A stretch of 32,954 bases of DNA, from contig CALMVN010000119.1 in the NCBI GenBank assembly GCA_937873225.1, positions 1 through 32,954 of the forward strand. Reading direction: 5' to 3'. Each line of letters starts with the position of its first letter. The stretch's first letter is position 1. Below the pieces are notes generated by a model. The model was not told the origin of the DNA, ran no database searches, and saw nothing but the letters and a program-made list of their open reading frames with translations. Shown here one piece after another: positions 1-32,954 of the stretch. Position numbers and translations under genes: made by a program. The stretch comes from an uncultured Acetobacteraceae bacterium. Its GTDB lineage: Bacteria > Pseudomonadota > Alphaproteobacteria > Acetobacterales > Acetobacteraceae.

Positions 1-494
1 GGCTGATCAGCGGCATCGCCGGGCAGACCAACCTGCTGGCGCTGAACGCGACCATCGAGGCGGCACGCGCCGGCGAGGCCGGCAAGGGCTTCGCGGTGGT
101 GGCCTCCGAGGTGAAGAGCCTGGCGCAGCAGACGGCACGGGCGACGGCGGAGATCGGCGGCCAGATCAGCCAGATCCAGGAGGCCACGGCGGAGGCGGTG
201 GCGGCGATCCAGCGCATCGCCGCGCGCGTGGAGGAGGTGAGCGGGATCTCGGGCTCGATCGCCCTGGCGGTGGAGCAGCAGGGGGCGGCAACGGCGGAGA
301 TCGCACGCAACGTGCAGCAGACCGCAGCCAGCGCCCAGGAGGTCACGGTCAACATCACGAGCGTGAGCGAGGCGGCGAACGACGCCGGGGCGGCGGCGCG
401 CCAGGTCCTCGGGGCAGCCACCGACCTGTCGAGACAGGCCGAGCGCCTCACAAACGAGGTGCAGGGCTTCGTGCGCGAGGTCCAGGCGGCCTGA
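1..494 (+). CDS. Methyl-accepting chemotaxis protein, C-terminal part (5' end outside window)
   Basis: This is the cytoplasmic signalling tip and C-terminal helix of a chemoreceptor that controls the CheA kinase through CheW. The reading frame is open from base 3. It begins with the near-invariant hairpin-tip sequence: [20 protein letters not shown], then [21 protein letters not shown] long alanine/glutamate/glutamine-rich coiled coil follows, with likely methylation-type pairs, and the protein ends ...FVREVQAA. Ligand-binding and transmembrane parts are not in the window, so the stimulus cannot be stated. There is no CheR/CheB-docking pentapeptide at the end. The family call is certain; the specific receptor is not. 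Confidence 0.95.
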
Positions 495-762
495 GCCGTC
501 GAAGGCCGGAACGACCGGCCCCGCGGGTCGCCAGGCCGTGCGCCGAGCGGGCCGCATCGCCGCCCCTGGAACGCAGACCGGCTGGCGTCCGGCGACGTCG
601 CTGGTTCGAGCGGACGAGGCGGCTTCGCTGTCGAGCCTGCCGCCGGCGTGGACGGCCAGGCGCGAAGGCAGGGCGTTATCGCAACGGTCGGATGTCGAAC
701 CGTTCTGAAGGTCGATCCTGCGCCGGAAGATCCGGAACGGCAGTGGACAATGGCCGGCGCGT
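495..762. other. Intergenic stretch without a recognisable gene
   Basis: The 268 bases after the chemoreceptor stop show no convincing coding sequence, RNA gene or T-tailed terminator. GC is high until about 740, where AT content rises into the receptor promoter. Confidence 0.5.
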
Positions 763-796
763 GCTATCTTATAACGTTTCTAACTGTTGTAACGTT
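744..796 (+). promoter_or_regulatory. Receptor promoter with Zur-box-like palindrome at 763-775
   Basis: The 13-mer GCTATCTTATAAC at 763-775 matches the gamma-proteobacterial Zur core GTTATANTATAAC at 10 of 12 defined positions. It overlaps the best -10 candidate (TCTTAT, 767-772), which lies 17 bases after TGGACA (744-749). Two AACGTT palindromes at 773-778 and 791-796, 18 bases apart, could be a second operator. The layout suits a repressor covering the promoter of the 839 receptor. Zur is an inference from site similarity and from the second site at 5207-5219; Fur or another regulator is possible. Confidence 0.45.
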
Positions 797-838
797 TCGG
801 CCTGTGTCCCTCGGGAACCGGCCCGGAAGGATCTCCCG

Positions 839-3190
839 ATGGAACGATGGCGCACGGTCCTGGTCACGACGCTGCTGGTTCCGGCCGTTTTCGTCGCGGG
901 TCCGGTCGCCACCGCCCAGACCGCCACCGCTCAGACCGCCACCGCTCAGACCGCCACCGCCCAGACCGCCACCGCCCAGACCGCCGGCGCCGGACCGTCC
1001 GCAAGCGTCGGCGCGCCGGCATCCGGAGCCGGTGCGACCACGTCCTCACCGGACGGCAACGCGGCCGGCGCTGCCGCAACGGACCGGGTCGACGCCACCT
1101 CCGGCATCGAGCAGGTCGTCGTCCGGCTCGACCGCGCCCGAAGCGCTCTTGAACCGGATCTGGGTGCAACGGTATATCATTTCAGCCGTGGCAGCCTGGA
1201 AACGCTGCCACAGGGCGACAACACCCCGCTCAACCAGGTGCTGCTGCAGGCGCCGGGCGTGGCGCAGGATTCGTTCGGCCAGATCCACGTGCGCGGCGAC
1301 CACAACGAGGTGCAGTTCCGGCTCGACGGGGTGCAGCTCCCCGAGGGCCTGTCCGTGTTCGGCCAGGCGCTGGAAACGCGGTTCGCGCACTCGCTGTCGC
1401 TGATCACCGGGGCGCTGCCGGCCGAGTACGGCTTCGACACCGCCGGGGTCATCGACATCACCACCAAGAGCGGCATCACCGATCCCGGGGGTGAGATCTC
1501 GATCTATGGCGGCGAGCGCGACTATTTCCAGCCCTCGTTCTCCTATGGCGGCCACACCGGCAACGTGGACTACTTCGTCACCGGCGACTTTCTCCATGAC
1601 CGCGTCGGCATCGAGAACCCGACCAACACGCTCAACCCGATCCACGACCTGAGCAACCAGACCCACGGCATCGCCCACATCGCCTGGACCGTGGATGCCG
1701 ACACCCGGGTCAGCCTGCTGGCCGGCGCCTCCAACGAGTTCTTCGAGCTGCCGAACAACCCGGGCCAGACGCCGTCGCTCGGGCTGTCGGTGAATGGCAT
1801 CAGCACCTACAACAGCAGCGACCTGACCGAGCACCAGCGCGAGATCACCGATTTCGGCATCCTGTCGCTGCAGAAGGAGGTCGGCACGGTCGACGTGGTG
1901 ACCTCGGCGTTCACCCGCTACAGCAGCCTGTACTACACGCCCGATCCGCTCGGCGACCTGCTGTTCGACGGCGTGGGGCAGACCGCCGCCCGGTCGGTGC
2001 TGTCCACGGGGACACAGACCGACGCCAGCTGGCACGTGAGCGACACCCACACGGTCCGCGCCGGATACCAGATCATCGGCGAGCGGCTGGTCTCCAGCAC
2101 CACCTCGCAGGTGCTCCCGGCCGCAGGCGGCGACACTGACGACACCAACGGCGCCGGCCTCGCCTCGGCGATCCAGCCGGACGGCAGCGCCGGCGCCGCG
2201 ACCTCGACCACACCGTTCACTATCCAGGACGGCCAGGGCAAGACCGGCGGCCTCTACGGCGTCTACCTGCAGGACGAGTGGCACGTCCTGCCGCGCGTCA
2301 CCCTGAACTACGGCGCCCGCTTCGACGTGGTCGACGAGTACACGCACGAGAACCAGTTCAGCCCGCGGGTCAACGTGGTGTGGCAGCCGACGCGGAGCAC
2401 CACGCTGCACGCCGGCTACTCGCGCTACTTCGTTCCGCCGCCGTTCGAGCTGGTCGGCGGCCGGGACATCGACCTGTTCAACGGAACCTCCGGGGCGGCC
2501 GAGGTGACGCAGGACAGCGTCGTCAAGGCGGAGCGCGACAACTACTACGACGCCGGGATCAGCCAGGTCCTCCTGCCCGGCCTGCAGGTCAGCTTCGACG
2601 CCTACTACAAGGAGGCGCAGAACCTGATCGACGAGGGACAGTTCGGCGCACCGATCATCCTGTCCGCCTTCAACTACGCCCATGGCGAGGACCAGGGCTA
2701 CGAGCTCAGCGCCACCTACGACCGCGGGCCGCTCTCGCTGTATGCCAACGTCGCCCGCTCACGCGCGGTCGGCAAGGACATCGTCTCGGCGCAGTTCAAC
2801 TTCTCGGCCGCAGACCTGTCCTACATCTCGCAGCACTTCATCTACCTGGACCACAACCAGACCTATACCGGCTCCGGAGGGGCAGCCTACACGCTGTTCC
2901 AGAAGACGGGCCATCCGGCACGGCTGTCCGCCGACCTCATCGTCGGCAGCGGCCTGCGCGCCGACGGCACGATCCCGAACGGCCGGGCGCTGCCGGGCTA
3001 CGCCACCGTCAACCTGGCCGCCGTGCAGACCTTCAAGACGGGCCCCTTGCGAAGCACCCAGCTCCGCCTCGACGTGATCAACCTGCTGGACCGGATCTAC
3101 GAGATACGCGACGGCACCGGCGTCGGCGTCGGCGCGCCGCAGTACGGCCTGCGACGCACGATCCTGGTCGGGATCGCCGAGCGGTTCTGA
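839..3190 (+). CDS. TonB-dependent outer-membrane receptor
   Basis: Encodes 783 aa. ATG 839 is chosen because AAGGA lies 8 bases upstream and a signal peptide follows (MERWRTVLVTTLLVPAVFVA). The signal runs into five ATAQT repeats, then an Ala/Gly-rich linker to about residue 95. A plug domain (about 105-215) contains LNQVLLQAPGVAQDSFGQIH and VRGDHNEVQFRLDGVQLPEG, ending at AGVIDITTKSG. The rest is a 22-strand-type barrel closing with IAERF, a typical aromatic C-terminus. Such receptors import scarce ligands with TonB-ExbBD energy. The Zur-like site upstream and a homologous fragment behind the GTPase operon suggest zinc or a zinc chelate, but no obvious His-rich loop confirms this. The family is certain; the ligand is inferred. 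Confidence 0.93.
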   Translation: MERWRTVLVTTLLVPAVFVAGPVATAQTATAQTATAQTATAQTATAQTAGAGPSASVGAPASGAGATTSSPDGNAAGAAATDRVDATSGIEQVVVRLDRARSALEPDLGATVYHFSRGSLETLPQGDNTPLNQVLLQAPGVAQDSFGQIHVRGDHNEVQFRLDGVQLPEGLSVFGQALETRFAHSLSLITGALPAEYGFDTAGVIDITTKSGITDPGGEISIYGGERDYFQPSFSYGGHTGNVDYFVTGDFLHDRVGIENPTNTLNPIHDLSNQTHGIAHIAWTVDADTRVSLLAGASNEFFELPNNPGQTPSLGLSVNGISTYNSSDLTEHQREITDFGILSLQKEVGTVDVVTSAFTRYSSLYYTPDPLGDLLFDGVGQTAARSVLSTGTQTDASWHVSDTHTVRAGYQIIGERLVSSTTSQVLPAAGGDTDDTNGAGLASAIQPDGSAGAATSTTPFTIQDGQGKTGGLYGVYLQDEWHVLPRVTLNYGARFDVVDEYTHENQFSPRVNVVWQPTRSTTLHAGYSRYFVPPPFELVGGRDIDLFNGTSGAAEVTQDSVVKAERDNYYDAGISQVLLPGLQVSFDAYYKEAQNLIDEGQFGAPIILSAFNYAHGEDQGYELSATYDRGPLSLYANVARSRAVGKDIVSAQFNFSAADLSYISQHFIYLDHNQTYTGSGGAAYTLFQKTGHPARLSADLIVGSGLRADGTIPNGRALPGYATVNLAAVQTFKTGPLRSTQLRLDVINLLDRIYEIRDGTGVGVGAPQYGLRRTILVGIAERF
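908..982 (+). repeat. Five tandem 15-bp repeats inside the receptor signal/linker region
   Basis: Five head-to-tail copies of GCCACCGCYCAGACC encode ATAQT each. Copies differ only at one third-position C/T. The period is a multiple of three, so copy-number change would alter length without breaking the frame. Each copy contributes an Ala-x-Ala motif, the signal peptidase I consensus, near the expected cleavage site. Confidence 0.9.
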
Positions 3191-3437
3191 ACCAGGTGTT
3201 CCCGGAGCCGCCCGCTGCGGTGGAACGACCGCTCACGATGCGCGATGCGCGGTGCACGGTGGGCGGCGTCGCCCGGCGGAAGGCGGGCAGCCATGGTGTC
3301 GTTCCCGGGGATGCCCGGCCATCCGACGGGACGTTCATGGCCCGCATCGGGGTGCCGCGCTTGAGCCGACGCTTCCGGAACTGTTCCGGGTCTGGACCCG
3401 GTGCCTCGGCCCCAACAGGCGGGAGAGACGCAGGACG

Positions 3438-3647
3438 ATGAAGGAAGACGACCAGGCACTGCGTGACGGCGCCCTTGAATGGCTGGCGATCAGGAAGGCC
3501 GGATGGCGCCGTGTCCTGGCCGAAGCGCCGCGAGGCAGACGGCACGACATCTGCGTCGAGCAGATGAGGACCATCGACGAGATCCGGGACGGCCTGCTCG
3601 GACGCTGCTGGACGATCGAGCGGAAAACGAGGCCAGCGCGGCCATGA
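3438..3647 (+). CDS. Small hypothetical protein
   Basis: A 69-aa acidic-then-basic peptide starting MKEDDQALRDGALEWLAIRK, with weak purine-rich sequence (GGGAGA) before the ATG. No signal peptide or membrane segment is visible and I do not recognise the family. Its stop overlaps the ATG of the next small reading frame (ATGA, 3644-3647), as in translational coupling. It lies between the receptor and the minus-strand dehydrogenase. It could be chance coding in GC-rich DNA. Confidence 0.4.
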   Translation: MKEDDQALRDGALEWLAIRKAGWRRVLAEAPRGRRHDICVEQMRTIDEIRDGLLGRCWTIERKTRPARP

Positions 3648-3772
3648 AACGGATCGCCGCGGCGCACGCGCTGGAACGACGGGAAGGGCTGCGTGCAGAA
3701 GGCGCGAGCAGGACGTGGGAGCAATTCGGAGGGTCGGGCCGGACGCGTGCGATCTCCCGTCGGTCGGCTTGA
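3644..3772 (+). CDS. Very small hypothetical reading frame
   Basis: A 42-aa basic peptide (MKRIAAAHALERREGLRAEG...) whose ATG overlaps the stop of the preceding small gene by ATGA. No family is recognised. The overlap is the only support; it ends 28 bases before the inverted repeat at 3801-3834. Confidence 0.25.
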   Translation: MKRIAAAHALERREGLRAEGASRTWEQFGGSGRTRAISRRSA

Positions 3773-3800
3773 ACCCCTTGTCCGCTGCAGGAACGAACCG

Positions 3801-3834
3801 GATGCCCGACTGCGTCGTGACGCAGTCGGGCATC
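3801..3834. terminator. Long perfect inverted repeat, probable bidirectional terminator
   Basis: Arms GATGCCCGACTGCGTC (3801-3816) and GACGCAGTCGGGCATC (3819-3834) are perfectly complementary over 16 bp around two bases. It lies 28 bp after the stop of the minus-strand dehydrogenase and downstream of the plus-strand genes, so it can end transcripts from both sides. Neither strand has a T tract, so Rho-independent function is uncertain. Confidence 0.6.
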
Positions 3835-3862
3835 TGCCATTGGGAGATCCTGATGTTCGTGC

Positions 3863-4591
3863 CTACAGGTCGAGGCTTTGCGGCAGGATGACGATGTCGC
3901 GGATCGTGACGTTTCTCGGCCGGGTGAGCATGAACAGCACGGCCGCCGCCACCTCCTTCGGCTCCATCAGGCTCCCGTCCGCCAACGCGTCGTCGAGCTT
4001 CTTTTTCGGCCAGTCGCTCAGCAGCGCGGTCACGACCGGGCCGGGCGCGACCTCGCCGACGCGGATGCCGTGCTTCATGACCTGCCGCCTGAGCGTGTGG
4101 ACGAACGCCTGCACCGCGTGCTTCGACGCGGTGTAGATCGGCTCCCAGACCACCGGGGTGAGCCCGGCGACCGAGCTGGTCACGATGATGTCGCCGGTCT
4201 TCCGCTCGACCATGTGCGGCAGCACGGCATGGATGGACCGGAACACCGCGTTGACGTTCAGGTTCAGCATGCGGTCCCAGGCGTCGGGATCGCCGTCGAC
4301 GACCTCCCCGCCCACGTAGGATCCGGCATTGGCGTGGAAGATGTCGAGATGGCCGGTCTTCTGCAGGATCTGCGCCGTCATGCCGGTGACGCTCGCCGGA
4401 TCGGTCAGGTTGATCACCAGGGGGATCGCACGGGAACCCAGCTCCGAGCAGAGGTCCTGCACGGTCTTCTCGGCGCGATCGATGAGCACGACGCTGGCGC
4501 CGGCGGCAAGAAAGGCCTTCGCGCATTCGAGACCTATGCCCGAAGCGGCACCGGTGACCGCCGCGACCTTTCCCAGCAATGCCTGCTCCAT
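3863..4591 (-). CDS. rbtD: Ribitol 2-dehydrogenase (SDR family)
   Basis: A 242-aa short-chain dehydrogenase expected to oxidise ribitol to D-ribulose with NAD+. The start is the ATG at 4591, preceded by AGAGGG; an upstream in-frame start at 4693 would add an unlikely Arg-rich leader. Visible motifs are the TGAASGIG nucleotide loop (13-20), Asp38 after the second strand (NAD preference), NAG (88-90), and the triad Ser140, Tyr153, Lys157. Long stretches agree with the Klebsiella-type enzyme as I remember it, for example [39 protein letters not shown] and the ending [12 protein letters not shown]. No pentitol kinase, transporter or regulator gene adjoins it, so its pathway partners must be elsewhere. 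Confidence 0.87.
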
Positions 4592-5191
4592 CGTACCCTC
4601 TTCCGCTCGGCGGTTCATCGGCAGTCCATGGCGCGGGACCGGCGCGGGGCACAGCCTCACGAGGCGGGACGCCGCGCGCCGACCGGTCGACAACTACCGC
4701 AGGAGCCGACACTCCGCCAGCCGTCAAGCGGCCGGCCGGCGGGAGCAGGCAGCGCGCCGCGAGGCCGCTTGAACCGGTCCTGGCAGCGACGACACCCGAG
4801 GCGGGCCGGGCAGCCGCCCGGGCGATGGCGCCGCAACAGCGACATGATCCGACGGTCAGCCCCGCAGCGGTCGAGCGAGGCGTTCCGCCCGGTTCCGAAC
4901 GGAACCGGGCTCGCGGCGAAACGGAAAAGGCGGGAACGGTGCGGTCGCGATCGCGATCGCGGAGGAAGCAGAGGACCCTGAACTTCATCGCGCGCGGCAC
5001 GATCCCATGGCCGCCCGAATCCTCGAAGCCGTGCCTGCATCGGGCGCTGCTCCTGACTCCGCGATGATCCTGTCGCACCGGTTGTCGAGGGCGGCGCCAG
5101 TGCGACCCCGGAGGCCTTCGGCGCCGTCACGTCGCAGGTCCGGCCGCCGGACCGTCGCGGAGCCTGTGTCCTCGCAGCGGGTTCACCGCCG
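4592..5191. other. 600-bp intergenic region without a recognisable gene
   Basis: No reading frame here has protein-like composition with a usable start. It holds a hairpin CCCGGTTCC-GAAC-GGAACCGGG at 4888-4909 without a T tract and a GCGATCGCGATCGC run at 4947-4960. It should contain the rbtD promoter, but I see no confident -35/-10 pair for it. Confidence 0.5.
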
Positions 5192-5219
5192 TTGACTGTA
5201 TAGTACGTTATACTGTAAC
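5192..5219 (+). promoter_or_regulatory. Promoter of the GTPase operon with Zur-box-like palindrome (5207-5219)
   Basis: GTTATACTGTAAC at 5207-5219 matches the Zur core GTTATANTATAAC at 11 of 12 defined positions and lies in a perfect CGTTA-N5-TAACG inverted repeat (5206-5220). A promoter fits around it: TTGACT (5192-5197), 16-base spacer, TGTAAC (5214-5219). A repressor bound here would block it. Regulation by Zur is inferred from the site and from the downstream COG0523 metallochaperone, a family commonly in Zur regulons. Confidence 0.6.
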
Positions 5220-5223
5220 GATT

Positions 5224-5844
5224 GTGGGTCCGGACGACGGGTGGCATGACGACGTTCCTGCACATGAAGGGATTTCCGAGGCGGCGGCCGGCGCGTCTCC
5301 GCGCGCCGTCTCCGCGGCGCATCCCGTGGTGTTGCTGGACGTCGTCCGGCCCGACATCGGCCTCGCCGTGTGGGCGAGGGAACCGGGCGGATCCTGGCTC
5401 CGCGACATGGACACGCTGCGCCGCAGCGGGGCCGGCGTGGTTCACGCCGACGCGGCGCCGGGCGAGGTCGCCCGCACCCTTTCCGCGCAGCGCTCCCCGG
5501 GCCTTCCCGCCTGGCTGGACCAGGACGTGACGTGGCTGGCGGGCCTGCCGTCCGTGCTCGCGGCGTCGCCGCGCCTGCTGGCCAGCTTCGGCTTCCCGGC
5601 CGTCGCCGGCGGCTCCCCGGACGGCCTCCAGCTGTCCTGCCGCTACGGCGGCGACGCGCGAGGCTGGGGTCATGCGTGCGGGAACGGGCGGAGCGCGCCG
5701 GGCGGTGCAGTCGACCTGTTCGCCGTCGCCGTCCTCAAGGGCGGCCGTGGTCCGGCGCCGTGTCACGGTGCCATCCGCCTCGATGCCGACGCCGCCCCCG
5801 ACGAATGCCCGGTCCTGACGATCAAGCCGTCCCGGGAATCCTGA
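5224..5844 (+). CDS. DUF1826-like protein, first gene of the GTPase operon
   Basis: Encodes 206 aa from GTG 5224. There is no in-frame ATG; GTG 5326, just before [20 protein letters not shown], is the alternative start. From memory, DUF1826 proteins begin with a similar LLD...GLAVW segment, have an [10 protein letters not shown]-like middle helix, and accompany Zur-regulated COG0523 GTPases. The match is partial. The usual FHxD motif is missing, and the HRSPP-like region near the end reads CHGAI. Cysteines 139, 152, 180 and 195 and histidines 150 and 181 cluster in the last third and could bind metal. No signal peptide or membrane segment is evident. The function is unknown; 31 bases separate it from the GTPase gene. 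Confidence 0.6.
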
Positions 5845-5875
5845 CCTTGCCCGACACCCCATCCAGGAGCGCCGC

Positions 5876-7092
<1,217 letters not shown>

Positions 7093-7096
<4 letters not shown>

Positions 7097-7533
7097 CGCG
7101 GAACGATGCCGGCAACGACGGAACCGTGCGGCACCGGGTCTGGCGGCGTTTCGCGGGCGACGACTGGGCGGCGTTCGACGCCTTGCCGCCGCCGATCCGG
7201 GTGCGCCTCAGCGAGCACGCCTACGAGCCGTGGACGGTCAACGCCGCGAAGCTGTGGCGACACTTCCGGCATCTGCACCGCAAGCCCGCGCACGCCGAGC
7301 GCGCGATGCTGCGCTACCTCGACCATTGCGAGCGGCTGGAGCGGCAGATGTTTGCCGCCGCCTATCGGGCACGGCATGGCCTGCCGTTGCCGCACGAGGC
7401 GGCAGGCGCCACCGTCCTGCGCGCCGACGCGGCGGCCGGCTGCCTCGCGACCGGGCTCGGGCCGGCTCCGGGAATGCGGCCGATGCCGCGTCCGACCGGA
7501 CCGGCGATCCGGCGCGGCCGCCGGCGACCCTGA
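7093..7533 (+). CDS. Small conserved protein, DUF6525-like, with an atypical C-terminal tail
   Basis: Encodes 146 aa; its start overlaps the GTPase stop (ATGA, 7093-7096), so it is probably translationally coupled to it. The conserved part is about residues 14-95. It includes [33 protein letters not shown] and [10 protein letters not shown], which I recognise as DUF6525-like, of unknown function. The last 23 or so codons ([20 protein letters not shown] region, from base 7462) have different composition. At DNA level they align with the end of the receptor gene at 839-3190 read in another frame, so this tail probably came from fused receptor debris. It is soluble and basic, with no catalytic motif visible. 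Confidence 0.75.
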
Positions 7534-7805
7534 CCGGCGGCCGCCGCGCCGACGGAACCGGGCCCGGCGGCCGGGCGCTGCCGGGCGACGACGTCGTCGC
7601 CCCGGCCGGGATGCGGGGCGTCCCCGTGGCCGCGCCGCAGGCGGCCGGCCTTGCCTCGACGTCATCAACCTGCCGCACCGGATCTGCGAAAGCCGCAACG
7701 GCAGCGGCGTCGGCGTCGCTGGGCGGTTCCGGCCGCCCGGCTGCGGCCGCGGGAGGCGAATCCGCTCGACAAGCGGCGTGATCCTGGGCATGTGGGCGCC
7801 GCAAC
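7462..7805 (+). pseudogene. Decayed C-terminal remnant of a TonB-dependent receptor
   Basis: The DNA is collinear with the end of the intact receptor gene. Bases 7462-7471 equal 2868-2877, and the next 45 bases align without a gap up to ATCCGGC. In the old frame, RADGTGPGGRALPG (7545-7586) matches RADGTIPNGRALPG. After one net lost base the frame shifts, and 7652-7717 matches 3065-3130 at 56 of 66 bases, reading LDVINLPHRICESRNGSGVGV against LDVINLLDRIYEIRDGTGVGV. Similarity beyond 7720 is patchy, so the 3' limit is approximate. Only about the last tenth of a receptor remains, and it cannot make one. It overlaps the end of the DUF6525-like gene and ends just before the S46 peptidase gene. Confidence 0.85.
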
Positions 7806-7828
7806 GGGCAGGATCGCGCGGTCACACG

Positions 7829-9934
7829 ATGAAGTCGATGACACGGCCTGGACTGGCTGCCCTGCTTCTTGCCGCGTCCGGGCTGACCGGCGCGGCACGC
7901 GCCGACGAGGGCATGTGGACGCTCGACAACCTGCCCAAGCAGGCGATGCAGCAGGCCTACGGCTTCACGCCGGACGGGCAGTGGATCGACCGCGTGATGC
8001 ACGCCTCGCTGCGCATGGCCTCCGGATGCTCGGCCTCGTTCGTGTCCCCGGACGGCCTGGTGATGACCAACCATCATTGCGTCGCCAGCTGTCTCGGCGA
8101 CCTGCAGACGGGCCACCAGAACTACGTCCGCGACGGCTTCGCGGCACCGCGTGCCGGCGCCGAGCCGCACTGCCCCGGCATGGAGCTCGACCAGCTGCAG
8201 CAGATCACCGACGTCACGTCGCGGATCGACGACGCCACCAGGAGCAAGTCGGGCGCGGACTTCATCGCGGCCGAGCACGCGGCGGAAAGCGCGATCGAGA
8301 AGGAGTGCGGCTCCGGCGACCCGAAGACCACGCGCTGCGACGTGATCGCGCTGTATCACGGCGGCCGCTACGACCTGTACAAGTACCGGCGATACGACGA
8401 CGTCCGCCTCGCCTTCTCGCCCGACAACGCGATCGCCAACTTCGGAGGCGATCCCGACAACTTCAACTACCCGCGCTACGACCTCGACGTGTCGTTCGTG
8501 CGCGCCTACGTGGACAACAAGCCGGCGCACACCGACTACTTCCCGTTCGATCCGGCCGGCCCCAAGGCGGGCGAGATGGTGTTCACCTCCGGCAATCCCG
8601 GCAGCACCTCGCGCAACGAGACCGCCGACCAGCTCGAGTTCCTGCACGACGTCGAGCTGCCGCTGATCTACGGGTACTACGAGAGCTTCGACGGCGCGAT
8701 GTCGCAGTTCGCCTCCGAAACGCCGCAGCGCGCGAAGGAGGCCGAGAACACGGTGTTCTTCACCGAGAACTCGCTCAAGGTGTTCACCGGCTGGCTCCAG
8801 GCGTTCGGCGATCCCGCCCTGATCGCGAGGAAGCGGGCGGACGACCGGTCGCTGCTGGACTGGATCGATGCCGATCCGTCCCGCAGGCAGGCCTACGGCG
8901 ACCCGTTCGCCGCCATCGCGGCGACTCTGCCGCCCGAGCGGGCGCTGTACCCGCGCTACGCGATGCTGGAAGGGCAGCGGCGTGCGCTCGGCTTCGGCTC
9001 CGACACCTTCGCCATCGCCCGCATCCTGGTCCGCGCGGCTGCGGAACGGACCAAGCCGGATGCCGACCGCCTGCCCGCCTTCCGCGACGCCAACCTGCCG
9101 GCGCTCGAGGCGCAGCTGTTCTCCTCGCGCCCGATCTATCCCGACCTGGAGCGCACCGAGCTCGCCTTCTCGCTGACCAAGCTGCGCCAGGTGCTGGGCG
9201 CCGACGACCAGGCGGTCCATCTGGTGCTGGGCCGGGCCTCGCCGGACGAGCTGGCGCAGCGCCTGGTATCGGGAACCGGGCTGGCCGACCTGTCCGTCCG
9301 CCATCGCCTCTGGGACGGCGGGCAGAACGCGGTTTCCGCCTCGACCGACCCGATGATCCGCTTCGCCGTCGCGGTCGACCCCGCCTCGCGCGCGGTGCTG
9401 AAGCAGTGGCAGGACCAGGTCGAGGCGCCGCAGCGCCAGCAGACCGAGCTGATCGCCAAGGCGCGCTTCGCCCGCGAAGGCAACGCGCTGTATCCGGATG
9501 CGACCTTCACCGAGCGCCTGTCGTACGGCAAGGTCGACGGCTGGACGCAGAACGGCCGCACGATCCCGCCCTTCACCGAGTTCGCCGGCCTCTACGACCG
9601 CGCCACCGGGGCGGAACCCTTCAAGCTGACCAAGGCCTGGCTCGACGCGAAGCCGCAGCTCGACCCCGCCACCCATTTCGACTTCGTCAGCACCAACGAC
9701 ATCACCGGCGGCAACTCCGGCAGCCCGATGATCGACCGGGACGCGCACGTGATCGGCGTCGCCTTCGACGGCAACCAGGCCTCGATCGCCGGCGACTTCA
9801 TCTACGACCCGTCGCAGAACCGCACCGTGGGGGTCGACACCGCGTCCATGGTCGCGGCGCTGCGCCACGTCTACCGGCTCGACTGGCTCGCCGACGAGCT
9901 GGTCGGCAAGCCGGGCCGGACCGCGGCGAAGTAG
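7829..9934 (+). CDS. Secreted S46-family serine dipeptidyl-peptidase (DPP7/DPP11 type)
   Basis: Encodes 701 aa with signal peptide MKSMTRPGLAALLLAASGLT and a likely cut after ARA (25). The S46 chymotrypsin-fold double barrel carries its triad: His82/83 in TNHHC, Asp220 in PRYDLDVSF, and Ser630 in GGNSGSP. Length is near the usual 700-720 aa. These enzymes remove dipeptides from oligopeptides in the periplasm. At the position separating DPP7 from DPP11, as I recall it, the sequence has Gly (FDGN, Gly648), which suggests hydrophobic rather than acidic P1 preference; this is inference. ATG 7829 has only a weak ribosome-binding site. The gene is tail-to-tail with the LysR gene, 9 bp apart. Confidence 0.92.
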   Translation: MKSMTRPGLAALLLAASGLTGAARADEGMWTLDNLPKQAMQQAYGFTPDGQWIDRVMHASLRMASGCSASFVSPDGLVMTNHHCVASCLGDLQTGHQNYVRDGFAAPRAGAEPHCPGMELDQLQQITDVTSRIDDATRSKSGADFIAAEHAAESAIEKECGSGDPKTTRCDVIALYHGGRYDLYKYRRYDDVRLAFSPDNAIANFGGDPDNFNYPRYDLDVSFVRAYVDNKPAHTDYFPFDPAGPKAGEMVFTSGNPGSTSRNETADQLEFLHDVELPLIYGYYESFDGAMSQFASETPQRAKEAENTVFFTENSLKVFTGWLQAFGDPALIARKRADDRSLLDWIDADPSRRQAYGDPFAAIAATLPPERALYPRYAMLEGQRRALGFGSDTFAIARILVRAAAERTKPDADRLPAFRDANLPALEAQLFSSRPIYPDLERTELAFSLTKLRQVLGADDQAVHLVLGRASPDELAQRLVSGTGLADLSVRHRLWDGGQNAVSASTDPMIRFAVAVDPASRAVLKQWQDQVEAPQRQQTELIAKARFAREGNALYPDATFTERLSYGKVDGWTQNGRTIPPFTEFAGLYDRATGAEPFKLTKAWLDAKPQLDPATHFDFVSTNDITGGNSGSPMIDRDAHVIGVAFDGNQASIAGDFIYDPSQNRTVGVDTASMVAALRHVYRLDWLADELVGKPGRTAAK

Positions 9935-9943
9935 CGGCACCGC

Positions 9944-10825
9944 TCAGGACACGCCGAGCAGCGACAGGAAGGCGCCTGCACTGCGGCTGAGGTAGCGTTC
10001 GCGGTGGCGCACCAGCCGGAAGCCGCGCTGCGGCAGGTCGAGCGGCACCCGGTGCAGCAGCCCGGCCTCCTGGCCGGGCGCCGCCACCGAGGCGGGGATC
10101 ACGGTCGCAGCCGGTCCGGCCTCCACCGCCGCCCGCACCGCCTCGTTCGAGGGCAGCTCCAGGACCACCCGCAGGGCGTGCGGCGCCACGCCGAGGCGGC
10201 CGGCGGCGGCCTCGAACTCAGACCGCGTGCCGGAGCCGGGCTCGCGCAGGATCCAGTCGACCTCGGTCAGCTCCTCCGGACGCAGCGCCGTCCGTCCCGC
10301 CCAGGGATGGTCGCGCGACACCACCAGGACCAGCCGGTCCTGCGCCACCACCACCGAGCGCAGCGCCGGATCGCAGGCGGCGCCCTCGACCAGGCCGATC
10401 TCGGCGCCGCCCTCGTGCACCTGGCGCAGCACCTCCACGGTGTTGCCGATCGACAGGCGGATCTCGATCCGCGGGTGGCGGGCGCGGAACGCCATCAGCC
10501 GGCCGGGCAGCCAGTAGCCGGCGATGGTCTGGCTGGCCGCCACCAGCAGCACGCCGCGCTCCAGCCCGGCCAGCTCCGACAGCCGGAGCCGCGCCGCCTC
10601 GGCCCGTGCCAGCACCGCACGCGCCTCCGCCAGGAACAGGTGGCCGGCCTCGGTCAGCTCGATGCCGCGCCCGACCCGGTTGAACAGCCGGACCCCGAGG
10701 GCGTCCTCCAGCGCGGCGATCGCGTGGCTGACCGCCGACTGGGCCAGGTTGAGCGCCCGGGCGGCCCGGGTCACGTGCTGCCGCTCGGCCACCGCCACGA
10801 ACACGCGCAGCTGGTCCAGCGTCAT
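9944..10825 (-). CDS. LysR-family transcriptional regulator
   Basis: Encodes 293 aa from ATG 10825 (MTLDQLRVFVAVAERQHVTR); a GTG at 10837 is an alternative. The N-terminal winged helix-turn-helix (about 1-60) includes SAVSHAIAALEDALGVRLFN. It is followed by the linker helix and a periplasmic-binding-protein-like effector domain (about 90-290). The domain has the usual TIAGYWLPGRLMAFRARHP start seen in CysB/CbbR-like members. The effector is not predictable. It is the last gene of a minus-strand series after GH31 and DUF442 genes, 43 bp behind the latter. This differs from the usual LysR layout of divergence from its target. Confidence 0.93.
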   Translation of the reverse strand: MTLDQLRVFVAVAERQHVTRAARALNLAQSAVSHAIAALEDALGVRLFNRVGRGIELTEAGHLFLAEARAVLARAEAARLRLSELAGLERGVLLVAASQTIAGYWLPGRLMAFRARHPRIEIRLSIGNTVEVLRQVHEGGAEIGLVEGAACDPALRSVVVAQDRLVLVVSRDHPWAGRTALRPEELTEVDWILREPGSGTRSEFEAAAGRLGVAPHALRVVLELPSNEAVRAAVEAGPAATVIPASVAAPGQEAGLLHRVPLDLPQRGFRLVRHRERYLSRSAGAFLSLLGVS

Positions 10826-10868
10826 GGCAACCGGCACCGTCGGCGGCCGCGCGTCGCGACCGGCGCGC

Positions 10869-11297
10869 TCAGCCGGGCTGCCGGTCGAGCCAGGCCAGGG
10901 CAGCGCGCAGGTCGAGCTGATGCGCCTCGGCCCAGCGGCACGCCTCCTCCCGCGTCATCGTCCCGCGCCTGATCCGGCCCAGCGCCCACAGGCTGGCCGA
11001 TCGGGCGCCCGACGCGCAATGGGCGTGCACCGGCCCGCCGGCCTCCGCCACCGCCTCGGCGAACCGGTCGATGGGCCCGGCATCCAGGGTCGCGAAGGTC
11101 ACCGGGATGTGACGGTAGGCGAGCCCGGCAGCGGCGGCCGCGCGGGCGGCAGCGGCCGCGGGCAGCTGTCCCGGCGCCTCCCCGTCCGGACGGTTGTTGA
11201 TCACCAGCCTGACGCCGTGCCGGGCGAGCGCCTCGAAGTCGTCCGGGCCGAGCTGGCCCGACACGGTCAGGCCGTCGCCGAGATCCTTGCGGTACAT
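10869..11297 (-). CDS. DUF442/TIGR01244-family protein tyrosine phosphatase-like protein
   Basis: Encodes 142 aa (MYRKDLGDGLTVSGQLGPDD...). The fold is that of the beta-lactamase-hydrolase-like phosphatases (TIGR01244): VINNRPDGEAPGQ, then YRHIPVTF, then the catalytic loop HCASGARS with a Cys-x4-Arg spacing. Many relatives are found with sulfide or persulfide metabolism genes, but none of those is here. Its ATG is four bases after the alpha-glucosidase stop, with no strong ribosome-binding site, which points to coupled translation from the GH31 message. The substrate is unknown. Confidence 0.85.
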   Translation of the reverse strand: MYRKDLGDGLTVSGQLGPDDFEALARHGVRLVINNRPDGEAPGQLPAAAAARAAAAAGLAYRHIPVTFATLDAGPIDRFAEAVAEAGGPVHAHCASGARSASLWALGRIRRGTMTREEACRWAEAHQLDLRAALAWLDRQPG

Positions 11298-11301
11298 CCG
11301 C

Positions 11302-13875
11302 TCAGGCCGCCGTGGCGGCGGTGCGGGGCAGCCGGATCCCCTCGGCGAGCTGCGCCTGCGTCGCCACGATCGTCGCGGTGCGGCCAGGCGGATCGACCTG
11401 CCAGCCCGGGACGGCGTCGGCCGGGTCGGCCTCGTGCAGGACGGCGTCGGCCGGATCGGCCTCGTGCAGGACGATCTCGACCTCGCGCCACCATGGGCGG
11501 AACGAGCCGGACCGGTCGGCCTCGCGCAGCACGGTCCCGCCTGCGGTGGTCTCGCCCCGGTAGGCGAGGCGCAGGAAGCCGCCGCTGCGGTAGGCGAAGG
11601 AGGTGCCGTCATCCGCATACAGCGCGCCGCGGCAGTCCGGGCCGGGGTACACGTGCAGCTGCAGCGGGCCGTCCGGCACCTGTCCGGTGTCCTGGACCAG
11701 AGGCTGGCGCGGGATGATCGCGCCGGCGCGCACGAACACCGCCAGCAGCTCCGGCACCGGCGTGACCGGCAGCAGCCGCAGGCCGGAACCCGGCCCGTCG
11801 GCGTCGGTGCGCGGCCGCGCCCGGCCCTCGACGGTGAGCACCGCGCCGGACGCCCCGGTCACGCGCAGGCCGGTCCAGTAGTCGTACCAGTCGCCCGGCG
11901 GCAGCAGCACCGGGTAGGGCGACAACTGCTCGCCGTGCGGCGGCGGCGCCACCAGCAGGTCCGGACCCCACATGAACTGGGTCGGCGCCGCGTGGTCCAG
12001 CGTCCAGCGTCCGCCGGCCTCGGGGAACTCCAGGAACATCGGCCGCATCATCGGGATCCCCTCGCGGGCGGCCTGCTCCGCCACCGTGTAGACATAGGGC
12101 AGCAGCCGGTAGCGCGCCTCGATCGCGTCCCTGCGGATCGCCTCGTGCCTGCGGCCGTGCACCCACGGCTCCTGCGGCGGCGTGTTCTTGTCGGTGTGGT
12201 CGCGGCTGAGCGGGTTGAACATGCCGAGCTGCAGCCAGCGCGTCAGCAGTTCCGGCGACGGGGTGCCGACGAAGCCGCCGAGGTCGACGCCGCAGAACGG
12301 CATCCCGGACAGGCCGAGGCCGAGCAGCATCGGCGTGCTCAGGCGCAGGTGGGCCCAGGTCGAGGAGTTGTCGCCGGTCCAGGTGACGGCGTAGCGCTGG
12401 GTGCCGGCGTACGCGGCGCGGGTCATCACGAACGGGCGCTGGTCGGGGCGCAGCGCGAGCAGCCCGTCATGCGTCGCGCGGACGTTGAGCATGCCGTACA
12501 CGTTGTGGATCTCGGCCTGCGTCGCCACGCGCGGCGCGAAGCCGGGCTCGTCGATCCGGCTTTCGACGTCGAGCGGGATGGTCCGGGCGGGGGTGTCGAA
12601 CACCGAGGGCTCGTTCATGTCGTTCCAGAACCCGGCGGCGCCGGCGTCGCAGAACGCCCGGTGCAGCCCGCCCCACCAGGCGCGGGCGCCGGCGCGGGTG
12701 AAGTCGGGAAACACGCACGGGCCCGGCCAGACCGGGCCGACATAGAGGCTGCCGTCCCCGTTGTGCAGGAAGTGGCCGCCGGTGCGGCCGCCGTCGTAGG
12801 GCGCGTAGGTGCCGTCCGGCTGCACCGGCACGTGCATGTCGGCGATCAGCACGGCGTGGAACTGCTGCCCGCGCAGCTCGGCCAGCAGGCCGGAGAGGTC
12901 GGGAAAGCTGTCGGGATTGACGGTGAAGGGCCTGTTGCGGTCCTGGTAGTCGATGTCGAGCCAGAGCACGTCGGCCGGGATGCGCTTGCGTCGAAAGGTC
13001 GCAGCCACGGTGCGCAGCGCGTCGGCGCTCATGTAGCTGTAGCGCGACTGCTGGTAGCCGAACGCCCAGGCCGGCGGCAGCGGCGCGTGCCCGGTGAGGG
13101 CGGCGTAGCGGCGCAGCACGTCCTTCGGGCCGGGCCCGTTCAGCACGACGTAGTCGAGCGGGCCGCCGGCGGCACTGACGCGAAGTTCGTTCGGCTGCGT
13201 GTGCCCCACGTCGAAGCTGGTGCGCCAGGTGTTGTTCAGCAGCAGCCCGTGGGCGGCGCCGCGTCGCAGGCCGAGGAGGAACGGGATCGCCTTGTAGAGC
13301 GGGTCGCTGCCGGCCTCGAAGCCGTAGGCGTCGGTGTTCCACAGGGTGAAGCTGCCGCCGCGCCGGTCGATCGGCCCGGCCCGGTCGCCCAGGCCGAACA
13401 CGTGCTCGTCCGCGTAGAGATGCTTGTGCAGGGTGAAGCCGTCTCCGGTGAACACGGGCCCGGTGCCGGGCACGTCGGACGAGACGACGCGCCCGTCGAC
13501 GGTGCGGATCGTCACCGCGCCGCAGCGCCGGTCGACCCGCACGCGCAGCGAGGCGGTGTCGAAGCCGACCACCCGCCCGCGACGCACCGGCACCACCGGC
13601 ACCCGCGCGGTGCGCGCCTCCGGCAGCATCGACCAGGACGCGTCCTCCGGCAGGACACCGGTGGCGGACGCGCGCACCCGGATCACGTCGTGGTCGAGTG
13701 CCGCGACGTGCACCAGACCGCGCCGAACCCGGAGCGTCATGCCGCCGTGCTCGAAGGTGCAGCGGGCCGACGCCCGCACGATCCCGGCCGCCAGCAGGGT
13801 TCCCGCCGCCGCTCCGGATGCGAGCGGGACGCGGTGGCGCAAGGCCAGCCGGGCGAGGACGGTGGATCTGCTCAA
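11302..13875 (-). CDS. GH31-family alpha-glucosidase
   Basis: Encodes 857 aa from a TTG at 13875, chosen because GGGAG lies 7 bases upstream; a GTG at 13947 would extend it. Domain order is an N-terminal galactose-mutarotase-like beta sandwich (about 30-260), a (beta/alpha)8 barrel with WLDIDYQD, and C-terminal beta domains. The nucleophile is Asp419 in WNDMNEPS and the acid/base is Asp502 in WTGDNSSTW, both intact. The enzyme retains configuration while releasing alpha-linked glucose from maltose-like or related glycosides. No clear signal peptide is seen with the TTG start. It heads the GH31-DUF442-LysR set. A 10-aa tandem duplication lies near its C-terminus. Confidence 0.92.
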   Translation of the reverse strand: MSRSTVLARLALRHRVPLASGAAAGTLLAAGIVRASARCTFEHGGMTLRVRRGLVHVAALDHDVIRVRASATGVLPEDASWSMLPEARTARVPVVPVRRGRVVGFDTASLRVRVDRRCGAVTIRTVDGRVVSSDVPGTGPVFTGDGFTLHKHLYADEHVFGLGDRAGPIDRRGGSFTLWNTDAYGFEAGSDPLYKAIPFLLGLRRGAAHGLLLNNTWRTSFDVGHTQPNELRVSAAGGPLDYVVLNGPGPKDVLRRYAALTGHAPLPPAWAFGYQQSRYSYMSADALRTVAATFRRKRIPADVLWLDIDYQDRNRPFTVNPDSFPDLSGLLAELRGQQFHAVLIADMHVPVQPDGTYAPYDGGRTGGHFLHNGDGSLYVGPVWPGPCVFPDFTRAGARAWWGGLHRAFCDAGAAGFWNDMNEPSVFDTPARTIPLDVESRIDEPGFAPRVATQAEIHNVYGMLNVRATHDGLLALRPDQRPFVMTRAAYAGTQRYAVTWTGDNSSTWAHLRLSTPMLLGLGLSGMPFCGVDLGGFVGTPSPELLTRWLQLGMFNPLSRDHTDKNTPPQEPWVHGRRHEAIRRDAIEARYRLLPYVYTVAEQAAREGIPMMRPMFLEFPEAGGRWTLDHAAPTQFMWGPDLLVAPPPHGEQLSPYPVLLPPGDWYDYWTGLRVTGASGAVLTVEGRARPRTDADGPGSGLRLLPVTPVPELLAVFVRAGAIIPRQPLVQDTGQVPDGPLQLHVYPGPDCRGALYADDGTSFAYRSGGFLRLAYRGETTAGGTVLREADRSGSFRPWWREVEIVLHEADPADAVLHEADPADAVPGWQVDPPGRTATIVATQAQLAEGIRLPRTAATAA
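11410..11469 (-). repeat. 30-bp tandem duplication inside the GH31 gene
   Basis: Two adjacent 30-bp copies (11410-11439, 11440-11469) differ at one base. On the coding strand each gives LHEADPADAV. It is in frame and close to the C-terminus, outside the catalytic barrel, so it probably lengthens a surface loop. Confidence 0.9.
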
Positions 13876-14135
13876 GCGGAGTCTCCCGGGCTGGCGTCCC
13901 CGCGGCGGTTCCACGCCTGCAGGGCCGTTGACCAGAAAGCACGGCACAGGCCGTTGTTCCGTATCCCGGACAGGTGGAGGCGCTCTACGTCTTCGTTCGA
14001 GCCTGCCGAGCTGGTTCTCGCCCGTCCCGGCTCACCTCCGACCGGCGCCTTCTCGATAGATCTATGACCAGCAAGTTGCCATTTGATGACGCGTCGTCGA
14101 GATCGACAAGACACGAAGAAGCAGGCTTGAGATCC
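13876..14135. other. Transition into lower-GC DNA, no gene recognised
   Basis: From about 13950 the sequence becomes visibly less GC-rich than its surroundings. I see no protein-like frame before 14136. The GH31 promoter should lie here, but no confident promoter pair is visible. Confidence 0.4.
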
Positions 14136-14820
14136 ATGCAACCTTTCATGACCAAAGAGATGCACCGACGTTTCGAAGACCTCCATGACGTCCTGGTTCA
14201 GGCTGACGGGGATGCTGCCCAGGTCTTCGTCCCGGTAGCTCCGCCGACGAGTTCTCCTTGCGGCTGCTCTTCGTCGGGCAGGCGAGGAGAGGTTGGAGCG
14301 AGGAAGACCTTGAGGATTACGATGCTGCCTGGAACCGCGCCGCCGAGATCGTAGCGTCTCCATTTTCCCGGAGCGGCTTCTAGCAGGCCGTCCGCAGGAT
14401 TGTGACGCGCGTTGCCATCAAGGTTGGTAGACCGGATCTTTCCGAGAAACTCCGCGACGTCATCGGCTGGAGCAACCTTGTGAAGGTCGGCCATCCCGAC
14501 CGCAATCCAGGCCCAGCTTCCTGGAAGGCGCAGGCCGAACTCTGTGTCGAGCAGCTCCGCCGCGAAATGACAGCCATGCGTCCCTTGGCCATCGTGGTGA
14601 TGACCTGAGACTTTGCCAGCAAGGAAATCTTGCTTCCAGTTTTCGGCGACAGCGGCTGGACTAACGACGTTCCGCAGGAGGACCGGGTAGCCTGGAAGCT
14701 GGCGCCCCTGCCGGTGATCTGGATGAACCATCCCCGGAACATGGGACAAGCTGGCTATCGTGATGCCTCAATTGAGACCGCCTTGGACGTCATCAGCACT
14801 CACATATCGCTTGGCGTAGA
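14136..14820 (+). pseudogene. Broken gene for an unidentified protein, possibly uracil-DNA-glycosylase-like
   Basis: A protein-like reading runs through three lesions. The start is MQPFMTKEMHRRFEDLHDVL (14136). A frame change near 14230-14246 leads into EFSLRLLFVGQARRGWSEED. A TAG at 14381 follows SPFSRSGF, and a TGA at 14606 follows IVVMT. On both sides of each stop the same frame stays protein-like (VIGWSNLVKVGHPDRNPGPA; then DFASKEILLPVFGDSGWTND and WMNHPRNMG). Both stops could come from Trp codons (TGG). LLFVGQA and WSNLVKVG faintly recall uracil-DNA-glycosylase-like proteins, but I cannot confirm this. Local GC is low (28 of 60 at 14101-14160), suggesting acquired DNA. The 3' end is approximate. 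Confidence 0.65.
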
Positions 14821-14881
14821 TCACGACGACCCAAGTCGATCCGGCATCGGCAGGAGGAGGTCGGACGAGGACTGCATTGGG

Positions 14882-15355
14882 TCAAGTCGAGTCGTTCTCG
14901 ACCGCCACCCGCGCTGCCGTCGCCAGCCGGTCCACCCGCTCGTTGTCCACGTTCCCGGCATGGCCGCGGACCCAGCGCCACTCCACCTGGTGCCGCTTCG
15001 CCGCCTCCAGCACACGGCGCCACAGGTCCATGTTGGCGACCGGGTCGCCGCCGGCGGTGCGCCAGTTGCGCCGAACCCAGCCGGTGGACCAGCGGGTGAC
15101 GCCGTTGCGCACGTACTCGCTGTCGGTGTGCAGCGCGATCCGGCACGGCCGGGTCAGCGCTTCCAGCGCTTCTGCCGCCGCGGTCAACTCCATGCGGTTG
15201 TTGGTGGTGGCCGGCTCGCCGCCGCTCAGCTCGCGCTCGTGGCTGCCGAACCGGAGCAGCGCCGCCCAGCCGCCCGGTCCCGGGTTCGGCTTGCAGCCGC
15301 CGTCGGTCCAGACCTCGACCACTGCCGGTCCGGCACCCGCCGCCTCGCCGCTCAC
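14882..15355 (-). CDS. rnhA: Ribonuclease HI
   Basis: Encodes 157 aa and cuts RNA in RNA-DNA hybrids using two metal ions. The four acidic residues are Asp18 ([17 protein letters not shown]), Glu56 (NNRMELTAA), Asp78 (LHTDSEYV) and Asp142 (NERVDRLA), with His132 in the flexible loop (GHAGN). The GTG start overlaps the stop of thrB (GTGA, 15352-15355), indicating coupled translation. Length is usual for the family. The order ispH-thrB-rnhA is common in alphaproteobacteria. Confidence 0.95.
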
Positions 15356-16362
15356 AGGCCGAGCGCCCCGGGTGTTGCGGCAAGGAGGTGGCGCAGGCGG
15401 TGGAGGTAGTCGAGCGGGTCCTTGCGTGTCACCAGCGCGCCGTCCGGGGTGTTCACCCAGTCGAACAGCCGGGTCAGCAGGAAGCGGATCGCCGCCCCCT
15501 GCGCCAGCACCGGCAGCGCCTGCCGCTCGGCCGGTTCCAGCCGGCGCACGCTCTGGTAGCCGTCGAGGATCAGGCGGGCCTTGGTCACGTTGAAGTCCAG
15601 GTTGGGGCACTCCAGGTCGGGACGCCTGGGGCCGGGCTCGAAGCACCAGGCGTTCAGGCAGACCCCCAGGTCGTAGGCCAGCAGGTCGGTGCAGGCGAAG
15701 TAGAAGTCGATCAGACCGGACAGCGCCCGGCTGCCGGGGCCGCCCGAGCCGCCTTGCAGGAAGAACACGTTGTCCGGGAACAGGTCGGCGTGGATCTGCC
15801 CACGCGGCAGCCCTCCCGGCCAGGCCGGCAGGATGTGCGCCAGCGCCCGGTCGAGCTCGGCCACCAGCCCCGGCTGCACCCGGTCACCGGACGAGCGGCA
15901 GCTGTCCAGCAGCGGCATCCAGGCGTCCGGACCGAGCCGGTTCGGACGCACCGGCGCGTAGTCGGAACCCGCCCCATGCAGACGCGCCAGCGCCTCGCCC
16001 AGCGGACGGCAATGCTCCGGCCGCACCCGGCGCGGCCAGACCCCCGGCAGGAACGAGGTGATCGCCGCCGGCCGGCCGGCCAGCGCGCGCAGCGCCTCGC
16101 CGTCGCGGCCGGGAACCGGCTGCGGGCAGGTCACGCCGCGGGTGGCCAGGTGGCGCATCAGGCCGAGGAACCAGGGCAGTTCGGCGGCGTCGACCCGCTT
16201 CTCGTAGAGGGTCAGGATGTAGTCGCCGGTGCCGGTGCGCAGCGAGAAGTTGCTGTTCTCGACCCCCTCGGCGATGCCGCGGAACGCCACCAGCGGGCCC
16301 AGCTCGTACTCGCCGAGAAACGTCGACAGCGCCTCGTCGGAAACGTCGGTATAGACCGCCAC
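15352..16362 (-). CDS. thrB: Homoserine kinase (APH-like ThrB)
   Basis: Encodes 336 aa and phosphorylates L-homoserine in threonine synthesis. It belongs to the aminoglycoside-phosphotransferase-fold ThrB used by alphaproteobacteria, not the GHMP kinase type. Visible marks are the N-terminus [33 protein letters not shown], a YILTLYEKR nucleotide-binding strand, the Brenner-type catalytic loop [11 protein letters not shown], and GLIDFYFAC in place of the metal-binding DFG. It lies 39 bp after ispH, and its stop overlaps rnhA. Confidence 0.95.
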
Positions 16363-16401
16363 GCGCGGGGCGCCGTACGGGCCGGGGAAACCGGGCCGGG
16401 A

Positions 16402-17403
16402 TCAGCCGAGCGGGGCGGGCAGCTTGAAGATCACGTCCTCGAGCTTCACCGTGCGCTCCTCGATCTCCAGCCGGTAGCGGTGTCCGAGCGCCGTCACCAT
16501 CTCCTGCACCAGCGCTTCCGGCGCCGACGCGCCGGCGGTGATGCCGAGCGTGTGCACGTTCTCCAGCACCGACCAGTCGAGGTCGCGCAGGCGCGGCACC
16601 AGCAGCGCGCGCGGCGCCCCCGAGCGTTCCGCTACCTCGCGCAGGCGCTGCGAGTTGGACGAGTTCGGGCTGCCGATCACGATCACCAGATCGCAGCCGG
16701 GCGCGATCGCCTTGACGGCCTCCTGGCGGTTGGTGGTGGCGTAGCAGATGTCCTCGCGCTTCGGACCCTCGATCAGCGGGAAGCGGGAGCGCAGGATCTC
16801 GACGATCTCGGCGGTGTCGTCCACCGACAGCGTGGTCTGGGTGATGAAGGCGAGCCGTGTCGGGTCGGCCGGATGCACCCGGCGCGCTTCCTCGGCGTCG
16901 TTGACCAGGGTGACCGCGCCCGGCGGCAGCTGGCCCATGGTGCCGACCACCTCCGGATGCCCGGCATGGCCGATCATCAGGATGTGCCGGCTGTCGGCTC
17001 CCCCCTCGGCGAAGTGGCGCTCGGCCTCGCGGTGCACCTTGCTGACCAGCGGGCAGGTGGCGTCGAGGTAGAGCAGGTTGCGCCGCTCTGCCTCGGCCGG
17101 CACCGTCTTCGGCACGCCGTGGGCGGAGAACACCACGTGGCCGTCGGCCGGCACCTCGTCCAGCTCCTCGACGAAGATGGCGCCCTTGGCCTCCAGCTCC
17201 TCGACCACCGTGCGGTTGTGCACGATCTCGTGGCGCACGTACACCGGCGCGCCGTAGCGTCGCAGCGCCTCCTCGACCACCCGGATCGCCCGGTCCACCC
17301 CGGCGCAGAACCCGCGCGGCCCGGCCAGCAGCAGCTTGAGCTGCGGCAGCGTTCCTTGCGTCGGCAGGGCGACGGTCGGCTGGTCAAGCATCTGGTCCGG
17401 CAT
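16402..17403 (-). CDS. ispH: 4-hydroxy-3-methylbut-2-enyl diphosphate reductase
   Basis: Encodes 333 aa and performs the last step of the MEP isoprenoid pathway, reducing HMBPP to IPP and DMAPP with a [4Fe-4S] cluster. The three cluster cysteines are Cys33 ([11 protein letters not shown]), Cys117 ([12 protein letters not shown]) and Cys220 ([12 protein letters not shown]). The substrate-binding SPNSSNS motif and SAHGVP are intact. ATG 17403 is chosen because GGGGAACAGG precedes it; ATG 17391 is an alternative. It is the first gene of the ispH-thrB-rnhA operon and divergent from the lipoprotein gene. Confidence 0.97.
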
Positions 17404-17523
17404 CCTGTTCCCCAAACCCGCGTCGGGCCCTATATGGCGTCCCGTCGCCGCGGACGCAAAGCCCCGGGCGACGCCCGCAACGCCGCGTCCTGCCTTACAG
17501 GGCCGGCCGGTCGAAAGTCGAGA

Positions 17524-18108
17524 ATGAACGTGTCGAAGCCGATCCGTGCGTCCCGGCCGATGCTGCTGCCGGCCCTGTCTGCCTGCGCCGCGCCCGTGCT
17601 GGCGACGGCGCTGCTGTCCGGATGCGGGCCGCAGAACCCGGACGCGTTCGCGCCGGCCTGCGCGTCGGTGGGGCTGCTGGCCGAGGCCGCGGACTACACC
17701 GACTACGGCCCGGACCGGGTCTCGCGTCCCGACCTGAGCCGCCTCCTCAGCCACGGCAGCATCATCGGCGTGTCCGGGCATTGCAGCAACGCCGCCGGCG
17801 GCACCGCGCTGCACACGGTGGTGCAGGTGCAGATGGCGATCGACCGCGGTCCGGCCGCCACGGGCAGCAGCCTGGACATCCCGTACTTCCTCGCCGTGAC
17901 GCTGGACGGCACGGTGGTCAGCAAGCTCGGTCTCGCGGCCCACGCGCAGTTCCCGGACAACGGCGACAAGGTGCTGGTCAAGACCGACCCGGTGGCGCTG
18001 GACCTGCCCGTCACGCGGCACCGGCCCGGTTCGGCGTACCGGATCGAGGTGGGCTTCCAGCTTTCGCCGCAGCAGCTCGACTACAACCGCGCCCATCCCG
18101 GACGCTGA
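17524..18108 (+). CDS. Predicted lipoprotein of unknown function
   Basis: Encodes 194 aa. The N-terminus has a basic start ([12 protein letters not shown]), a hydrophobic stretch and a lipobox LLSGC with Cys34 as the lipidation site. The mature part starts [20 protein letters not shown] and contains ADYTDYG, a [13 protein letters not shown] strand and [16 protein letters not shown]. It looks like a beta-rich periplasmic or outer-membrane-anchored domain. I cannot name the family. It is divergent from ispH (120 bp) and 88 bp before gcvH on the same strand. Confidence 0.85.
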
Positions 18109-18196
18109 CGCGAACGCGCGCACGCGCACCGGGGAACGCGAACCAAAACCGGACACGGCGTTGGATGCGTCACGACCGCAGGAGGAGTTCGAAGCG

Positions 18197-18574
18197 ATGG
18201 CCGACATCCGCTACACCAAGGACCACGAGTGGGTCCGCCTCGAGGCCGACGGCACCGCCACGGTCGGCATCACCGACCACGCCCAGGAGGCGCTGGGCGA
18301 CGTCGTGTTCGTGGAGCTGCCGATCGCCGACCGCGTGCTGGCGGAAGGCGAAAGCTGCGCCGTGGTGGAAAGCGTGAAGGCGGCCTCCGACGTGTACGCG
18401 CCGCTGTCCGGCACGGTGCTGGAAGCCAACGAGCTGCTGGCCGACGACCCCTCCCTGGTCAACCGCGACCCGGAGGACGAGGCCTGGTTCTTCCGGATGG
18501 AGCCGTCCGATCCGGAGGCCTTCAAGGCGCTGATGGACGAGGACGCCTACCAGAGCTTCGTCGAGTCGCTGTGA
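18197..18574 (+). CDS. gcvH: Glycine cleavage system H protein
   Basis: Encodes 125 aa. It carries the lipoyl arm that shuttles the aminomethyl group between the P, T and L proteins. Lipoylation is expected at Lys61 in [17 protein letters not shown]. The start [20 protein letters not shown] at 18197 has AGGAGG about 12 bases upstream. Length is typical. The genes for GcvT and GcvP are not in the window: the preceding gene is a lipoprotein and the next is on the other strand. Confidence 0.97.
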
Positions 18575-18607
18575 CCGGCGCGCGCGGACGGGCCGAGGCC
18601 CGCTGCC

Positions 18608-19072
18608 TCACTGCGCGCCGCCCACGTACGCCTTGAGGCTCTCGACCTCGGTCGCCTGCTGCACCATGCGCGCCTTCACCACGTCGCCGATGCTCACCAT
18701 GCCCACCAGCACCTCGTGCTCCAGCACCGGCAGGTGCCGCACCCGGCGCTCGGTCATCATCGCGGCCGCGTCGGCCAGGTCCGCGGACAGGCCGATCGTG
18801 CTCCGCACCTCGCTCATGACCTGCGACGCCGCCATGTCAAGCACGTCGCCGGCGCTGTGGGCTTCCGCCAGGGCGCGGATGACGTCGCGCTCGCTGACGA
18901 TGCCCAGGATGTGCCGGTCCCGTATGTCGAACCGGTTGGCGGCGGGATCGAGCACCAGCACGGCGCCGATCCCGTGCTGTCGCAGGGTGCTCACCACCGC
19001 GCTCACGCTGGCGTTCGGCGGGACGCTCACGACGGTGCGGCCCTTGCTGTTCAGGATAGCCTCGATCGTCAT
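18608..19072 (-). CDS. Tandem CBS-domain protein
   Basis: Encodes 154 aa, with two CBS domains (about 10-70 and 80-140) and nothing else. Characteristic pieces are the first-domain ending HILGIVSERDVIRALAE and the second-domain ending RRVRHLPVLEHEVLVGMVSI. Stand-alone CBS pairs sense adenine nucleotides and modulate partner proteins; the partner is unknown. AGGGAG precedes ATG 19072 (MTIEAILNSKG). It is convergent with gcvH and divergent from the MFS gene. Confidence 0.93.
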   Translation of the reverse strand: MTIEAILNSKGRTVVSVPPNASVSAVVSTLRQHGIGAVLVLDPAANRFDIRDRHILGIVSERDVIRALAEAHSAGDVLDMAASQVMSEVRSTIGLSADLADAAAMMTERRVRHLPVLEHEVLVGMVSIGDVVKARMVQQATEVESLKAYVGGAQ

Positions 19073-19193
19073 GATGCCCGCTCCCTTCGTCGTTCGACGC
19101 TTCGGGTCCTGCGCCCCGTGCCGCAGGAGGATGATCCCACCGGGGCGGACACGTCCAGGCGCAGTCTCGTGATGGGAAACCAGCGTTCCTTCG

Positions 19194-20408
19194 GTGGATA
19201 GCGTGCCGCCGCATGAGGCGTCGCTTGAGCAGGCCTGGCGACGCAACCTGTTCGTGTGCACGTTCGGCGCCTTCACCACCGTGCTGGCGATGACCCTGCT
19301 GCTGCCGTTCCTGCCGCTCTACGTCGCGGCACTCGGGGTGCGGAACCCGGGCGCGGTCGCGCAATGGTCGGGCATCACCTTCGGCGCGACCTTTCTCGCC
19401 TCCGGTGCTGCAGCGCCGTTCTGGGGCCGGGTCGCGGACCGCTGGGGGCGCAAGCCGATCCTGGTGCGGGCCAGCCTCGGCATGGCGGCGTGCATGGCGC
19501 TGACCGGCACCGTGCAGACCATCTGGCAGCTTCTGGCGCTCCGGCTGCTGACCGGGCTGCTCGGCGGCTACGCGTCCGGCTCGACGCTGCTGGTGGCGAC
19601 GCAGACCCCGAAGGCGCGCTCGGCCTGGGCGCTTGGGGTGCTGTCCTCCGGGATCATGGCAGGCGGCGTGGCGGGGCCGCTGCTGGGCGGGGCGCTGCCG
19701 CCGCTGATCGGGGTACGCCGGACCTTCCTGCTCGCGGGCGGGGTGATCTTCGTGGCGTTCCTGGCCACGGTGCTGCTGATCCGGGAAGCGAGGCCCGAGC
19801 GCGTCGTCGGACCGCGCCCGGGCGCCTGGTCGGAGGTTCCGGACCGGCGCGCGGTGCTGGCGATGCTGCTGACCGGCACCCTGCTCACGCTCGCCAACAT
19901 GTCGATCGAGCCGATCGTCACCCTCTACGTGGCGCAGTTGATGCCCCGCGGCGGCCCGGTCACGGTGATGTCCGGCCTGATCATGGCCGCGGCGGCGCTC
20001 GGCAGCGTCCTCGCCGCCCCGCCAGTGGGCCGGATCGCGGACCGGATCGGGCCCCGGCGTGTGGTGGTCGCCGGCCTGCTGGCCTGCGCGCTGCTGCTCC
20101 TGCCGCAGGCGCTGGTGACGCGGACGTGGCAGCTGCTGGTTCTGCGCTTCCTGATGGGCGCGGCCCTGGCCGGGCTGTCTCCCGCGATCACCAGCATGAT
20201 CCGCCATGCGGTGCCCCTGACGGTCGCCGGACGCATCCTGTCCCTGAACACCTCCGCCCAGTACGTCGGCTTCGTCGCCGGCCCGCTCCTGGGCGGGATC
20301 GTCGCGGCCCATCTCGGCATGCGCCCGGTGTTCCTCGTCACCAGCCTGCTGATGCTGGCCGGCGCCGTCCTCGCCTCGAGGCTGCGGGACTTGCCACCCG
20401 GCCGATAA
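19194..20408 (+). CDS. mdtG: MdtG-like MFS efflux transporter
   Basis: Encodes about 404 aa and 12 predicted membrane helices, an inner-membrane proton-driven exporter. The loop 2-3 signature is RVADRWGRKPIL. WRRNLFVCTFGAF, the LPFLPLYVAALGV segment, QWSGITFGATFLASG and TQTPKARSAWALGVLS closely resemble E. coli MdtG as I remember it, which is linked to drug and deoxycholate tolerance. The start is taken as GTG 19194; GTG 19203 is equally possible and neither has a strong ribosome-binding site. It is divergent from the CBS gene by 121 bp. Substrates are not predictable. Confidence 0.88.
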   Translation: MDSVPPHEASLEQAWRRNLFVCTFGAFTTVLAMTLLLPFLPLYVAALGVRNPGAVAQWSGITFGATFLASGAAAPFWGRVADRWGRKPILVRASLGMAACMALTGTVQTIWQLLALRLLTGLLGGYASGSTLLVATQTPKARSAWALGVLSSGIMAGGVAGPLLGGALPPLIGVRRTFLLAGGVIFVAFLATVLLIREARPERVVGPRPGAWSEVPDRRAVLAMLLTGTLLTLANMSIEPIVTLYVAQLMPRGGPVTVMSGLIMAAAALGSVLAAPPVGRIADRIGPRRVVVAGLLACALLLLPQALVTRTWQLLVLRFLMGAALAGLSPAITSMIRHAVPLTVAGRILSLNTSAQYVGFVAGPLLGGIVAAHLGMRPVFLVTSLLMLAGAVLASRLRDLPPGR

Positions 20409-20456
20409 TGCAACACTCGGGTTGCCGGAGGGATCGAGCCGCAAGGCAGATCGATG

Positions 20457-20497
20457 CCCTTTGGCGGGCCCCCGGGGGCAGCGCCCCTTGCCTCGGC
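20457..20497. repeat. GC-rich palindromic element, REP-like
   Basis: It contains a 12-bp perfect palindrome GCCCCCGGGGGC (20468-20479) and an overlapping hairpin GGGGC-AGC-GCCCC (20475-20487), preceded by CTTTGGCGG. The form resembles short intergenic palindromes that are abundant in some Acetobacteraceae genomes. It lies between the MFS stop and the OPT start and could end transcription or mark a dispersed repeat. No second copy is seen in this window. Confidence 0.35.
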
Positions 20498-20517
20498 CTT
20501 TTCCTGGGAGCCGCCCG

Positions 20518-22542
20518 ATGCCGCCTCGTGAACTCACCGTGCGCGGCCTGCTGCTCGGCGCCCTGCTCACGATCGTCTTCACCGCCTCCAACATCTATCT
20601 CGGCCTCAGGATCGGCCTGACCTTCGCCTCCTCCATCCCGGCCGCGGTGATCTCCATGGCGGCGCTTCGCGCCTTCGGCGGCGGCATCCTGGAGAACAAC
20701 ATGGTGCAGACGCAGGCCTCGGCCGCCGGCACCCTGTCCTCCATCATCTTCGTGCTGCCCGGCCTGGTGATGATCGGCTACTGGCAGGGCTTCCCGTTCT
20801 GGCCGGTGGCGGCGATCTGCGGCGCAGGCGGCATGCTGGGGGTGCTGTTCACCATCCCGCTGCGACGCGCGCTGGTGACCGGCAGCACCCTGCCCTATCC
20901 GGAAGGCACCGCGGCGGCCGAGGTGCTGCGTGCCGGGTCGGGCGAGGCCGGCCACGGCGCCGGCGCCGAAAGCGGGCTGCGGGCGCTGGTCACCGGCAGC
21001 GCGGTGTCGGCCGGGTTCAGCCTGCTGAGCGGGGGCCTGCGCGTGCTGGGCGACAGCGCCAGCCTCACCTTCAGCGCCGGCAGCGCGGTGTTCCGCCTGT
21101 CCACCGGCTTCTCGCTGGCGCTGGTCGGTGCCGGCTACCTGGTGGGCATCGTCGGCGGCCTGGCGATGCTGCTGGGTGCGGCGCTCAGCTGGCTGGTGGC
21201 GGTGCCGGTGCTGACCGCGCTCACGCCGCGCCCGGCGGGGGTCGACATCGTGACCTTCGCCACCGGCCTCTGGTCGCACAAGGTGCGGCTGATCGGCGCC
21301 GGCACTATCGCCATCGCCGCGGTGTGGACGCTGCTGAACCTCCTCGGGCCGGTCGCGGCCGGGCTGCGCGTCGCCCTTCGCGCCGGCAGGCAGCAGCACG
21401 GCGCCGGCGCCGGCGACACCCAGACCGACCGCGACCTGTCGCCGCGCGTCATCGGCGTGCTGGGTGCCGCCCTGCTCGCCTGCCTGCTGGCGGCGTTCGG
21501 CGCCTTCCTGTGGCAGGACGCGGCCGCCGCCGGCAGCCCGGCCGCCGCCCTGCTCGGCGTCGCGGTCGTCTGCGTCGTGTTCTGCGCCCTGTTCGGGTTC
21601 CTGGTGGCGGCGGCCTGCGGCTACATGGCCGGGATCGTCGGCTCCTCGGCCAGCCCGATCTCCGGCATCGCCATCGTCGCGGTGCTTCTGGTGTCTCTGC
21701 TGCTGCTGACGCTGGACGCCCTCGGGCTGCTGCCCGGCGCCTTCGACGCCAACGGGCGTCGCCTGGCGATCGGCAGCGTGCTGTTCGTGACCTCCGCCGT
21801 GCTGGCGTCGGCGACCATCTCCAACGACAACCTCCAGGACCTCAAGACCGGGCAGCTGGTCGGCGCCACCCCGTGGCGGCAGCAGGTGGCGCTGCTGGCC
21901 GGCTGCGTGGTGGGGGCCGCGGTGATCGCGCCGGTGCTGAACCTGCTCTACGGCGCCTACGGCTTCGCCGGCGCCCTGCCGCGCCCGGGCATGGACCCGA
22001 CCCGGGCGCTGGCGGCGCCGCAGGCGCTGCTGCTGTCGACGCTGGCGCGCGGCATCTTCCTGCACCAGCTCGACTGGACCATGGTGCTGATCGGCGTGGC
22101 GCTGGGCGCGCTCCTGGTCGGCGCCGACGGGTGGCTGCGGCGCGGCGGCCGCTCGCTGCCGGTGCTGGCGGTCGGCATCGGGCTCTACCTGCCGCCCACG
22201 GTGTCGGTCACCCTGGTGGTCGGCGCGGTACTGTCCTGGGCGATCAACCGGGCGCTGTCGCGCCGCGAGACGACGGGCCGCGCCTTGGCGCCGATGCCGG
22301 CCGATCCCATGTTGGACACGACCCGGCGTCGCGGGGTGATGCTGGCCTCCGGCTTCATCGTCGGCGAAAGCCTGATGGGGGTGGCGATCGCCGCCGTGAT
22401 CGGCGGGACCGGCAGCGAGAACGCCCTCGCGGTGGTCGGTCCCGGCTTCGCGGGCACGGCCACGTGGCTCGGCGCCGGCGCGTTCGTCCTGGTCTGCGCC
22501 GGGTTCGCCTGGACGATCCTGCGTCGGCGCGTGCCGGCCTGA
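20518..22542 (+). CDS. OPT-family oligopeptide transporter
   Basis: Encodes 674 aa with about 14-16 hydrophobic segments. The start MPPRELTVRGLLLGALLTIV has GGGAG 7 bases upstream. Family marks are the opening GLLLGALLTIVFTASNIYLG, NNMVQTQASAAGTLSS, TGSTLPYPEGTAAAEVL, and the later ISNDNLQDLKTGQLVGATPW. Bacterial members of this branch (TIGR00733) are thought to import peptides or metal chelates with protons. No ligand is suggested by neighbours except the monooxygenase 30 bp downstream, which may be co-transcribed. Confidence 0.95.
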   Translation: MPPRELTVRGLLLGALLTIVFTASNIYLGLRIGLTFASSIPAAVISMAALRAFGGGILENNMVQTQASAAGTLSSIIFVLPGLVMIGYWQGFPFWPVAAICGAGGMLGVLFTIPLRRALVTGSTLPYPEGTAAAEVLRAGSGEAGHGAGAESGLRALVTGSAVSAGFSLLSGGLRVLGDSASLTFSAGSAVFRLSTGFSLALVGAGYLVGIVGGLAMLLGAALSWLVAVPVLTALTPRPAGVDIVTFATGLWSHKVRLIGAGTIAIAAVWTLLNLLGPVAAGLRVALRAGRQQHGAGAGDTQTDRDLSPRVIGVLGAALLACLLAAFGAFLWQDAAAAGSPAAALLGVAVVCVVFCALFGFLVAAACGYMAGIVGSSASPISGIAIVAVLLVSLLLLTLDALGLLPGAFDANGRRLAIGSVLFVTSAVLASATISNDNLQDLKTGQLVGATPWRQQVALLAGCVVGAAVIAPVLNLLYGAYGFAGALPRPGMDPTRALAAPQALLLSTLARGIFLHQLDWTMVLIGVALGALLVGADGWLRRGGRSLPVLAVGIGLYLPPTVSVTLVVGAVLSWAINRALSRRETTGRALAPMPADPMLDTTRRRGVMLASGFIVGESLMGVAIAAVIGGTGSENALAVVGPGFAGTATWLGAGAFVLVCAGFAWTILRRRVPA

Positions 22543-22572
22543 GGGCCCAGGCAGGAAGAAAGGTTTCGATCC

Positions 22573-23592
22573 ATGATCCCGTTCTCGGTTCTCGACCTGT
22601 CGCCGATCATCGAGGGCGGCGACGCGGCGCTCGCCTTCCGCAACACGCTCGACCTGGCGCGCCATGCGGAAGGGTGGGGGTTCCACCGCTACTGGCTGGC
22701 CGAGCACCACAACATGCCGGGCATCGCGTCGGCGGCGACGGCGGTGGTGATCGGGCACGTGGCGGCCGGCACGCGCACGATCCGGGTGGGTGCGGGCGGC
22801 ATCATGCTGCCGAACCACGCGCCGCTGGCGATCGCCGAGCAGTTCGGCACCCTGGCCTCGCTGCATCCGGGCCGGATCGACCTCGGGCTTGGCCGCGCGC
22901 CGGGCTCGGACCAGCGCACCATGCTGGCGCTGCGGCGCGACCCGGCGAGCGGCGACACCTTTCCGCGCGACGTGCTGGAGCTGCAGGGCTATTTCCGCCC
23001 GGCGGAGCCGGGGCAGGCGATCCAGGCGGTGCCCGGCGCGGGGCTCGACGTGCCGATCTGGCTGCTGGGATCGAGCCTGTTCAGCGCCCAGCTCGCCGCC
23101 ATGCTGGGGCTGCCGTTCGCGTTCGCCTCGCACTTCGCGCCGGACGCGATGGGGGCGGCGATCGACATCTATCGCAGCCGGTTCGAGCCCTCCGCCGCGC
23201 TGAGCAGGCCCTACGTGATGCTGGGCGTGAACGTGTTCGCGGCCGACACCGACGCGGAGGCGAGGTTCATCGCCACCTCGGCGCAGCAGCAGTTCATCTC
23301 GCTGCGTCGGGGCACGCCGGGCAAGCTGAAGCCGCCGGTGCGCTCCATGGACGGGCTGTGGAGCCCGGCGGAGGAGGCACAGGTGCGGCATACGTTGTCG
23401 GCTGCGATCGTCGGCAGCCCGGACACGGTGCGTCGCGGGCTCGACGGCTTCATCCGGCGCACCGGCGCCGACGAGCTGCTGGTGGCGGGACAGATCTTTG
23501 ACCACCAGGCCCGGCTGCGCTCGTACGGCATCGTGGCGGACGCGCATGCGGCGCTGTCGCGGGATGGAGCGGGGGCTGCTGCGGCGGCGTGA
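22573..23592 (+). CDS. Luciferase-like (LLM class) flavin-dependent monooxygenase
   Basis: Encodes 339 aa and a (beta/alpha)8 bacterial-luciferase fold. It starts [40 protein letters not shown] and [20 protein letters not shown], then [10 protein letters not shown], are typical of the MsnO8/TIGR03558 branch, which uses FMNH2. The real substrate of these proteins is generally unknown. AGGAAGAAAGG precedes ATG 22573. The protein ends in a low-complexity GAGAAAAA tail. It follows the OPT gene by 30 bp. Confidence 0.93.
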
Positions 23593-24138
23593 GGGATCTA
23601 CGCCGCGTCATGTCGGTTTCGAACCAACGGGATGATGTCGACCATCTCGGCGATGCTTGTGAAAAACGCTCGATGAAGCAGCATGCTGGCCGTTCCGTGC
23701 TCGTCTTGGACGTTTAAGAGGTTATGCTTTCTCCCTGAGCTGTCGTTTGTTCAACCAGGTCCTTCCTGGACAGGCCGGGCGGTCGTGAGGACCGCCCTCG
23801 GGGTGCAGCCAAGGGGAAGGGCGGCTCGATCGACTGGCTTGTTCGGCGGCGGCGGGTCGGCATGCTGTTGGTCTGCCTCGGCGGTCCCGGACCTGGAGAC
23901 TACGCTGTCTCAACCGCAGAGGTGCTGCGGAATCGCGAACGTGGGAGGCTCGACGGCGAGTGGAGACGCCGTGGCATGGTGTCATGAAATGGTGTCATGA
24001 TTCCGTGCTGGCGGTCCTGCGGCGGGAGAGGGTCAGGGTGCGCCGCCGCCGTCGCTCCGCTGCGTCGCGCTGAACTCCAGCGTGGCGTCGCCCATCTGTC
24101 CGTCCTTCCAGCCGCGCAACAACCGGTAGAGCGGATCC
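23593..24138. other. Intergenic region with possible gene remnants
   Basis: No complete gene is supported. On the minus strand, 23757-23598 stays open for about 52 codons and reads protein-like (MLLHRAFFTSIAEMVDIIPL...), ending at the TAG at 23598-23600. A second minus-strand open stretch ends at the TGA 24033-24035 (YRLLRGWKDGQMGDATLEFS...). GC is lower over 23600-23760. Both look like gene ends without starts; no family is recognised. Confidence 0.3.
23976..24000 (+). repeat. Two 12-bp direct repeats
   Basis: ATGGTGTCATGA occurs at 23976-23987 and again at 23989-24000, a 13-bp period. Each ends in the palindrome TCATGA. It could be a small operator or a replication slippage product; the nearby genes point away from or end towards it. 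Confidence 0.6.
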
Positions 24139-25614
24139 CTACTCGACGACCGGCTCCGGCGCGCCCTGCTTCACCGTCACCGCCGGCACCAGCGTGGCGA
24201 GCAGCAGGGTTAGCACGGTCATCGCGAAGACCGCCCAGAAGGTGAGGTGCAGCGACTGCCCCAGTGCCGCGCGCACGGCGCTGTCGCGTGCGGCCCGGCC
24301 GGGCTGGCCGAGCAGCTGCCGGATGGCTTCGAAGTCGGCCGCACCGTGGCCGCCGTGCCGTGCCAGGCTGAGGTTCAGCACGCCGCCGAACACGGTGGCG
24401 CCGAGCGTGCTCCCGAGGTTGCGCGAGAAGATGTTGGATGCGGTCGCCGAGCCGCGCTCGGCCCAGCCGACGCTGCCCTGGATCAGCACGATGGCCGCGG
24501 TGCTGAGGAACCCCATCCCGAGCCCCATCACCAGCGAGCCGATGCCCGCCACGGCCGGCGCCGTGCCCGGCTTCAGGACGAGAAAGGCCAGCGCTCCGGC
24601 GGGAAGCAGCGCCGCGCCGAACAGGAGGGTGGCGCGCAGGCCGAAGCGGCCGAAGTTGCGCGCGGCCACCGTGGCGCCGATCGGCCAGCCGAGCACCATG
24701 ACGGTCAGCGTGAACCCCGCGACCAGCGCCGAGCGGCCCATCACGCCCTGGACGAACATGGGCAGGAAGGTGGTCAGGCCGATGATCGCCATGCCGCTGA
24801 GCAGGGTCGTGATGTTGGTCGCCGCGATCACCGGGCGGCCCCAGAGCGAAAAGGCGAGCATGGGGTCGCGGGCCCGCCGCTCCTGCCAGACGAACAACGC
24901 CGCGCCGAGCACGAACACGCCGCCAGCCCGGAGCGCCGTCCGGCTGCCGCCGACGGTGCCCGCCTCCGTGACGGCCAGCATCAGGGCGGCGATCGCCACC
25001 GCGAACAGCGCAGCACCCGCCACGTCCAGGCTGCGGACCCCCTTCGCCACGTCCTCCCGCAGGAAGGCGGTGAAGCCCGCCGCGGCTGCAAGGCCGATCG
25101 GAAGGTTGATCCAGAAGATCCAGCCCCAGCTCAGGTGCTGGATGATCAGCCCACCGGCCAGCGGACCGAGGACGGACGAGATGCCCCACACGCTGGCGAG
25201 CCAACCCTGGATCCGTCCCCGCTCCTCGACCGAGTAGAGGTCGCCGACCACGGTGAGCGAGACCGGCTGGATGGCGCCCGCGCCCACGCCCTGCAGCAGG
25301 CGGAAGGCGATCAGCGACGACATGGACCAGGCGAAGCCGCACAGGGTCGAGCCGAGGAGGAACACCGCGATCCCCACCAGCAGCACCGGCTTGCGGCCGT
25401 ACAGGTCGGCGAGCTTGCCGAACACCACGGTGGTCGCGGTCTGGGTCAGCAGGAAGGACGAGAACACCCACGCATACAGATGCAGATCGCCGAGCTGGCC
25501 CGCGATCTGCGGCATGGCGGTCGAGACGATGGTGGCCTCGATCGCGATCATGAACATGGCGGCGATGACGGAGGCCAGGACCAGCGGGCGGCGCAGGGAG
25601 GGAGAAGCGGACAT
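24139..25614 (-). CDS. DHA2-family (14-TM) MFS drug exporter
   Basis: Encodes 491 aa. Helix 1 has IEATIVSTAMPQIAGQLGD, the motif D region of DHA2 exporters (QacA/EmrB/MDR type). The loop 2-3 motif is GKLADLYGRKPVLL, and motif C-like glycine-rich sequence SSVLGPLAGGLII follows in helix 5. Such pumps export drugs or metabolites with proton antiport; the substrate is unknown. ATG 25614 (MSASPSLRRPLVLASVIAAM) fits the topology. It lies 207 bp behind a same-strand SDR gene. Confidence 0.93.
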   Translation of the reverse strand: MSASPSLRRPLVLASVIAAMFMIAIEATIVSTAMPQIAGQLGDLHLYAWVFSSFLLTQTATTVVFGKLADLYGRKPVLLVGIAVFLLGSTLCGFAWSMSSLIAFRLLQGVGAGAIQPVSLTVVGDLYSVEERGRIQGWLASVWGISSVLGPLAGGLIIQHLSWGWIFWINLPIGLAAAAGFTAFLREDVAKGVRSLDVAGAALFAVAIAALMLAVTEAGTVGGSRTALRAGGVFVLGAALFVWQERRARDPMLAFSLWGRPVIAATNITTLLSGMAIIGLTTFLPMFVQGVMGRSALVAGFTLTVMVLGWPIGATVAARNFGRFGLRATLLFGAALLPAGALAFLVLKPGTAPAVAGIGSLVMGLGMGFLSTAAIVLIQGSVGWAERGSATASNIFSRNLGSTLGATVFGGVLNLSLARHGGHGAADFEAIRQLLGQPGRAARDSAVRAALGQSLHLTFWAVFAMTVLTLLLATLVPAVTVKQGAPEPVVE

Positions 25615-25821
25615 GGCGCCTAGCTAGACCGTGCCTGCCCCGCGAGCCAGCCGCCAGGGTAGGCGTGCCGAGCCGGCAGCTGGTGCCGGACAGGCGGACG
25701 GCCAGGCGCCTGATGCGCAGGCATGACGGGCTGCCTGGAGGGCGCCTGCGGTCGGTCACGACGATCGAGGGCGGACATGAGCAGCCGATCCGTCCGATCG
25801 TCTTCCGCGCGCCCGTGCCGG

Positions 25822-26682
25822 CTAGGGCGCCTTGCGGTGCTCCGGGTAGTCGGCGTCGAGCGTGACCTCCTTCCAGGCCTCGAACTCGGCGCGGAGCCGG
25901 TCGAGCTTGGCGTGGGCCAGCTCGAACGCGGGCGCGCCGAGCAGGAGGCGGAGCGGCGGGTTCTCCGCCGTCACCGCGGTGATGATCGCTTCCGCTCCGC
26001 GCACCGGGTCGCCGACCTGGTTGCCGCTCCGCTCGCGGGTCTGGCGCCGGCGGGCGCCGGCGGTCTCGTCGTAGGCGTCGATCGTGGTCCCGCTCTCGAT
26101 GATCGAGCGGCCGGCCCAGTCGGTGCGGAACGGGCCGGGCTCGACGATCAGCACCTTGATGCCGAGCGGGGCGCCCTCGATCGACAGGCTTTCGGACAGG
26201 CCTTCCACGGCGTACTTCGTCGCATGGTAGAAGCCGGTCGCGGCGAAGCTCACGAGGCCGCCGATCGACGAGATGTTGACCACGTGGCCCTTCTTCTGCG
26301 CGCGCATCAGGGGCAGCACCGCCTGGGTCAGCGCGACCAGGCCGAACACGTTGGTCTCGAACTGGGCGCGTATGCCCTCGTCCTCGCCTTCCTCGATCGC
26401 GGCCAGGTAGCCGTAGCCGGCGTTGTTCACGAGCACGTCGATCCGCCCGAACCTGCGCTCGGCTTCCGCGACGGCGTCCCGGATGTTGGCGCGGTCGGTG
26501 ACGTCGAGCCGGATCGCGAGCGCCCGGTCGGCGTGGCCTTCGACGAGGTCGTCGAGCTGTGCCGGGTTGCGCGCGGTCATCACCGCGCGCCAGCCGCGGG
26601 CGAGCACGAGCCGGGCGAGCTCGCGGCCGAACCCGGTCGAGCAGCCGGTGATGAACCAGACGGGCGTTTGGCTGGCTGACAT
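25822..26682 (-). CDS. Classical short-chain dehydrogenase/reductase
   Basis: Encodes 286 aa from ATG 26682 (MSASQTPVWFITGCSTGFGR), with GGAG 8 bases upstream; an upstream in-frame start is less likely. The nucleotide loop is TGCSTGFG (12-19), then NNAGYG (86-91). The catalytic residues Ser139, Tyr152 and Lys156 (FYHATK) are intact. It falls in the 17beta-HSD-like group (cd05374). Arg38 after the second strand (TARNP) suggests NADP(H). The substrate is unknown. It precedes the DHA2 exporter gene on the same strand. Confidence 0.92.
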   Translation of the reverse strand: MSASQTPVWFITGCSTGFGRELARLVLARGWRAVMTARNPAQLDDLVEGHADRALAIRLDVTDRANIRDAVAEAERRFGRIDVLVNNAGYGYLAAIEEGEDEGIRAQFETNVFGLVALTQAVLPLMRAQKKGHVVNISSIGGLVSFAATGFYHATKYAVEGLSESLSIEGAPLGIKVLIVEPGPFRTDWAGRSIIESGTTIDAYDETAGARRRQTRERSGNQVGDPVRGAEAIITAVTAENPPLRLLLGAPAFELAHAKLDRLRAEFEAWKEVTLDADYPEHRKAP

Positions 26683-27249
26683 GAAGGTGCTCCATGTGAA
26701 GGCGTGGAGGGCGGGGCCCGGATTAGGCTGGCCGGATACCGGGACCGCCATCGTGTTCAGGGCTACCTAGTCGCCGGGCCGGTTCCTGCCAAGGCGGCGC
26801 AGGCGCCTGCGTCGCGCGGGCCGGTCCAGCCGTGGATGTTGGGGAATCCACTCCCGGTCGTGCGCCGGCGGGACTGATGCAGGAGATTGTGCTGCACCGC
26901 CCTGGGCAGGCTGCTCGCCACGAGGGTGGTGACGGACCTGTGGTGATCACGGCATCCCGGACATGCCTCGCGGGCATGCATCCCTGGTCGAGGCGGCGGA
27001 TCGAGACGTCCGCCTGTCCATGCCTGCCGCTCCGAAGCGGACGGTCCGGTTCCGGCCGAGAGCCTTGTCCAGCAAGGTCCGCTTCTCGGGCAGGATGCCC
27101 GAAAGCTGCCCATCCGCCACGGCGATCCAGCCTTGAGCACCTTGCGTTGGGCATGGAAGGCAGTTCCCGACACAGGCGCCGTTTGATCTCCCGCCTGCCA
27201 CCCTCGAGAGTGATAAGCTTCCTGGAGGGACTAGTAGGGAGCGCGGCAC
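26683..27249. other. 567-bp divergent intergenic region
   Basis: It separates the two divergent SDR genes. I find no coding sequence with protein-like composition. A small hairpin CATGCC-N5-GGCATG is at 26962-26978. The ribosome-binding region of the plus-strand SDR gene (AGGGA...AGGGAG) closes the region. Promoters for both genes should be here, but I cannot place them. Confidence 0.45.
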
Positions 27250-28050
27250 ATGGATCTGGGCCTCGAGGGCAGGGTGGCGGTGGTCACCGGAGGGACGCGC
27301 GGCATCGGGCTGGCGGTCGCGCGACTGCTCGCGACCGAGGGGGCCGACGTGGTCCTGGTGTCGCGCAACGCCGACGATGCCGTCCGGGTGGCGGATGACC
27401 TCGCCCGCACGACGGGCCGTCGCGTCCTGGGCCTTGCCGCGGACACCACGGACGATGCTGCGGTGGCCGCCATGGCGGCCAGCGTGGAGCGCGCCATGGG
27501 CGGCGCCCACATCCTGGTGAACTGCGCCGCCGAGCCCGCCGGGCAGAAGGCGGTGCCCGCGCCGTCGGAGGCGGAGTGGGCGTCGCTGATGTCGCACATG
27601 GACACCAAGGTCATGGGCTACCTGCGTTGTGCCCGCGCGCTGCTGCCGTCGATGCGCCGGGCGGGATGGGGCCGCATCGTCAACGTGAGCGGGATGGGGG
27701 CGAGACGCACCGGCGACGTGGTGGGCACCATCCGCAACGTCGCCGTGGTCGCCTTGGGCAAGAACCTGGCCGACGAGCTGGCGGGTACCGGAATCGCGGT
27801 CACCACCGTGCATCCCGGCCTGACCCGCACGGAGAAAGTGGACGCCATGCTCGAAGCCCGAGCCCGGGCGGAAGGCCGCACCGTCCGCGACGTGGAGGCG
27901 TCGCTGGCGGAGAACGTGCTGATCGGCCGCCTGCCCACCGCGGAGGAGGTGGCCCAGGTGATCGCCTTCCTGGCCTCGCCCCGCTCCGTGGCGGTCAATG
28001 GTGTCGCGGTGGACGTGGGCGGCGGCGTGCGCGGGTCCATCACCTACTGA
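27250..28050 (+). CDS. Divergent SDR-family protein lacking the YxxxK active site
   Basis: Encodes 266 aa (MDLGLEGRVAVVTGGTRGIG) with AGGGAG before the ATG. The Rossmann loop TGGTRGIG (13-20) is intact, and Arg39 suggests NADP(H). The rest of the active site is changed. NNAG is NCAA (91-94), Ser147 is followed by Gly, and the segment that aligns with YxxxK reads GTIRN (159-163), so Tyr is Gly and Lys is Asn. The following VHPGLTRTE and the ending NGVAVDVGGG are normal for SDRs. I recall a subgroup with RN in this place and HPGLTRTE. It may bind nucleotide or substrate without classical catalysis. Confidence 0.88.
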   Translation: MDLGLEGRVAVVTGGTRGIGLAVARLLATEGADVVLVSRNADDAVRVADDLARTTGRRVLGLAADTTDDAAVAAMAASVERAMGGAHILVNCAAEPAGQKAVPAPSEAEWASLMSHMDTKVMGYLRCARALLPSMRRAGWGRIVNVSGMGARRTGDVVGTIRNVAVVALGKNLADELAGTGIAVTTVHPGLTRTEKVDAMLEARARAEGRTVRDVEASLAENVLIGRLPTAEEVAQVIAFLASPRSVAVNGVAVDVGGGVRGSITY

Positions 28051-28107
28051 GATCCGCGCGGAAGGAGGATGACCGATGTCAGCCTTCTGCCCGGCGCGCT
28101 CCGAGGC

Positions 28108-28130
28108 GGACCGGCAGCTTCCGGTCTTGT
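28108..28130 (+). terminator. Weak terminator-like hairpin after the divergent SDR gene
   Basis: GACCGG (28109-28114) and CCGGTC (28121-28126) pair around CAGCTT and are followed by TTGT. It lies between the convergent SDR and toxin genes. The stem is short and the T run weak. Confidence 0.4.
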
Positions 28131-28135
28131 GCCCC

Positions 28136-28519
28136 TCACCAGATCCTGGTGACGATGCCGTCGAAGACGCTGTCGGCCGACAGGAGAGGCAGGGCGTGAT
28201 GGCGGGCGGTGGCTGCGAGCAGCCGGTCGAACGGGTCGCGATGGCTCCAGTCCATCATCCCGGCCAGGAGACAGATCACGGGCTCGAACCCGGCCACCAC
28301 GCCGCCCTGCGCGTCCAGCAGCGCTGGGAGCTGGTCCACGAAGGCCGCCATCTCGGGCCATTTGCCGAGCCTGACCTTCTGGGCGATCTCGAAGAAGCTG
28401 ATCGGGCTGACCAGCATCGTATCCGCCGCCCGGATGGAGGTCAGGGCACGCGGCGACAGGCGGGCATCGCCGCCGAGACTCCAGGCCCAGGCGTGGGTGT
28501 CGAACAGGACCGCCGTCAC
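28136..28519 (-). CDS. vapC: PIN-domain toxin, VapC type
   Basis: Encodes 127 aa, a predicted Mg2+-dependent ribonuclease. The acidic PIN residues are Asp7 (LFDTHAWAW), Glu44 (SPISFFEIAQK), Asp95/Asp98 (SHRDPFDRLLAATA) and Asp116 (LSADSVFD). SHRDPFDR is typical of the VapC group paired with Phd/YefM-type antitoxins. The GTG start (28519) overlaps the antitoxin stop as GTGA (28516-28519). The RNA target is not known. Confidence 0.92.
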   Translation of the reverse strand: MTAVLFDTHAWAWSLGGDARLSPRALTSIRAADTMLVSPISFFEIAQKVRLGKWPEMAAFVDQLPALLDAQGGVVAGFEPVICLLAGMMDWSHRDPFDRLLAATARHHALPLLSADSVFDGIVTRIW

Positions 28520-28752
28520 TCGGCCCTGCCCTCCCAAAGGTCGAGCTCGGTCGCGTCCATGGGTGCCAGGAAGTCCGGGATGGTGCCGAGCTGACCGGCG
28601 AGCAGTCCGACCTGGAACGGCCGCCGCTGCACCGGCACCAGGCGGACGACCGGCTTGCCGCCCTTCGCGATGACGACCTCCTCGCCGTTGAGGACGGCCT
28701 CGATCAGCCTGGACAGGTGGGTCTTCGCGGCGTGGATGGTGACCTGCTGCAT
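28516..28752 (-). CDS. Phd/YefM-type antitoxin
   Basis: Encodes 78 aa. The N-terminal DNA-binding part reads MQQVTIHAAKTHLSRLIEAV, then EEVVIAKGGKPVVRLVPV, the standard Phd/YefM pattern. The acidic C-terminus (PMDATELDLWEGRAE) should wrap the toxin. ATG 28752 has GGGAG 6 bases upstream. It comes first in the pair and overlaps the toxin start. With its partner it probably represses its own promoter at the palindrome 42 bp upstream of the start. Confidence 0.93.
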   Translation of the reverse strand: MQQVTIHAAKTHLSRLIEAVLNGEEVVIAKGGKPVVRLVPVQRRPFQVGLLAGQLGTIPDFLAPMDATELDLWEGRAE

Positions 28753-28793
28753 GACGGTCTCCCGGGACGTGCGCAGGATGACCGGCTTCGGTT

Positions 28794-28812
28794 CCTGGTC
28801 AAGTTGACCAGG
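28794..28812 (-). promoter_or_regulatory. 19-bp palindrome, probable toxin-antitoxin operator
   Basis: CCTGGTCAA-N-TTGACCAGG is perfect over 9+1+9 bases. On the minus strand it contains TTGACC, a possible -35, with ATCCTG 17 bases on as a weak -10. Its distance before the antitoxin ATG fits autoregulation by a Phd-type repressor. It could instead act as a hairpin ending the preceding gene, whose stop is at 28818. Confidence 0.6.
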
Positions 28813-28817
28813 GCGCG

Positions 28818-29612
28818 TCAGTCCGGTCCGGGCAGCAGCCGGTCGGTGCGGTCGAGCAGGCGGTAGACCAGGAGGCCGATCCACTCGTGCGCGGCCGTGT
28901 CGATCCGGTCGAGGCGCTGCGGCAGGGTCGGCGCCAGCTCCACCACCAGGCTGTGCGCGGTCTTGTAGCCGACCGGGTCGGCCAGCACCGGCCAGCCGGC
29001 GGCGCGGAAGGCGCCCATCGCCCGCGGCATGTGGTCGGCGGAGGTGACCAGGATCCAGGTCTCGTCCGGACGGGGATGCAGCAGGGCGGCGAGGTCGAGG
29101 GCGTTCTCAGAGGTGGTCTGGCTGCGGTTCTCGTAGGTGACGGGACGTGCGGCCAGGCCGAGGCCGTCGAACAGCCGCCGGGCGACGTCGGCCTCGGACA
29201 GCCGGCCGCGGAACACCCGGCCGGAGCCGCCGGTAAAGGCGAGCCGTGCCTCGGGATGCGCCAGCGCCAGCGTCACGAAGGCGGTCATGCGCTCGGCGGC
29301 GTCGTTGAGCGAGGGCAGCCCGCGCGCCTCGGTCAGCTCGGGGTCGACCGCGCCGCCGAGGCAGATGATGCCGGTGACGTGCGGCGGCAGGACGCGGAGC
29401 GGCGGGAAGCGGTCCTCCAGGGGGACGAGCAGCCAGCTGTCCAGCGGCAGCAGGACGAGCAGCAGCTCGAAGGCGATCGGGACCGCGAGCAGCGCGAGGG
29501 CGAGGCGGCGCGCCCGCCCGGACAGCAGCAGCAGGAGCCCGAGAGCCGAGGACAGCAGCAGCAGCACGCTCGGGCGCGTGACCGCTTCGGCGAGCTTGGC
29601 GAGGACGAACAT
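28818..29612 (-). CDS. YdcF/ElyC/SanA-like (DUF218) membrane protein
   Basis: Encodes 264 aa. Two N-terminal membrane segments (about 10-30 and 36-58) precede a DUF218 domain. The domain opens with GIICLGGAVDPELTEARGLP and contains RLAFTGGSGRV, ENRSQTTSENALDLAALL and WILVTSADHMPRAMGAFRAA. Family members act at the cell envelope (ElyC in undecaprenyl-phosphate use, SanA in vancomycin tolerance), but no enzymatic reaction is settled. It begins 32 bp after the binding-protein gene on the same strand, so it may be read through from the TPP riboswitch message. Confidence 0.88.
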   Translation of the reverse strand: MFVLAKLAEAVTRPSVLLLLSSALGLLLLLSGRARRLALALLAVPIAFELLLVLLPLDSWLLVPLEDRFPPLRVLPPHVTGIICLGGAVDPELTEARGLPSLNDAAERMTAFVTLALAHPEARLAFTGGSGRVFRGRLSEADVARRLFDGLGLAARPVTYENRSQTTSENALDLAALLHPRPDETWILVTSADHMPRAMGAFRAAGWPVLADPVGYKTAHSLVVELAPTLPQRLDRIDTAAHEWIGLLVYRLLDRTDRLLPGPD

Positions 29613-29644
29613 CCGGCCCTGCTAGCCGGAGGCGCGGGTCCGCC

Positions 29645-30577
29645 TCAAGGCTGCACCGCGATCTGGTCCACCGGCAGCGCCGTCTTCAGCGTGCCCTCCC
29701 GCACCATGAAGTCCTGGAAGGCGGCGTAGCGCTGCGCGTCCAGCCGCGCCGGGTCCCTGGCCAGATGCGGCAGGGTGGCGAACCAGGCGGCGTGGTTGAG
29801 CGGCGTGTTCTCGTCGGGATGGTCCTTGACGAAGGCGTCCCACATCCGGTCGGGATGGACCAGCAGCGTGGCGGTGCCCTCGCGGAGTGCGGCGAGGAAG
29901 CGCACGACGCGGGGGTCGTGCGCGTCGTCGCGCCGGGCGAGCAGGATCAGCTCGTCGTAGGGTGGAACGCCGTGATCCTCGGGGTTGAAGGCGGTCGCCT
30001 TGAACCCGCGCTGCCGGAGGTCGATCTGCTCGTAGTTGCGCATGCCGCCGATCACCGCGTCCACGCTGTGCGACATTAGCGCCTGCTCGATCTGGAAGTT
30101 GACCTCGGTCAGGGTGACGTCGGTGGTCCTGAGCCCGACCGTGCCGAGCATGGCGCGGAGCAGCGCCTCGTCGGTGGCGCCGATCGACGCGCCGACCCGG
30201 CGGCCCTTGAGGTCGGCGAGGCTCCTGATCGGGCCGCTGGCTGCGACCAGCAGCGTGGTCAGCGGGGTGTCCTCCAGCGTGCCGACGCGCACGAGGCCGA
30301 GGCCCGCCGCGTCCAGCAGGGCGAGCTCGGGCTGGTAGCTGACGCAGAGGTCGGCCTGGTGGGCGGCCAGCAGGCGCGGCGGCGAGCCGGGATCGGCCGG
30401 CACGACGAAGCGCACGTCGAGGCCGGCGCGGGCGTAGGCGCCGTCGTACTGCGCCGACAGCAGCGCCTCATGGTTGGCGTTGACGAACCAGTCCAGGATG
30501 ACCGTGAGCCGGTCGGCGGCGCGGGCGGGCGACGCGGACAGGCCGGCGAGCAGCGCCAGGAGCAGCAGGGCGCGCAT
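29645..30577 (-). CDS. thiY: ThiY/NMT1-family periplasmic binding protein (thiamine pyrimidine precursor)
   Basis: Encodes 310 aa. The signal peptide MRALLLLALLAGLSASPARA is likely cut after residue 20. The mature protein starts ADRLTVILDWFVNANHEALL, the NMT1/THI5-like opening with the DW..N..H motif that contacts the pyrimidine in ThiY. LKGRRVGASIGATDEALLRA and VDAVIGGMRNYEQIDLRQRG are typical of the fold. ThiY delivers formylaminopyrimidine or HMP-type precursors to the ThiXZ ABC transporter; ThiX and ThiZ are not in the window. Its ATG overlaps the receptor stop (TGATG, 30575-30579), so it shares the riboswitch-led message. An alternative is another NMT1-like ligand, but the riboswitch favours thiamine metabolism. 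Confidence 0.9.
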   Translation of the reverse strand: MRALLLLALLAGLSASPARAADRLTVILDWFVNANHEALLSAQYDGAYARAGLDVRFVVPADPGSPPRLLAAHQADLCVSYQPELALLDAAGLGLVRVGTLEDTPLTTLLVAASGPIRSLADLKGRRVGASIGATDEALLRAMLGTVGLRTTDVTLTEVNFQIEQALMSHSVDAVIGGMRNYEQIDLRQRGFKATAFNPEDHGVPPYDELILLARRDDAHDPRVVRFLAALREGTATLLVHPDRMWDAFVKDHPDENTPLNHAAWFATLPHLARDPARLDAQRYAAFQDFMVREGTLKTALPVDQIAVQP

Positions 30578-32895
30578 CAGAAGGCCGAGGCGACGGTGAC
30601 CAGGGCGGCGAACCCGCCCTGGATGTAGTAGGTCGCGGGAGATCCGGGGATCAGCGTGCCGTAGCGGCCGATCGTGCTCCGGGCGTTGGTGGTCGGGCTG
30701 GCGATGCCGGACAGGGCGTCGCTGTCGGTCACGTTGAGGAGGTTGAGCCGGAACTCCGGATGCTTGGCAGGCCCGAGGTTCGGCAGCCGCACGCCCAGGG
30801 TGACGTCGCCCTGGCTGTGGTCGGCGATCTTCTCGTCGTCGGTGAAGCTCGCGTATTGCGGGCCCACGTACTTGACCGCGACGGTGCCGAACCAGGTGCC
30901 GTCGTCGTAGGAAAGGCCGACCGCGCCCTGCCAGGCCGGGCTGCGCACGGCGATGTGGCCGGCGGTGGGCAGCAGGTCGCCGTCGACGAGCAGGTCGTTG
31001 TCGATGGTGGCGTGGAGGTACTCGCCCGACAGGTACGGGCTCAGGTGGTGCCACGGGCGCAGGCCGAGCTCGGCGTCGATCCCGCGGCTGGTCTGGCCGC
31101 CGGCGTTGATGGTGGAGCCGGTCAGCACGCCGTTCAGGTCGATCACGGTGGCGATCTGCCGGTTGGTGAAGTCGTAGTTGAAGGCGGTGACGCTGCCGAG
31201 CAGCCAGTCGCCCTGCCGGCGGTAGCCGATCTCCTCGGAGATCGAGTACTCGTCGCGCAGGTTGGTGGCCGCCTTGTTGAGCAGCGTGCCGGAGCCGGGG
31301 TCGAAGCTGTCGAACAGCACGGTCGCGGAGGGCGTGCGGAAGTTGGTGGAGACGCTGGCGAACACCTGGTTCCTCCTGTCCACCTGCCAGCGCAGGCCGA
31401 CCCGGGGCAGCGGCTCGGCGCTGTCGGCGCCGGTGCGGTAGGTCGCACCCGGGATCCCGTTCCAGCCCTGCCTGGTCACCATCACCTCCTTGAAGCCGAG
31501 CTCGAGCGACAGCGTACGGTGCAGCAGCGAGATCGTGTCGCCGACGAACAGGGCGTTCACCTGCTCGATGCTGTGCTCGTCCTGCGACAGCAACGGGCGG
31601 CCGTTCGCCAGCGTGATCGTGTCGCGCCCGGAATCGACCCAGATGCTGGCCGACGAGCCGTCCGGGCTCAGCGGGCTGAAGGTGCCGGGCTCGCGGTCGT
31701 CGGCGTAGTCGTACCAGGCGCCGGCGACGAAGCTGTTGTTGCGCCACGCCCAGCTCAGCTTGGGCACCAGCCCGGCGCGGTAGCTGGCCTGCTGGTAGTT
31801 GCTCTGTACCGTCGCCTGGCCGTCCTGCGCGGGCAGGCTCAGCGTCTGCGAGAGCGCCTCGGTGCCTTCGAACAGGCCGCTGGTCGGCAGGGTCGTGCCG
31901 CCGGGCGTGTTGCCATAGCCGTACTGCGCGTACGGCGTCACGTCGAAGGATAGCGTGGACGACAGGTGAAGATGCGTCGGCGCCAGCGCGTAGAACAGCC
32001 GGTAGGGCTGCTGGTACAGGCGCCAGTAGTTGGTGTCGCCGGGGGTGTAGGTGCCGTCGTAGTTGTCGGGGCCCGATCGCCCGTACTGCTTCCAGTCAGC
32101 CTGCGTGACTTCCGGGTAGGCGCTGGTGACGGCGTCGTTCCAGGTGCCGATCAGCGACACGTGGTCGCCGTCGGCCCAGTCCCGCACGAGCTTGACGTCG
32201 ACGTGCTGGCGGTTGTCATGGCCGGAGCCGCGCCAGTTGTCGGCGGTCTCCTGCGAGTACGACACGAAGCCGCGTATCCCGCTGCCACCCAGCGCGCCGG
32301 TGTCGAGCCGGATGAAGTCCTTGTTGGTGTGATAGGAGCCGTAGGCGACATCGGCAAACACGCCTTCATGCGCAGCCGGATCGCGCAGCGTGAGCGACAG
32401 CAGGCCGCCGGCCGCGTTGATCACCGGGGTGTCGAGGTCGTCGGTGCCCTGGGACAGGCTGATCCGCTCGATGTTCTCGGTGTCGGCGAACTGGCCGGGA
32501 TAGCCGGTGTAGTAGGCGATGTCGTTCAGCGGCATGCCTTCCAGCACGTAGCCGATCTCGTCCGAGCCGAGCCCGCGCAGGGACAGGTCGCTTTCCGCGG
32601 ACAGGCCGAGCGGGTCGGCCTGGGCGACGGTGGCGCCGGGCAGCAGCGACACGAGCTGGTAGGCGTTCTCGGTCGGCGCCGCCCGGCGCAGGAAGTCCGA
32701 CGACACGGTGCTGAGCGACTTCGTGGCGGTCTCGTCGCGGATCAGCCCGCCGCCCGGCTGGCCGCCGACCGGGCCGTTGGCGGTGTCGGCGCCGGGCCGG
32801 CCGAGGACGGTGACGTTCTCCTGCGCTCGCGCCGTTATCGTGCCAGCGAGCAGGACGCCGCCCATGAATAGGGCGCGCGCGCGGAACTGGCGCAT
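30577..32895 (-). CDS. TonB-dependent receptor under a TPP riboswitch, probable thiamine or precursor receptor
   Basis: Encodes 772 aa. The signal peptide is MRQFRARALFMGGVLLAGTI...ARA, cut before QENV. A plug domain (about 55-165) has NAYQLVSLLPGATVAQADPL, SDLSLRGLGSDEIGYVLEGM and NAAGGLLSLTLRDPA. A beta barrel follows and ends in VASAF, an aromatic C-terminus. ATG 32895 has AGGGAGG 8 bases upstream. Riboswitch control and coupling to the thiY-like gene point to thiamine, its phosphates or its pyrimidine part as ligand. From memory, TonB receptors in TPP-riboswitch regulons are known in other phyla (the omr1 class). It is not close in sequence to the receptor at 839-3190. Confidence 0.93.
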   Translation of the reverse strand: MRQFRARALFMGGVLLAGTITARAQENVTVLGRPGADTANGPVGGQPGGGLIRDETATKSLSTVSSDFLRRAAPTENAYQLVSLLPGATVAQADPLGLSAESDLSLRGLGSDEIGYVLEGMPLNDIAYYTGYPGQFADTENIERISLSQGTDDLDTPVINAAGGLLSLTLRDPAAHEGVFADVAYGSYHTNKDFIRLDTGALGGSGIRGFVSYSQETADNWRGSGHDNRQHVDVKLVRDWADGDHVSLIGTWNDAVTSAYPEVTQADWKQYGRSGPDNYDGTYTPGDTNYWRLYQQPYRLFYALAPTHLHLSSTLSFDVTPYAQYGYGNTPGGTTLPTSGLFEGTEALSQTLSLPAQDGQATVQSNYQQASYRAGLVPKLSWAWRNNSFVAGAWYDYADDREPGTFSPLSPDGSSASIWVDSGRDTITLANGRPLLSQDEHSIEQVNALFVGDTISLLHRTLSLELGFKEVMVTRQGWNGIPGATYRTGADSAEPLPRVGLRWQVDRRNQVFASVSTNFRTPSATVLFDSFDPGSGTLLNKAATNLRDEYSISEEIGYRRQGDWLLGSVTAFNYDFTNRQIATVIDLNGVLTGSTINAGGQTSRGIDAELGLRPWHHLSPYLSGEYLHATIDNDLLVDGDLLPTAGHIAVRSPAWQGAVGLSYDDGTWFGTVAVKYVGPQYASFTDDEKIADHSQGDVTLGVRLPNLGPAKHPEFRLNLLNVTDSDALSGIASPTTNARSTIGRYGTLIPGSPATYYIQGGFAALVTVASAF

Positions 32896-32903
32896 CGGAC
32901 ATG

Positions 32904-32954
32904 CCTCCCTTCGCTGGAATGACCCAGATCAGGTTCGACGGGTTTGATCTCAGC
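32904..32954 (-). promoter_or_regulatory. TPP (THI-box) riboswitch, 5' part beyond the window
   Basis: Read on the minus strand from the window edge, the sequence has the THI-box landmarks in order: CTGAGA, ACCC, GAACCTGATCTGG, a short loop, then CCAGCGAAGGGA. The first stem half (P1/P2 5' side) lies outside. The closing segment AGGGA runs directly into the Shine-Dalgarno AGGGAGG (32904-32910), 8 bases before the receptor ATG. Binding of TPP should therefore hide the ribosome-binding site; no terminator stem is seen between aptamer and gene. Confidence 0.93.

Follow-up and report, generated by a model that had tools for sequence, protein, structure and literature searches.

In Escherichia coli, fecA-fecB and fhuACDB both place a receptor gene ahead of the gene for a periplasmic acceptor; the ligands are iron ligands, control is by Fur, and the ABC transporter genes are part of the operon. 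Outer-membrane receptors have also been linked to thiamine. Genetics in Bacteroides thetaiotaomicron has described OMthi (BT2390) as a TPP-regulated TonB receptor for thiamine, together with PnuT-Tnr3 (BT2396-2397) (PMC5613172); omr1 of SAR86 and Flavobacteriales has TPP riboswitches nearby (PMC10881298), and TonB receptors co-localised with PnuT have been predicted to serve thiamin (PMC2771747). In the literature that we searched, the coverage of which is incomplete, we found no description of a TonB receptor joined to ThiY, and none of an active outer-membrane route for the thiamine pyrimidine precursor. Here we describe a locus of the Acetobacteraceae in which a TPP riboswitch is followed by a TonB receptor gene and a ThiY-like gene, and we compare its organization across the family.

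A TPP riboswitch, a TonB receptor and a ThiY-like protein

The window, which is the whole stretch of DNA analysed (32,954 nucleotides), is the entire contig C119 of an Acetobacteraceae draft genome (G000; 4.06 Mb in 348 contigs, 99.55% complete), and position 32954, the contig end, falls inside a minus-strand TPP riboswitch (Table 1). A default Rfam search of the window gives no match, the aptamer being incomplete; with truncation allowed, cmscan finds it at 45.8 bits (E 3.6e-8), the loss of the 5′ end accounting for a score below the RF00059 gathering score of 54.3. The THI-box landmarks that the first-pass annotation had seen at the window end are confirmed by this RF00059 match. The covariance model is the evidence here; minimum-energy folding did not recover the aptamer fold and performed no better than on shuffles. 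A match to the M23 sRNA at 32755-32810 (28.9 bits, cut-off 41.2) was rejected as being below threshold and in GC-rich coding DNA.

The receptor has both a barrel domain (PF00593: 95.9 bits, E 6.6e-27, Pfam cut-off 27) and a plug domain (PF07715: 40.1 bits, E 5.7e-10, cut-off 23.9), in agreement with its earlier description as TonB-dependent. The sequence ENVTVLG that follows its signal peptide is TonB-box-like and is similar in relatives, as judged by eye from the alignment. Searches of the PDB by single sequence and by profile gave no match to the receptor and no hint of a substrate, and in NCBIfam it matches only haem/haemoglobin-type receptors, weakly and with scores far under the cut-off.

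The second gene was likewise correctly recognized as ThiY/NMT1-like, with a match to PF09084 of 171.8 bits (E 2.5e-50, cut-off 20.5). Its best PDB match is 3ix1, the FAMP-binding ThiY of Bacillus halodurans (E 9.6e-33), and 4nmy, which shares the fold, is a binding protein solved with thiamin. A fold search with the predicted model also ranks 3ix1 first (TM ~0.48), which is supportive only, the model being weak (mean pLDDT 62). The closest named relatives of this ThiY are in Acetobacteraceae genomes, the isolates KSS8 and KSS12 among them, both of which carry the receptor-ThiY pair. As previously noted, the ThiY start codon overlaps the receptor stop codon as TGATG. The next gene after ThiY in the window, at 28818-29612, is DUF218/ElyC-like; no such gene was seen next to the pair in the congeners.

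Table 1. Positions of the riboswitch, the receptor-ThiY pair and the transporter and tenA genes of the same genome
Feature	Location	Strand	Basis or source
ThiY/NMT1-like periplasmic binding protein, 310 aa	29645..30577	-	PF09084
TGATG, receptor stop overlapping ThiY start	30575..30579	-	sequence
TonB-dependent outer-membrane receptor, 772 aa	30577..32895	-	PF00593, PF07715
TPP riboswitch aptamer, 3′ two thirds (RF00059 model positions 30-105)	32889..32954	-	cmscan; 5′ part lost at contig end
GGGAGG, Shine-Dalgarno-like, within aptamer 3′ side, 8 nt before receptor ATG	32904..32909	-	sequence
thiX	C344 6447-7238	-	G000
thiZ	C344 7235-7996	-	G000
tenA, divergent from thiZX	C344 8023-8805	+	G000

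The missing 5′ part of the riboswitch

A second contig of the same genome, C134, ends with a complete TPP riboswitch followed by 91 receptor codons (G000:C134:1-362, L003). This riboswitch scores 66.7 bits and those of the four congeners (G001-G004) 66-71 bits, all over the gathering cut-off, so that the covariance model does match once the 5′ part is present, as the first-pass annotation had proposed should be checked. Upstream of the riboswitch C134 carries an S9 prolyl oligopeptidase gene, and all four congeners have an S9 peptidase homologue upstream of the riboswitch, receptor and ThiY, at distances from almost adjacent to ~3.4 kb; by this comparison C134 is suitably placed to be the upstream neighbour of the window. 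The 55 nt of riboswitch that the two contigs share are identical, and sequence common to two alleles or copies explains the contig break.

The 91 receptor codons of C134 are 84-85% identical to those of the window rather than identical, as would be expected if there were two loci in this genome, with the C134 riboswitch and receptor start belonging to a second, paralogous receptor and the window riboswitch continuing into other sequence. We regard this as unlikely, because the riboswitch with a close receptor occurs just once in each of the four congeners, with the homologue of the C134 peptidase gene upstream, and the assembly, 99.55% complete, yielded nothing more of a second receptor or ThiY; it is simpler to explain the divergence by an allele from a different strain at the C134 end. 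With one locus or with two, the function would be the same.

Conservation of the receptor-ThiY pair

Comparison of gene order shows the riboswitch, receptor and ThiY intact in four of four congeners, and receptor followed by ThiY in seven other genera too, a conservation which argues that the pairing is more than chance. In total the pair is present in 19 genomes of eight genera, which include 16 of a first form (G000, G001-G005, G044, G122, G137, G173, G174, G223, G263, G294, G323 and G346) and three of a second (G053, G131 and G179). In all 16 first-form genomes the receptor is preceded by a TPP riboswitch that exceeds the gathering score, counting the C134 copy for the window. The riboswitch before the G053 receptor falls just under that score at 51.1 bits, and in G131 and G179 no TPP riboswitch reaches it in the stretches scanned. 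In G053 and G131 the gene order is thiZ-thiX-kinase-receptor-thiY.

The TGATG overlap recurs in G002, G003 and G053; the genes overlap by 4 nt in G173 and G223, abut in G005, and are separated by no more than ~25 nt in most other genomes that have the pair. Within one genus (G044, G346, G323, G294) the gap extends to 0.4-3 kb, and tight coupling of the two genes, as judged from their spacing, is thus common and not universal. The conserved order, the overlapping genes and the single riboswitch ahead of both support the proposal that receptor and ThiY are expressed from one message. In the ThiY tree the linked proteins form one main clade, which takes in the ThiY of G046 and G063, no longer linked to a receptor, and a separate clade of G053, G131 and G179; the pairing has therefore been gained or lost more than once.

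Mode of regulation

In 12 loci the GGGAG of the aptamer lies 4-9 nt ahead of the receptor start codon, and the space between aptamer and start is too small for a terminator. With a Shine-Dalgarno-like sequence on the 3′ side of the aptamer so close to the start, and with no room for termination, control is probably translational, and we infer that TPP binding should hide this sequence and so repress the receptor. No Shine-Dalgarno sequence can be seen ahead of ThiY in the window, G002, G003 or G053. Since the ThiY of the window lacks one, it is expected to rely on receptor translation for its own. The outcome would be joint control of receptor and acceptor by TPP. In Gluconobacter oxydans, the TPP riboswitch of thiC seems from coverage data to act by transcription termination (PMC5756330), and the mode therefore appears to differ between genes.

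There is also an out-of-frame ATG at 32902, directly after GGGAGG and 7 nt before the receptor start, which opens a frame of 178 aa (32366-32902). It recurs in several congeners and may be part of the closing helix of the aptamer.

Thiamine genes in this genome and its relatives

The transporter genes thiX and thiZ are not next to the ThiY of the window; they are on contig C344, with tenA divergent from them (Table 1). This block is also present in G001-G003, its TenA exceeds the NCBIfam thiaminase II cut-off (135 versus 130), and no TPP riboswitch was found near it. The first-pass annotation envisaged that one message builds a thiamine or precursor uptake route: its outer-membrane and periplasmic genes are indeed together, and the route is nonetheless incomplete at the locus, with thiZX beside tenA on another contig. 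In other genera, orthologues of this ThiY adjoin thiXZ (G057, in the order thiY-tenA-thiZ-thiX, and G071, G099, G015 and G086), indicating that thiY here has left the transporter genes for a place beside the receptor. An APH-family kinase gene lies alongside thiZX in G053, G131 and G005.

Several further arrangements were seen in this comparison. In G001 (L034:12-8638) ThiY is immediately followed by the gene block found at 15352-23592 of the window; in G004 this block is close to ThiY, and parts of it flank thiZX in G063 (L081) and G046 (L082). Judging from this shared block, thiY and thiZX may have been adjacent in the past. On contig C53 of G004, which has a full ThiY elsewhere, two partial ThiY-like frames of ~50% identity (L077:1776-2276 and 6021-6506) flank thiZX and are possible remnants of an older thiY.

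Searches for ThiC (PF01964) gave no match in G000-G005, G044 and G053, with controls positive in 13 of 14. The genome of the window keeps ThiG (336.6 bits), ThiD (310.2 bits) and ThiE (150.7 bits), and so has the gene pattern of a pyrimidine-branch thiamine auxotroph: among the genes tested the sole missing step is the pyrimidine-making one, which ThiY/TenA salvage can replace. G053 has the pair and lacks ThiC, ThiG, ThiD and TenA.

Loss of ThiC and alternative receptor partners

Across the family ThiC is present in 208 of 299 genomes. It is missing from 18 of the 19 genomes with the receptor-ThiY pair, G174 having both, versus 73 of the 280 others. A simple test of this association gives p 2e-9, yet it is a single unreplicated contrast on the receptor tree, and we therefore report it as a pattern that is by itself no proof of a causal link. 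That the pair goes with the loss of a biosynthetic enzyme ties the choice of outer-membrane receptor to vitamin auxotrophy.

The receptor tree splits with full support into a side with all of the ThiY-linked receptors and a side with kinase/permease-linked receptors, whose genes are followed by those for an APH-family kinase and a PnuC/PnuT-type permease. Of 16 kinase/PnuT-type receptors checked, one of which has the kinase alone, 13 come from genomes with ThiC; these counts leave out G041, which has neither gene beside the receptor, and include G069, which has both, the tree labels being opposite for these two. The existence of two alternative partner sets in one receptor family leaves specificity open to comparative testing.

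Examples of TPP riboswitch, receptor, APH-family kinase and PnuC/PnuT-type permease in this order were seen at L129:9259-10929, L130:4900-6580, L131:482-2190 and L132:8860-10532; this arrangement, which recurs in many genomes of the family, is likely to be an operon for thiamine uptake and phosphorylation. In G033 (L128:9108-10589) a TPP riboswitch lies ahead of a receptor that is more divergent, and two TenA-family genes come after this receptor. Their products apparently have signal peptides; these are possibly periplasmic thiaminase II enzymes, and a third type of partner for the receptor family.

What the operon may take up

On balance we favour the interpretation that this is a TPP-repressed operon which scavenges a thiamine vitamer, most probably the pyrimidine half (HMP, aminopyrimidine or formyl-aminopyrimidine). 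At low TPP the Shine-Dalgarno-like sequence would be exposed and the receptor translated, followed by ThiY through coupling at TGATG. The receptor would then carry the compound across the outer membrane, where periplasmic ThiY would capture it and, as we infer, pass it to the ThiX/ThiZ transporter encoded elsewhere. TenA would convert aminopyrimidines to HMP, and ThiD and ThiE would join this to the thiazole made with ThiG, salvage thereby replacing the missing ThiC step. A pyrimidine ligand is suggested by the FAMP-binding 3ix1 as best PDB match, by the location of tenA beside thiZX, and by the absence of ThiC from a genome that retains ThiG, ThiE and ThiD.

The same operon under the same regulation could instead serve intact thiamine or a phosphate ester, with a general thiamine receptor, a thiamine site in ThiY and TenA on a side route; we hold this to be a substantial if lesser prospect. 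The kinase and PnuT-like permease that take the place of ThiY in the sister group are what would be expected for whole thiamine, and suggest it as the alternative ligand here, as do the kinase with thiZX in G053, G131 and G005 and the thiamin-bound 4nmy. G053 in particular, lacking every pyrimidine and thiazole gene tested, would be helped only by whole thiamine, which counts against the pyrimidine, as does the coexistence of the pair with ThiC in G174. It is nevertheless FAMP that the closest solved ThiY relative binds, thiZX is accompanied in G000 to G003 by tenA and not by a kinase, and keeping ThiG, ThiE and ThiD pays only if pyrimidine is imported or released. That the receptor is for an unrelated compound such as an iron chelate, and beside thiY by chance, seems very improbable: the haem/haemoglobin-type NCBIfam matches and the want of a solved relative would allow it, whereas in many genomes of the family the receptor comes immediately after a TPP riboswitch, with downstream partners that are solely of thiamine type (ThiY, kinase and PnuT, or TenA). 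Returning to a pyrimidine ligand, we raise a further idea tentatively, and think it less likely than not: that this receptor is the first example of a TonB-dependent transporter devoted to a pyrimidine precursor of thiamine and not to thiamine itself, having co-diversified with ThiY as its acceptor, and that its sisters with kinase and PnuT-like permease act on whole thiamine. If this were true, one receptor family would have switched its ligand and its inner-membrane route together.

Comparison with known systems

The order of receptor gene and then periplasmic acceptor gene in the window is that of fecA-fecB and fhuACDB, and the earlier view that a receptor translationally coupled to its acceptor is uncommon needs the qualification that this gene order as such is no rarity; the pairing with ThiY is what is unusual. 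In contrast to those systems, the pair is under a TPP riboswitch, the ABC genes are elsewhere, and no iron ligand is proposed. As in the aminopyrimidine salvage system ThiY-ThiX-ThiZ-TenA, to which 3ix1 belongs, a ThiY family member, thiXZ and tenA are all present in the genome; here, however, thiY is away from thiXZ and accompanies the gene for an outer-membrane receptor, with a riboswitch of its own. By their descriptions OMthi and omr1 resemble the receptor of the window in being TonB receptors linked to TPP riboswitches, and differ in having the permease PnuT as inner partner where this locus has ThiY, and in belonging to a different phylum. The PnuT-linked receptors predicted earlier (PMC2771747) are matched by the kinase/PnuT sister receptors, the group of the window having ThiY instead. 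TonB receptors for thiamine were thus already known, and what appears new here is the joining of a TonB receptor to ThiY.
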